From: an uncultured Actinomycetes bacterium
Lineage (GTDB): Bacteria > Actinomycetota > Actinomycetes > Nanopelagicales > Nanopelagicaceae
Length of the DNA stretch: 52,149 nt
Assembly: GCA_903838035.1 (NCBI GenBank)
Contig: CAILWW010000067.1
Coordinates: forward strand, 1 to 52,149
Direction: 5' to 3'
Shown one piece after another: positions 1 through 52,149 of this stretch (position 1 is its first letter; every line of letters starts with the position of its first letter). The notes beneath the pieces were generated by a model. The model searched no databases and had not been told where the DNA came from. It saw only the letters and a list, made by a program, of their open reading frames with translations. The position numbers were made by a program, and so were the translations under genes.

Positions 1-768
1 CACGCCCTGACTCGCTCAGGTCGTATAACGGCTTTTCTTTTCGAACTTCGAAAGAAAGGTTTAAGAACTCTAGGTGCAGATTTTGTTCCGGCAACCGGAG
101 CTCCGATGACTCATGTGGTAATTCCAGGTCTTGCCAATTCCAATAAGGCCAACGGCTCTATCTCCCACAGCGTCCGGATTCTGGTTCCGGGAGCGATTGA
201 TGCAACTGTAAATGTCACCATTAACTCCGCCGATGGTTCATTTACCCCAATTGGTCTAGATAATCTCAAGGTTGCGCACGGAAAAATCGTTGATATTCCA
301 TTAACCAACTTAACTCTCAACTCACCATTTACAGTAGTACTCGATGGCGACCGCCCAATCTTGGCTGGAGTGCTCTCGCAATCTACAAAAACTGGCCCTG
401 ATCTGGCCTGGGCTGGTTCGACCCAAGAACTTCCCCTGAATTCACCGCTCTCCATCAATGTTGGTGGCCACGCGCCAATTCTGAGTACATATGGAACCGG
501 CTCCTACACAGTTCATATCTCATATCTCCTCAATGGGGGCGCAGCTAAGAGCGCGACAATTAGTGGAAGCGGTCAGTTGATCTGGAGTGCGCCAACATCA
601 ATAATTAAACTCACGGTCACAAGTGAGAATAAGGGCGTATCTGCTGCCCTGGCCTTCACACCGGCAAATGGCAGTGGCCTAAGTTACCTTCCGCTGGAAC
701 AAGGAACCGCCCTGCAAAAAGCACTTCTGCCAGAGGCTGATGCGCGCGTCATCTCACGCGGACAATAA
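1..768 (+). CDS. DUF5719 family envelope protein, 5' truncated
   Basis: The frame is open from the first base, so the start lies upstream; 255 residues are visible. The visible part reads as beta-rich secreted or envelope sequence, with an early GADFVPATGAP segment typical of the actinobacterial DUF5719 family and runs of alternating polar and hydrophobic residues. An internal ATG at 106 is not a convincing start because the family-like sequence continues above it. The next genes, DUF3499 and manB, are the usual neighbours of DUF5719, and this synteny is the main support. Function is unknown; a role at the cell surface or in glycan display is inference from the location. No catalytic motif was seen. 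Confidence 0.72.
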   Translation, partial: HALTRSGRITAFLFELRKKGLRTLGADFVPATGAPMTHVVIPGLANSNKANGSISHSVRILVPGAIDATVNVTINSADGSFTPIGLDNLKVAHGKIVDIPLTNLTLNSPFTVVLDGDRPILAGVLSQSTKTGPDLAWAGSTQELPLNSPLSINVGGHAPILSTYGTGSYTVHISYLLNGGAAKSATISGSGQLIWSAPTSIIKLTVTSENKGVSAALAFTPANGSGLSYLPLEQGTALQKALLPEADARVISRGQ

Positions 769-816
769 CTCTGCTTCCAAACCCAATCAATACCCGATTT
801 TTTCCAACCCTAGAGA

Positions 817-822
817 TACTCT
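817..822 (+). promoter_or_regulatory. -10 box TACTCT, leaderless start of the DUF3499 gene
   Basis: TACTCT ends exactly 6 nt before the ATG at 829, which would place transcription initiation at or next to the start codon. No ribosome binding site precedes this ATG. The same spacing recurs at many other genes in the window. No clear -35 box was seen. Confidence 0.45.
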
Positions 823-828
823 CTCCAC

Positions 829-1212
829 ATGAGGACATCTGGATCACGCTTGGGCCGCAGCTGCTCTCGTGCTGGATGTGGTCGCGTTGCAAATAAGACG
901 CTCACTTATATTTATGCCGAATCAGTTGCCGTGCTTGGACCCCTCGCAACATTTTCCGAGCCACATGCATATGACCTATGTGAAGAACATAGTGTGCGCA
1001 TGAGTGCGCCGCGCGGTTGGACCGTAATTAAACAAGAGCTTGATCACGAGCAAGTTGGTCCGACCAATGATGATCTCATGGCGATAGCTGAAGCTATTCG
1101 AGAAGCTGGTACTCGTATTACTTCGGAAGAGAAGGCAATACCAGAACGCGCGCCCATCGGAGATTCAAATCAGATTGGACGACGTGGCCACCTCCGAGCC
1201 ATCCCTAATTAA
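829..1212 (+). CDS. DUF3499 family protein
   Basis: A 127-residue protein. Its N-terminal part carries Cys12, Cys17, Cys51 and His54 (CSRAGC and YDLCEEH segments), a likely zinc-binding set. The segment around residues 25-60 (TLTYIYAES, AVLGPLATFSEPHAYDLC, SAPRGW) matches the conserved core of DUF3499. The C-terminal 45 residues look poorly ordered. The gene abuts manB: its TAA at 1210-1212 is followed directly by the ATG at 1213, so the two are probably translationally coupled. Biochemical function is unknown. In actinobacteria this gene habitually sits between DUF5719 and phosphomannomutase, which hints at a link with cell-surface mannose metabolism (inference). Confidence 0.85.
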   Translation: MRTSGSRLGRSCSRAGCGRVANKTLTYIYAESVAVLGPLATFSEPHAYDLCEEHSVRMSAPRGWTVIKQELDHEQVGPTNDDLMAIAEAIREAGTRITSEEKAIPERAPIGDSNQIGRRGHLRAIPN

Positions 1213-2586
1213 ATGTTCACTTTAGATTTTCTCAATTCGATAATAAAGGCCTACGACATTCGCGGTTTGGTCGATGGCCAGATTACGCCAGAATTTACCG
1301 AAGCAGTCGGTGCAGCATTTGCGCAATTCCTCATAGAGGAAGGCGAGGCTAATTCACTAATTATTGGTGAAGATATGCGCCCTTCTTCGCCAAATCTCGC
1401 CGAGTCATTCTCCAAAGGTGCCACCTCGCAAGGTCTCAATGTCATTCGAATGGGCCTGGCATCAACCGACATGCTCTATTTCGCCTCTGGAAAGTTAAAT
1501 CTTCCGGGAGTGATGTTCACCGCTAGCCACAACCCTGCGGCATATAACGGCATAAAAATGTGCAAATCTGGCGCCGCGCCCATCGGTCAAGAATCGGGAT
1601 TGCTTCGCATTAAGGAACTTGTTGCACAGGGCGCGCCATCGCCAGCGAAAGATAGAGGCAGCGTCACACATCAATCGCTACTTAGCGATTATGTCGATTT
1701 TCTACTCTCGTTATTTCCGGGCACGAACGAGAAGAGCGGCCGTCGCCTAAAAGTTGTGATTGATGCTGGAAATGGAATGGCTGGATATACCGCCCCAGCC
1801 GTTATGTCGCGACTTAATGTCGATGTAATTCCTATGTATTTCGAGCTTGATGGTAATTTTCCAAATCATGAAGCTAATCCCATTGAACCAAAAAATCTTC
1901 TGGACCTACAAGCGCGCGTCAAAGCCGAAGGTGCAGATATTGGATTGGCCTTTGATGGCGATGCCGATCGCTGCTTCTTAGTAAATGAGCGAGCCGAACT
2001 AGTTAATCCATCAGCGCTGACTGGATTGATTGCAGTTCGCGAACTTAAAGCCAAGCCTGGCTCTTCCATTATTTACAATCTCATCTCATCGCGCGCTGTG
2101 CCCGAGGTGGTAGCTGAACACGGTGGAACCGCAATTCGCTCGCGCGTAGGTCACTCCTATATTAAAAAACTAATGGCAGAGACTGGCGCAATCTTTGGCG
2201 GCGAACACTCCGGTCACTTCTATTTCGCAGATTTCTGGAGAGCCGACTCTGGAATGCTGGCCGCTCTTTATGCGCTGACCGAACTCAATTCAAGTAGCCA
2301 GCCGCTCTCCGAACTCTTGGCTCCATTTAATCGATATCTCGCCAGTGGTGAGATAAATACGACTGTTGCAGATACTTCCGCAGCGCTAAAGCGCATCGTT
2401 GATCACTACTCATCTGGTCACACCATCGATCAACTCGATGGCATAACTGTCACCGGCGAGGGATATTGGTTCAACGTACGTCCTTCAAATACCGAACCAC
2501 TACTTCGACTCAATGTGGAGGCGGGGACTCCTGAGATATTGGCTGCCGTCATCAAAGAGGCTCAGGGCGTAATCGCCGCCACATAG
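1213..2586 (+). CDS. manB: phosphomannomutase/phosphoglucomutase
   Basis: A 457-residue alpha-D-phosphohexomutase, which interconverts hexose 6-phosphate and 1-phosphate and supplies mannose-1-phosphate for GDP-mannose and cell-surface glycans. Visible motifs are the N-terminal YDIRG (residues 14-18), the catalytic phosphoserine loop TASHNP (Ser105), the metal-binding loop DGDADR (about 246-251), the sugar-binding GEHSGH, and the C-terminal phosphate-binding RPSNTEP. All four domains are present and the length is normal. It starts immediately after the DUF3499 stop without its own ribosome binding site, so it is likely read through from that gene. Sugar specificity (Man versus Glc) cannot be settled from the motifs alone. 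Confidence 0.93.
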   Translation: MFTLDFLNSIIKAYDIRGLVDGQITPEFTEAVGAAFAQFLIEEGEANSLIIGEDMRPSSPNLAESFSKGATSQGLNVIRMGLASTDMLYFASGKLNLPGVMFTASHNPAAYNGIKMCKSGAAPIGQESGLLRIKELVAQGAPSPAKDRGSVTHQSLLSDYVDFLLSLFPGTNEKSGRRLKVVIDAGNGMAGYTAPAVMSRLNVDVIPMYFELDGNFPNHEANPIEPKNLLDLQARVKAEGADIGLAFDGDADRCFLVNERAELVNPSALTGLIAVRELKAKPGSSIIYNLISSRAVPEVVAEHGGTAIRSRVGHSYIKKLMAETGAIFGGEHSGHFYFADFWRADSGMLAALYALTELNSSSQPLSELLAPFNRYLASGEINTTVADTSAALKRIVDHYSSGHTIDQLDGITVTGEGYWFNVRPSNTEPLLRLNVEAGTPEILAAVIKEAQGVIAAT

Positions 2587-2623
2587 GGCGAGTTCTAGAT
2601 TAAGTACTCATCAGTAAATCGGG

Positions 2624-2629
2624 TAACCT
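2624..2629 (+). promoter_or_regulatory. possible -10 box TAACCT for ahcY
   Basis: TAACCT fits the TANNNT pattern used at other genes here and would give a leader of about 29 nt ending in the ribosome binding site of ahcY. No convincing -35 box was seen. The 78-nt gap between manB and ahcY is too short for a usual SAH riboswitch plus its promoter. Confidence 0.3.
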
Positions 2630-2664
2630 AACGCCATTGCCGAATGGAATTAGAGGAGTTAGCC

Positions 2665-3942
2665 GTGTCTGTAGAAACCAGCGTTGCTCATGATGTTGCC
2701 AATCCAGCTCTTGCAGCTGAAGGTCGAAAGCGAATTGAATGGGCAGAGCGCAACATGCCTGTTCTCGCACAGATTCGTGCCCGCTTTGAGAAGGAACAAC
2801 CATTTAAGGGTGTTCGCATCTCTGCATGTATGCACGTAACCACTGAGACCGCGAACCTCATGCGCGCGCTAAAGGCCGGCGGCGCAGAACTCGCACTCTG
2901 TGCTTCTAATCCGCTCTCTACTCAAGATGACACAGCTGCGGCGCTCGTCCATGAATTTGGCATCAACGTCTTTGCTCACAATGCAATTGATCGCGAAGGC
3001 TACTATCGCCACATCAATGCCTCACTTGATATCAAACCTCATTTGGTGTTTGACGATGGTTGCGACCTGGTCAATACGCTCCACACAACTCGCACAGAAC
3101 TCATCGATGGAATTATTGGTGGATGCGAAGAGACCACAACAGGTGTTATTCGCCTAAGCCAGATGACTAAAGATGGCGCTCTTAAATTCCCAATGATCGC
3201 GGTAAACGACACAGATACAAAGCATATGTTTGATAACCGCTATGGAACCGGCCAATCCACCATGGATGCAATCTTCCGTTCCACTAACTCGCTTATTGCT
3301 GGAAAAGTTGTCGTTGTTGCTGGTTTTGGTTATTGCGGTAAAGGCGTAGCAGAGCGCGCTAAGGGCATGGGCGCAGATGTCATCGTCACCGAGATTGATC
3401 CGACAAAGGCACTCGATGCCATGATGCAGGGATATCGCGTAATGCCGATGCATGAAGCGGCAAAGTACGGTGACTTTTATGTAACTGTTACGGGAAACCG
3501 CGATGTACTTCGCGAGGAACACTTCAAGGTAATGAAGGATGGCGCAATCCTCTCTAACGCGGGCCACTTCGATATCGAAATCGACGTTGCCTGGCTTGAG
3601 AAGAACGCCAAGACAAAGAATCCAAAGATCCGTCACCAGACCGATGAGTATGTGATGCCTGATGGTCGCCGCATTCTCCTATTGGCAGAAGGACGTTTGG
3701 TAAACCTTGGCGCAGCCGAAGGTCACCCAGCATCTGTAATGGATATGTCATTCTCTGATCAGGCGCTTACCGCCGAGTGGTTGCTCAAGGAAGCCAAGAA
3801 CCTTGGCGCAGGTCTCCACAACGTTCCAGCAACAATCGATAAGGAAGTTGCTCGCCTCAAGCTCGAGAGTATGGGCGGCAAGATTGACGTTCTTACCGAA
3901 GCGCAGGACCTCTACCTCAACTCTTGGGAGCACGGTAGCTAA
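2665..3942 (+). CDS. ahcY: adenosylhomocysteinase (S-adenosylhomocysteine hydrolase)
   Basis: It hydrolyses S-adenosylhomocysteine to adenosine and homocysteine in the activated methyl cycle, using tightly bound NAD. The protein has 425 residues. The substrate-domain segments CMHVTTETA and CEETTTG are present, as is the NAD-binding glycine motif GFGYCGKG (about residues 220-227). The C-terminal tail ends in the lysine/tyrosine-containing region typical of the family. GTG at 2665 was chosen because GAGGAG (2653-2658) stands 6 nt upstream; an in-frame ATG at 2644 lies before that site and has none of its own. The stop overlaps the mtrA start (TAATG), a frequent actinobacterial arrangement. Homocysteine produced here could feed the sulfur amino acid genes further along. 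Confidence 0.96.
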   Translation: MSVETSVAHDVANPALAAEGRKRIEWAERNMPVLAQIRARFEKEQPFKGVRISACMHVTTETANLMRALKAGGAELALCASNPLSTQDDTAAALVHEFGINVFAHNAIDREGYYRHINASLDIKPHLVFDDGCDLVNTLHTTRTELIDGIIGGCEETTTGVIRLSQMTKDGALKFPMIAVNDTDTKHMFDNRYGTGQSTMDAIFRSTNSLIAGKVVVVAGFGYCGKGVAERAKGMGADVIVTEIDPTKALDAMMQGYRVMPMHEAAKYGDFYVTVTGNRDVLREEHFKVMKDGAILSNAGHFDIEIDVAWLEKNAKTKNPKIRHQTDEYVMPDGRRILLLAEGRLVNLGAAEGHPASVMDMSFSDQALTAEWLLKEAKNLGAGLHNVPATIDKEVARLKLESMGGKIDVLTEAQDLYLNSWEHGS

Positions 3943-4619
3943 TGACTCTGATCATGGTCGTTGATGACGACCAAGATCTTGCAGAAATGCTTGGCATCGT
4001 CCTCAATGGTGCCGGCTTTGAAGTTGATTTAGTAAATCGGGGTGATGAGGCGCTGGAACTCTTTCGCGCCCAACGCCCCGATTTAGTTCTTTTAGATGTG
4101 ATGCTTCCCGGCCTGGACGGCGTTGAAGTTGCCCGTCAGATTCGTACCGAGTCCATGGTTCCCATCGTTATGTTGACCGCAAAGAGCGATACCCAAGATG
4201 TAGTTCTCGGGCTGGAAGCTGGCGCCGATGATTACATGGTTAAGCCATTTGAACCCGCAGAACTTGTGGCAAGAATTAAGGTTCGCCTTCGCCGAACCCC
4301 GGCAAGTGAAGGCGATTCGCTACAACTTGGTCGAATTAGAATTGATCAAGTTGCCCATACAATCAATCGTGATGGAAAAATAATTCCACTGACCCGTCTT
4401 GAATTTGATCTACTCGTCGCCCTTGCTAAGGAACCAGGACGGGTATTTACTCGAGAAGCGTTACTCAGCGAGGTTTGGGGATATCAGCACGCCACAGATA
4501 CTCGTCTTGTTAACGTCCATATTCAACGCCTTCGCTCAAAGATTGAATTCGATCCAGAGAACCCAGAGCTCATCGTCACCGTCAGAGGTATTGGTTATAA
4601 GGCAGGCACAGGGGAGTGA
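3942..4619 (+). CDS. mtrA: response regulator MtrA
   Basis: An OmpR/PhoB-type response regulator of 225 residues. The receiver domain (1-115) has the acidic pocket DDD at 8-10, the phosphoacceptor Asp52 in LLDVMLPG, Thr79 and Lys101 (YMVKPF). The winged-helix DNA-binding domain (about 130-222) contains the LTRLEFDLL and VNVHIQRLRSKIE segments of the family. It overlaps ahcY by one base (TAATG) and mtrB by four (GTGA), so the three are probably cotranscribed. In mycobacteria and corynebacteria MtrA controls cell division, cell wall hydrolases and osmotic responses; that role is carried over by homology. Confidence 0.95.
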   Translation: MTLIMVVDDDQDLAEMLGIVLNGAGFEVDLVNRGDEALELFRAQRPDLVLLDVMLPGLDGVEVARQIRTESMVPIVMLTAKSDTQDVVLGLEAGADDYMVKPFEPAELVARIKVRLRRTPASEGDSLQLGRIRIDQVAHTINRDGKIIPLTRLEFDLLVALAKEPGRVFTREALLSEVWGYQHATDTRLVNVHIQRLRSKIEFDPENPELIVTVRGIGYKAGTGE

Positions 4620-6181
4620 GCTCACTTTCATCCAAGTGGAGAAGCTCTCTCGCCTGGCGTGTTACCGCAACAATTGTTCTCCTTTCAGTTGCCATCATTA
4701 CTTTGGTTGGTTCGGCGCTCTCTACCCAATTAACGCGCGGAATTTTTAATGAAAAATTAAGCATCTCACTTGCAGATGCCGAAGCATCAGCGCAGTCTTC
4801 TGAATTACAACTTGCCATTGAGCAGTACCAAGCAAAACCAGATTTTAAGAAAGTCCTAGATGCCATTCTCACCGTTCCTAATATCAATGGCCAAAGTGCC
4901 GGTCGCGAGGTCGCACTATTCCCGACGCCAAAAATTGAAAATAAGGAGCAGGTCTATCAAGGAACATCAAATTATTTATTGCCCACATCAATACCAGATA
5001 CGCTTCGCGTCAAAACAGAAAAAGGTTCAGTTAATGCTTGGCAGCGAGCAGTTTTAAAATATTCGACAGGTATTGTCGAAAATGGAATCGCGGTCGGAAA
5101 CATCATCAGCGTTCCGCAAACCGGAAAGTTTGAATATTACGTACTCTTCAGTCTCAATCAGCAGGAGCAAACGCTCAACTTGATTCATCGAGCTCTTTGG
5201 CTTACGGGTATCGCGCTCGTCTTCTTACTAGGGTTGATTACTTGGCTCATCATTAGACAGGTCATCTCTCCAGTGCGTGAAGCTGCCCAAATTGCAGAAC
5301 AATTAACCGCGGGCGATCTAGAGCAACGCATGATGGTTAAGGGTGAGAATGAAATCGCTCGGCTCGGATATGCATTTAATGAGATGGCAGTAGCGCTAAA
5401 ACAACAAATCAATCGATTAGAAAATCTTTCTCGCCTTCAACAAAGATTCGTCTCCGATGTCTCCCATGAATTGCGGACACCCTTAACCACGATTCGAATG
5501 GCCTCACAAGTTATATATGCGGCAAAAGATGGCTTCGAGCCAAATGTGCAGCGGAGCGCCGAACTCTTAGTCGCCCAAATAGAGAGATTTGAAGCGCTGC
5601 TCACCGATCTGCTGGAGGTAAGCCGATTCGATGCCGAGGCCGCGGTACTGGATATTTCTCCCATAGATCTCATATCTCTGGTTCGCTGGACCGTTGACTA
5701 TGTACATCCAAGTCGAGAGCGCATAATCACGGTACATGCACCTTCAGGATCAATTACGGTCGATGCTGATTCAAGGAGAATTGAGAGAATTCTCCGAAAC
5801 CTCGTAACTAACGCGATAGATCATCGTGAGGGTAAACACGTCGATATCTTCATCGCCGAAAATGAAAATGAAGCAGCCGTTGCGGTCAGAGATTATGGAA
5901 TTGGATTTAATGATCGAGAGCATAAGCAACTCTTTGAACGTTTCTGGCGAGCAGATCCGGCGCGCGCACGTATCCGCGGTGGCTCTGGACTTGGCCTCTC
6001 CATCGCGCTGGAAGATGCCCGCCTTCACCAAGGATTGTTGGAAGCGTGGGGCGCTCCTGGCCGCGGAGCCAATTTTGTTCTTACTCTGCCAAAGCGTGCA
6101 GGTACATCAGTAATTTCACATCCACTCTCGGTTCTGCCGGAAGGTGAATCTTCAACAATTATGGATATGGGAATTAATTAA
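4616..6181 (+). CDS. mtrB: sensor histidine kinase MtrB
   Basis: A 521-residue membrane sensor kinase, partner of MtrA. In order: TM1 (about 14-33), an extracytoplasmic region of about 155 residues, TM2 (about 192-214), HAMP (about 215-268), the dimerization helix with phospho-His284 in FVSDVSHELRTP, and the ATPase domain with the N box (RNLVTNAIDH), DYGIGF and GGSGLGLSIA. The start is GTG at 4616, overlapping the mtrA stop. In most actinomycetes lpqB follows directly; here it does not, and a ComF gene begins 26 nt downstream. The extracytoplasmic domain shows no recognisable ligand-binding motif. Confidence 0.95.
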   Translation: MSSLSSKWRSSLAWRVTATIVLLSVAIITLVGSALSTQLTRGIFNEKLSISLADAEASAQSSELQLAIEQYQAKPDFKKVLDAILTVPNINGQSAGREVALFPTPKIENKEQVYQGTSNYLLPTSIPDTLRVKTEKGSVNAWQRAVLKYSTGIVENGIAVGNIISVPQTGKFEYYVLFSLNQQEQTLNLIHRALWLTGIALVFLLGLITWLIIRQVISPVREAAQIAEQLTAGDLEQRMMVKGENEIARLGYAFNEMAVALKQQINRLENLSRLQQRFVSDVSHELRTPLTTIRMASQVIYAAKDGFEPNVQRSAELLVAQIERFEALLTDLLEVSRFDAEAAVLDISPIDLISLVRWTVDYVHPSRERIITVHAPSGSITVDADSRRIERILRNLVTNAIDHREGKHVDIFIAENENEAAVAVRDYGIGFNDREHKQLFERFWRADPARARIRGGSGLGLSIALEDARLHQGLLEAWGAPGRGANFVLTLPKRAGTSVISHPLSVLPEGESSTIMDMGIN

Positions 6182-6206
6182 GTAATAATTCTGAGATTTT
6201 TGATGC

Positions 6207-6860
6207 GTGAATTCAATTCGCTCGCTCGCCTCTCTCTTTGTACTACAGAGTTGTTTAGTATGTGGCTCCAATCTTCAAGATAAGTCAAAGCTCTGTGCTA
6301 AATGTTCGCTCGCAACAACTCTTCGATTACGTCGAGGTTCAGTAGGCGAGCTGCCACATTATTATGCGCTGGAATACAACGCAGTCACTTCAAAGCTAAT
6401 TCTCTTGGCAAAAGAGGATAATTTAAGGCAGGCACGGGAGATTTTGGCCGCCGCTATTACCTTTGCGATTAAAGAACTATTAGCGCGAGAAGAAAACCGT
6501 ATCAATCTAATTCCCATTCCATCTCGTCCCGCAGCAACTCGGCAACGAGGATTTCTACATACACAGGAACTTGGATTGAGCGCCACCCAATTGATTCCAA
6601 CGAGTGGCATCAAAGTTCTTCCAATATTGGAAATATTTGGAAAAGTGAAAGATCAGTCAGCTCTCTCGGCAAAGGAGCGTTACCAAAATATCCATAAAAT
6701 GGTGCGGGTAAAGCGCAGCGCGGAAATTCCCGGTGCTACGGAGCTGAATATATTGTTCGATGATTTAGTCACCACCGGAGCCTCTGCTTTAGAGGCGGTC
6801 CGGGCCCTGAAGGCGGTAAATCTGCCTATTTGGGGGCTGATTTCTGCATGTGCGACATAG
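6207..6860 (+). CDS. ComF family phosphoribosyltransferase-like protein
   Basis: A 217-residue protein. An N-terminal zinc finger with Cys16, Cys19, Cys30 and Cys33 is followed by a type I phosphoribosyltransferase fold ending in the PRPP-binding loop (FDDLVTTGAS, near residues 188-198). The segment with RPAATRQRGF is typical of the ComF/GntX family. The likely start is GTG at 6207; a nearby ATG at 6203 is in another frame. ComF proteins are linked to DNA uptake in some Firmicutes, but in actinomycetes the role of this gene between mtrB and secA is not established, and no other competence gene lies in the window. Confidence 0.85.
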   Translation: MNSIRSLASLFVLQSCLVCGSNLQDKSKLCAKCSLATTLRLRRGSVGELPHYYALEYNAVTSKLILLAKEDNLRQAREILAAAITFAIKELLAREENRINLIPIPSRPAATRQRGFLHTQELGLSATQLIPTSGIKVLPILEIFGKVKDQSALSAKERYQNIHKMVRVKRSAEIPGATELNILFDDLVTTGASALEAVRALKAVNLPIWGLISACAT

Positions 6861-6872
6861 TCACCGAGCCAA

Positions 6873-6878
6873 TAAGAT
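6873..6878 (+). promoter_or_regulatory. possible -10 box TAAGAT for secA
   Basis: TAAGAT lies between comF and secA and would start a transcript near 6885, giving a leader of about 35 nt before the GTG of secA at 6921. A Shine-Dalgarno-like AGAGGG precedes that GTG. No clear -35 box was seen. Confidence 0.35.
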
Positions 6879-6920
6879 AGGGGAGTTGATGTGAAGATTT
6901 ATTGAACCGAAAGAGGGATT

Positions 6921-9599
6921 GTGGTCGCGATACTCGACAAGATTTTGCGCGCTGGAGAAGGCCGTCAGATTCGCCAACTAGAGAAGCTTGCCGCTGAAGT
7001 TAACTCCTTCGAGCCTGCCATCTCCGCTATCTCTGATGCTGGACTACGTGAGCAGACTGAAAAATTCCGTGCCCGCCTAGCTGCCGGTGAAGATCTCGAT
7101 GATTTACTACCTGAAGCATTTGCAACTGTTCGAGAAGCCGCCAAGCGCACACTTGGCCAACGACATTACGATGTACAACTCATGGGTGGAGCAGCGCTCC
7201 ATTTAGGAAATATCGCGGAGATGCGAACCGGTGAAGGTAAGACTCTGGTTGCCACACTTCCTTCCTACCTCAATGCCCTCTCTGGAAAAGGCGTGCACGT
7301 CGTCACGACAAATGATTACCTCGCAGAGCGCGATAGCGAGTGGATGGGTCGTATTCATCGATTCCTAGGCCTCAAAGTTGGCGTAATTCTCTCCAGTATG
7401 ACACCAGCCGAACGTCGCGAGGCTTATCTCGCGGATATTACATACGGCACAAACAATGAATTTGGCTTTGATTACCTGCGCGACAATATGGCTTGGACGC
7501 TCGAAGATTGCGTACAACGCGAGCATAACTTTGCCGTTGTCGATGAGGTTGACTCAATTCTGATTGATGAAGCTCGTACCCCGCTCATCATCAGCGGACC
7601 AGCGGATAAGCCCACAAAGTGGTACCAAGAATTTGCCAAGATTGCCGATCAACTCAAGCGTGATGAGCACTACGAAGTAGATGAGAAGAAGAAGACCACT
7701 GGAATTCTGGAAGAAGGCGTTACTCGGGTCGAAGAACTCCTCGGCATCGAAAATCTCTATGAGGCAGTCAATACCCCAATGATTGGATATCTCAACAACG
7801 CAGTTAAGGCGAAAGAGCTCTTTAAGAAAGATAAGGATTATGTCGTCATGTCTGGCGAACTTCTTATCGTTGATGAGCACACTGGCCGCGTTCTTGCTGG
7901 ACGTCGCTATAACGAAGGGCTCCATCAAGCACTAGAAGCGAAAGAGCGCTTAGAAATTAAGGATGAGAACCAAACTCTGGCGACAATTACACTCCAGAAC
8001 TATTTCCGCCTCTACTCAAAGCTCTCAGGTATGACTGGTACAGCCATGACTGAGGCCTCGGAATTCATGCAGATTTACAAGTTGGGGGTAATTCCAATCC
8101 CAACTAACAAGTTTATGCAACGCATTGATCAGCCTGACTTGATCTACAAATCAGAGGCTGGAAAGTACATTGCAGTTGCTACAGATATTGTTGAGCGCCA
8201 TCGCAAGGGTCAACCCGTTCTCGTCGGAACCGTCAGCGTTGAAAAATCTGAAGAACTCTCTGCCGTTCTCAAGCGCAATGGAATTCCACACGAAGTTCTT
8301 AACGCAAAGCAGCACGAGCGGGAAGCAGCAATCATTGCGCGCGCCGGAACTATCGGCGCGGTCACGGTTGCCACAAATATGGCAGGTCGCGGTACCGACA
8401 TCATGCTCGGCGGCAACTCAGAATTTATGGCTGACTTTGAACTCCAACGTCGTGGCCTAAATCCAGTCGATACACCGGAAGAGTATGAAGCGGCTTGGGC
8501 TGGCGAACTGGCAAAGCAGAAGGCAGCCGTCGAGAAAGAGCACGAACAAGTCGTTGCACTTGGTGGTCTCTATGTCCTTGGCACTGAACGTCACGAGTCA
8601 CGCCGAATTGATAATCAGCTTCGCGGTCGTTCCGGACGTCAAGGCGATCCCGGTGAATCTCGTTTCTATCTCTCCCTCCAAGATGACTTAATGCGTCGCT
8701 TTAATTCGGGCATGGTGGAGCGCTTCCTCGGCGCTGCCGGAATTGGTGAAGATGTTCCGATTGAGTCAAAGATTGTCTCAAATGCAATTCGTTCCGCACA
8801 GACACAAGTAGAAGCACTTAACTTTGAGATGCGTAAGAACGTTTTGAAATATGACGATGTCATGAATCGCCAGCGTGAGGTGGTCTATAGCGAACGTCGC
8901 GAAGTCCTGGAAGGCGCCGATATCGCTGAGCTGGTCCAATCCTTTATTGAGGACACAATCACTGCTTATATTCAAAGTGCGACGGCCGAGGGGTATCCCG
9001 AAAACTGGGACCTTGCCACCTTGCATGCAGCCCTTAAATCGATTTATCCCATCTCCTTTACCTTTGAAGAGCTCGGTGCAAAAGTTGGTGGCCTAACTGG
9101 CCTCGATGCGGATTACATCCTGAACGCCGTACTGGATGATGTCGACGCGGCATATAAGGCGCGCGAAGAATCTCTAACGCCCCCAGTCATGCGCGAACTT
9201 GAGCGCAAGATTCTGCTCTCGGTTCTAGATCGCAAATGGCGGGAACATCTTTATGAGATGGATTACCTGCAAGATGGCATCGGTCTTCGGGCAATGGCAC
9301 AACGCGATCCGCTCGTGGAGTATCAACGTGAAGGTTATGACCTCTTTGCCGCGATGATGGATGCAATCAAGGAGGAGCTTGTTGGTTTTCTCTTCAATGT
9401 AGAAGTTGAAGTCGAGGGCGATGGCCAGAGCGTCGGTGCGAAAGGCCTCACTCCAGCACCTGCCCCGGTCGCAAACTTGCGATACTCCGCAGCGGAAGAG
9501 GATGGCTCAATTCGAAATGAGGGTGGAACTCCTCGCAACGCACCATGTCCTTGTGGCTCTGGTAAAAAATATAAGCGCTGCCATGGCGGGGCTGCTTAA
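6921..9599 (+). CDS. secA: preprotein translocase ATPase SecA
   Basis: The motor of the Sec translocase: it binds preproteins and SecYEG and drives export by ATP hydrolysis. It has 892 residues. Visible are the Walker A loop MRTGEGKT, the DEAD-like [15 protein letters not shown] segment, the second helicase half with [10 protein letters not shown] and [13 protein letters not shown], the arginine-finger region [13 protein letters not shown], and a C-terminal zinc-binding tail ([14 protein letters not shown]) after a flexible linker. The start is GTG at 6921, preceded by AGAGGG. The presence of the zinc tail marks it as the housekeeping SecA1 type. Its TAA shares two bases with the stop of the convergent downstream gene. 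Confidence 0.98.
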
Positions 9600-10204
9600 A
9601 GTAATTTCAGTTCAGTACATAACCATCGCTGGTCGACGCCTTCAAAGCGTAGGACCAGCGATTTTATTCTCACTCCAAATCGCATCGTAACGACCACCTC
9701 GGCTACACCATCAATTGGTGCCGCGATATATATCCTTCGGATTTTTGGTGGCTCGAGCTTTTGCTTTGATACAGCCAGCTCTTGGAAAACTCTTCGATGG
9801 GCGAATCGGGTGAGTTGGGATGGCGATCGCTTTCCGCTCCAAATTTCGATGAGTGACAAAATAAATCTGCTTACCCAATCTCTGATTTCAGGAAGCTCGG
9901 CGGAGGCGGTGGGTCTGCCATATAAGCCATCATCTGGATCAATAGCCTCTTCCCCCTCCAGCCAATCTGGGGTTGGTACCAAATAGAGTTTTGGCAGGAT
10001 GGTTTGCGAAATCTCCTCGACAATCCGCTCTCGATCCTCAAAATCGAAGGTGGGTTGCAGATTTGGATGGACGCGCTCTGGATAACCTACTTCGGGCTGA
10101 ATAAATATCTCTGCTTTCATGGATGGACTATCTAGCGAATATCTCGATAGCAATACCTCCAAAAGGATGAGATCGGTGATCTTTGGAATATCTCGCTTCA
10201 GCAC
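9596..10204 (-). CDS. Rv3235 family protein (DUF6459-like)
   Basis: A 202-residue protein of unknown function, convergent with secA. The C-terminal third resembles the Rv3235/DUF6459 family: a helical segment [18 protein letters not shown], then [10 protein letters not shown], then a small beta domain ending in [16 protein letters not shown]. The N-terminal half is charged and low in recognisable structure. The likely start is GTG at 10204; no strong ribosome binding site was seen, so the start could differ. A gene of this family lies close to secA in many actinomycetes, which supports the call. No catalytic residues are evident and a structural or adaptor role cannot be excluded. Confidence 0.7.
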
Positions 10205-10255
10205 TCTGTGGATAGCGCAAGGCGCAGGTAGGCAAGTTGCAGATATTCATCTCCT

Positions 10256-10858
10256 ATGAAAATAAAGAACCCATATCCATCGACAACCCGGAGCTATTTT
10301 GCAATCGGCCTATTGCTCCTCTCGCTAATATCCGCATTTCTCATAGTTCAGGCATCCGAGAAAAATATTGCGGTTTGGTCAGCTAAGAAGGATTTAGCGA
10401 TTGGAGAGAGAATCACTCCCGCTAGCCTGATTATCAGCAAGGTGCTCTTGCCCAATAATTCGGCGCTTTATCTCGCCGCTAAATCCTCCATCCTCGGAAA
10501 GACCGTTATCCGCCCCATTGGAAGTGGAGAGCTACTTCCAAGGAGTTCACTCTCCGAGCAGACATCAGGGCTGATTGTTAGAGGCCTACCACTTCAAATT
10601 TCCAGAAATGACTTACCGGCAGATCTCGCGGCCGGTCAATTGATTGATATCTATGCTCTTCCACAGCGAAGCTCCGCAGCGACCGGAAATAGTGATGTAA
10701 CCCTTGTAGCCGGTTCGGTTCGGGTTGAATCAATAGATACCAAATCTCGAGACCTAGGTGGAGCCATTGGAATCGTCGTACAGGTACGAGAGAACCAAGT
10801 ACTTCCAATTCTGGTAGATACCGCTAATTCCAGAATCGTGGTGGCCCGAAGTGCATAA
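10256..10858 (+). CDS. SAF domain protein, CpaB/RcpC-like
   Basis: A 200-residue membrane-anchored protein. A single N-terminal TM segment (about 15-32) is followed by a SAF domain with the usual start (IAVWSAKKDLAIGERITPASL, read as two pieces across residues 38-60) and GSGELLPRSSL near 92-102. CpaB proteins line the outer side of Flp/Tad pilus machines, and SAF domains also occur in flagellar FlgA. The last 8 bases overlap the following CpaE-like gene, so the two form a unit. No pilin, secretin, CpaF/TadA ATPase or TadB/C platform protein was found in the window, so a complete pilus locus is not present here. Confidence 0.75.
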   Translation: MKIKNPYPSTTRSYFAIGLLLLSLISAFLIVQASEKNIAVWSAKKDLAIGERITPASLIISKVLLPNNSALYLAAKSSILGKTVIRPIGSGELLPRSSLSEQTSGLIVRGLPLQISRNDLPADLAAGQLIDIYALPQRSSAATGNSDVTLVAGSVRVESIDTKSRDLGGAIGIVVQVRENQVLPILVDTANSRIVVARSA

Positions 10859-11876
10859 TGAGATTCCAGTCTGGGAGGTAATTACTGCAATTAAGAGCGC
10901 CGAAAATGAAGATTATCTGGCGCAACTACTCTTTTCGCAGGGGTGGCCAATTCGTTATCGCGCCATTGCATTTGACGGGGTTTTGAATTTCCTGATGAAT
11001 AGTGAGGTGAGAGCGAGAACAGTCTTGCTCTACACATCAGATTTTCCGGGGCTCGATCGCGAGCGAATAGCAGAATTACATAGTGATGAATTGATTTGGA
11101 TCTGCATGGATGGGCTAACCATGAACTCTCATGCAATCATGGTTTATATTCGCAACCAAGTGCGTGAGCCGATCTATCAACAACCAACGACACTTCCAGC
11201 CAGCGCGATGAAGGCGGTAACCATTAGTGGCACACCCGGCGCCCCCGGGAGAAGTTCAATTGCACTCGCACTCTCGCATTACCTCGCCCAAGGCGCCCCA
11301 CATTCAACGGTGGAACTCATCGATGCCGATCTGCAAGCGCCATCGCTGAGTTATTACTTTTCTCAGAGCGAGCGACCATCGAATTTGAAATTAATTTCAT
11401 TGGACCGCGCGAAGAGACCGCAAGAAATTTCGCTCACCGCTCCCTATTCCATAGTCGATACCGGCGCACTTAAATCACTTCGAGATGTGATGACGGATCG
11501 TCGATGGCAAGGAGGGCTACTTAATTCGGTCATAGAGAAGAGCGATCAACTCATTTACGTTGTTGGAGTCAATCCGCTGGGACTCTTACATCTGGAGGCA
11601 TTTATTCGAGATGCTCCAGTCATTACATCAGGATTGAAGATCTCCTTTCTCCTCAACCAGCTAGGAAATTCCCGGATGGACCGTTCTGTCCATGAAAAAT
11701 TTAGCTCCCTCGTTGAAGGGCGAGAATCCTTCACGCTCCAAAAAGGGGGAGTAGGCGTATTTGATAAAGGTAAGAGCTCGCACCGTGAGATTGCTACGAT
11801 TGCCACTCAACTTGGATTAGAGGAAGGGCAGCCATGGGCGCGATCGACGACATCATCACGACCCAGACGGCCCTAA
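10851..11876 (+). CDS. CpaE/TadZ-like MinD-family protein with a degenerate P-loop
   Basis: A 341-residue protein. Residues 1-115 form a receiver-like N-terminal region; residues 120-330 form a MinD/ParA-type fold. The P-loop reads GTPGAPGRSS (127-136): the Walker lysine is replaced by arginine. The downstream IDADLQAPSLSYYF (DxD switch) is kept. Such decay is known among TadZ/CpaE localisation factors, which often bind nucleotide without cycling it. The start is GTG at 10851 within the end of the SAF gene; the last 43 nt overlap the sensor kinase gene, so translation of the three genes is probably coupled. A role in placing an envelope complex is inference. Confidence 0.72.
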   Translation: MHNEIPVWEVITAIKSAENEDYLAQLLFSQGWPIRYRAIAFDGVLNFLMNSEVRARTVLLYTSDFPGLDRERIAELHSDELIWICMDGLTMNSHAIMVYIRNQVREPIYQQPTTLPASAMKAVTISGTPGAPGRSSIALALSHYLAQGAPHSTVELIDADLQAPSLSYYFSQSERPSNLKLISLDRAKRPQEISLTAPYSIVDTGALKSLRDVMTDRRWQGGLLNSVIEKSDQLIYVVGVNPLGLLHLEAFIRDAPVITSGLKISFLLNQLGNSRMDRSVHEKFSSLVEGRESFTLQKGGVGVFDKGKSSHREIATIATQLGLEEGQPWARSTTSSRPRRP

Positions 11877-13291
11877 CCGATGCCGATAAAGAGCGCTTGG
11901 CCGAACTTGTCGCGGATTGGTCGCTGCTGGCCGATCTCTCTTTTGCCGATCTCATTCTCTGGGTCCCTAAGCGGAGAGATTATGCGAGCTGGCCGGAGGG
12001 CTATGTGGCGATGGCACATATTCGCCCCACCACCGCCGCCACCGTCTTTACCCATGATGTAGTTGGCGAGACCCTGCAATATGGCAGTAATCCGTATATA
12101 GATCACGCGCTCTCTAAAGGTGAGATTGTTCGAGATACTGAACCTACATTGGTAGATGACCTCCTTATTAAATTAGAGACCGTCCCTGTTCTCTTTGAAG
12201 ATCGCGTGATTGCGGTTATTACCCGTCACCGAAACGCTGAACAAATGCGATCACCTGCAAGGCTCGAGCTCAACTATCGCGAGATCGCCCACAATATTTA
12301 CCGCATGATTGCCGAAGGAACTTTTCCGGTACAGAACTCTATCTACCGGGCCGAGAGCGCCCCGCGCTTGGGCGATGGACTTATTCGCCTTAATGCGCAA
12401 GGTGTCGTCACTTACGCCAGCCCCAATGCTCGCTCCGCACTTATCCGGGCTGGATGGGATCAGGAACTCGAAGGAGAGAACCTTGGCTCCATCATCGATA
12501 GCGTAAAACGAGCAGCCAGTACTCCTACTGAAGAGTCATGGCAAGTCATCACCAGTGGTAAATATTTACGACGAGAAGAATTTGAAAATGAAAACGGAAT
12601 TTTTGATTTACTGGTGATTCCTCTGGTGGAAGGCTCTGTGGGAATAGGTGCGATTGCGTTACTGCACAATGTGACAGAACTTCGCCGCCGCGATCGCGCC
12701 TTAGTTTCAAAAGATGCCACCATTCGAGAAATTCATCATCGCGTGAAAAATAATCTCCAAACTGTATCTGCCTTGCTCCGACTTCAATCTCGTCGGGTAG
12801 AGGATCCAATCGCATCCATCGCGCTAGCCGAGGCGGTCAGACGCGTTGCCTCTATCGCGATCGTCCATGAAACCCTCTCCGCCAGTTCGGCCGAGACCGT
12901 CGCATTTGATGAGGTCTATGACCGAATCGTTCATAACGCGATTGAACTTAGTTCGCGTCCCATCACCGTCTCCAAGGAGGGGGAGTTTGGAACCTTTGAC
13001 TCGCAAACCGCTACGCCGCTTGCCCTGGTGATTACCGAGCTAATTCATAATGCGCTCGAACATGGACTGGAAATTTCCGGCGACTCATTAATTGTTAGCG
13101 CAGAACGTACTGCTTCCGGCACAGTTGTGAAAGTAATGGATAACGGAGCCGGACTTCCCGAAGGTTTTGATTGGGATAAGTCCTCGAATCTCGGACTTCA
13201 GATTGTGAAGACTTTGACTGAGAATGAACTCAAAGGAAAAATTGAATTAGTGCGCGAAGGCGAGCTGACTAAAGCCGTACTGACTTTTTAA
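11834..13291 (+). CDS. pdtaS: cytosolic sensor histidine kinase, PdtaS type
   Basis: A 485-residue soluble kinase with no TM segment. In order: a GAF-like domain (about 10-155), a PAS-like domain (about 178-282), and a HisKA_2/HWE-type kinase core with the phosphorylation motif EIHHRVKNNLQ (His301/His302) and an HATPase domain ending in DNGAGLPEGF and SNLGLQIVKTL. In Mycobacterium PdtaS signals to the ANTAR-type antiterminator PdtaR, which is not in this window. A WhiB1-type gene next to it is the same pairing as Rv3220c-Rv3219. The ATG at 11834 lies 43 nt inside the CpaE-like gene, an unusually long coupling overlap. Confidence 0.9.
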   Translation: MGAIDDIITTQTALTDADKERLAELVADWSLLADLSFADLILWVPKRRDYASWPEGYVAMAHIRPTTAATVFTHDVVGETLQYGSNPYIDHALSKGEIVRDTEPTLVDDLLIKLETVPVLFEDRVIAVITRHRNAEQMRSPARLELNYREIAHNIYRMIAEGTFPVQNSIYRAESAPRLGDGLIRLNAQGVVTYASPNARSALIRAGWDQELEGENLGSIIDSVKRAASTPTEESWQVITSGKYLRREEFENENGIFDLLVIPLVEGSVGIGAIALLHNVTELRRRDRALVSKDATIREIHHRVKNNLQTVSALLRLQSRRVEDPIASIALAEAVRRVASIAIVHETLSASSAETVAFDEVYDRIVHNAIELSSRPITVSKEGEFGTFDSQTATPLALVITELIHNALEHGLEISGDSLIVSAERTASGTVVKVMDNGAGLPEGFDWDKSSNLGLQIVKTLTENELKGKIELVREGELTKAVLTF

Positions 13292-13297
13292 AAGTTT

Positions 13298-13567
13298 TTA
13301 GAACTGGTTTTGGGCTTCCATCATGCGAGCACGGTTGCGGGCTGCGCGTCGCTTCAGTGCACGACGTTCATCTTCAGATAGTCCGCCCCAGACGCCGGCA
13401 TCTTGACCACTCTCAAGCGCCCAGGCAAGGCAGGCCTCTTTCACAACACAGCGGTTGCAGACCTTTTTAGCTTCTTCGATTTGGGCCAAAGCTGGACCGG
13501 TATTGCCAACAGGGAAGAAGAGTTCTGGATCTTCTTCTCGGCAAGCTGATTCGTGTCGCCAGTCCAT
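13298..13567 (-). CDS. WhiB family iron-sulfur transcriptional regulator (WhiB1 type)
   Basis: An 89-residue Wbl protein. The 4Fe-4S ligands are Cys9, Cys37, Cys40 and Cys46, followed by the GVWGG turn (58-62) and a basic tail (RRALKRRAARNRARM) for DNA binding. The opening MDWRHESAC and the PELFFPVGNTGPALAQI segment are close to mycobacterial WhiB1, which binds the primary sigma factor and responds to nitric oxide. AAGGAG (13578-13583, reverse strand) lies 10 nt before the ATG at 13567. It faces pdtaS with only a 6-nt gap. An oxidative or nitrosative sensing role is inferred from the family. Confidence 0.95.
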   Translation of the reverse strand: MDWRHESACREEDPELFFPVGNTGPALAQIEEAKKVCNRCVVKEACLAWALESGQDAGVWGGLSEDERRALKRRAARNRARMMEAQNQF

Positions 13568-13747
13568 GCGTTTATTGCTCCTTTAATGGTCAAACAGGGA
13601 AGTGAAGGGGCATAAAGCAAGCGCCGCTTACTGGAGTATTCTCCCGTGAATTCGCTCAGTAAACAAGGATATTCGCAGAGCAATTCTTTAAGTTAATGGG
13701 TGATATCTCACAATTAAATCTCAAATTCACTATTTATTGAGTTTGAG
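13568..13747. other. intergenic region upstream of the WhiB gene
   Basis: About 180 nt between the WhiB start and the 3' end of tRNA-Arg. It must hold the WhiB promoter and leader (reverse strand). I see the WhiB ribosome binding site but no confident promoter box, terminator or small gene. The stretch is richer in A and T near 13680-13740. Confidence 0.5.
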
Positions 13748-13819
13748 TGCCCCCGGCAGGATTCGAACCTGCGCACCCGCCTCCGGAGGGCGGTGCTCTA
13801 TCCCCTGAGCTACGGGGGC
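13748..13819 (-). tRNA. tRNA-Arg (anticodon CCG)
   Basis: A 72-nt cloverleaf on the reverse strand. The acceptor stem is GCCCCCG/CGGGGGC, with an A discriminator. The D arm contains AGCTCAGGGGATAGAGC, the anticodon stem is CCGCC/GGCGG with loop CTCCGGA (anticodon CCG), and the T arm is GCAGG-TTCGAAT-CCTGC. CCA is not encoded. It stands alone, between the WhiB gene and msrA. Confidence 0.95.
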
Positions 13820-13865
13820 TCAGTTCCATTTAACATCGCAAGGCTATCAGTGAAAGAATTAGAGT

Positions 13866-14405
13866 ATGAATTCAACGCCTAATACTTCGCGCGCATACTT
13901 TGCTACTGGATGCTTCTGGGGCGCTGAGCGCAGATTCTGGAAGATTCCTGGTGTACTAGAAACTTCTGTTGGATATATGGGGGGCACGAAAGCGGCGCCC
14001 ACATATGAAGAGGTCTGCACTGGCAGAACCGGCTATGCCGAAACTGTGGAAGTCATCTTTGATCCAACTCAAGTTTCATATTTAAGACTCTTGCAAGAGT
14101 TCTGGACCATGCATGATCCCACCTCTTTAAATCAACAAGGCGGCGATATCGGAACTCAATATCGCAGCGAAATATTCACAACTTCACCTGAGCAAATTGT
14201 TATCGCCGGAGAGAGCAAGTCGATTTACCAAAGCGCCTTGGATCAAGAAGAAATTGGCAAGATCGTTTCACCGATCACACCAGCCGAAGGCAATACCTAT
14301 TGGCGAGCCGAGGAGTATCACCAACGGTACCTCGAGAAAAACCCCAATGGTTATGACTGTCATTCAAGTACCGGCGTTCCATTTCCAGAGATGAGCGCTA
14401 ATTAA
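13866..14405 (+). CDS. msrA: peptide methionine (S)-S-oxide reductase MsrA
   Basis: It reduces the S-epimer of methionine sulfoxide in damaged proteins using thioredoxin. The protein has 179 residues, without a signal peptide, so it is cytosolic. The catalytic motif GCFWG carries Cys17; the segments SVGYMGG and THPTSLN-like MHDPTSLNQQGGDIGTQYRS form the substrate pocket, and a C-terminal Cys near residue 165 (YDCHSSTG) can act as the resolving cysteine. The ATG at 13866 has no clear ribosome binding site. It is convergent with the DNA glycosylase gene, 17 nt apart. Position near WhiB may be coincidental, though both answer to oxidative stress. Confidence 0.95.
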   Translation: MNSTPNTSRAYFATGCFWGAERRFWKIPGVLETSVGYMGGTKAAPTYEEVCTGRTGYAETVEVIFDPTQVSYLRLLQEFWTMHDPTSLNQQGGDIGTQYRSEIFTTSPEQIVIAGESKSIYQSALDQEEIGKIVSPITPAEGNTYWRAEEYHQRYLEKNPNGYDCHSSTGVPFPEMSAN

Positions 14406-14422
14406 CCTTAAGTAAGAGTTAA

Positions 14423-15052
14423 CTATTTAGGTAGTTCGGTTGCGCGCCAGCAATACCAAGCCACCACGCTTTGAAATCCTTCGAATTTCTTTCCCATCAG
14501 GTCGAGCTTGGCGGGCTCTATCTCTTCCTTTAATTTATGTAAACGTTCCCATCCGCGGCGAACCGCGAGATCGCCGACGGGCCACACATCTAATCGACCC
14601 ATATGAAAGATAAGAAACATCTCCACCGTCCATCGCCCAACGCCCCAGAGGGCGGTGAGTTCTTGTGAAATTTCGGCATTAGAGAGTTTGCCAAATTTCT
14701 TAAATTCGATTGACCCACTCAAAGTGGCATGGGTGAGTTCTGAGATTGCCCGAAATTTAGCGCCCGAAACCCCAGCCGTTCGCATTTTGGATTCAGTTAA
14801 TGGAGCTATGGCCTCAGGAGTAATTTTTCCTCCGGCTAAGTCTATAACTCGGGATCGAATCGTATCGGCGGCTTTGATTGCAAGCTGCTGAGAGAGGATT
14901 GAAGTAACCAGCACCTCGTAATGAGTTCGCGTGCTCCGCTTGCGACCGATGGTGCAGAGTTCAGAATTTTCTAGTACTGGGCTAAATCTCTTATCGATTG
15001 CGGCTATCTGGCGCACAATCTGCTTCATTTCGCTTTCTGTAGTTAGCCCCAT
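14423..15052 (-). CDS. DNA-3-methyladenine glycosylase 2-like protein (AlkA/HhH-GPD superfamily)
   Basis: A 209-residue base-excision repair glycosylase from the chosen start. The helix-hairpin-helix LWGVGRWTVEMFL is followed by the catalytic-Asp region DVWPVGDLAVRRG, and an early helix LVTSILSQQLAIKAAD is typical of the superfamily. There are no C-terminal Fe-S cysteines, so it is AlkA-like rather than Nth/MutY-like. Of three in-frame ATGs, the one at 15052 was chosen: an upstream one at 15073 shares its bases with the start of the divergent terC-type gene, and the one at 15028 is also possible. The shared 19-nt start region must carry promoters for both directions. Confidence 0.85.
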   Translation of the reverse strand: MGLTTESEMKQIVRQIAAIDKRFSPVLENSELCTIGRKRSTRTHYEVLVTSILSQQLAIKAADTIRSRVIDLAGGKITPEAIAPLTESKMRTAGVSGAKFRAISELTHATLSGSIEFKKFGKLSNAEISQELTALWGVGRWTVEMFLIFHMGRLDVWPVGDLAVRRGWERLHKLKEEIEPAKLDLMGKKFEGFQSVVAWYCWRATELPK

Positions 15053-15059
15053 AAAACGG

Positions 15060-15065
15060 TACTGT
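15060..15065 (+). promoter_or_regulatory. -10 box TACTGT, leaderless start of the TerC-type gene
   Basis: TACTGT stands 6 nt before the ATG at 15072. It sits in the 19-nt gap between the divergent glycosylase and TerC starts, inside the near-palindrome GGTACTGTAACC, whose reverse strand offers TACAGT for the glycosylase, 8 nt from its ATG. Confidence 0.45.
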
Positions 15066-15071
15066 AACCCC

Positions 15072-15974
15072 ATGAGCTTGAAGGTGTGGGTAATAACCCT
15101 TGCGCTGCTCAGTTTGGTCTTGATTTTTGACCTGGCGATAGCGCTAATCAATCGAAATAAGCCAACCTCTCTCAAGGCGGCGGTGAGCTGGACGCTCTTC
15201 TATGTCGCGCTGGCGATTGGCTTTGGATACTCCCTTGGAATTTGGTCAACCCACATCGCGCGAAGTGAATTCTTTGCCGGGTGGATCACCGAGTACTCAC
15301 TCTCTTTCGATAACCTCTTTGTCTTTATCTTGATCCTGGCGCGATTAAAAGTGGCCAAAGAACGAGAAGAACTAGTGCTGCTGATCGGCATCGTTATCTC
15401 ACTCATTCTCCGGGCCGTCTTTATCGCAGGAGGCTCGCTGCTTATCAATCGATTCTCCTGGATCTTCTTCCTCTTTGGTGGTTTCTTGATTTACACCGCA
15501 ATCCAACTCTTTCGCGAGAGTTCGGAGGAGGAGTGGCGCGAGGGCAGATTCATTACTTTTGTGCGCAATAAAGGCGCTTCAACCTTCGTGGTGGCACTTA
15601 CCGCAATTGCCATTACTAACGTTCTCTTTGCCTTCGATTCCATTCCCGCAATTTTTGGGCTGACGAAAAATCCATACATCATCGTCACGGCAAACCTCTT
15701 CGCCCTTATGGGTCTGCGCCAGCTCTACTTCCTCATCGGGGGCTTGATGGAGAAGTTGATTTATCTCACCGAAGGTTTATCAGTCATTCTGGCCTTCATT
15801 GGCGCCAAATTAGTCTTTGAAGCTTGCGCGGATCAGGGCTGGGAGAAGGTTGCCGGCATCACGGTTCCGCATATCTCACTGACTTTAAGTTTGGCCTTTA
15901 TTGTCGTCGTGCTTCTTTTGACGACCTCCTTCAGTTTGCTTAAAGCGCGACAAATTACGGTGGATAAGGAGTAA
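15072..15974 (+). CDS. TerC family integral membrane protein
   Basis: A 300-residue multi-pass membrane protein with about eight hydrophobic segments. The acidic motif in SLSFDNLFVFILI and the second one in FAFDSIPAIFGLTKNP are the TerC signatures, thought to bind or transport divalent metals (manganese in several bacteria). The ATG at 15072 follows a -10 box at 6 nt; a longer reading upstream would run through the divergent glycosylase gene and has no family similarity. It heads a run of four co-oriented genes with tight spacing (15072-19782). The link between a metal exporter-like protein and sulfur amino acid enzymes is unexplained. Confidence 0.9.
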   Translation: MSLKVWVITLALLSLVLIFDLAIALINRNKPTSLKAAVSWTLFYVALAIGFGYSLGIWSTHIARSEFFAGWITEYSLSFDNLFVFILILARLKVAKEREELVLLIGIVISLILRAVFIAGGSLLINRFSWIFFLFGGFLIYTAIQLFRESSEEEWREGRFITFVRNKGASTFVVALTAIAITNVLFAFDSIPAIFGLTKNPYIIVTANLFALMGLRQLYFLIGGLMEKLIYLTEGLSVILAFIGAKLVFEACADQGWEKVAGITVPHISLTLSLAFIVVVLLLTTSFSLLKARQITVDKE

Positions 15975-15977
15975 TCG

Positions 15978-17132
15978 ATGGTTTATGTTGATGGCTTGCC
16001 GCTCTCCGAGTTACGCAAGCGCTCCAGTACTAAGTGGCGAGATTTCGCACCTGACGTACTTCCTTTGCCCGTTGCGGAGATGGATTTTGAGATTGCAGAA
16101 CCGATTCGGGCGCTACTTCTCGACTTGGTGCAACAATCCGATACCGGCTATTTAGGCTCAATCCCGGAACTTGGGGAGGCGCTTGCTACCTTCACGGCGA
16201 AGCGCTGGAGTTGGAAGATCGAAAGTGAAGATATCTTTCTTGCTACCGATGTTGGGGTCGGAATGGTCGAGATGGCCAGAACGATTGTCCAGCCGGGCGA
16301 CTCAATTCTGATAAATTCACCGGTCTATCACAATTTTAATAATTGGATTGCGGAGTTGAAGTGCATTTCAGTGGACGCGCCGCTAAAGCGCACCGGCGAA
16401 GATAACCTTAACTACGTTCTAGATTTAGCAGCAATCGAGCGAGCCTATGCAGAAGGAATCAAGATTCACTTCCTCTGCAATCCCAGCAACCCAACCGGAA
16501 CCGTCTTTACCAAGTCAGAACTTGCAGAACTCGCTGAACTCGCCAAGAAGTACAACGTCGCTATCTTCAGCGATGAGATTCATGCCCCGCTTACCTTCGC
16601 CGAACCAGTATTCACGCCATTCTTAAATGTCAGTGAAACCGCGCGCGAAGTCGGAATTTGCGTTACCTCTGCCAGTAAGTCCTGGAACTTAGCCGGTCTT
16701 AAGTGCGCACAGATAATCGTTGCTTCCGAGAATCAGCTTGCGCGAGCAAAATCCATGCCGATGGCAGTTCATTGGCGAGCATCCTTATTTGGAGCACTTG
16801 CTGCTGCCGAAGCCTTTAAAAGCGTTGATTGGCTAGATGGGGCACTGGCAGCTATCGATCGAAATCGAAAGTATCTCAAAGAGTTACTCACTAACAATTT
16901 GCCGAGTGTTGGCTATCGCATTCCAGATTGCTCATATCTTGCTTGGCTTGATGTCTCGGCTTTGAACTTGGGCGAGGATCCAGCGGCAATCTTTCTGGAG
17001 AAAGGCAAGGTGGCATTTAATGCTGGTGCGACCTTTGCCCCGGGAAGTGAAGGCTTCGTTCGATTGAATTTTGCAACCAGTACTCAAGTTCTCGATGAAG
17101 CGGTACAACGAATGGTTGCAACGACTCGATGA
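15978..17132 (+). CDS. MalY/PatB-type PLP-dependent cystathionine beta-lyase
   Basis: A 384-residue fold type I PLP enzyme. The cofactor lysine is Lys234 in TSASKSWNLAG; Asp199 in IFSDEIHAPL contacts the pyridine nitrogen; NPSNPTG (168-174) is the substrate-side motif. The sequence fits the MalY/PatB group that cleaves cystathionine to homocysteine, pyruvate and ammonia, rather than general aminotransferases. AAGGAG precedes the ATG at 15978. The next gene overlaps by 4 nt (ATGA). With metB two genes downstream, it would complete transsulfuration from cysteine to homocysteine. Substrate choice is inferred from the family and neighbours. Confidence 0.87.
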   Translation: MVYVDGLPLSELRKRSSTKWRDFAPDVLPLPVAEMDFEIAEPIRALLLDLVQQSDTGYLGSIPELGEALATFTAKRWSWKIESEDIFLATDVGVGMVEMARTIVQPGDSILINSPVYHNFNNWIAELKCISVDAPLKRTGEDNLNYVLDLAAIERAYAEGIKIHFLCNPSNPTGTVFTKSELAELAELAKKYNVAIFSDEIHAPLTFAEPVFTPFLNVSETAREVGICVTSASKSWNLAGLKCAQIIVASENQLARAKSMPMAVHWRASLFGALAAAEAFKSVDWLDGALAAIDRNRKYLKELLTNNLPSVGYRIPDCSYLAWLDVSALNLGEDPAAIFLEKGKVAFNAGATFAPGSEGFVRLNFATSTQVLDEAVQRMVATTR

Positions 17133-18670
17133 GCAGACGCCAAACCAAGGCAATAGTCATCGGCGCTGGACATAACGGCCTCATATCCTCGCTCTATCTA
17201 GCTAAGGCAGGAGTTAAAGTCGTTCTGCTCGAGGGAACCGAGCAGGCAGGCGGCGCCAGCGTCAGCCAAAAGGTCTTTGCTGAATATGAAGCTCACCTCT
17301 CTCGCTATTCGTACTTAGTTTCGCTGATGCCGGATCAAATTCGCGAGGAGTTAGAACTCTCCTTTGAAACCCTCGGGCGAAGAATTTCTTCCTTTACCCC
17401 AACAAAAATTGCTGGGGAAGATGTGGGACTACTTGTTGAACGTGTGCCGACTGCGATAACTAAGGAGAGTTTCGCGCAATTTGGCGCTACCTCTTTTACC
17501 GAGTGGGAAGATTTCTACGCGCGCGTTCAAAAATTAGCCGATGTTATTGCACCTACTATGTTGGGCAAACTTCCGAGTCGAAGTGAACTCAAGGCTGCGG
17601 TAGGAGACGAAATTTGGAATGAGATTATGGAACGCCCACTTGGCCAAGTGCTCGAGCAGAAATTCTCCGATGATTTAGTGCGTGGAGTTGTGTTGACCGA
17701 TGGCCTTATTGGCACTCATGCCGATGCGCACCACATGGCGGCAAATATCTGTTTTCTCTATCACTTGATTGGAAATGGCACCGGAGAGTGGCGCGTTCCC
17801 AAAGGCGGAATGGGGAGCTTGGTAAAAGAGCTATTGGCCAAGGCAAATGCGCATGGAGTTGAAATTCTTACCTCTCACCGAGTCTCGCTAATAAAGCGCG
17901 CGGGTGAAACGTGGCAGGTGGAGTGTACAAATGGTGCGAGTTTTAACGCCCCATATGTACTAGCCGCGTGTGCTCCACAAACTCTGGCGAAGGTATCTGA
18001 GTACTCCGCTCCCAAGAGTTTAGATGGCAGTCAAGTAAAAATTAATATGCTCTTGCAGAAATTGCCCCGCTTGAAATCTGGTATTGATGCCAAAGATGCC
18101 TTTGCTGGAACCTTTCATATCGATGAGCGATACTCAGATTTGCAAATGGCCTATCAGCAAAGCGCAGCCGGAAAGGTTCCCGATAAAATTCCGGCGGAGA
18201 TGTATTGCCATACCCTGACCGATAACTCAATTCTTTCCGACGATCTCAATTCACGGGGCTTTCATACGCTCACGCTCTTCGGCCTCCACACGCCAGCAGT
18301 GCTTTTTGAAAATAACGCAGCTGCGGTTAAAGCAGAAATCGCTCATAAACTCTTTACTCAACTTAACGAATACCTACTTGATCCCATCGAAGAGTGTTTC
18401 GCTCGCAACTCTGATGGTTCGCCATGTTTTGAGATAAAGAGCCCACTCGAACTTGAAGCCGAGATTGGCCTACCTCGCGGAAATATTTTCCATAAAGATC
18501 TCTCGATGCCTTTTAGCGAAGATGGCCAGGCTCGGAGTTGGGGCGTTGAGACCGGATTTTCCGGGCTCTACCTGGCAGGCGCCGGAGCAATTCGCGGTGG
18601 CGGCGTAAGTGGAATCCCCGGCCGAAGCGCAGCGATGGCAGTTCTTGAGGAGATAGGCTCTGGCTCATGA
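17129..18670 (+). CDS. FAD-dependent oxidoreductase, phytoene desaturase/PYROXD2-like
   Basis: A 513-residue flavoprotein. The N-terminal dinucleotide fold has GAGHNG at 12-17 and an acidic residue closing the second strand (VVLLEG). The C-terminal FAD segment is present as SGLYLAGAGAIRGGGVSGIPG. The overall pattern is that of the carotenoid isomerase/phytoene desaturase-like oxidoreductases, including the PYROXD2 group. The substrate is unknown. It is coupled by 4-nt ATGA overlaps to the lyase gene before it and to metB after it, so its placement inside a transsulfuration operon is deliberate rather than accidental. No carotenoid genes are nearby. Confidence 0.82.
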   Translation: MSRRQTKAIVIGAGHNGLISSLYLAKAGVKVVLLEGTEQAGGASVSQKVFAEYEAHLSRYSYLVSLMPDQIREELELSFETLGRRISSFTPTKIAGEDVGLLVERVPTAITKESFAQFGATSFTEWEDFYARVQKLADVIAPTMLGKLPSRSELKAAVGDEIWNEIMERPLGQVLEQKFSDDLVRGVVLTDGLIGTHADAHHMAANICFLYHLIGNGTGEWRVPKGGMGSLVKELLAKANAHGVEILTSHRVSLIKRAGETWQVECTNGASFNAPYVLAACAPQTLAKVSEYSAPKSLDGSQVKINMLLQKLPRLKSGIDAKDAFAGTFHIDERYSDLQMAYQQSAAGKVPDKIPAEMYCHTLTDNSILSDDLNSRGFHTLTLFGLHTPAVLFENNAAAVKAEIAHKLFTQLNEYLLDPIEECFARNSDGSPCFEIKSPLELEAEIGLPRGNIFHKDLSMPFSEDGQARSWGVETGFSGLYLAGAGAIRGGGVSGIPGRSAAMAVLEEIGSGS

Positions 18671-19782
18671 GTAAGAAGTTGCGCCCCGAAACGATTGTCG
18701 TCAGCGCTGGCCGCCCGGAAGTTTCACCAGATGGAGATATCAACCCTGCCATCTCCATGAACTCTACTTTCCATGCCGGTGGTCCAATTGGATATGGCCG
18801 ATCCGGTAACTCAACCTGGAGCGCACTAGAAGAGGCAATCTCCGCTCTTGAAGGTGGCCAGACCGTCTCTTTCTCTTCTGGAATTGCAGCTACTAATGCG
18901 GTCTTCTCGCTCTTGCCTCGCGGCTCTGTGATCACAGCTTCAAAACATAGTTATACCGGCACCATGAGCTTGCTCGCTGGCCTAGCAGAATCTGGTCGTG
19001 CCGAAGTTCGTTATGTAGATATCTCTGACACCAAAGAAGTTATCGCGGCACTTCCTGGAACAAATTTGCTCTGGATTGAATCTCCAACAAATCCCGGAAT
19101 GGAAGTTGCAGATATTCCCACTCTGATTAAGGCGGCAAAAGCGGCTGGCGCCGGTGTGGGCGTCGACAATACCTTTGCCACTCCGCTGCTTCAAAAGCCA
19201 CTCGAGCTTGGCGCAGATATCTCACTTCACTCTGTGACAAAGTATTTAGCCGGCCATAGCGATCTCATCATGGGCTCGATCTCATCAAATGACCCAGCCT
19301 TGATTACTCGACTCATTGAGAGTCGTCGACTTTCTGGCGCAATTCCAGGTCCATTTGAGGCATGGTTGGCGCTGCGTGGAATTCGCACTCTCGCAGTTCG
19401 CTTCGAGCGCGCCCAAGCCAACGCCATGGAGCTGGCCAAGCGCCTCTCCGATCACCCCGCCATCGAGCGCGTTCGCTATCCAGGACTTCCAACTGATCCA
19501 CATCATGAAATGGCCAAGAGTTTTATGAAGGGCTTTGGCGCAATTGTCTGCGTTGAGGTAAAGGGCGGCCCCGACGCCGCCGATAAAGCCTGTGCCTCTT
19601 CCGAGCTGGTCACCTATGCCACTTCGCTCGGTGGAGTTGAAACTTTATGGGAGCGCCGCCATCGCTGGAGCAGCGAAGCCCCAACTATTCCCTACAACTT
19701 GGTGCGAATCTCCGTCGGCATTGAAAGCGTTGAGGATATCTGGGCTGATATCGATCAAGCCCTTCGCAAGTCTCAGGCATAA
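18667..19782 (+). CDS. metB: cystathionine gamma-synthase (Cys/Met metabolism PLP enzyme)
   Basis: A 371-residue fold type I PLP enzyme. The cofactor lysine is Lys192 (SLHSVTKYLAGHSD). The active-site glycine-rich stretch FSSGIAATNAVF and the ESPTNPG segment are characteristic, as is the C-terminal RISVGIE arginine motif. By family it condenses O-acyl-homoserine with cysteine to give cystathionine; gamma-lyase activity cannot be ruled out from motifs. The usual N-terminal YSR-type loop reads YGRSGNSTW here, a mild deviation. It ends the terC-type operon. Together with the MalY-type gene it supplies homocysteine for methionine. Confidence 0.87.
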   Translation: MSKKLRPETIVVSAGRPEVSPDGDINPAISMNSTFHAGGPIGYGRSGNSTWSALEEAISALEGGQTVSFSSGIAATNAVFSLLPRGSVITASKHSYTGTMSLLAGLAESGRAEVRYVDISDTKEVIAALPGTNLLWIESPTNPGMEVADIPTLIKAAKAAGAGVGVDNTFATPLLQKPLELGADISLHSVTKYLAGHSDLIMGSISSNDPALITRLIESRRLSGAIPGPFEAWLALRGIRTLAVRFERAQANAMELAKRLSDHPAIERVRYPGLPTDPHHEMAKSFMKGFGAIVCVEVKGGPDAADKACASSELVTYATSLGGVETLWERRHRWSSEAPTIPYNLVRISVGIESVEDIWADIDQALRKSQA

Positions 19783-19797
19783 AACTCCTGCAACGGG

Positions 19798-19803
19798 TAG
19801 ATT
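19798..19803 (+). promoter_or_regulatory. -10 box TAGATT, leaderless start of a 45-residue protein gene
   Basis: TAGATT ends 6 nt before the ATG at 19810. There is no Shine-Dalgarno-like sequence. The spacing matches the leaderless pattern seen elsewhere in the window and supports the small gene as real. Confidence 0.45.
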
Positions 19804-19809
19804 AGGCAC

Positions 19810-19947
19810 ATGTTTAAGACCCTTCGCAGATTGCTTGCAATATTCGCCTTTATCGCCATGGTCTTTGGCGCGCTGCAATCATTCTTCCAATGGCTTGCGC
19901 GCAGCGAAGATGACAACCACGAAGTCTTCGTCGACGACGAGGTCTAA
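19810..19947 (+). CDS. small membrane protein, 45 residues, unknown
   Basis: A short gene. Residues 1-8 are basic (MFKTLRRL), residues 9-29 form one hydrophobic segment (AIFAFIAMVFGALQSFF region), and the C-terminal 15 residues are strongly acidic (RSEDDNHEVFVDDEV). This basic-hydrophobic-acidic layout is that of a single-pass membrane microprotein, probably with its N-terminus inside. It is preceded by a well-spaced -10 box, and its stop is 3 nt from the next start at 19951, so the two genes look like a pair. I recognise no family. Function unknown. Confidence 0.6.
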   Translation: MFKTLRRLLAIFAFIAMVFGALQSFFQWLARSEDDNHEVFVDDEV

Positions 19948-19950
19948 GCG

Positions 19951-20334
19951 ATGAGCGCCCAGGAATATATTCCCGGCACCTGTAATATTGGTAAAAGTGA
20001 AATTAAGCGCCGCCAAAGCGTGGCACTTATAGGCGCAATCGCAACAATTGCGTGGGCTATCTTTCTTATTCTAAAAGTTGACTCACGCGCACTTCGATTC
20101 TCAACTTTCATCCCAGGAATGATTTTTGCCGTTGGCTGGATTCAATCGCGCAGAAAATTCTGCCTAGCCTTTGGATTTATGGGAGCCTTCAATTTCGGTA
20201 AAGCCGGAACCCTCTCTAAAGTTCAGAGTGAAGAAGATAAAGCCGCTGACCGTAGTACTGCGCTCTCGATTTTGTCACAAGCCTTGATTTTGGCAATTGC
20301 CATTACTGGCATTGTCTATTTCTGGCCGGCTTAA
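19951..20334 (+). CDS. hypothetical membrane protein, 127 residues
   Basis: A protein with three likely hydrophobic segments: about 26-43 (LIGAIATIAWAIFLIL), about 52-65 (FIPGMIFAVGW), and 106-125 (ILSQALILAIAITGIVYFW). Between them are conserved-looking pieces: GTCNIGKSEIKRR (8-20) with a Cys, RKFCLAFGFMGAFNFG (68-83) with a second Cys, and a charged EEDKAADRSTA stretch. The two Cys-containing motifs flank the membrane part and could pair or bind metal. It begins 3 nt after the 45-residue gene. I cannot name the family from sequence alone. It is convergent with the exporter ATPase gene, 1 nt apart. Confidence 0.7.
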   Translation: MSAQEYIPGTCNIGKSEIKRRQSVALIGAIATIAWAIFLILKVDSRALRFSTFIPGMIFAVGWIQSRRKFCLAFGFMGAFNFGKAGTLSKVQSEEDKAADRSTALSILSQALILAIAITGIVYFWPA

Positions 20335-20335
20335 C

Positions 20336-21145
20336 TTACATATCTTCGTAGTTTGAGGGGAGAGTTCCGACATTTAGGAACTTCAAATACTCCTCAACGA
20401 TGGCATCTGGCTTCCCATTTGAGAGCATATTGCCCTTGTGCAGCCAGAGCGCGGTATCGCATAAATCGGTAATAGTTGCTAAGGCGTGGGAGACGATAAT
20501 AATTGTGCGAGCCTCTGCACAAAGTTCCCGCATCTTATTAAAGGATTTCTCCTTGAAACTAGCATCGCCGGCCGAGAGCGCCTCATCTAGAAGGAGGATA
20601 TCCGGCTTCATGCTGACGGCAACGCTAAAGGCCACTCGACCATACATGCCACTGGAGTAGGTACGAACTGGCATGTCGATAAAACCGTCCGGCAGATCGG
20701 CAAATGCGGCAATCTCATCGGTCTTATCTTCAATCTCATCGCGGGTCATTCCAGATGCCAAGCCGCCAAGAATGATGTTGTCTCGGCCGGATAGCGCAGG
20801 ATTAAAACCGACGCCAAGCGCCAATAGCGTTGAAACTTTTCCATTAACGATGATTCGACCCTCGGTTGGAGGGAGGATTCCGGCAATGGAACGCATCAGC
20901 GTCGATTTACCTGCGCCATTTGCGCCCACGATTCCAAGCACTGAACCATGTTTCACATCAAGGCTGAGATGTTTAACCGCCTCAACGGTACGGGTCCGTA
21001 CTGATTCACCAAGGCTGGCGCGCATCACCATATTTTTTAGCGTGCGTTTATGGTCGACATTAATCTTGTATCGAATCGAAAGGTCTTCGATTCGGATTGC
21101 CAACTCTTCTGGCATTACGACTGGGGATTTAGATTCTGACTGCAA
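20336..21145 (-). CDS. ABC transporter ATP-binding protein, Wzt/TagH type
   Basis: A 269-residue nucleotide-binding subunit of an O-antigen/teichoic acid type polysaccharide exporter. Walker A is GANGAGKST (74-82), the signature is YSSGMYGRVAF, and Walker B is ILLLDEAL; the short N-terminal extension with IRYKINVDHKRTLK is typical of the Wzt/TagH group. There is no C-terminal carbohydrate-binding domain. TTG at 21145 was chosen because AAGGGAG lies 7 nt upstream; an ATG at 21115 has no such site. The start overlaps the permease gene by 17 nt. It works with that permease at the inner membrane to flip a completed glycan. Confidence 0.9.
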   Translation of the reverse strand: MQSESKSPVVMPEELAIRIEDLSIRYKINVDHKRTLKNMVMRASLGESVRTRTVEAVKHLSLDVKHGSVLGIVGANGAGKSTLMRSIAGILPPTEGRIIVNGKVSTLLALGVGFNPALSGRDNIILGGLASGMTRDEIEDKTDEIAAFADLPDGFIDMPVRTYSSGMYGRVAFSVAVSMKPDILLLDEALSAGDASFKEKSFNKMRELCAEARTIIIVSHALATITDLCDTALWLHKGNMLSNGKPDAIVEEYLKFLNVGTLPSNYEDM

Positions 21146-22010
21146 AATCGCGCTCCCTTGAAATAAAGAAATAGCCGCCAGCTAAAATCGAAATGAGTGC
21201 CCATAAAATCATTCCGATTAACTCCGCCGAGGTTGGTCCGTGGCCTTTTATCCAGACATTTGATGTGGTGGCTAAAACCGGTCCAAGTGGATTGATGTAG
21301 AGAACCCAACGATGCCAGCCATGCAACATCTCAGGCAGCCAAAGTACGGGAGAGGCGTAGAGCCAGATTCGAGTCGCATAAGCCAAGAGCTTGTTGGTGT
21401 CGCGGAAATAAACATTCATGGTGGCAAAGATCAGTGAGAGTCCAAAACCAGTAATGCCGACGCAGGCAATTATTAAAGGTATCCAGAGATAGTTCCAGGT
21501 AAAGCCAGGAATTTGCGTCTTGGGATAGAAAAATTTACCAATCACAATCACTGCAATATAAACCGGAATGGTTGGGAGGAATTGGAAGAAAGCCGAAATG
21601 GTGCTGGAGAAAGGAAGCAGGGTGCGCGGAAAGGCTTGATTGAGAATCAAGCGTCCGCCGGCGGTGATTGATCCGGCGCCAGCAGAGATGCAGGTCTGGG
21701 CGAAGTAAAAGGTAAAGAGGCCGATCAAGATATGAGCAAGAGTCGTTAGCCCTTGCGTCTTGGCGGCGCCACCACGAATAACTGTGACGAGCAAGAAGTA
21801 GATCATGGCAAGCAGTAGTGGATTGAGTACTAACCAGACTTTGCCGAATTTGGAATCTAGATATTCGGCCTTATCAGCAAATCGAGAGAGCTCGATGGCA
21901 AAGGCGCGGCGACTCCAAAACTCTTTTAAGTAAGGAATTAGTGGCGGAAGGCTTGCTCTATGTGGTTCAAAGACCTGAATCTTGGGAGCGAACGTTGGAT
22001 TCTCGGGCAC
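21129..22010 (-). CDS. ABC transporter permease, Wzm/TagG type
   Basis: A 293-residue ABC-2 type permease with about six TM segments after a cytoplasmic N-terminal stretch (FADKAEYLDSKFGKVWLVLNPLLLAMIYF, pieces around residues 43-72). This N-terminal SxLGxxWxxxxPL-like pattern is typical of polysaccharide exporters. The start is GTG at 22010. It is paired with the Wzt-like ATPase. No glycosyltransferase, ligase or nucleotide-sugar gene is next to it, so the exported polymer cannot be told from context; manB at the start of the window could contribute mannose donors. Confidence 0.88.
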   Translation of the reverse strand: MPENPTFAPKIQVFEPHRASLPPLIPYLKEFWSRRAFAIELSRFADKAEYLDSKFGKVWLVLNPLLLAMIYFLLVTVIRGGAAKTQGLTTLAHILIGLFTFYFAQTCISAGAGSITAGGRLILNQAFPRTLLPFSSTISAFFQFLPTIPVYIAVIVIGKFFYPKTQIPGFTWNYLWIPLIIACVGITGFGLSLIFATMNVYFRDTNKLLAYATRIWLYASPVLWLPEMLHGWHRWVLYINPLGPVLATTSNVWIKGHGPTSAELIGMILWALISILAGGYFFISRERDFAVRI

Positions 22011-22110
22011 GGGGTAAGTCTGCCATCAACAAGGGGGAGATATGCACAGTTTGGCCAATGTGGCGAAGGTGGAGCTGGCTCAAGGCATAAGTATTTACTC
22101 GTTCAACCAA

Positions 22111-22130
22111 CTTCTAGCAACTTCTAGCAA
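22111..22130. repeat. tandem 10-bp direct repeat
   Basis: CTTCTAGCAA occurs twice in direct succession in the 175-nt region between the exporter genes and the secreted Lys-rich peptide gene. The spacing is one helical turn, so paired protein binding is possible, but two copies can arise by slippage. Confidence 0.5.
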
Positions 22131-22185
22131 TTTGGTCGAGCAATTTCAGTTAAAAATCAGATAAATACTAGAGAAAGAGAAAATT

Positions 22186-22401
22186 ATGAAGAAGACACTG
22201 ATCGCAATTGGTCTCACCGCTGCACTCATCCTTCCGGCATCGGCAATTACATCTGCGCATGCCGCCACCAAGAAGAGTGCGGCAGCAGCTGATACGACTG
22301 TCAAAAAAGCGCCGGTAAAGAAGGCGACGGTCAAGAAAGCCTCGGCCAAGAAGGTTGCTGGAGCAAAGCGCATCCGCAAGATGAAGGTCAAGACTCTCTA
22401 A
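22186..22401 (+). CDS. small secreted Lys/Ala-rich protein
   Basis: A 71-residue protein. Residues 1-26 form a signal peptide: Lys-Lys start, hydrophobic core (LIAIGLTAALILPASA), and a likely AHA cleavage site. The mature part of about 45 residues consists of Lys-Ala repeats (KKAPVKKATVKKASAKK) ending in a basic RIRKMKVKTL tail. A purine-rich GAGAAAGAG precedes the ATG. It resembles the histone H1-like tracts in two other genes of this window, but here outside the cytoplasm. Possible roles are binding to anionic wall polymers or acting as a cationic peptide; both are inference. Confidence 0.7.
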   Translation: MKKTLIAIGLTAALILPASAITSAHAATKKSAAAADTTVKKAPVKKATVKKASAKKVAGAKRIRKMKVKTL

Positions 22402-22503
22402 AACTTTCACTGGGTTTGGGGCTTGTGATGAATTTGAGAGCAGGCCCTGGATCTCAGCTTTTTTGTGAGAAGTTGCTTGTATACCCGCCGGCTAAGGAGT
22501 ACC

Positions 22504-22854
22504 GTGAAAGTTATGGAGATCATCATTCACGCCCGAAATGCACAGCTCGCAGAAGATTTCAAAGGAATAACTACAGAGAAGTTAAAGTCACTTGAAAGAT
22601 TCAGCGTCACCATCGAGGGCCTGAAAGTAGAGATTCAGCATGAGGCTAATCCGCGCTTTGGAAAGAGCTCTCATGAGGTAACTCTCACAACCCATGGCTC
22701 TGGTCCCTTTCTGCGTGCGGAAGGTAAGGGCTTCAATGATCTAGCCGCTTTTGACGAGGCGGTAAAAGCGTTACAACTTCAGATTAGAAAACTCCATGAA
22801 AAAACCAAAGATGTAAAACATCAATCAATTAAAACTCTTGATCCAATTGAGTAA
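22504..22854 (+). CDS. hpf: short ribosome hibernation promoting factor / RaiA-like protein
   Basis: A 116-residue HPF/RaiA domain protein. It has the beta-alpha-beta layout starting MEIIIHARNAQL, and the EIQHEANPRFGKSSHEVTLTTHG and DLAAFDEAVKALQLQIRKL segments. The start is GTG at 22504 with AAGGAG 4 nt upstream; an ATG at 22513 is the alternative. It lacks the C-terminal dimerisation domain found in the long HPF of most actinomycetes, so it is of the short type that acts without that domain. It also stands apart from the secA-comF region, where the gene often sits. Its 3' end overlaps the convergent nnrD by 26 nt. Confidence 0.85.
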   Translation: MKVMEIIIHARNAQLAEDFKGITTEKLKSLERFSVTIEGLKVEIQHEANPRFGKSSHEVTLTTHGSGPFLRAEGKGFNDLAAFDEAVKALQLQIRKLHEKTKDVKHQSIKTLDPIE

Positions 22855-23587
22855 GAGCGTCTAATACATCTGAGGCAACCACCGCACCATAACTCTTGGC
22901 GGCACGTTTACCGGCTGCGCCATGGAGCTTGAGGGCATAACCCAGCACCTCCATGATCTGTTCATCCCCCGTTGGCTGCCAGGAGGCGAGCAGCGATGCG
23001 GTGAGACCCGCCAAGATATCTCCGGTCCCCGCAGTAGAAAGCTCGGGGCCACCTTCATTATCGGTAATTAAATCTCCAGCTGGCGATGCAATCAGCGTTC
23101 CGGCGCCTTTAAGAATGACAAAGGCGCGAAAATCTCGCGCCATCGCCTTTGCGCATTCAACTCGATCTTCGCTCTCGTATCCCAATTCCCGAGCTTCGCC
23201 TTCGTGTGGGGTAATAACCACGACGCTATCTCCGGTAATTGTTTTAGCAAGGGGTATCGCAATGCTGTCGAGAACTAAAAAAGGAGCAAACGGAATAACT
23301 TTGAGGGCTGGGGAACCGGCGCCTATAACCCAAGCATCTGCGGTCAACTCCGAACCCTTATCAACTGGTACAACCTCAGGAAAACGAGCGAGAACCAAAT
23401 CTGTGGCTCGTGGGTTCTGATCAAAATACTTAATATATCCAGCCCCACCGCGAAGCGCGCCACCAACACAGAGCACTGCAGCTCCGGGGAACTCATTGGA
23501 GCCTGCTATGACACCGACAATTCCTCGAGAGTACTTATGCGAGGTAGGAGCTATCGGTGCTAAATATTTCGAGCGCTTATTGTCCAT
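22829..23587 (-). CDS. nnrD: ADP/ATP-dependent NAD(P)H-hydrate dehydratase
   Basis: A 252-residue ribokinase-fold enzyme (YjeF C-terminal domain family) that dehydrates damaged NAD(P)HX back to NAD(P)H. Visible are KYSRGIVGVIAGSNEFPGAA at the N-terminus (two short pieces), the nucleotide-binding ITPHEGEARELG, VILKGAGTLI, and the active-site STAGTGDILAGL. ATG at 23587 was chosen over 23611: TATGCT lies exactly 6 nt before it, and the upstream ATG shares bases with the divergent permease start. The epimerase half (NnrE/YjeF_N) is not fused and not nearby, so it must be elsewhere or absent. Confidence 0.9.
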   Translation of the reverse strand: MDNKRSKYLAPIAPTSHKYSRGIVGVIAGSNEFPGAAVLCVGGALRGGAGYIKYFDQNPRATDLVLARFPEVVPVDKGSELTADAWVIGAGSPALKVIPFAPFLVLDSIAIPLAKTITGDSVVVITPHEGEARELGYESEDRVECAKAMARDFRAFVILKGAGTLIASPAGDLITDNEGGPELSTAGTGDILAGLTASLLASWQPTGDEQIMEVLGYALKLHGAAGKRAAKSYGAVVASDVLDALTQLDQEF

Positions 23588-23593
23588 GTTATA

Positions 23594-23603
23594 AGCATAA
23601 GAT
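23594..23603. promoter_or_regulatory. overlapping divergent -10 boxes, nnrD and UPF0718 permease
   Basis: On the reverse strand TATGCT (23599-23594) is 6 nt before the nnrD ATG at 23587. On the forward strand TAAGAT (23598-23603) is 6 nt before the permease ATG at 23610. The two boxes overlap by two bases, so the polymerases should exclude one another. Confidence 0.5.
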
Positions 23604-23609
23604 GAATCC

Positions 23610-24830
23610 ATGGGAAAAGTCCTCGATGGCCTCGCTCAAGGCTGGTGGATGTTCTTCGATACTTTCTGGGCTTTGGTCTTTGGCTTCGCACTCTCCGGAG
23701 TAATTCAAGCCTTTGTGACGCGAAACCAGATGAAAACTTTGCTCGGCACGCATAAGCCGGCCGCAGTTGCTCGAGCCTCCTTCTTTGGCGCAGTGAGCTC
23801 TTCCTGTTCATATGCAGCAAGCGCGTTGGCAAAGAGTATTTTTACCAAAGGCGCAGATTTCACCGCATCGATGATCTTTATGTTTGCCAGCACAAATCTA
23901 GTTGTCGAATTAGGAATCGTTCTCTGGATACTTATTGGCTGGCAATTTGCACTTGCCGAGTTCGTCGGCGGAGCGATCATGATTCTTTTGCTCTGGTTAA
24001 TTCTGCCACGCGTGATTCCAGCACCGCTGGCGAGCAAGGCCAGGGGAGTTCGTTATCTCGATATGGCAACAGATGTAGTAAATACCCCGTGGCGAGCGAA
24101 GCTGAGAAAGCGCACTAGCTGGAAGAGCGCGGCCGGTTACACCATTGGTGATTTCACCATGATGCGCTTCGAGCTCATCATTGGTTTTGTAGTGGCCGGG
24201 CTGGTCTCTGCCCTCATTCCCACCTCATGGTGGCGCGCACTATTTCTTACCGGTCACGGTTTCTGGTCCTCGCTGGAGAATGCGATTATCGGACCATTTA
24301 TCGCCTTTATTAGTTTTGTCTGCTCGGTTGGTAATGTCCCACTTGCTGCGGCTTTATGGCACGGTGGAATCTCCTTTGGCGGAACAATCTCATTTATCTT
24401 CGCGGATTTGCTCTCATTGCCGCTGGTTCTGATCTACTTCAAGTATTACGGACGCGCGATTGCACTTCGGTTAGTCGTCGTATTTTGGATGGTGATGAGC
24501 GCCGCCGGACTTATTACTGAAGGAATTTACCGACTCCTCAAACTCTCACCAGCAAGAGAGGTAATGGCTATGGGCACGAGCCATGTCGGCCTCAATCGCA
24601 CCACAATTCTTGATGCCGCAGCACTCTTAATTTGTGTGCTCTTGGGCTGGCTCTATTTTTCGAAAGGTGAAGCAAGTGACGAGTTTGCCAAGGATTTAGT
24701 CTGCGGAATGCAGGTTCGCACAGCCGATGCTCCCGCAACCTATATCTATAAATCAACGACTTACTATTTTTGTATGCCTGGATGTAAGGAAGAATTCGAA
24801 AAAGATCCAGCAAAATTTATTGAAGCCTAA
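23610..24830 (+). CDS. UPF0718 (YraQ-type) permease with C-terminal YHS domain
   Basis: A 406-residue protein. Residues about 15-350 form an integral membrane permease with some ten hydrophobic segments, including the conserved AVSSSCSYAASALAKS loop and FISFVCSVGNVPLAAALW. Residues about 362-405 are a YHS domain with Cys pattern LVCGM and YYFCMPGCKEEF, which in other proteins binds metal ions. UPF0718 permeases are linked to export of arsenic or organic compounds, and YHS domains occur in copper P-type ATPases. The fusion suggests metal or metalloid handling (inference). Its stop overlaps the convergent lipoprotein gene by 4 nt. Confidence 0.85.
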   Translation: MGKVLDGLAQGWWMFFDTFWALVFGFALSGVIQAFVTRNQMKTLLGTHKPAAVARASFFGAVSSSCSYAASALAKSIFTKGADFTASMIFMFASTNLVVELGIVLWILIGWQFALAEFVGGAIMILLLWLILPRVIPAPLASKARGVRYLDMATDVVNTPWRAKLRKRTSWKSAAGYTIGDFTMMRFELIIGFVVAGLVSALIPTSWWRALFLTGHGFWSSLENAIIGPFIAFISFVCSVGNVPLAAALWHGGISFGGTISFIFADLLSLPLVLIYFKYYGRAIALRLVVVFWMVMSAAGLITEGIYRLLKLSPAREVMAMGTSHVGLNRTTILDAAALLICVLLGWLYFSKGEASDEFAKDLVCGMQVRTADAPATYIYKSTTYYFCMPGCKEEFEKDPAKFIEA

Positions 24831-25453
24831 GGGCAGCTCAAGCCAAACTCATGCTGGATTTCGATTGGGACAGAAGTACATCCAACAAGCGCGGTTCCGA
24901 AATCCTTGATAACCCATTTCTTATTTTCCAAGTGAGCCCACCCATAAGCGATATCGGTGATCGGAAGATAAGGAACACTGGTAAAAATTATCCAAGTAGG
25001 ATCTTTCTGAGATTGGCGAATATGGACAATAGCCGCAAAGTAGGTATCGCCCTTTAACTGTGCGCTCTCAATCTGGGTTGCAACAGACTGTTTAACAATT
25101 GATCCACCAGAATAATTATTTGTATCCAAGGAATAGTGATTTGGATATTGCCCAATCAGCGACCAAGGAAGCACAACTTGGGGAAGTTCACCTGGGCCGT
25201 AGCTCGGCCAATTCAAGGTCCATCCCGCTTCAGTCGCTTTGCCGGTCGGCAACTTTCGATTTATCTCCGCCTTTACAGATTGACTCTTCCAATTGACTAA
25301 ATCTGGGTGGTGCGCCTGCATATCCTCAAGCAACAGGTTTATGGTGTCGCGAATCCGGGAATCATCCGGACGGGCATCTGGCGTATTTACGGCGCAAGAA
25401 GTAAGCGCCAGGATAGAAAGCAACGCTCCTGTGATTCGCAGTGGCCGCCTCAT
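24827..25453 (-). CDS. putative lipoprotein, unknown function
   Basis: A 208-residue protein with a signal peptide and lipobox LTSC (Cys20), so it is expected on the outer face of the membrane. The mature part has a helical start and a mixed beta region rich in aromatic residues (WKSQSV, WTLNWPSYGPGELPQVVLPWSLIG, WIIFTSVPYLPITDIAYGWAHLENKKWVIKDFG in pieces), and two Cys near the C-terminus (LVGCTSV and GLSCP) that could form a disulfide. I recognise no family. TAGACT lies 7 nt before the ATG, in keeping with a leaderless transcript. Confidence 0.72.
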   Translation of the reverse strand: MRRPLRITGALLSILALTSCAVNTPDARPDDSRIRDTINLLLEDMQAHHPDLVNWKSQSVKAEINRKLPTGKATEAGWTLNWPSYGPGELPQVVLPWSLIGQYPNHYSLDTNNYSGGSIVKQSVATQIESAQLKGDTYFAAIVHIRQSQKDPTWIIFTSVPYLPITDIAYGWAHLENKKWVIKDFGTALVGCTSVPIEIQHEFGLSCP

Positions 25454-25460
25454 GCCCGCA

Positions 25461-25466
25461 AGTCTA
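25461..25466 (-). promoter_or_regulatory. -10 box TAGACT, leaderless start of the lipoprotein gene
   Basis: On the reverse strand TAGACT is 7 nt before the ATG at 25453, and no ribosome binding site is present. The spacing is one longer than the commonest case in this window. Confidence 0.4.
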
Positions 25467-25541
25467 TCGGCAGAACTCTTGATTGAGCCGGTCTTTGGGA
25501 GGAGTATGGAGGCAACGGGTTAGTCTGAGAAAGGATTATCA

Positions 25542-25967
25542 ATGAAGATAGTTCCACTAATTAGCGGCAAGAAAGTTGCGGTTATTTCGCCGAGCGCATC
25601 GGTACATGATTTGGTCAGCTCTCTTAATACCCATCACGTGGGAGCGCTCGTTGTCTCTGCCGATGGAAAGAAGATCGATGGGATTGTTTCAGAGCGCGAT
25701 GTCGTTCGTGCCATGCCCGGAAAGTTAGATCAACTTGTGGATATGCATGTTCGTGATCTCATGACGGTAGATGTCATCATCTGCAAGCCAGATGCAACAG
25801 TCGCCGAACTCATGACCTTGATGACCGAACGTCGCATACGTCACATTCCGGTTGTCGACGAGAAGGGCGAACTCCTCTCTATTGTTTCAATCGGTGATGT
25901 GGTGAAGGCCCATATCACCGAACTCGATGATGAACGGCGCGCACTCCGAGAATACGTTACGCACTAG
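25542..25967 (+). CDS. CBS domain-containing protein
   Basis: A 141-residue stand-alone protein made of two CBS domains (about 8-62 and 72-130), a Bateman module that binds adenine nucleotides. Typical phrases are HHVGALVVSADGKKIDGIVSERDVVRA and RRIRHIPVVDEKGELLSIVSIGDVVKA, read as short repeats. There is no attached effector domain. AAAGGA lies 7 nt before the ATG. Such proteins regulate partner enzymes or transporters according to energy charge; no partner is obvious next to it. Confidence 0.92.
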   Translation: MKIVPLISGKKVAVISPSASVHDLVSSLNTHHVGALVVSADGKKIDGIVSERDVVRAMPGKLDQLVDMHVRDLMTVDVIICKPDATVAELMTLMTERRIRHIPVVDEKGELLSIVSIGDVVKAHITELDDERRALREYVTH

Positions 25968-26008
25968 GTTCTATACTTTCTACTAAGTCCAACTTAGGGA
26001 GCGCCAAC

Positions 26009-27007
26009 GTGCCAGCTGTAACAGTTTCAGATATCACTATTCTTCCAAGAGTAATTCCTATGCCTGGCGCAAAAGCTCGACGCATTAAAAGTGTCACTAC
26101 CGCACCCTCTGGTTTTGAAGGCGAAGGCTTTCCAGTACGCCGGGCATTTGCCGGTGTGGACCTGGCTGACCTTGATCCATTTATTCACCTCGATCAAATG
26201 GGCGAAGTTGAATACGCGCCGGGTGAGCCAAAAGGAACTCCATGGCATCCCCATCGTGGCTTTGAAACTGTTACCTACATAATTGATGGCATCTTTGATC
26301 ACCGTGATAACCATGGTGGTGGCGGAACAATCTCTAACGGTGATACCCAGTGGATGACGGCTGGTGCCGGTATTTTGCATATCGAAACCCCACCCGAGCA
26401 TTTGGTCATGAGCGGTGGACTCTTTCACGGCTTTCAATTATGGGTAAATCTTCCAGCAGCAAAGAAATGGTCAAAACCGGCCTATCAAGATTTGCGCGCA
26501 AAGGATGTTGCGCTTCTCGCCTCACATGATGGTGGCGCACTGCTTCGAGTCATTGCTGGTGAAGTTGCTGGTCACCAAGGTCCCGGCTCTACCCAGACGC
26601 CAATCGATATGGTGCATGCAACTTTGCAACCCGGCGCTGAACTTCGTCTACCCTGGAAGAAGGATTACAACGCGCTGGTCTACACACTTGCCGGACATGG
26701 AAGTGTGGGAGATGCTCGTCAACCAGTTTCAATGGGGCAGCTAACGGTGATGAGCGATGGCGATGAACTCGTCATCCGCGCTGATCAGATTCAGGAATCT
26801 CGATCACCAGAGATGGAAATCCTAATTCTCGGTGGCGCTCCGATTAAAGAGAGCGTTGCCTGGATGGGTCCATTCGTAATGAATACCAAGGCTGAAGTCC
26901 TTCAAGCCTTTGAAGATTTTCAAAAGGGACTCCTCGGAACAATTCCCGCAGATCACGAAGATGTGCGAGGCGTCCATGGAGCCCCTAGTGAGGTTATTGA
27001 AGATTAA
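26009..27007 (+). CDS. pirin family cupin protein
   Basis: A 332-residue bicupin of the pirin family. The N-terminal cupin contains the metal-binding WHPHRGFETVTYIIDG motif and a later His/Glu pair (ILHIETPPEH); the C-terminal pirin domain covers about residues 190-310 (QTPIDMVHATLQPGAELRLPW). The start is GTG at 26009 with GGGAG 8 nt upstream. Some bacterial pirins act as quercetinases, others bind central metabolic enzymes; the substrate is not predictable here. Its TAA shares bases with the stop of the convergent pntB. Confidence 0.9.
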   Translation: MPAVTVSDITILPRVIPMPGAKARRIKSVTTAPSGFEGEGFPVRRAFAGVDLADLDPFIHLDQMGEVEYAPGEPKGTPWHPHRGFETVTYIIDGIFDHRDNHGGGGTISNGDTQWMTAGAGILHIETPPEHLVMSGGLFHGFQLWVNLPAAKKWSKPAYQDLRAKDVALLASHDGGALLRVIAGEVAGHQGPGSTQTPIDMVHATLQPGAELRLPWKKDYNALVYTLAGHGSVGDARQPVSMGQLTVMSDGDELVIRADQIQESRSPEMEILILGGAPIKESVAWMGPFVMNTKAEVLQAFEDFQKGLLGTIPADHEDVRGVHGAPSEVIED

Positions 27008-28380
27008 AGAGCTTTAAGCGAGTTCACTACTTTGGTCAATGATTCTTTTGCATCACCAAAGAGAAGTGTGGTCTTTGCATCATAGAGAAGTTCATTCTCG
27101 ATTCCAGCAAAACCAGGACGCATCGAACGCTTAAGGAAGATGACATTGCCGGCCTGTGAAACATCCAGAATTGGCATTCCATAAATCGGACACCCTGGCG
27201 TTGTCTTTGCCGCTGGATTCACGACGTCATTGGCACCCACAACGAGTACTACATCAGTTTGTGGGAAGGTTGGGTTGACCTCTTCCATCTCCACGAGTTG
27301 CTCGTAAGGAACGTTAGCTTCTGCAAGTAGGACGTTCATATGGCCTGGCATTCGTCCGGCAACTGGGTGAATTCCGTAAGCCACATCGATGCCCTTGGCG
27401 GTGAGCAAATCAGCAAGTTCGCGAACTGTGTGCTGGGCTTGGGCAACTGCAAGTCCGAAACCAGGAACGATAACTACTCGCTGGGCGTAGTTGAGCAAGA
27501 TGGCAACGTCATCAGGAGAGCCTGATTTCACTGGACGAGCTTCACCGGCTGCAGCAACATCTTGCGGCTTTGCCGTAAATGCACCAAAGAGAGTTCCAAA
27601 TAGAGAACGTCCCATGGCTGCTGCCATTAAGCGCGTCAAGATGGTTCCAGATGCACCAACAAGCGTTCCGGCAACAATCAAGAGCGTGGAGTTAAGAACA
27701 TATCCACCGGCTGCAACTGTTAAACCAGTGAAGGCGTTGAGGAGTGAGATAACGATAGGGACATCTGCTCCACCAACTGGGAGTACAAAGAGCACACCAA
27801 ACAAGAGTGAAAGCAATCCAAGGATCAGCAGTGGTGTATTTCCACCTGAGTGGACGACCCATACGGCTGTTCCGAGCGTGCCGATCAAAGTCGCTGCAAT
27901 AACAAATCGTCCACCAGGAAATACAACTGGGCGAGTAGTCATAATCTCTTGCAACTTGAGGAAGGTAATAACCGAACCCGAGAAGGAGATGGAGCCAACA
28001 ACAACGGTAAATACAGTTGCGATTGTGGCGGCAGTGTTCTTCTCATGTGGGGAGAGGTACTCAACAATCGAGACGAGCGCGGCAGCGCCGCCACCAACTC
28101 CATTGAAGAGCGCCACAAGTTGTGGCATCTGCGTCATTTGAACTTTGCGGGCAGCCGGAACTCCGACGATGACACCAAATGCAACGGCAATGATGATGGC
28201 AAGCGTGTTGTGATGTTGGGCGCCGGGGGCGAAGAAGACCGAGAGCGTGGCTACGGTTGCGCCAAATGCACCGATGAGATTTCCACGTCGGGCAGATTTA
28301 GGAGCCGAGAGACCTTTGAGGGCCATGATGAAACAGACCGCAACAACGAGGCCGATCAGTGCATAAAGGTTTGAGTTCAC
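27004..28380 (-). CDS. pntB: proton-translocating NAD(P) transhydrogenase, beta subunit
   Basis: A 458-residue subunit. The N-terminal half has about nine TM helices forming the proton channel (for example TVVVGSISFSGSVITFLKL). The C-terminal domain III (about residues 280-458) binds NADP(H), with VIVPGFGLAVAQAQH, GIHPVAGRMPGHMNVLLAEANVPY in two pieces, and VVGANDVVNPAAK. The enzyme uses the proton gradient to drive NADH to NADPH hydride transfer. It starts with GTG, overlapping the small alpha subunit stop by 4 nt, and is the last gene of the three-gene operon. Confidence 0.96.
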   Translation of the reverse strand: MNSNLYALIGLVVAVCFIMALKGLSAPKSARRGNLIGAFGATVATLSVFFAPGAQHHNTLAIIIAVAFGVIVGVPAARKVQMTQMPQLVALFNGVGGGAAALVSIVEYLSPHEKNTAATIATVFTVVVGSISFSGSVITFLKLQEIMTTRPVVFPGGRFVIAATLIGTLGTAVWVVHSGGNTPLLILGLLSLLFGVLFVLPVGGADVPIVISLLNAFTGLTVAAGGYVLNSTLLIVAGTLVGASGTILTRLMAAAMGRSLFGTLFGAFTAKPQDVAAAGEARPVKSGSPDDVAILLNYAQRVVIVPGFGLAVAQAQHTVRELADLLTAKGIDVAYGIHPVAGRMPGHMNVLLAEANVPYEQLVEMEEVNPTFPQTDVVLVVGANDVVNPAAKTTPGCPIYGMPILDVSQAGNVIFLKRSMRPGFAGIENELLYDAKTTLLFGDAKESLTKVVNSLKAL

Positions 28381-28664
28381 TTCTTGCCACCCTTTCCTTT
28401 AAACATCTCGAGCATTCGATCAGTCACCACAAATCCACCCACCATGTTGACGGTGGCAAGAACAATTGCTGCGATGGAAAGTGATGTGGTCAATGTGGTT
28501 GTGCTCTTGTCGGCAACCATAATTGCGCCAAAGAGAATGATTCCGTGAATTGCATTAGCACCAGACATCAAAGGTGTGTGCAACGTAGTGGAGACCTTCG
28601 ATACCACTTCAAAGCCAATAAAGACTGAGAGTACGAAGATGGTGAGAATTACTATTGAACTCAC
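28377..28664 (-). CDS. pntAB: NAD(P) transhydrogenase, small alpha subunit (alpha2)
   Basis: A 95-residue membrane subunit with three TM segments. It corresponds to the C-terminal membrane part of the E. coli alpha subunit and has the conserved FEVVSKVSTTLHTPLMSGANAIHGI region. It starts with GTG overlapping the stop of the large alpha gene by 4 nt. The split into three genes is the Rhodospirillum-type arrangement. Confidence 0.94.
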   Translation of the reverse strand: MSSIVILTIFVLSVFIGFEVVSKVSTTLHTPLMSGANAIHGIILFGAIMVADKSTTTLTTSLSIAAIVLATVNMVGGFVVTDRMLEMFKGKGGKK

Positions 28665-29794
28665 TTCTTGGCTCCTTCTGGTGTGCGTCGTGATCCATTG
28701 TGGGTCACAGTTGCGGCATCGATAATTTCATCGGAGAAGTCAGGAACTACTTCGCCAGTTGGCTTTCCATCCACGGTCTTGGTCATAAGCAAAAGTAGAT
28801 TGACTACATTTCGCGAGAAGAGCATGGAGGCGTGATAAGGAAGTTGACTTGGGACATCCTTGCCACCCCACATCACAACGCCATTGGAAGTTTTGATTAC
28901 TTCACCTGGCTTTGTACCTTCCACATTTCCGCCGGTTTCCGAGGCGAGGTCAACGACGACTGAACCTTCCTTCATGGTCGCAACCATGTCAGCTGTAACC
29001 AATCGTGGTGCCGGACGACCTGGTACCGCAGCAGTTGTGATGAGTACATCAGCGGCAGATATATAAGGTGTAAGAAGTTCACGTTGCTTTGCCGCGCGCT
29101 CTTCGGTCATCTCGCGCGCATATCCGCCGCTTCCCTCTAAAGCTTCTAGTTCTAGCGTGATGAACTTTGCTCCCATTGATTTCACTTCATCGGCAGATGA
29201 TGGGCGAACATCGTAGGCGCTTACCACTGCGCCAAGACGCTTTGCTGTGGCAATCGCTTGCAATCCAGCAACGCCCGCGCCAAGCACAACAACATTTGCA
29301 GGGGTGACAGTTCCGGCAGCAGTCATTAGCAATGGGAAGAAGCGTGGGGAGAGTTCGGCGCCCACCAAAGTTGCTTTATATCCCGCGCAGAGCGCTTGGG
29401 AGGTCAAAGCATCCATCGATTGCGCGCGCGAGATGCGCGGAACAAGTTCAAGCGAGAGCGCGGTAACGCCGGCTGCGGCAGCGGCTTCGATGGAATCGAC
29501 GGCGGTAGTTGGAGAGAGAAAAGAGATGGTGATGGCGCCCTTTTTCAGCGACTTCATCTGATCTGGAGTCAGGCTGGTGACCGATGCGACGATATCGGCA
29601 TCGCTGATGACATTTCCGCTCTTCACAGTGGCACCCGCGGCGGTGAACTGAGCATCATCAAATCCAGCAGGAGTTCCTGCGCCTGATTCAATGAGAACTT
29701 CTAAACCAGCCTTGGTTAATTTGGAGATGATGTCAGGAACGAGCGCTACGCGCTTTTCGCCCTCTCGAATTTCTTTAGCAACGGCTATACGCAT
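28661..29794 (-). CDS. pntAA: NAD(P) transhydrogenase, NAD-binding alpha subunit (alpha1)
   Basis: A 377-residue soluble subunit of the alanine dehydrogenase/PntA family. The start MRIAVAKEIREGEKRVALVPD is typical, and the NAD-binding fold has VVLGAGVAGLQAIATAKRLGA. The RVALVPD and the loop QREL-TPYI are the mobile-loop and nucleotide contacts. ATG at 29794 was taken rather than 29815 because TAAGGT lies 7 nt upstream and the family normally begins at this methionine. With pntAB and pntB it forms one operon and supplies NADPH for biosynthesis. Confidence 0.95.
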   Translation of the reverse strand: MRIAVAKEIREGEKRVALVPDIISKLTKAGLEVLIESGAGTPAGFDDAQFTAAGATVKSGNVISDADIVASVTSLTPDQMKSLKKGAITISFLSPTTAVDSIEAAAAAGVTALSLELVPRISRAQSMDALTSQALCAGYKATLVGAELSPRFFPLLMTAAGTVTPANVVVLGAGVAGLQAIATAKRLGAVVSAYDVRPSSADEVKSMGAKFITLELEALEGSGGYAREMTEERAAKQRELLTPYISAADVLITTAAVPGRPAPRLVTADMVATMKEGSVVVDLASETGGNVEGTKPGEVIKTSNGVVMWGGKDVPSQLPYHASMLFSRNVVNLLLLMTKTVDGKPTGEVVPDFSDEIIDAATVTHNGSRRTPEGAKK

Positions 29795-29801
29795 AGCGAA
29801 A

Positions 29802-29807
29802 ACCTTA
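29802..29807 (-). promoter_or_regulatory. -10 box TAAGGT, leaderless start of pntAA
   Basis: On the reverse strand TAAGGT lies 7 nt before the ATG at 29794. It could be misread as a weak ribosome binding site (AAGG), but the distance also fits the TANNNT leaderless pattern found at other genes here. Confidence 0.38.
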
Positions 29808-29878
29808 GCCCCCATAGGGGATTAAGTCTCCATTTTTTACCTGTGAGCCAGGGAACTTTTACTTAAATTGAAGGCAAA

Positions 29879-30820
29879 TTAAAGATTACCGGTGAGTTCG
29901 CCCCGAACCAAGTGATACAAAATCGCTTGAATCGTGGTCCGACGATGAAAAGCCTCTCGCCATATGACCGAGGCCGGGCCATCGATTACATCTGCGCTGA
30001 CCTCTTCGCCGCGGTGGGCTGGCAAGCAATGCATAAAGATGGAATCTGACGTTGTTAACTTCATCAACTCTGGAGTTACCGCAAATGGCGAGAGCGCCTT
30101 TAACTTCTCGGCCCGCTCTGCCTCCGGATCGCCCATCGACATCCAGACATCGGTATAGAGAACACTCGCTCCCTCCGCACCAGCCCGCGCATCATGCACA
30201 ACTTCGATTTTCGCGCCTGATTTTTCCGCAATCTTTTTCGCCGTTGTAATGGCTTCGGCGTCCGGCGCCCACTTGCCATCAGGGGTTGCGGCAACTACAT
30301 GTGCGCCAAGAATTGCACCCATAATCAACCAGGCATGTGCCATGTTGTTGCCATCGCCAATATAGGTAAATTTACGACCAGATACATCCTTGCCGAACTT
30401 TTCCCGAATGGTGATCCAGTCGGCGAGAAGTTGGGTGGGATGGTCAGCATCAGTGAGCGCATTAATTACTGGAATGCTGGCGTATTTTCCCAGCTCATCG
30501 ACATCACTTTGCGCAAATGTGCGAACGATGAGGGCGGAGAGAAAGCCGCTCATAATCTTTGCGGTATCCGCGATGGTTTCACCGCGACCAAGTTGTAGAT
30601 CATCTCCGCGCAGAAAGACCGGAGTTCCGCCGAGGTGTGCGATGGCGGTTTCAGAAGCCAATCGAGTTCGAGTCGATGGTTTGGTCATATAAATACCAAC
30701 GGTTTGATTAGCTAATGTTGAGCGGGCCAAGAAGGGATCCTCAGCAAATTTCGCAGCGGTATCGAGTAAGAGTTCGACATCAGCGCGGCTTAAATGTTCG
30801 GTGCGAAGGAGGTCTTTCAT
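29879..30820 (-). CDS. argF: ornithine carbamoyltransferase
   Basis: A 313-residue transcarbamoylase making citrulline from ornithine and carbamoyl phosphate in arginine synthesis. The carbamoyl phosphate loop STRTR is at residues 49-53, and the ornithine-side motif FMHCLPAHRGEEV is near the C-terminus. The length is normal. It stands alone: no argB, argC, argD, argG, argH, argJ or argR is nearby, although actinomycetes often cluster them. TACGAT lies 6 nt before the ATG. A DUF3039 gene diverges from it 37 nt away. Confidence 0.96.
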   Translation of the reverse strand: MKDLLRTEHLSRADVELLLDTAAKFAEDPFLARSTLANQTVGIYMTKPSTRTRLASETAIAHLGGTPVFLRGDDLQLGRGETIADTAKIMSGFLSALIVRTFAQSDVDELGKYASIPVINALTDADHPTQLLADWITIREKFGKDVSGRKFTYIGDGNNMAHAWLIMGAILGAHVVAATPDGKWAPDAEAITTAKKIAEKSGAKIEVVHDARAGAEGASVLYTDVWMSMGDPEAERAEKLKALSPFAVTPELMKLTTSDSIFMHCLPAHRGEEVSADVIDGPASVIWREAFHRRTTIQAILYHLVRGELTGNL

Positions 30821-30826
30821 TAGCCA

Positions 30827-30832
30827 ATCGTA
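30827..30832 (-). promoter_or_regulatory. -10 box TACGAT, leaderless start of argF
   Basis: On the reverse strand TACGAT is exactly 6 nt before the ATG at 30820; no ribosome binding site is visible. Confidence 0.45.
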
Positions 30833-30845
30833 CGGGTTTCCTGAG

Positions 30846-30851
30846 TAGAAT
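30846..30851 (+). promoter_or_regulatory. -10 box TAGAAT, leaderless start of the DUF3039 gene
   Basis: TAGAAT is exactly 6 nt before the GTG at 30858. It faces away from the argF box 14 nt to the left, so both promoters fit in the 37-nt gap between the divergent starts. Confidence 0.5.
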
Positions 30852-30857
30852 TTCTAC

Positions 30858-31106
30858 GTGGGCTTCCTAGATACCATTACTCGATCCAATAGCAAGGTCG
30901 AAGAAGATATCCGCCATGCTCATGAAGATGGCGATCACGAGCGCTTCGCACATTATGTGAAGAAAGAGAAGATTCTCGAATCTGCAGTCACCGGCAAGCC
31001 AGTAAAAGCGCTCTGCGGTAAGAAGTGGGTCCCTTCTCGTGACCCGGAAAAATTTCCTATCTGTCCCACCTGTAAATCAATTTATGAGGGCTTAAAAAAG
31101 GAATAA
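30858..31106 (+). CDS. DUF3039 family protein
   Basis: An 82-residue protein with the conserved core HYVKKEKILESAVTGKPVKALCGKKWVP (in two pieces), then DPEKFPICPTCKSIYEGL. Cys near 53, and the CPTC pair near 71-74, form a zinc-ribbon-like set with one ligand possibly supplied by His. Function is unknown; the family is restricted mainly to actinomycetes. The GTG start is supported by a -10 box at 6 nt. The GH18 gene follows after 7 nt. Confidence 0.88.
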   Translation: MGFLDTITRSNSKVEEDIRHAHEDGDHERFAHYVKKEKILESAVTGKPVKALCGKKWVPSRDPEKFPICPTCKSIYEGLKKE

Positions 31107-31113
31107 TGCAGGG

Positions 31114-33096
31114 GTGAAATCCCCACGAAAGTTCGCGCTACGCGCACTCCTCGTGGTGGCCGCGCTCGCAGCAGGATTATTGCCCGCAAGTGGCGCCAGC
31201 GCTGTGGATGATGGCTCGCTCCGCAAAGTTCTCAGCGGCTGGGTTCCGTACTACGGAATCAAGACTTCGCTTCCTTCCGCAATTGCTAACGCCGCCCTCC
31301 TATCTGATGTCTCGCCATTCTGGTATTCGGTCAAAGACGAAAAGACCCTGATTGATAATTACTCGTTGGCAAATCCTTCATTCCCGATGGAAGATACTTT
31401 TACTCGAGTAACCGATTCTCGAACCATCGTTATTGCCGATCCACTGGGTCAGATGCGCCGTGCTGGATTGACCATTATTCCAACTATTAACGATGTGAGT
31501 CCCACAGGTGCGCTCGCTGCAATTATGGGAAATCCAATTAGGCGCGCGGCGCTGGTCCAAACAATTACCAATCTAGTTCTCAATAAGAAGTTCGATGGAA
31601 TCGATCTCGACTTCGAAAAATTCGCTTTCAGCGATGGTTCGGCTTCGTGGCCAACAACGACCGTAGCCTGGGTTGCATTTATTAAAGACCTTTCTGCATC
31701 GTTACATGCCAAAGGCAAGCTGCTCGCTATCGATACGCCGCTTCTCTTTAATCCCACTTCCGGAATGAAGGGATATTGGGTGTACGCGTGGAGCGATGTG
31801 GGTCCATTTATCGATCGCCTTCGCATCATGGGTTATGACTACAGCGTGGATTCACCCGGCCCAATCGGACCTATTTCATGGGTTGATAATGCAGTTAGTT
31901 ATGCGGTTTCCGTTATGGACCCGGCAAAAGTTTTTCTCGGATTTCCTGGATATGGTCGCGATTGGGTGACGAATTTGGTGGGAATCTGTCCCGTTGATGT
32001 CGAGGCAGGTATCTATCAAAAATTGAAAGTCACCGGAGTTACGGTGACTAAAGGAACGGTAATTTACCAAGCTGCAAACTCATTGAGCAGCGGGCAACTG
32101 CTCTCCATCTCTGGCCTTACTAATCCAGCTCTTAATCTGGTCGATGTGCCTATCTATTCCAGAACAAAGGATAGTTTCACAATTAAAATTTCGGTAAGCG
32201 CGGCATCCATGAAGAACGTTTCCGGTACTGCCTATGCCTATCTGCATTCAGTCTTTAGTACAAATAAAGCGACGCAACAATATCTACCTTATGGGGGAAC
32301 CCCAACCTACAGCTCTGCATTTGGCGAAACCGAGTTCACCTATTCTCGAACATTCAATGGTTTTACTTCTAACAAAGTTCCAACCGCCTGCACGGTGACT
32401 CGACAAGGTTGGTATCAAGATGCGCAAAGCGTGGCAGCTCGCGCCGCCCTTATTACAAAGTACAAAATTGGCGGTCTTGCTGAGTGGGTATTAGGCCAAG
32501 AAAATATCGATGTCATCAACTCCATCACAAATGTCGGCCGAACGTTGGCAGTTAACGCAGATATTTCGACCGATACCTCAACCATTACTTACGGAGAATC
32601 CTTTTTGCTTAACGCCTCATTAAAGAAAGGCGATGGAACGCCAGTCTCAGGAGTGCCGGTTCATTTAACTCTTACACATGCAGATGGAGCTGCAAAAACA
32701 ATTTGGAGCGGAATTACCGATCCAACTGGTGCGATATCGCAACGTATTCAACTCGGTACCAGCGGAACGCTCGCTCTTTATTCGGATTCCACCTGGAGTC
32801 GGATAACTGGTGGAACGAGTTCCATCAACGTTCAAGTGAAGCCGATTCTTCATTGGAGCGCACCGGCATCAATGAAAGCGGGTGCTACCTATGTAGTATC
32901 CGGTCATATTGCTCCGGTGATATCTGGAGTAGGTGTTCACCTTGGAGCGGCGACTGCAACCACGGACACCACAGGCGCATTCTCCTTCGCCATTTCCGAG
33001 AAGATAAAAGGTTTCCACAGCTACCAGCTCTCCACCGATGGTTCGCCCCAACTCGCTCCAGCAACTATCGCGACCTTCCAACTCTTAGTACGGTAA
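31114..33096 (+). CDS. secreted glycoside hydrolase family 18 protein with Ig-like C-terminus
   Basis: A 660-residue exported protein. The signal peptide (1-30) ends in GASA. The GH18 barrel (about 37-470) contains the catalytic motif DGIDLDFE (161-168, acid Glu168) and MGYDYS (239-244). Residues about 303-385 form a beta-rich insertion within the barrel, after [12 protein letters not shown] and before the closing strands with AEWVLGQE. Residues about 480-575 and 576-660 look like two Ig-like or Big-type modules. The fold resembles YaaH-type peptidoglycan or chitin hydrolases. Whether the target is wall material, chitin or another N-acetylglucosamine polymer is not evident. The start is GTG at 31114. 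Confidence 0.85.
33089..33094 (+). promoter_or_regulatory. -10 box TACGGT for clpS, inside the end of the GH18 gene
   Basis: TACGGT is 7 nt before the ATG of clpS at 33102 and reaches into the first base of the GH18 stop codon. No ribosome binding site precedes the ATG, which suits a leaderless transcript. Confidence 0.4.
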
Positions 33097-33101
33097 TCCC
33101 A

Positions 33102-33389
33102 ATGGCTACCACATACACCGAAGCGCAGCTAAGCGTTGATCAACTTCTCGATCGACCTTGGGTAACAGTGGTGTGGGATGACCCCGTTAATCTCATGACA
33201 TATGTGACTTATGTATTTATCAAGCTCTTTGGATTTAGCAAAGAGAAAGCGCACGAACTCATGATGCAAGTGCACAATGAAGGTCGCGCCGTCGTGAGTT
33301 CGGGAACTCGAGAAGAGATGGAGCGCGATGTCCAGCGCCTACATGAACATGGACTTTGGGCCACGCTCCAACGAGATGACAAGATTTAA
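33102..33389 (+). CDS. clpS: ATP-dependent Clp protease adaptor ClpS
   Basis: A 95-residue N-end rule adaptor that delivers substrates with bulky N-terminal residues to the ClpA/ClpC unfoldase. The substrate pocket residues lie in [17 protein letters not shown], and the helix with [17 protein letters not shown] is conserved. The true start is ATG at 33102; the frame is open further upstream but that part overlaps the GH18 gene in another frame. DUF2017 follows after 2 nt, the standard actinobacterial pairing. Confidence 0.95.
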
Positions 33390-33391
33390 CT

Positions 33392-33946
33392 ATGTCTAAC
33401 TTTGAAAAGTTGGGGGATGGGTATTCGCTCGCACTCACACAAGATGAGGCGCACATACTTATTAATCTGGTAGAACAACTTCTGGAATTGCTCGGCGAAG
33501 GAGATTTCTTCCATCACTACGATAGCTCCGATCCACTCGCCCAATTGATGGCGATGCCGGAAGAGATCGCCACGCCAGATGACCCAGTTTTAATGCGATT
33601 GCTCCCAAACGCATATTCCGATCCAGAAGCCGCCTCAGATTTTCGCCGTTATACCGAACCGGCACTGCGCGGAAGCAAGCAGCGTGTGCTCCGCAAAGTT
33701 CGCGAGGAATTGACGGTCATTGTCGATAGCAAAATTGATGGAGTTGTTGAAGAACTCGATGCAGATATTTGGCTCATTGCCCTCAATGATTTACGCCTTG
33801 CACTATCGGTTCGGCTTGAGATCGATAGCGAGAGCTTTGAGAAATTCGAATTGATGCCAGATGACGAGCCTCAGAAGCCGGTTTATGCGGTCTATTACTG
33901 GCTGGGATGGCTACAAGAGAACTTACTTTCCGCGCTCACTTCCTAG
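33392..33946 (+). CDS. DUF2017 family protein
   Basis: A 184-residue, mostly helical acidic protein. Features include [20 protein letters not shown] near the N-terminus, the [30 protein letters not shown] core in pieces, and a C-terminal [13 protein letters not shown] segment. This is the DUF2017 protein that follows clpS in actinomycetes; its role is unknown and a link to regulated proteolysis is inference. It starts 2 nt after the clpS stop. Confidence 0.9.
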
Positions 33947-33972
33947 GCAAAGGTCAGCGCCAAACTTTTCGG

Positions 33973-33978
33973 TACGCT
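33973..33978 (+). promoter_or_regulatory. -10 box TACGCT, leaderless start of murI
   Basis: TACGCT is exactly 6 nt before the GTG at 33985, in the short gap after DUF2017. It supports GTG at 33985 as the start, in preference to a reading that runs back into DUF2017. Confidence 0.48.
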
Positions 33979-33984
33979 TACGTA

Positions 33985-34791
33985 GTGAGCACTTCGCCAA
34001 TTTCGCCAGATTCCCCCATAGGAATCTTTGATTCCGGCGTCGGTGGATTGACAGTTGCCCGTGCAATCATCGACCAACTTCCGCAGGAATCTATTATTTA
34101 TATTGGCGATACTGCACATGGGCCATACGGACCACGGCCGCTTGCCGAAGTACGAGAATTCGCGCTCGAGATAATGGATCAACTCGTTGCTGCCGGTGTT
34201 AAGGCAATCGTCATTGCCTGTAACACCGCCAGCTCTGCCATGTTGCGCGATGCGCGCGAACGATATTCGATTCCAGTCATTGAAGTGATCCAGCCCGCTG
34301 TTCGGCGCGCAGTTTCGGCTACTCGAAGCGGAAAAGTTGGAGTAATTGGGACGCAAGCAACAGTTGATTCGGGTGCGTACAACGATGCCTTTGCCGCCGC
34401 CCCGCAACTTGCTATCTCTAGTTATGCCTGCCCGAAGTTTGTGGAATTTGTGGAACGTGGAGAGACATCGGGACCAGCGATCACCGCTATTGCGAAAGAA
34501 TATTTAGCTCCGCTGATCAAAGCCGATATAGATACTTTGGTGTTGGGCTGCACCCACTATCCGTTGCTCACTGGCGTCATCTCTTATGTAATGGGTAACG
34601 ATGTCACGCTTATCTCCAGCGCGGAGGAGACCGCCAAAGACCTCTATCGAGTTTTGGCCGAGAAAGATTTGCTTCGCACTCAAGGTGCTCCGAGCTACCG
34701 ATTTATTTCAACCGGGGAGAGTTCAACCTTCCAAACTTTAGCTCGTAGGTTCTTGGGGCCAGAAGTCACTCACGTTGAAACATCACTTTAA
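33985..34791 (+). CDS. murI: glutamate racemase
   Basis: A 268-residue cofactor-independent racemase providing D-glutamate for peptidoglycan. The substrate motif [17 protein letters not shown] is near the N-terminus; the two catalytic cysteines lie in [10 protein letters not shown] and LGCTHYP. An in-frame ATG at 33907 lies inside DUF2017, and the residues it would add do not resemble the family; GTG at 33985 follows a -10 box by 6 nt and gives the usual N-terminus. The last bases run close to rph, which starts 41 nt later. Confidence 0.94.
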
Positions 34792-34831
34792 CCTTCCAAA
34801 AATCGAAAGATCAATCACTGAAAGGTCGCTC

Positions 34832-35563
34832 ATGAGCACTGCACGAATCGATGGCCGGACCGAAGCGCAATTACGCGAGATCAAATTTACCCGCCACTGG
34901 CTCAGCAATGCCGAGGGGTCGACGCTGGTCGAGTTCGGTAACACCCGCGTTCTTTGCGTTGCCTCATTTACCCCAGGTGTTCCGCGTTGGATGGCCGGTA
35001 GCGGCAAGGGTTGGGTGACATCGGAATATTCCATGCTTCCTCGTGCAACACATACTCGCTCTGATCGCGAGAGCGTAAAAGGTAAGTTGGGTGGACGTAC
35101 CCAGGAGATTTCACGACTTGTTGGACGCTCACTTCGCGCAGTTGTGGATATGCAAGCGCTCGGTGAGAACACCATTGTTCTCGATTGCGATGTGCTTCAA
35201 GCTGATGGTGGAACTCGCACCGCAGCCATCACCGGGGCATATGTGGCGCTAGTTGATGCAATTGCATGGGCAAAGCGCGAGGGGCATATTCCGGCATCGC
35301 GTAACCCAATTACCCAAGGCGTCTCGGCAGTAAGCGTCGGCATTATTGGTGGTACACCTATGTTGGACCTTTGTTATCACGAGGATGTTGATGCCGATAC
35401 CGATATGAACATTGTCTGCACCGCAGATGGTAATTTCGTTGAAGTACAAGGCACTGCCGAAGGTAAGCCATTTGATCGCGCCTTGCTTAATCAACTTCTC
35501 GACCTTGGTACCGCTGGTTGCGCTGAACTTTCTCGGCTACAACATCAAGCACTTGCACTGTAA
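34832..35563 (+). CDS. rph: ribonuclease PH
   Basis: A 243-residue phosphorolytic 3' exoribonuclease that trims tRNA precursors. The N-terminus with [16 protein letters not shown], the [23 protein letters not shown] region (arginines for phosphate binding), [19 protein letters not shown] and [15 protein letters not shown] are all present, each read in part. ATG at 34832 is preceded by AAAGG at 8 nt. It follows murI and precedes rdgB by 3 nt, a common actinobacterial order. Confidence 0.96.
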
Positions 35564-35566
35564 TTT

Positions 35567-36187
35567 ATGAGCGCTTCGATAGTTCTTGCTACTCGCAATC
35601 AAGGAAAAATTAAAGAGTTTGAACGCCTACTGGCAGAACATATTCAGGGAGTTCGAGTACTTGGTCTGGCCGACTTTCCAGAAATGCCTGATGTGGAGGA
35701 GACCGGTAGTACATTTATTGAGAATTCACTTCTCAAAGCACGCGAGGTAAGCGCTTTCGCCGGTCTCCCAGCGCTGGCAGATGACAGCGGATTATCTGTC
35801 GACTATTTGGATGGCGCGCCAGGAATTTATTCGGCGCGATATTCCGGGGTGCATGGTGATGATCAGGCCAACATCAAGAAATTACTTGCCGAACTAGACG
35901 GAATCCCTGCTGAAAAACGGAGCGCCCACTTCACCTGCAGCGTCGCCTGCGTATTTCCACCCGGAGATCGGCTGCACGGAGAAGAGTTAATTGAAGAGGC
36001 CTACCTACAGGGCAGCATCGTCGCCTTCCCGAGAGGAAGCGCCGGATTCGGCTATGACCCCATCTTCCTGCCCGCCGGATTCGAGCTCACCCTTGGCGAG
36101 TTTGGCCCAGGTGAGAAAGATGCCATCAGTCACCGCGGAAAAGCTATGCGTGCCATCGCGCCGCAAATCTCCGTGCTCCTTGCCTAA
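35567..36187 (+). CDS. rdgB: XTP/dITP diphosphatase (RdgB/HAM1)
   Basis: A 206-residue nucleoside triphosphate pyrophosphatase removing non-canonical purine nucleotides such as XTP and dITP. It has the N-terminal ATRNQGKIKEF motif, the catalytic LADDSGLSVDYLDGAPGIYSARYSG region (two pieces), GYDPIFLP, and a final SHRGKAM. Length is normal. It begins 3 nt after rph and is probably in the same operon. Confidence 0.96.
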   Translation: MSASIVLATRNQGKIKEFERLLAEHIQGVRVLGLADFPEMPDVEETGSTFIENSLLKAREVSAFAGLPALADDSGLSVDYLDGAPGIYSARYSGVHGDDQANIKKLLAELDGIPAEKRSAHFTCSVACVFPPGDRLHGEELIEEAYLQGSIVAFPRGSAGFGYDPIFLPAGFELTLGEFGPGEKDAISHRGKAMRAIAPQISVLLA

Positions 36188-36265
36188 CCTGCCACTGGGG
36201 TATCCTTTCCATGTAAATGTAGGTGCATTTTTCCAGTTTTAGCTAGTTTCAATAAGGAGCGCTAC

Positions 36266-37105
36266 GTGGCCGTAAAGAAAGCAGCAGTTAAGAAAACTGC
36301 TAAGAAAACAGCTGTCAAAAAGACCGCAGCAAAGAAGAGCGCAGCTAAGAAAGCCCCCGCTAAGAAAGCTGTAGCTAAGAAGAACGCCGCTAAGAAGTCA
36401 ACTGCCAAGAAGGTCGTTGCTAAGAAGTCGACTGCCAAGAAGTCCGCTGTTAAAAAGAGCGTGGCTAAGAAGAGCGTTGCCTCGAACTTTGTAGTTCCAC
36501 CAGTTCCAACTTCAGCCTCTCGTTCAACAACTGTTGTCTCATCGACACCAGTAAAGGCTCCAGCACAACCAGCAGCCGCTAAGCCAGCTGCGAAGAAGTC
36601 CTCATCAAATCGTCTTGTTCTTGCAGTCGTAGTTGCTATCGTATTGATCGCCCTCGTTGTAGTTGCTCGCAACTCCTCGACAACAAAGAGCGCATCAAAT
36701 GCTCCAGCAACACCTGCCGCAACTCCCTCTGCCACTACAGCAATGACACCTGCTGCAACCCCAGCAGCATCTGCAGCCGCAACTCCATCCGCTTCTGCAT
36801 CTGCTTCAGCTAGCGCAGCACCTGCTGCCGGCCAAGCAGCCCCAACTGGAATTGTCGCTCACTACACCGCAAAGGGTGCAACCATTTTCTGGGTTGCTGC
36901 ACCAGGCGTTGCCAACTACAACGTGGAGATCAGCTCAAACAATGGGGCTTGGAAGTTAATTTCAACCGTTCCAGCGTCTCAACTCTCACTTGATATCACC
37001 AAGTCTGATACCGCTGGCTGGTCATCATTTAAGGTCTCATCCGTTTATTCGGATGGAACTGTAGTTGCTGGAAAAGTTTTCGGACTTCCTGGCCAATACA
37101 ACTAA
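36266..37105 (+). CDS. membrane protein with N-terminal histone H1-like Lys/Ala repeats and C-terminal FnIII-like domain
   Basis: A 279-residue protein. Residues 3-70 consist of about thirteen KK pairs at a five-residue period (for example KKSAAKKAPAKKAVAKK), as in bacterial histone H1-like proteins such as HctB. A linker (71-115) leads to one TM helix (116-134, LVLAVVVAIVLIALVVVA), then an Ala/Pro/Thr/Ser-rich stretch (138-195), then a beta domain (196-277) that reads as fibronectin type III-like. By the positive-inside rule the Lys-rich part is cytoplasmic and the FnIII-like part outside. The start is GTG with AAGGAG 7 nt upstream. A chromosome or RNA to envelope tether is a plausible role; it is inference. 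Confidence 0.78.
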   Translation: MAVKKAAVKKTAKKTAVKKTAAKKSAAKKAPAKKAVAKKNAAKKSTAKKVVAKKSTAKKSAVKKSVAKKSVASNFVVPPVPTSASRSTTVVSSTPVKAPAQPAAAKPAAKKSSSNRLVLAVVVAIVLIALVVVARNSSTTKSASNAPATPAATPSATTAMTPAATPAASAAATPSASASASASAAPAAGQAAPTGIVAHYTAKGATIFWVAAPGVANYNVEISSNNGAWKLISTVPASQLSLDITKSDTAGWSSFKVSSVYSDGTVVAGKVFGLPGQYN

Positions 37106-38872
37106 TTACTCAGTTACGCCCACTGATTTAAGGGCGTCGACGATGGCAGCGACATAAACATCGCTGCCTTTGTCATTTAAGTGGACGCCATCTGGCGTGA
37201 AGAATTCAGGATGATTGGCAGAGATAGCATTCCAATCGACCAAGACCAAATTAGGGTACTTAGCTGACTCCTCAGCAATTATCTGGTTGTTATCATCTTT
37301 CCAGACGCGGGGCACAGCGGTATTAACCAGAATGATGTGTGGTTGATTCTTGAGCAAATCCAACAGAGTGACGACCGACTCTCGCGTTAAGTGATTGTTA
37401 TTTCCTAAGTCCAAAACCACAGTATTGGTACTAACCTGGCTGATATCGGCTTTAACGACATCGGTAAGCTCTTGGATCTGTCTACCAACGCGGGCATTTA
37501 TGAGTGCAAGTGGATACTGTTGCGATAATTTTATCTTTGAGCCAAGGATAATGGAATCCCCAGTGAGCCAAATTCCCTTTAGCCTCTGATTAGGCTGTGC
37601 GGAGGAGGTGGTGATCTCCTCCTTCAAAATTTTTGGTGCTCGAGCATCTCGATATAGCGCAGTTGCAGTTGCGCTTCCAGAAATTGTTAGGATTAAAAGA
37701 GAAGTTATAACTAAGAAAATTCGCTGATTTTTACGTATTGCTACTGCACGATATTTCATTCCACGTAACCAGTTTTGGATTATTCCTCGCCGGAATGGAA
37801 TTTCAATATATCGCATTGAAATATCTGAAAGGGCAAATACTAAAAGCACTCGTGCGAGATTTAACGCAAGCAGCGAACTGCTGGCCAGGTCAACACTGGG
37901 ACGCGAAATTTGGAAAATGACCCAGTGCCAGAGATAAATTCCGTAGGAGCGCTGACCAATCCAGAGGAGCAGTCGGTTACGAAAGAAGTGTGCAATGCGA
38001 GAGGCAGGATGGACGATCGAAGTGAGCGTGGCGCAAGCAAATACCGCTGCAAGTGGGAATGCGATTCGATAGAGCGTTGCGTTTGACTCGGTGACTACAA
38101 AAAATAGAAGAATTAATCCGGCGAGGCCAATTAGCCCAATTCCATCGATGAAATCTTGGGCACGTTGCGAGATTTGCGGAGAGAGGTTGCGGGGAATCCA
38201 ACTCACTGCAAGTGCGGAGCCTAGGAAGAGTCCTAAACTGTGGGTATCGGAACCGAAGTAAACATGGCTAATAGATCCAGCTGATGCCTTATCCGAATTG
38301 ACAGAGAAGATAAAGAGCGCTGCGCCTGAGATAAAAGAAATTGCTAAGGCAACTGGAGCAATTCTTGATTTACCAAGATATCTCCAAATCAGATAGAGAA
38401 TGATGGGCCAAATTAAATAGAACTGTGCCTCGACGGCCAAGGACCAGGTATGTTGCAAAAGCGGGGGACGTCCTACCGCTTGAAAGTAATCTTGATGAAG
38501 CGCGACCAGTCGCCAGTTATTGGTACCTGTAAATACATAAGGTAAATCAGAGAGAAAGCGATGTATGGCATCTGGTGCCAGTGCTGCGATGAAGAGCGTG
38601 CTTCCTAAGGCAAGAAATAGGAGTGCGGGGAAGAGTCTGCGTACTCGTGCCAGATAAAATTGTCGAAGATCTAACGCATTTCTAGTTTCAATAGAATCCA
38701 AAATAAGTCGCGTAATTACATATCCGGAGATGGCAAAAAATAAATCAACACCGAGAAAGCCACCGGGAATCCATGTGAGTCCAAGGTGAAAGAGTAGAAC
38801 AGCGATTACAGCAAGCGCGCGAAGTCCATCTATCGGCGCTATATGTTCTTTAGCGGTGAATTGTGACTTCAC
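37106..38872 (-). CDS. OatA-type O-acyltransferase with C-terminal SGNH domain
   Basis: A 588-residue protein. Residues about 1-375 form an acyltransferase family 3 membrane domain with some ten TM segments (IDGLRALAVIAVLLFHLG start; GFLGVDLFFAISGYV). Residues about 405-588 form an extracytoplasmic SGNH/GDSL esterase-like domain with GDSIILGS and the DGVHLND catalytic Asp/His pair. OatA and its relatives transfer acetyl groups to peptidoglycan or surface glycans. The GTG start overlaps the stop of the coiled-coil gene by 4 nt, so the two are one operon. It abuts the convergent Lys-rich membrane protein gene with no gap. Confidence 0.88.
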   Translation of the reverse strand: MKSQFTAKEHIAPIDGLRALAVIAVLLFHLGLTWIPGGFLGVDLFFAISGYVITRLILDSIETRNALDLRQFYLARVRRLFPALLFLALGSTLFIAALAPDAIHRFLSDLPYVFTGTNNWRLVALHQDYFQAVGRPPLLQHTWSLAVEAQFYLIWPIILYLIWRYLGKSRIAPVALAISFISGAALFIFSVNSDKASAGSISHVYFGSDTHSLGLFLGSALAVSWIPRNLSPQISQRAQDFIDGIGLIGLAGLILLFFVVTESNATLYRIAFPLAAVFACATLTSIVHPASRIAHFFRNRLLLWIGQRSYGIYLWHWVIFQISRPSVDLASSSLLALNLARVLLVFALSDISMRYIEIPFRRGIIQNWLRGMKYRAVAIRKNQRIFLVITSLLILTISGSATATALYRDARAPKILKEEITTSSAQPNQRLKGIWLTGDSIILGSKIKLSQQYPLALINARVGRQIQELTDVVKADISQVSTNTVVLDLGNNNHLTRESVVTLLDLLKNQPHIILVNTAVPRVWKDDNNQIIAEESAKYPNLVLVDWNAISANHPEFFTPDGVHLNDKGSDVYVAAIVDALKSVGVTE

Positions 38873-39729
38873 TTTCTTTTCTTAGGAGCGCTCTTCTTTA
38901 CCGGCTTCTTGGTCGGAGCCTTCTTCGCCGCCGGCTTCTTCGCTACAACTCGCTTACGAATTGGTGCTTCTGGAATATCTGCTTCTACTTCGCCCTTTTC
39001 AACACGAGCTATATCGGCGCCGCGGGTGAAGGCTTTAGTGCGAGGGCGATTATCTGGAGTGAGATTGCTGTCGATATCGCCTTGAAGTCCAGCTAGGCGT
39101 TCGAAGGCGCCTTGTAGGCGAGCGCGAGATTGTGAGATGGCAGATTCTGCTTGTGCCAAAGATTGAGTCTGAATGCGATAGAGGCGCTCAGATTCCGAGA
39201 TCGCAGTTGTGAGCCAGGTTCGGAAGTTTGAAATTTCAGCTGTTGCATCGGTAATAATGCGTTGGCCCTCTTGCTTAGCACTATTGAGGATGAGCGCAGC
39301 TTCCCGCTTCTTAGAATTAAGCAAGGTTTCTACCGCCGCTTCGGCCTCAGAGCGAATTGCTGCGGCTTCGGATTCTGCGGCCTGCAAATATTTACGTCCG
39401 CGAGATTCGGCACCTGAGAGAACAGCCTTCGCCTTCTCTTCTGCTGCTTCTAAAGTGGCGCGAGCTTGTGATGTGCTCTCAGAGATGGCGCGCGATGCCT
39501 GAGCTACTGCACGGGACTCGCGTTGTTGCGCGGTCTTAATAATGGTCATCGCAGTTTCAGTTGCAAGAATTTCAAACTCTTCTTTAGAGAGGCTAGTGAT
39601 GTCGCGACGTGAGCGAAGGTCGGCAAGTTGTGCTTCGAGTTGGCGGATACGATCAAGCGCATTGGTTGAAGGAGCTTGTTCTTCTTCGCCCTTAAAGCCC
39701 ACCCATGAGAGGAAATTCTTCTCAGCCAT
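38869..39729 (-). CDS. coiled-coil protein with Lys/Ala-rich C-terminal tail
   Basis: A 286-residue soluble protein. After a short head (1-20), residues about 22-215 are almost continuous helix rich in Ala, Glu, Arg and Gln, predicted as coiled coil; the region about 90-165 has the DivIVA-like ATLEAAEEKAKAVLSGAESRG style of heptads. Residues 256-286 form a Lys/Ala/Pro tail with five KK pairs (KKPAAKKAPTKKPVKKSAPKK in pieces). ATG at 39729 has AAGGAG 8 nt upstream; longer readings are unsupported. The link to a cell wall acyltransferase suggests a wall-growth or polar scaffold role with a nucleic acid- or membrane-binding tail (inference). Confidence 0.75.
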   Translation of the reverse strand: MAEKNFLSWVGFKGEEEQAPSTNALDRIRQLEAQLADLRSRRDITSLSKEEFEILATETAMTIIKTAQQRESRAVAQASRAISESTSQARATLEAAEEKAKAVLSGAESRGRKYLQAAESEAAAIRSEAEAAVETLLNSKKREAALILNSAKQEGQRIITDATAEISNFRTWLTTAISESERLYRIQTQSLAQAESAISQSRARLQGAFERLAGLQGDIDSNLTPDNRPRTKAFTRGADIARVEKGEVEADIPEAPIRKRVVAKKPAAKKAPTKKPVKKSAPKKRK

Positions 39730-39784
39730 AACATCTACTCCTTGAGCCATAAAGTGGCGGTCCCGCCACAGGCTGGCAATTCTA

Positions 39785-39790
39785 TAGGCT
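39785..39790 (+). promoter_or_regulatory. -10 box TAGGCT, leaderless start of the GNAT gene
   Basis: TAGGCT is 6 nt before the ATG at 39797. No ribosome binding site is present. It lies in the 67-nt gap shared with the divergent coiled-coil gene. Confidence 0.42.
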
Positions 39791-39796
39791 TGGTGA

Positions 39797-40492
39797 ATGG
39801 AGCAGACAACCTCGTATGAGACCGCTATGCAGTGGGCGCGCGAGCTGGGTTTGGCTCCGGCGGTAGCGCACGCTTGGTTTCCCGAGGCAAAATTCACCAG
39901 CGCCCAGAAGAGTGAAAATTCACTCTCCCTCACCCGTGATGGTGAAGGCTCTTACGGAATAGGCCTTGGTCCAAATCCGTGGATTAATCCGGCCTGGCAG
40001 AAGTTCTCACTGCCTAAAGATTTTCCGCGCGAGCAGACTGATCATTTCACTCTGCAAGGTCAGTGGGCGGCTTATTCCATCGCACCACAAGCGATTACCC
40101 ATCTCAAACCAATTGAAATCCTCCCAGGGGAGCGCGATTTCGAAATTGAAAATTTCCTCAAAGCCCATGCTCCTGAGTCATCAGTTTTTCCTGGAAACCA
40201 GGAGATTCACTGGTGGTGCGCAATTCTTTCGGAAGCGAATGAAATCCAAGGGGTCGCTGCTATTACTCAATGGGAGTCAGGTGCTTATCTACTCTCATCA
40301 GTAGCAGTTGATTCTGCTTTACGGCAGGCAGGAATCGGCACCAAATTAATGGAGAGTGTTATCGCATCGGCTTTCAACCATGGAATAAGTGAGTTAATAC
40401 TTGCGGTCTTCTCCAAGAATATTGCCGCACGTAGGCTTTATGAAAAGTCGGGATTTACGCTACTGGGTGACTTTAATTATTTCGAACGCTGA
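39797..40492 (+). CDS. GNAT family N-acetyltransferase
   Basis: A 231-residue protein. The acetyltransferase domain occupies the C-terminal half: LLSSVAVDSALRQAGIGTKLMESVIASAF (V-D/R-x-x-G-I/G-T/A acetyl-CoA loop) and NIAARRLYEKSGFTLLGDF. The N-terminal 100 residues form a separate domain of unknown type that may define the substrate. ATG at 39797 is supported by a -10 box at 6 nt; an ATG at 39830 is possible. The substrate is unknown. Confidence 0.85.
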   Translation: MEQTTSYETAMQWARELGLAPAVAHAWFPEAKFTSAQKSENSLSLTRDGEGSYGIGLGPNPWINPAWQKFSLPKDFPREQTDHFTLQGQWAAYSIAPQAITHLKPIEILPGERDFEIENFLKAHAPESSVFPGNQEIHWWCAILSEANEIQGVAAITQWESGAYLLSSVAVDSALRQAGIGTKLMESVIASAFNHGISELILAVFSKNIAARRLYEKSGFTLLGDFNYFER

Positions 40493-40504
40493 GTGCTGGC
40501 ACTC
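40491..40504. repeat. inverted repeat GAGTGC-TG-GCACTC
   Basis: A perfect 6+6 inverted repeat begins within the stop codon of the GNAT gene. It has no T run after it, so it is not a typical terminator. The half-sites recall the CIRCE element, but the orientation and spacing are wrong for HrcA binding. Confidence 0.4.
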
Positions 40505-40551
40505 AAGAGATTAGTTAAAGCCATTTTTATCGCAAAATCGCGAGTACCGTG

Positions 40552-40573
40552 CGCTTAAGCGAGGAATTCCTCG
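40552..40573. promoter_or_regulatory. two adjoining palindromes upstream of the cytochrome b operon
   Basis: CGCTTAAGCG (40552-40561) overlaps by two bases with CGAGGAATTCCTCG (40560-40573); both are perfect palindromes. They lie 27-48 nt before the ATG at 40600, between it and a possible -10 box TACCGT at 40545-40550. This is a good place for an operator or a 5' UTR hairpin. Confidence 0.45.
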
Positions 40574-40599
40574 TACATCTCTAGCAACGGAGAAGCGAG

Positions 40600-40785
40600 A
40601 TGCAATTAGCACTCATCAACCTCAATCATCCAGCCCACTATTTTTCATTTGGGCCTTTCGCTATATCTGGCGGCAACTTAGCAATCATCATTGCGATGTG
40701 CGTGATATTTATCGCAGCACTCTTTATACCGTTTCCACACTCTAACAATTTTTCGCAAGATGATAAGAAGGAGGATCGCAAATGA
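40600..40785 (+). CDS. small single-pass membrane protein of the cytochrome b operon
   Basis: A 61-residue protein with one TM segment (about 23-44, GGNLAIIIAMCVIFIAALFIPF) and a charged, Lys/Asp-rich C-terminal tail (FSQDDKKEDRK). It is followed by the cytochrome b gene with a 4-nt ATGA overlap, so the two are translated together. A small subunit of the complex is likely from its position; compare the single-helix subunits of bc1 and b6f complexes. GGAGAAG lies just upstream of the ATG. I recognise no family. Confidence 0.68.
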   Translation: MQLALINLNHPAHYFSFGPFAISGGNLAIIIAMCVIFIAALFIPFPHSNNFSQDDKKEDRK

Positions 40786-41405
40786 GCAGCCAAAGCTGGA
40801 CTGGTCGCGCACGCAGAGCGACCCTCGAAAAATTTAAGCCCGAAGATCTCCTTCCCGAAGAGCAACCCGCATATGTTGCATCGTGGGTCTATGTATTTGG
40901 CGTAGCAACAATCGCGGCGCTGGTAATGCTTATTGCCTCTGGTCTTGTGCTTACGCTCAATGGACCTGCTTGGTGGCACACCTCAAGTGTTGGTCACTAT
41001 GTGAACTCGGTTCACTTATGGAGCGTTGAACTCTTCTTCGTCTTTATGGTCGTTCACCTTTGGGGAAAGTTCTGGATGGCAGCTTGGCGCGGACGTCGCC
41101 TCGCCACCTGGATCACTGGCGTCGTGGCATTCATGGCTTCGATCATGACTGCATTTACTGGCTATCTCATTCAGACCAACTTTGATTCACAATGGATTGC
41201 CAGCGAAGCAAAAGATGGCTTTAACTCCATGGGCATAGGCGCATATTTCAATGCCCTTAATACCGGCCAAGCAATCTTGCTTCACGTTTCCCTCTTGCCA
41301 CTTGCCCTCGGTGGAATCGTTGCCTGGCACATCATCTTGGTACGCAGAAAAGGCGTTGTTCCTCCCATCGATAACGATGTCACCATTGAAGGGAGTTCCA
41401 AGTGA
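40782..41405 (+). CDS. cytochrome b N-terminal domain protein (b6-like)
   Basis: A 207-residue integral membrane protein with four TM helices, equal to the N-terminal half of cytochrome b. The haem ligands are visible: His78 and His92 in helix B (VHLWSVELFFVFMVVHLW; 13 residues between) and His168 and His183 in helix D (LLHVSLLPLALGGIVAWH; 14 between, the spacing of b6-type proteins). The glycine/aromatic helix pattern fits two b haems. The next gene overlaps by 4 nt (GTGA). No C-terminal cytochrome b half with a quinol site PEWY motif follows; the partner is the 315-residue protein below. Confidence 0.87.
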   Translation: MSSQSWTGRARRATLEKFKPEDLLPEEQPAYVASWVYVFGVATIAALVMLIASGLVLTLNGPAWWHTSSVGHYVNSVHLWSVELFFVFMVVHLWGKFWMAAWRGRRLATWITGVVAFMASIMTAFTGYLIQTNFDSQWIASEAKDGFNSMGIGAYFNALNTGQAILLHVSLLPLALGGIVAWHIILVRRKGVVPPIDNDVTIEGSSK

Positions 41406-42349
41406 GCTCAATGATGAAAGTAGATCCCGCCAAAAAATGGTCCGGTCCAATGCGTCCATACGATCTCGTTAAAGAGATTGTCGTGGCGATAGTTGTAATT
41501 GGTCTGCTGGCTTGCGGACTTGCCGCACTCTTTAGTTCACCCGATGAAAAAGCGGTCACGCTTAAGTCATGGGTAACCGCGGCCCCAGCTGACTTTGCTC
41601 AAGTTGCAACCGGGGAATTAGCGGGAACCACCGGTTCTGCTGGCTATGGCGCCCCATATAACACTGCAGCTAAAGGCCAGCACTTTGGATTCATTAAGTT
41701 GCAAGATTGGGCTGGGGTTCGTATCCCGATTAATCCAGCTAATTCCTTTGTTGTGGAACCACTATTGATTTCTAATGATGCGACCGCAATCGCTGCTGTT
41801 AATACTTGGAAGGCAGCAACGGCAGATCAGCGGGGCAAGTGGGCTAACGCTTATGAAGGAGCCCTGACTAAAGCGGGGGATAAGACCACGCTTCCGGATC
41901 CCAATAACTCCTTTGGACCAGTTCCGGCGATGATTGATGGACTTTCTATGATGGCGGCATCTGGTGCGCTAGATGGCGCGCTCTTAACCAGCGATAGCAC
42001 TCTGCCCACCAACTTCACCAAGCCAATGCTCTTCCTTGCCGATAGCGATGGTTACTTTGGCGCCTTGGCGACCAAACAGCATCTCGGCGGAGATCAATGG
42101 GGAGTTATGAATGAGACCGGCTCTTGGCCAGGACAATCTTGGCTCTGGTTATTTTCGTTCTGGTATCAAATCGATCCATTTAAATCCTCGGACAATGCCG
42201 ACACCATCATCATGTTAATTATGGCTCTCTTAACCCTGGCTTTGATGTTCTTGCCACTCTTGCCCATCATCCGCCGAATCCCTTACAAGATTCCGGTGCA
42301 CCGTTTGATTTGGCGAAACTGGTATCGAAGTCCTGCAAGTAAGCAGTAA
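41402..42349 (+). CDS. membrane-anchored partner of the cytochrome b protein, unknown
   Basis: A 315-residue protein. The start is GTG at 41402, overlapping the cytochrome b stop. Residues about 26-48 (IVVAIVVIGLLACGLAALF) form a first TM helix, residues about 50-262 form a large domain predicted outside the cytoplasm, and residues about 266-292 (TIIMLIMALLTLALMFLPLLPII) form a second TM segment before a basic tail. There is no CxxCH haem c motif and no Rieske cysteine/histidine pair; the only Cys is inside TM1. The domain holds acidic and Trp-rich patches. It could be the quinone- or acceptor-facing subunit. I cannot assign a family. Confidence 0.72.
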   Translation: MSSMMKVDPAKKWSGPMRPYDLVKEIVVAIVVIGLLACGLAALFSSPDEKAVTLKSWVTAAPADFAQVATGELAGTTGSAGYGAPYNTAAKGQHFGFIKLQDWAGVRIPINPANSFVVEPLLISNDATAIAAVNTWKAATADQRGKWANAYEGALTKAGDKTTLPDPNNSFGPVPAMIDGLSMMAASGALDGALLTSDSTLPTNFTKPMLFLADSDGYFGALATKQHLGGDQWGVMNETGSWPGQSWLWLFSFWYQIDPFKSSDNADTIIMLIMALLTLALMFLPLLPIIRRIPYKIPVHRLIWRNWYRSPASKQ

Positions 42350-42367
42350 AGCTGGATAAATCCATAT

Positions 42368-42402
42368 AAAAAAGCCCCGAGATTAATTTCTCGGGGCTTT
42401 TC
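42368..42402 (+). terminator. intrinsic terminator after the cytochrome b operon
   Basis: A GC-rich hairpin AAAGCCCCGAGA-TTAAT-TTCTCGGGGCTTTT with a 12-bp stem including flanking A-T pairs. The A run before and T run after make it usable in both directions, so it can also end transcription coming from tRNA-Leu on the reverse strand. Confidence 0.92.
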
Positions 42403-42406
42403 CAAG

Positions 42407-42487
42407 TGCGGAAGGTGGGACTTGAACCCACACGCCGTAAAGCACAGGTTCCTAAGACCTGCGTGTCTGCCATTTCACCACTCCCGC
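42407..42487 (-). tRNA. tRNA-Leu (anticodon TAG)
   Basis: An 81-nt class II tRNA on the reverse strand. The acceptor stem is GCGGGAG/CTTCCGC (one G-T pair), the anticodon stem-loop is CAGGT-CTTAGGA-ACCTG (anticodon TAG), then a long variable arm, then a T arm GTGGG-TTCAAGT-CCCAC. The discriminator is A; CCA is not encoded. Confidence 0.94.
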
Positions 42488-42564
42488 TGGAGATAGGCCA
42501 AGATTAAGGCAACTTCATCCATCACACAAACTCAGGGCTTTTCGAGATTAACGCAGACGGCAAG

Positions 42565-42570
42565 TAAAGT
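42565..42570 (+). promoter_or_regulatory. -10 box TAAAGT, leaderless start of argS
   Basis: TAAAGT is exactly 6 nt before the ATG of argS at 42577. There is no Shine-Dalgarno-like stretch. A weak TTCGAG at 42541-42546 has an 18-nt spacer and could serve as a -35 box. Confidence 0.5.
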
Positions 42571-42576
42571 TCTCAC

Positions 42577-44235
42577 ATGAGCGAATCGAGCATCCAAGCG
42601 GCAGTTGGATCAGCGATTCTCGAAATTCTGCGAGGCGCAGGGCTGGAGTGCGAGATTCCAGATTCGTTAACCCTTGACCGCCCAAAAAATCGTGACCATG
42701 GCGATTACGCCACCTCAATTGCACTAGCTCTCGCCAAACCTTCCGGTAAGAATCCACGCGATATTGCAACAATTATTCAAGCTGGACTGACTGGGAATAA
42801 AGATATTGAGAAGGTTGATATTGCAGGACCTGGATTTATTAATATCACCGTGGCAAAAGCAAGCCAAGGCGGAGCCATTCTCAACGCGCTTTCGCAAGGT
42901 GAAAGATATGGACACGGCAATGTTCTCGATGGCGTCGCCATCAACCTGGAATTTATCTCTGCAAATCCCACAGGCCCATTACATCTGGGTCATACCCGGT
43001 GGGCTGCTGTTGGTGATGCCCTCGGTCGCGTGCTTGGCGCAGCCGGCGCAAAAGTCACGCGCGAGTTTTATATCAACGACCGCGGCGTACAGATGGATAA
43101 ATTCGGCGCTTCCATTCGCGCGGCGGCGCTTGGTCTACCTATTCCCGAGGATGGCTATCACGGTGAATACATCGCTGATCTGGCGAAGGAAGTTCTGGCA
43201 AGTGATTCATCTTTAACCGAGTTACCTGAGACCGATTCCATCGCCGCATTTCGCGACAAGGGATATGCCCTTCAATTGGCGCAACAACAGAGAGTCTTGG
43301 ATGCATTTGGCACCCACTTCGATGTCTGGTTCTCGGAAAAGTCTTTATATGAAAATGATTTCTTTAAGCATGCGCAAGATGAGTTGGTAGCAAATGGTCA
43401 TGTCTTCATCCATGAAGGCGCTACCTGGCTTCGCACCACAGATTTCGGTGACGATAAAGACCGAGTAATGCTCAAGAGCGATGGATCCTTTGCTTACTTT
43501 GCATCAGATTCTGCGTATTACATCTCCAAGCGCGAACGCGGATTTGATATCTGTATTTATATGCTCGGCGCGGATCATCACGGTTATGTCGGACGCTTGA
43601 AGGCGCTTGCTGCTTGTGCCGGCGATGATCCGAACTACAACATCGAAATATTGATTGGCCAACTCGTCAAGATTATGGAAAATGGCGAAGAGGTGAAGCT
43701 CTCTAAGCGAGCCGGAACCATCATCACCTTAGAAGAACTTGTTGAAAAAGTTGGCGTAGATGCTGCGCGCTATACCTTGATTCGATATCCCGTTGATACT
43801 CCAATGGTGATGGATGTGGATTTGCTCAAACGTCGCACTAACGAGAATCCGGTGTATTACGTTCAATACGCCCACGCGCGTATCTGTGCAGTCCTTCGCA
43901 ATGCCGCTGATATTAATGTTGCATTTGGTGTCGAACATATACATCCCGAACTACTTGTGCACGAGCGCGAACGTGAATTAATTGGCGCACTCGGCGAATA
44001 TCCACGAGTCGTTGCCAGCGCCGCCGAACTTCGCGAACCCCATCGCATTGCTCGCTATGTCGAAGAACTAGCCGGTGTTTACCATCGCTTCTATGCTGAT
44101 TGCCGCGTGCTTCCGATGGGCGAGGAAATAGCCACCGAGCTCCACAGCGCCCGTGCTACTTTATGTAAGGCAACCGCTCAGGTAATTGCCAACGGACTTG
44201 GACTACTTGGCGTCAGCGCGCCGGAGAAGATGTAG
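42577..44235 (+). CDS. argS: arginyl-tRNA synthetase
   Basis: A 552-residue class I synthetase. The N-terminal Add-1 domain (1-85) is followed by the HIGH-type motif HLGH (136-139, in NPTGPLHLGHTRW). The KMSKS-type loop reads VKLSKRAGTI; the C-terminal helical DALR anticodon-binding domain holds the QYAHARICAVLRN start and the final TAQVIANGLGLLGV. Length and order are normal. It heads the run argS-lysA-hom-thrC-thrB, with lysA starting 3 nt after it. Confidence 0.97.
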   Translation: MSESSIQAAVGSAILEILRGAGLECEIPDSLTLDRPKNRDHGDYATSIALALAKPSGKNPRDIATIIQAGLTGNKDIEKVDIAGPGFINITVAKASQGGAILNALSQGERYGHGNVLDGVAINLEFISANPTGPLHLGHTRWAAVGDALGRVLGAAGAKVTREFYINDRGVQMDKFGASIRAAALGLPIPEDGYHGEYIADLAKEVLASDSSLTELPETDSIAAFRDKGYALQLAQQQRVLDAFGTHFDVWFSEKSLYENDFFKHAQDELVANGHVFIHEGATWLRTTDFGDDKDRVMLKSDGSFAYFASDSAYYISKRERGFDICIYMLGADHHGYVGRLKALAACAGDDPNYNIEILIGQLVKIMENGEEVKLSKRAGTIITLEELVEKVGVDAARYTLIRYPVDTPMVMDVDLLKRRTNENPVYYVQYAHARICAVLRNAADINVAFGVEHIHPELLVHERERELIGALGEYPRVVASAAELREPHRIARYVEELAGVYHRFYADCRVLPMGEEIATELHSARATLCKATAQVIANGLGLLGVSAPEKM

Positions 44236-44237
44236 CA

Positions 44238-45590
44238 ATGAATTGGTCACCCGAGATCTTCTCTATCAACTCCTCCTATCAAGATGGCCAACTCTCCATC
44301 GCCGGCATTAAAGCAAGCACACTTGCCAAGGAATTTGGTACCCCGCTCTTTGTGATCGATGAGAACGATTTTCGCGTGCGTGCATCAACCTGGAATGCAT
44401 CCCTCGAACGCCACTTCGGTGGGGCGGCCGGCACCGTTTACTACGCCGGAAAATCCTTTCTCTGCGTAGAAGTTGCTAAATGGATCAATGAAGCGGGCAT
44501 CGGTTTAGATGTTTGCACCGGCGGCGAACTCGCTGTCGCACAGCAAGCGGGATTTCCGGCGGAGCGCATTGAAGTTCATGGAAACAATAAATCAGAGGCC
44601 GAGATTGCCGAGGCTCTTCGTTACGGCGTCGGCACGATTGTTGTTGATTCATTCCATGAGATTGAACGCGTCAACCGTTTAGCCAAAGCCGCAGGTATGA
44701 GCGCGAAAGTTCTGATTCGCCTCACCCCTGGCATCGAAGCCCACACCCATGAATTCATCGCCACCGCACATGAAGATGTGAAGTTTGGATTCTCCATCGC
44801 CAGCGGTGCCGCCTGGAAGGCGGTAGAAGAGTGCGAAGCGGCGAGCAATATCTCGCTGATGGGATTCCATGCCCATATTGGATCTCAGATTTTTACCTCA
44901 GATGGCTTTGAAATATCAGCAACCCGCCTCTTGGAATTTATGGCGAAATATCGCGACCACTTCAACCGGGAACTGCCAGAACTCGACCTTGGCGGGGGAT
45001 ATGGCATCGCTTATGTTCCGGGCGAGCAAACTCTCGATCCAGACCAAATTCTGTTGGCAATCGCAACAGTAGTAAAACACCAATGTAAAGAGTTGGAATT
45101 AGCCCTTCCAAAAATCTCGATCGAACCAGGTCGCGCCATCGTTGGCCCGACCACAACAACTTTGTATGAAGTCGGCACAACAAAAACCGTTTCACTCGAA
45201 GGTGGTGCAAGCCGTCGCTACGTCGCAGTCGATGGTGGAATGAGTGACAACATCAGACCCGCGCTCTACGACGCTGAGTACACCGCACTCTTGGCCAACC
45301 GTAAATCCACTGCCACCGAAACCTCGACCCGAATTGTGGGAAAGCATTGCGAGTCCGGCGACATCATTATTCGCGATATCGATTTACCACTCGATATTGA
45401 TGCTGGCGATCTCTTAGCGATTCCGGCCACTGGTGCTTACGGCCGCAGCATGGCCAGCAACTACAACCATATGACCCGCCCGGCAATGGTCGCGGTTAAC
45501 GCTGGTAGTGCGCGAATAATCCTTCGCCGCGAGAATTTCGCCGACCTTTTAGCCCTCGATGTGCAGGAAAGTGCGCGCAAACTCTCCTAA
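44238..45590 (+). CDS. lysA: diaminopimelate decarboxylase
   Basis: A 450-residue fold type III PLP enzyme forming lysine from meso-diaminopimelate. The cofactor lysine is Lys72 (VYYAGKSFL), the glycine loop is in LDLGGGYGIAY, and the second-subunit Cys is in HCESGDI. EPGRAIVG supplies the phosphate contact. It starts 3 nt after argS. The argS-lysA link and the following threonine genes form the usual actinobacterial aspartate-family cluster. Confidence 0.96.
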   Translation: MNWSPEIFSINSSYQDGQLSIAGIKASTLAKEFGTPLFVIDENDFRVRASTWNASLERHFGGAAGTVYYAGKSFLCVEVAKWINEAGIGLDVCTGGELAVAQQAGFPAERIEVHGNNKSEAEIAEALRYGVGTIVVDSFHEIERVNRLAKAAGMSAKVLIRLTPGIEAHTHEFIATAHEDVKFGFSIASGAAWKAVEECEAASNISLMGFHAHIGSQIFTSDGFEISATRLLEFMAKYRDHFNRELPELDLGGGYGIAYVPGEQTLDPDQILLAIATVVKHQCKELELALPKISIEPGRAIVGPTTTTLYEVGTTKTVSLEGGASRRYVAVDGGMSDNIRPALYDAEYTALLANRKSTATETSTRIVGKHCESGDIIIRDIDLPLDIDAGDLLAIPATGAYGRSMASNYNHMTRPAMVAVNAGSARIILRRENFADLLALDVQESARKLS

Positions 45591-45611
45591 AAATAGTGGA
45601 GAATAGGGGGC

Positions 45612-46910
45612 ATGAACTCGCACCTGAAGACCCTTCGAGTGGGCATGCTGGGCTGTGGAGTCGTCGGCAGTGAAGTAGCACGTTTATTGATTGATAGCCC
45701 GGAGGATTTTGCCGCTCGCTCGGGCGCCAAGCTCGAACTCGCAGCCGTTGCGGTGCGAGATATCTCTATTAAGCGCCCAGGCATCGATCCATCAATTCTC
45801 ACCACTGACGCGGCCTCGATCATCAATGATCCAAAAATCGACATCATTATTGAGGTAATGGGCGGCATTGAACCTGCGCGCTCGCTCATCTTGCAGGCAT
45901 TCAAGAATAAAAAATCTGTAGTCACGGCCAATAAGGCGCTGTTGGCCAAACATGGCGCAGAGCTTTATGAGACCGCCGCCGCAAACGGTGAAGATATTTA
46001 TTACGAAGCAGCAGTTGCTGGTGCAATTCCTATTATTCGCCCGCTTCGTTCATCTCTTGTTGGCGATCACATTGAGAAGATCATGGGAATCGTCAATGGC
46101 ACCACCAACTACATCCTGACCAAGATGGATGAGACCGGAGCCGCCTTCGGAGATGCTTTGAAGGAAGCGCAAGATTTAGGTTTTGCCGAAGCTGATCCTT
46201 CTGCCGACGTCGATGGTTTTGATGCCGCCGCTAAAGCTGCCATCTTGGCCGGATTGGCTTTTCACACTCGCGTGACGGATGCCGATGTATCGCGCGAAGG
46301 AATCACCGAAATCACCGCAACCGATGTGGCGGTCGCAAAGTCACTTGGCCTTGTTATTAAATTGCTGGCCATTGCCGAACTCACTCCCGATGATGCAATC
46401 TCGGTCCGCGTTCATCCGACGCTGCTTCCACGCAATCATCCACTGGCATCAGTCCGCGAAGCTTTCAACGCTGTCTTCGTAGAGGCAGAAGCAGCTGGCT
46501 CCCTGATGTTCTATGGCCGCGGCGCAGGCGGCGCACCAACTGCTTCTGCAATTCTCGGTGATGTTGTCGCCGTTGCTCGCCACGTATTAAGCGGGGGAGT
46601 TGGCCCGAGCGAAAGTATTTATGCAGATCGCGATATCGCACCGGTCGGGGCAATTGAGACGCGCTATCTCATTCGTTTAGATGTGGAAGATCGTCCCGGC
46701 GTACTTGCTGCGGTCGCTCAAACATTTGCCAAGAACAACCTCTCGATTCAAACCGTCCGCCAAACCGGATCTGGAAATGGCGCAGAATTAATTGCGATGA
46801 CCCATAAAGCAAAGGATTCCGAGCTATCTGCAACCGTTAAAGCGCTGGCCGAGCTCGATATCGTGAAAGATGTTGCCAGCGTTATTCGAGTAGAAGGATT
46901 TGAACAATAA
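45612..46910 (+). CDS. hom: homoserine dehydrogenase
   Basis: A 432-residue NAD(P)-dependent oxidoreductase reducing aspartate semialdehyde to homoserine. The N-terminal Rossmann fold has [16 protein letters not shown]; the catalytic region includes [15 protein letters not shown] and [19 protein letters not shown] (in pieces). A C-terminal ACT domain (about 355-430, [21 protein letters not shown]) is the usual site for feedback inhibition by threonine. The next gene begins 2 nt after the stop. Confidence 0.97.
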
Positions 46911-46912
46911 AA

Positions 46913-47992
46913 ATGGGAATCTTTGGAAAGAAGCAGGCGCATCAATGGCTCGGCGTTATTGAAGAGTATCGCCATCGCCTGCCAGTATCTAAGGCGACTC
47001 CGGTCATCACCCTTCGTGAAGGTGGAACTCCACTCGTCCCAGCATGTGTTCTCTCCGAGATGCTCGATAACGAAATTTGGCTCAAGGTAGAAGGCGCAAA
47101 TCCCACCGGTTCATTTAAGGATCGCGGCATGACTATGGCGATGTCTAAGGCTGCAGAAGATGGAGCCAAGGCGGTTATTTGTGCTTCAACTGGCAACACC
47201 AGCGCATCTGCCGCTGCATATGCCACCAAAGGTGGAATGGTTCCCGTTGTTCTTATCCCTCAAGGCAAAATTGCAATGGGTAAGTTGGCACAGGCCATCG
47301 CTCATGGCGCCACCATTCTTCAAGTAGATGGCAATTTCGATGATTGCCTCAACTTGGCTCGTGAACTTGCCGATAATTATCCAGTCGCACTCGTTAACTC
47401 AGTAAATCCATATCGTATTGAAGGCCAGAAGACCGCTTCTTTTGAAGTCGTAGATCTGCTCGGAGATGCCCCAGATCTTCACGTACTTCCCGTCGGCAAT
47501 GCCGGAAATATCACCGCTTATTGGAAGGGCTATCGCGAGTATTACAAAGATGGCCTTGCTAAAAAACTTCCGCAGATGTGGGGCTTTCAAGCAGAAGGCG
47601 CGGCCCCCATTGTTCGCGGAGAAGTAGTTCCAAACCCAGAGACAATTGCAACCGCGATTCGCATCGGCAACCCTGCCTCATGGGCGCAAGCAGTTGAAGC
47701 GCGTGATTCATCAGGTGGACTCATTGACTATGTTTCGGATCAAGAAATTCTCTCGGCCTATCGTCTGGTCGCTGCAAAAGAGGGCGTCTTTGTTGAGCCA
47801 TCATCGGCTGCCGGAATCGCTGGGTTGATTAAGAAGCAGGCAGAAGGCCGACTTCCTAAGGGTAAGAAAATTGTGATCACCGTGACTGGCAATGGCCTTA
47901 AAGATGTTGCCACTATTCTCGATGGCGCACCTGCGCCCATTGTTATTCCAGTCGATGCCAAAGCTGCTGCTCGTGAAATGGGAATTGCGTAA
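46913..47992 (+). CDS. thrC: threonine synthase
   Basis: A 359-residue fold type II PLP enzyme converting O-phosphohomoserine to threonine. The PLP lysine is in [27 protein letters not shown] and [16 protein letters not shown] hold the phosphate and cofactor contacts. It has the short N-terminus of the actinobacterial type. It is located between hom and thrB, with a 1-nt overlap (TAATG) to thrB. Confidence 0.97.
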
Positions 47993-48921
47993 TGGCACGC
48001 CCAACTTTCAAGGCCACTTTTGCCAAAATCAGCGTTCCGGCTACCAGTGCCAATCTAGGACCGGGCTTTGATTGCTTTGGCCTGGCACTAGATATGCGCG
48101 ATATGTATGCTGCACAGATCTTGGATGATGCCGAATTTGATATTGAGATTACTGGTGAAGGCCATGAGGAAGTAAAAAAAGATAAGAACAATTTAGTCAT
48201 CAAAGCGATGATGCATGGTTTTGAGCATATGGGTGGAAAACCCAAAGGTTTGGCGCTGCGCCAACTCAACGCCATCCCACATGGCCGCGGCCTTGGTTCA
48301 TCTGCTGCCGCAATTGTCGGCGGCTTGGCGCTTGCTCGTAATTTAGTTCTCGGCGGCGACGCCCTTCTCACTGATGAAGATATGGTCGCACTCGGAACCG
48401 AGCTCGAAGGCCATCCAGATAACATTGCAGCTGCTGTTTATGGTGGCGCCACGATTTCGTGGATGGAAACAATGCATGGAAAAGAAAGTGGTCGTGCGAT
48501 TTCCATTCCGGTCGATTCTCGCATCAAAGCCATTCTCTTTATCCCCGAGAATCATTTAGCCACACATAAAGCACGAAAGTTATTGCCCGAGAGCGTTCCG
48601 CATCATGATGCTGCGCTCAACGCTGCTCGCGCCGCACTCTTGTCCCAAGCAATCTCTGCTCGACCAGATTTGCTTCTCTCTGCGACGGAGGATTTATTGC
48701 ACCAGTCCTATCGCGCAGAGGCGATGCCGAAGTCGATGGCGCTAGTCAACAAACTTCGCGCCGCCGGAGTAGCCGCAACCATCTCTGGTGCCGGTCCATC
48801 AGTCCTTGTGCTCCACACCTCAAGTGAGGCGGAAGTGGAAGAGATCATTCGGGCCGGGGCAGGCTCATTTGTCGCCCACAAGCTCGCTATCTCCCCAATT
48901 GGCGTCGCCGTAACCCCGTAA
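47992..48921 (+). CDS. thrB: homoserine kinase
   Basis: A 309-residue GHMP kinase phosphorylating homoserine. The N-terminal PATSANLGPGFDCFGLAL motif, the phosphate loop HGRGLGSSAAAIVGGLALA and the C-terminal SGAGPSVLVL are the family's three signatures. It overlaps thrC by one base. With hom and thrC it completes threonine synthesis from aspartate semialdehyde. Confidence 0.97.
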   Translation: MARPTFKATFAKISVPATSANLGPGFDCFGLALDMRDMYAAQILDDAEFDIEITGEGHEEVKKDKNNLVIKAMMHGFEHMGGKPKGLALRQLNAIPHGRGLGSSAAAIVGGLALARNLVLGGDALLTDEDMVALGTELEGHPDNIAAAVYGGATISWMETMHGKESGRAISIPVDSRIKAILFIPENHLATHKARKLLPESVPHHDAALNAARAALLSQAISARPDLLLSATEDLLHQSYRAEAMPKSMALVNKLRAAGVAATISGAGPSVLVLHTSSEAEVEEIIRAGAGSFVAHKLAISPIGVAVTP

Positions 48922-48923
48922 TT

Positions 48924-48953
48924 TTGCTCGCCCGCCTCAAAATCTGCTAAGTT
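48924..48953 (+). promoter_or_regulatory. probable rho promoter
   Basis: TTGCTC (48924-48929), an 18-nt spacer, and TAAGTT (48948-48953) make a sigma70-like promoter directly after the thrB stop. It would give a leader of about 100 nt before rho. Confidence 0.45.
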
Positions 48954-48966
48954 TCACCTGTCTGGA

Positions 48967-49035
48967 AGTCGAGTATTAGATCGACTGGAATTTGCAGATA
49001 TCAATTAATAAAAATCAAATCATTGCTTATGCAAT
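48967..49035 (+). other. rho leader with two small hairpins
   Basis: The leader holds AGTCGA-gtattaga-TCGACT (48967-48986) and ATTGC-TTAT-GCAAT (49022-49035). Long leaders are common for rho, where they let Rho terminate its own message. There is no T run, so neither hairpin is an intrinsic terminator. Confidence 0.4.
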
Positions 49036-49059
49036 TTATCTGAAAAGAATCCCAAATAT

Positions 49060-50706
49060 ATGAGCAGTACAGAAGAGAAGAAAGAAAATAGCGAGCTTGC
49101 CGCTATGTTGTTGCCAGAGCTTAAGAAAGTAGCGGCACAACTAGGAATCGATGGCGCTTCAACTATGAAGAAGCCCGATCTCGTTAAGGCAATCGCAAAT
49201 CTCCAAGCCGCGAACCGCGAAGCTGCTAAAGCTGAACGCGAAGCTCGTCGTGCCGAGCGCGATGCCCGCCGCAAGGCCGGCCGCGATAAGAATAAGAGCA
49301 AGAACGAAGATTCCGGCGATCAAGATGACCAGGGCGATGATGGCGAGAACCAAGGTTCCAACCCTAATGATGCATCTGATGCTGATGTAAACCGTCGTGA
49401 GTGGAGTGGTAGCGGTAACAATAATCGCGACCGCCATGATCGTGGCCGCGGGCGTGACCGTAATGACCGCAACGATCGAGGTCGCCATCGTGATCGCGGA
49501 AATCGCGACGAGCGCGAAATTCAAGTTTCCGAAGATGATGTTCTTCTACCAGTTGGTGGATTGCTCGACATCCTCGAGAACTACGCCTTCATTCGTACCG
49601 GGGGATACCTCGCTAGCCCCAACGATGTCTATGTTTCACTGCAACAAGTTCGTCGCTATGGACTCCGCAAGGGAGATGTTGTCACCGGCGTTGTTCGCCA
49701 AGCTCGCGAAGGAGAACGCAAAGAGAAATTCAACGCACTTGTCCGTGTAGAGAGCGTCAACGGAACAGATCCTGAAAGCTCAAAGGAGCGCGTGGAATTT
49801 TCTAAGCTCGTTCCGCTCTATCCGCAGGAGCGCTTGCGCCTGGAGACTGAGCCAAATATTTTGACTACTCGCGTCATCGATTTGATCGCACCCATCGGTA
49901 AGGGCCAACGCGGACTTATCGTCTCGCCACCAAAGGCCGGTAAGACCATGGTCTTGCAGTCAATCGCAAATGCCATTACCACCAACAACCCAGAAGTTCA
50001 CTTGATGGTAGTTCTCGTTGATGAGCGTCCAGAAGAAGTTACAGATATGCAGCGTTCGATCAAGGGTGAAGTTATCGCTTCCACCTTCGATCGCCCAGCC
50101 GATGATCACACCTCAGTAGCCGAACTCGCCATTGAGCGCGCAAAGCGTCTGGTTGAACTTGGTCACGATGTAGTCGTACTTCTTGACTCCATCACTCGTC
50201 TTGGTCGTGCCTACAACATCGCCGCCCCAGCATCTGGACGTATCCTGTCCGGTGGTGTGGATTCAGCTGCGTTGTATCCACCAAAGAAGTTTTTCGGTGC
50301 CGCACGTAACGTCGAAAATGGTGGATCGCTCACCATTCTTGCCACCGCTCTGATTGATACTGGTTCGAAGATGGATGAAGTTATCTTCGAAGAGTTCAAG
50401 GGAACCGGTAACATGGAATTGATTCTCAACCGTAAGTTTGCTGACAAGCGCATCTTCCCAGCGGTCGATGTTGTTGCCTCTGGCACTCGTAAGGAAGAGA
50501 TCCTTATGGGAACTGAAGAGCTCAATATTGTTTGGCGTTTGCGTCGCGTGCTTCACGCACTCGAGCCACAACAAGCACTTGAACTTCTCCTTGAGAAGAT
50601 GAAGGGCACCAAGTCCAACGTGGAGTTCTTGATTCAAATCCAGAAGACCACCGTCTCAGAAGGCTCGAATCAGAACGCCCCTGGCGGTTCTGTGAACGGC
50701 AATTAA
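49060..50706 (+). CDS. rho: transcription termination factor Rho
   Basis: A 548-residue hexameric RNA helicase. The N-terminal helical domain (about 10-50) is followed by an Arg/Asp/Glu/Asn-rich insertion (about 55-152) that is typical of actinobacterial Rho and adds RNA-binding capacity. Then come the OSB-type domain (about 160-255) and the ATPase core with Walker A PPKAGKT (290-296), [26 protein letters not shown], and the R-loop [20 protein letters not shown] (in pieces). The ATG at 49060 lacks a clear ribosome binding site. Confidence 0.97.
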
Positions 50707-50723
50707 CCCTCGATTTTTACATC

Positions 50724-50741
50724 CCTAGCCCTCGGGCTAGG
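50724..50741 (+). other. inverted repeat between rho and rpmE
   Basis: CCTAGCCC-TC-GGGCTAGG is a perfect 8+8 inverted repeat just after rho. The stem is strong but the next bases (ATTGACC) have no T run, so it may protect the rho mRNA end or pause Rho-dependent termination rather than act as an intrinsic terminator. Confidence 0.5.
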
Positions 50742-50746
50742 ATTGA

Positions 50747-50812
50747 CCCGCTGGTTCACGGGAATCTAGTTCATCGAAACTAGGCCGACCCAGCCTGACA
50801 ACAGGAGACACT
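50747..50812 (+). promoter_or_regulatory. candidate L31 leader of rpmE
   Basis: Before rpmE lie CCCG-ctggttca-CGGG, CTAGTT-catcga-AACTAG (50766-50783) and CCTG-acaa-CAGG (50794-50805). The last hairpin buries the ribosome binding site AGGAG (50803-50807). Such a layout suits autoregulation by ribosomal protein L31, described for several bacterial groups; identity with a known leader class is not proven. Confidence 0.45.
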
Positions 50813-51028
50813 ATGAAGTCCGAGATCCACCCAGAATATGTAGAGACCACTGTTACTTGTGGTTGCGGCGAAGTTTTCACAACTCGCTCAACAAAGTCCA
50901 CTGGTTCTATCTACGTTGAAGTCTGTTCTGTATGCCACCCCTTCTACACCGGCAAGCAACGTATCCTCGATACCGGCGGCCGTGTTGCGAAGTTCGAAGA
51001 GCGTTTCGGCAAAAAGACAGCTAAGTAG
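50813..51028 (+). CDS. rpmE: 50S ribosomal protein L31
   Basis: A 71-residue protein of the zinc-containing (C+) type. The four zinc ligands lie in TVTCGCGE (Cys16, Cys18) and VCSVCHPF (Cys38, Cys41). MKSEIHPEY and [17 protein letters not shown] are family signatures. AGGAG is 5 nt upstream of the ATG. An intrinsic terminator follows the stop. The zinc-free paralogue is not in the window. Confidence 0.98.
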
Positions 51029-51037
51029 CTTTTTTAC

Positions 51038-51084
51038 AAGGACCGTATCGCACCTCTTCATTGGGGTGCGGCGGTCTTTTTTTA
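51038..51084 (+). terminator. intrinsic terminator after rpmE
   Basis: AGGACCG-tatc-GCACC-tcttcattgg-GGTGC-gg-CGGTC followed by a T7 run makes a good Rho-independent terminator with an internal bulge. It separates rpmE from prfA. Confidence 0.88.
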
Positions 51085-51112
51085 TTGACTTAAGTATTGA
51101 AAGGAGATCACC

Positions 51113-52149
51113 ATGGCAGAGAAAGATCGTTTCGGAAATGTTCCAGAACTACTCACTGAATATGCCGAACTCGAAGCTGCAATGGCCGATCCATCGATTC
51201 ACTCCGATCAAGGCAAGGCTCGCCAACTCGGAAAGCGATATGCCCAACTCGGACCAGTTGTTGCTGGTTATCGCGCCTGGAAATCGGCCGAGGAAGATCT
51301 CGCTGCTGGAAGAGAGATGGCGCAGGAAGATGCCGCCTTTGCCGCCGAAATCCCTGGGCTCCAAGCAACCCTAGAAGCAGCCGAAGCAAAGCTCGAAGAT
51401 TTGTTATTGCCACGTGATCCCAATGATGACCGTGACATTATTATGGAAATTAAAGCTGGCGCAGGCGGCGATGAATCGGCTCTCTTTGCTGGTGACTTGC
51501 TTCGCATGTACCAACGTTATGCGGAGAAGCAAGGTTGGAAAACTGAAATTATCGATGTTACCGAATCCGAACTCGGTGGCTATAAAGATCTAACGATGGC
51601 GGTTAAAGCCAAAGGCATCCCAGAACCTGGACATGGTCCATATGCACGTTTGAAATTTGAGGGTGGAGTTCACCGTGTGCAGCGCGTTCCGGAGACTGAA
51701 TCCCAAGGTCGCATTCATACCTCGGCCGCAGGTGTACTCGTACTTCCAGAAGCAGAGGAAGTTGACGTAGATATCAATATGAATGATTTGCGCATCGATG
51801 TCTTTCGCTCTTCCGGTCCCGGCGGACAATCTGTAAACACCACCGACTCGGCGGTACGTATTACCCACATTCCAACTGGAATTGTCGTCTCTTGTCAGAA
51901 TGAGAAATCACAACTTCAAAACAAGGAATCCGCACTCCGCATCTTGCGCGCCAGAATGTTGGTTGCGGCTCAAGAAGAGGCCGATCGCATTGCTGGCGAT
52001 ATTCGTAAATCACAGGTCCGATCCGTCGATCGTTCGGAGCGCATCCGTACCTATAACTTTCCGGAGAATCGCTTGAGCGATCACCGGGTTAACTTTAAAT
52101 CCAATAACTTAGATGCCGTTCTCAATGGCGAACTCGATCCCTGCATTGA
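51113..52149 (+). CDS. prfA: peptide chain release factor 1, 3' truncated
   Basis: 345 codons are visible and the frame runs off the window end; RF1 proteins usually have about 355-360 residues, so little is missing. The stop-codon recognition motif reads PET (in [14 protein letters not shown]), the P-x-T type of RF1, which reads UAA and UAG. The peptidyl-tRNA hydrolysis motif GGQ is at 237-239. AAGGAG is 6 nt upstream of the ATG at 51113. The gene follows the rpmE terminator in the standard actinobacterial order; prmC would be expected next. Confidence 0.97.

What the first reader, a model, noticed from the sequence alone, without database searches (positions are those of the whole stretch)
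40600..42349. A three-gene cytochrome b module with no Rieske, no c-type cytochrome and no normal C-terminal half
The operon codes for a 61-residue single-helix protein, a four-helix b6-like cytochrome b (His78/His92 and His168/His183), and a 315-residue protein with a large domain predicted outside and two TM helices. Each overlap is 4 nt, so the subunits are translated together. A normal bc complex needs a subunit IV-like half with a PEWY-type quinol site, a Rieske protein and a cytochrome c. None is here, and the 315-residue protein has no CxxCH and no Fe-S ligands. This may be a distinct quinol-linked electron transfer complex whose donor or acceptor is unknown.
Basis: partly seen in the sequence, partly recalled or inferred. 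Interest (0 to 1): 0.7.

Follow-up and report, generated by a model that had tools for sequence, protein, structure and literature searches.

The report
Rieske-less cytochrome b6 module in Actinomycetota
Three overlapping genes encode a conserved but undescribed membrane electron-transfer complex, found in hundreds of actinobacterial species, that looks like the haem-carrying core of respiratory complex III without its usual iron-sulphur and cytochrome c partners and with a large new outer domain instead.

Summary
Genes A (61 aa, one helix), B (207 aa, b6-type cytochrome b) and C (315 aa, two helices around a ~220-residue outside domain) overlap by 4 nt each and end in a terminator-like hairpin. 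The order A-B-C is conserved in about 80 fetched loci from Actinomycetota; at least 526 genome stretches encode C. The four haem histidines, paired helix glycines and Arg188 (equivalent of b6 Arg207) are invariant in B. C has no haem or Fe-S motif in any of 64 members. B and C are fused in three species, so C sits where the C-terminal half of cytochrome b should be; its homology to subunit IV is suggested, not proven. PEWY is absent; an invariant NET(G)x[YW]PGQxWxW replaces it. The genome has a separate qcrCAB, and all 34 module genomes checked have another cytochrome b. In non-freshwater lineages the module lies downstream of DosR/OsdR-like boxes (22/43 versus 26/309 control promoters) or beside ctaA/ctaB/ctaG. 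Best reading: an accessory dihaem menaquinone-reactive complex, induced at low oxygen in many lineages, whose partner outside the membrane is unknown. A DoxX-Rieske partner was tested and not supported in general.

The parts
40600..40785 (+). gene A: 61-aa single-helix subunit (helix about 27-45); family hallmarks Leu8, Ser23, Asn26, Phe37, Ala40, PFP44-46
   Evidence: found upstream of B in nearly all loci
40782..41405 (+). gene B: 207-aa b6-type cytochrome b; haem ligands His78/His92 and His168/His183; glycine pairs G40/G54 and G113/G127; Arg188 at His183+5
41402..42349 (+). gene C: 315-aa subunit; helix 22-44, helical outside domain about 45-265, NETGSWPGQSWLW at 237-249, helix 266-287, basic cytoplasmic tail
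42370..42401 (+). terminator-like hairpin AAAAGCCCCGAG-ATTAATTT-CTCGGGGCTTTT that would end the A-B-C transcript
   Evidence: read directly; missed by the consensus scan, which asks for a longer T-run
40491..40504 (+). perfect palindrome GAGTGCTGGCACTC upstream of A; similar elements lie upstream of A in several freshwater relatives; function unknown
   Evidence: only exact copy in this genome
40559..40572 (.). palindrome CGAGGAATTCCTCG about 28 nt upstream of the A start codon; possible operator, not tested
   Evidence: read

Best explanation
A-B-C is an accessory dihaem cytochrome b complex of Actinomycetota built like the b6/subunit IV core of a cytochrome bc complex but without Rieske or cytochrome c. 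B carries haems bL and bH (shown by motif). B and C together form the two-part cytochrome b; C supplies helices E and F with a ~200-residue helical domain inserted in the ef loop on the outside (shown: position, fusion, topology; inferred: homology). Menaquinone binds at the inner site near Arg188 of B and Asp21/Lys24/Glu25 of C (inferred from b6f). On the outside the invariant NET-PGQ-WxW segment of C replaces the PEWY motif and lies near haem bL (inferred). With no Rieske there is no built-in bifurcation, so the most likely action is one-electron transfer across the membrane between the menaquinone pool and an unknown outside partner docked on the C domain, used to balance the quinone pool when oxygen is low. 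The cell's main complex III stays in place beside it.
For: b6 family match with all four histidines, glycine pairs and Arg188 invariant in 53 B proteins. A-B-C order conserved across Streptomyces, Amycolatopsis, Acidimicrobiia, Solirubrobacterales, Intrasporangiaceae and freshwater clades. B-C fusion in L007, L075 and L084. C topology and invariant Y20 D21 K24 E25 and N237 E238 P243 G244 Q245 W247 W249. Fused B-C model matches cytochrome b chains of bc1 over ~450 columns, E 3e-4. The NCBIfam model hit by most C members is an archaeal cytochrome b, and in the window's C the match falls in its C-terminal half. Trimmed C aligns to subunit IV in register, score 25.4 against a null maximum of 22.5. 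Separate actinobacterial QcrB over the family cut-off in 31 of 34 module genomes, another cytochrome b in the rest. DosR/OsdR-like boxes upstream of A in 22 of 43 non-freshwater loci against 26 of 309 control promoters (consensus from PMC5069765), plus Usp, PPOx, Hsp20, phosphoketolase, PPDK and LuxR-regulator neighbours or ctaA/ctaG.
Against: Profile comparison of C with subunit IV is weak, and anchored to B it does worse than reversed controls against full cytochrome b. C alone has no fold match in PDB; the fused model is of modest quality (pLDDT 74, TM 0.27). The window's own copy has no DosR-like box, so the low-oxygen role may not hold in freshwater lineages. The partner and the direction of electron flow are not shown. 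Related loci are not independent, so the box statistics are inflated.
Confidence: 0.55

Rival explanations
1. It is a complete cytochrome bc-type complex whose Rieske protein is encoded elsewhere (for example the DoxX-Rieske or the secreted Rieske of this genome), running an ordinary Q cycle.
For: The genome holds four Rieske-domain proteins, of which only one belongs to qcrCAB. In the family sample all 18 module genomes carry full-length DoxX-Rieske against 17 of 43 others, p 3e-6.
Against: In the order sample the link weakens (17/18 against 29/43, p 0.02) with one module genome lacking it. Across the phylum, module genomes G080, G085, G094 and G220 have no DoxX-Rieske match. The secreted Rieske shows no association (12/18 against 33/43). 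No Rieske gene was recognised beside the module in the loci examined.
Confidence: 0.17
2. It works in the reverse direction: it takes electrons from an outside donor (superoxide, a thiol or a lithotrophic substrate) and reduces menaquinone, as the four-helix superoxide oxidase CybB does.
For: A dihaem four-helix b with a conserved inner quinone-site arginine and no Rieske would suffice for quinone reduction; stress-type neighbours. Acidithrix ferrooxidans, an iron oxidiser, has the fused form.
Against: B is of the b6 family, with no cytochrome b561 match in Pfam. DosR-type control suggests low-oxygen rather than oxidative conditions. No donor protein is co-encoded.
Confidence: 0.15
3. C is not a cytochrome b half at all but an unrelated domain protein, and the module serves haem A or cytochrome oxidase assembly (for example electron supply to haem A synthase).
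For: In about 18 Acidimicrobiia loci the module sits in a tlpA-like, ctaB, ctaA, A-B-C ... ctaG stretch. Profile homology of C to subunit IV is weak.
Against: In other lineages, including this window, no oxidase-assembly gene is nearby. Many family members lack the module.
Confidence: 0.1

Closest known systems
Cytochrome b6f core (PetB + subunit IV/PetD) and split bc complexes of bacteria
   Same: B: four helices, His pairs 13 and 14 residues apart, glycine pairs, Arg at His+5 as b6 Arg207; two-gene split at the same place; C topology like helices E and F
   Different: No Rieske or c-type cytochrome; no PEWY; no third helix in C; ~200-residue insertion; B at 52 bits or less against curated cut-offs of 290-740
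ExtP of Geobacter (NF040969)
   Same: Best NCBIfam match of B (52 bits); small split b-type cytochrome in a non-photosynthetic organism (PMC5877670)
   Different: ExtP is encoded with a Rieske protein (ExtO), a membrane protein (ExtQ) and several multihaem cytochromes c; none are here; far below the curated cut-off of 290
Actinobacterial QcrCAB (bcc complex III)
   Same: Same organism, dihaem cytochrome b, menaquinone as substrate (by established knowledge)
   Different: Present separately on contig 29; B scores 18.8 bits against a 500-bit cut-off; no Rieske, no cytochrome c
DosR/DevR (OsdR) dormancy regulon of Mycobacterium and Streptomyces
   Same: GGG(A/C)C-N4-G(G/T)CCC boxes upstream of A and typical regulon neighbours in several lineages (PMC5069765)
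   Different: A text search of the OsdR paper found no mention of a cytochrome; the window's own copy lacks the box

Membership tests
Cytochrome bc / b6f complex | Four-helix cytochrome b with two bis-histidine haems | tested here: met
   H78, H92, H168, H183 and G40, G54, G113, G127 invariant in 53 sequences; PF13631 and PF00033 over cut-off
Cytochrome bc / b6f complex | C-terminal half or subunit IV homologous to PF00032 | tested here: inconclusive
   No PF00032 hit in 64 members at E <= 1; weak in-register profile match above 160 nulls, but anchored test fails; fusions and topology agree
Cytochrome bc / b6f complex | PEWY-type Qo motif | tested here: not met
   Literal motif absent; invariant N237 E238 P243 G244 Q245 W247 W249 instead
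Cytochrome bc / b6f complex | Rieske 2Fe-2S protein | tested here: not met
   None in the operon or recognised in examined neighbourhoods; no Rieske motif in C; supply from elsewhere not excluded
Cytochrome bc / b6f complex | c-type cytochrome (c1, f or cc) | tested here: not met
   No CxxCH in A, B or C of any member
Cytochrome bc / b6f complex | Inner quinone-site arginine (b6 Arg207) | tested here: met
   Arg188 at His183+5 invariant in 53 sequences; role of Arg207 from PMC9162462
Actinobacterial QcrB (NF050120) | Score over the curated cut-off of 500 bits | tested here: not met
   B 18.8 bits; the genome's true QcrB on contig 29 scores 771
ExtP (NF040969) / cytochrome b6 PRK03735 | Score over curated cut-offs of 290 and 325 bits | tested here: not met
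   52.4 and 47.7 bits
DosR/OsdR regulon | DosR/OsdR box in the promoter | tested here: inconclusive
   Met in 22 of 43 non-freshwater relatives against 26 of 309 control promoters; absent upstream of the window's A
Cytochrome bc / b6f complex | Quinol oxidation or quinone reduction activity | not testable with these tools
   Needs purified protein

The most novel reading that the evidence does not exclude
A cytochrome b complex that does its outer-site chemistry without any Rieske cluster, with the helical domain of C acting as the new partner interface, forming a distinct class of oxygen-responsive menaquinone complex across Actinomycetota.
Probability: 0.35. Interest if true: 0.8.

Novelty: new variant of a known kind. 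Interest (0 to 1): 0.6.

Why it matters
Characterised cytochrome bc complexes are understood through their Rieske partner at the outer quinol site. A widespread b6-type core that has kept the haems and the inner-site arginine but dropped Rieske, cytochrome c and PEWY would be a natural test of what the core can do alone, and would add a respiratory complex to Streptomyces, Acidimicrobiia and abundant freshwater actinobacteria. The DosR/OsdR-like boxes make a low-oxygen role directly testable in cultured, harmless strains.

Tried and rejected
(1) DoxX-Rieske as obligatory partner: strong in the family sample (18/18 against 17/43), weaker in the order sample, absent in module genomes elsewhere in the phylum; rejected as a general partner. 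(2) Secreted Rieske: no association. (3) hmmsearch of the C and B-C profiles against PDB sequences: nothing. (4) Foldseek of C alone: nothing. (5) hhalign of B plus trimmed C against full-length cytochrome b: extends into helix E, but reversed-C controls score higher, so no evidence. (6) First mixed alignment of fused, B and C rows was misaligned; replaced by A5. (7) Viral contigs and plasmids: no C homologue. (8) Literature searches found no description of the complex. (9) Whether MAGs labelled Acidobacteriota really lie outside Actinomycetota could not be settled; the L068 upstream region is nearly identical to acidimicrobial L062 and L069. (10) The freshwater palindrome has no second exact copy in the genome.

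Full report
What is there. Three ORFs, A 40600-40785, B 40782-41405 and C 41402-42349, overlap by ATGA and GTGA. A hairpin with a T-tail follows at 42370-42401 (read) and a tRNA-Leu gene lies on the other strand at 42406-42487, so the unit is most likely a three-gene operon. The window is contig 67 of a 1.35 Mb, 87% complete actinobacterial genome.

B is a true b6-type cytochrome. It passes the Pfam cut-offs of PF13631 and PF00033 and is nearest to ExtP and cytochrome b6 among NCBIfam models, though far below their curated cut-offs. In 53 homologues the four histidines, the glycine pairs G40/G54 and G113/G127, and Arg188 are invariant. Arg188 lies five residues after the last histidine, exactly as b6 Arg207, which is placed on a proton path to the inner quinone site (PMC9162462). 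The two arginines that flank the first histidine in b6 (IRSIH/RSVHRW) are Asn75 (invariant) and Leu79 here.

C is new to the libraries. It matches no Pfam or NCBIfam model above a cut-off and nothing in PDB by sequence. It has two helices with basic cytoplasmic ends and a ~220-residue acidic outside stretch, predicted as a helical domain (pLDDT 83) without fold match. The best conserved segments are Y20 D21 K24 E25 before helix 1 and N237 E238 P243 G244 Q245 W247 W249 before helix 2. Most members have no cysteine and none has a CxxCH or Rieske motif.

Is C a cytochrome b C-terminal half? For: it always follows B; B and C are one ORF in L007, L075 and L084; its topology fits helices E and F; the NCBIfam model matched by most members is an archaeal cytochrome b, and in the window's C the match lies at model positions 287-342; trimmed C aligns to subunit IV with PYD21 on PND35 and the tryptophan segment on PEWY, above all column-shuffled and block-shuffled nulls (25.4 to 25.9 against at most 22.5); the fused model aligns to bc1 cytochrome b along its length (E 3e-4) but with a TM-score of only 0.27. 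Against: the same test anchored on B gives higher scores to reversed C. I therefore call the homology likely but unproven.

Distribution. C was found in 11 of 296 genomes sampled across the phylum, counting the window's genome and one marginal match, and in 18 of 61 of its own family; at least 526 genome stretches encode a relative. The records include Streptomyces, Kitasatospora, Amycolatopsis, Intrasporangium, Acidithrix, Acidimicrobiaceae, Solirubrobacterales and freshwater actinobacteria. It is patchy even within a genus, which suggests an accessory function. All 34 module genomes checked also have another cytochrome b: 31 an actinobacterial QcrB over the cut-off and three a different type. 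In this genome qcrB (528 aa), qcrA (330 aa), a 268-aa gene in the qcrC position and a following 221-aa gene lie together on contig 29.

Context and regulation. No neighbour is conserved throughout. In Acidimicrobiia the module stands between ctaB-ctaA and ctaG with a TlpA-like thioredoxin (ctaB assigned by eye). In other soil lineages the neighbours include Usp, PPOx, Hsp20, phosphoketolase, pyruvate phosphate dikinase, zinc dehydrogenases and LuxR-type response regulators, the kind of genes grouped around OsdR in S. coelicolor (PMC5069765). I then tested the promoters. With the pattern GGGMCNNNNGKCCC and one mismatch allowed, 22 of 43 non-freshwater A promoters have a site against 26 of 309 promoters of other genes in the same loci (Fisher p 1e-10; exact matches 5/43 against 3/309). 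The loci are partly related, so the p-value is optimistic, but the sites occur in several lineages (L049, L052, L065, L089 and Acidimicrobiia), most of them 80-120 nt upstream. The pattern was fixed after an initial scan with the DosR consensus and after reading the published OsdR sites. The window's own copy has no such site.

Mechanism. Shown: two b haems' ligands, conserved inner arginine, no Rieske or c haem in the module, separate complex III. Inferred: menaquinone at the inner site; the NET-PGQ-WxW segment at the outer site; transfer of single electrons between the quinone pool and an outside partner bound to the C domain; use at low oxygen in the lineages with the box. Without a Rieske cluster the complex cannot bifurcate electrons by itself in the known way. 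A Rieske supplied from elsewhere was tested by co-occurrence and is not supported in general, but not excluded for the freshwater family.

Verdict. The statement that there is no C-terminal half probably needs to be replaced by 'a strongly altered C-terminal half with a large outside insertion'. I found no published description in the library searched.

Noticed in passing
window 22829-24830; L027 and L029: In relatives L027 and L029 the module lies between an NAD(P)HX-dehydratase-like gene and a permease gene (with one extra gene); in this window those two genes are directly adjacent (overlapping by 2 nt) and the module is about 16 kb away. The module seems to change sites between relatives.
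   Followed up: partly
L100:3519-4382 (G000 contig 74): A DoxX-Rieske fusion protein (287 aa) with a complete CTHxGC...CPCHG motif; present in all 18 module genomes of the family sample but also in many without the module.
   Followed up: yes
L101:3170-3649 (G000 contig 10): A 159-aa exported-looking Rieske protein whose cluster motif lacks the usual disulphide cysteines (CTHMG...CPAHG).
   Followed up: partly
L112:4429-5610 (Intrasporangium chromatireducens): Another unusual one-piece cytochrome b with WPFWWMF where PDWY is expected, downstream of a multicopper-oxidase-like gene.
   Followed up: no
L111:3121-5807 (G094): A Rieske gene followed by a cytochrome b with a CxxCH haem c motif near its C-terminus and a separate protein with two CxxCH motifs, in a genome that also carries two copies of the A-B-C module (L014, L016).
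   Followed up: no
window 40491-40504 and freshwater relatives L021-L033, L042, L047: Palindromic element near GAGTGCTAGCACTC upstream of A in many freshwater copies, in place of the DosR-like box.
   Followed up: partly
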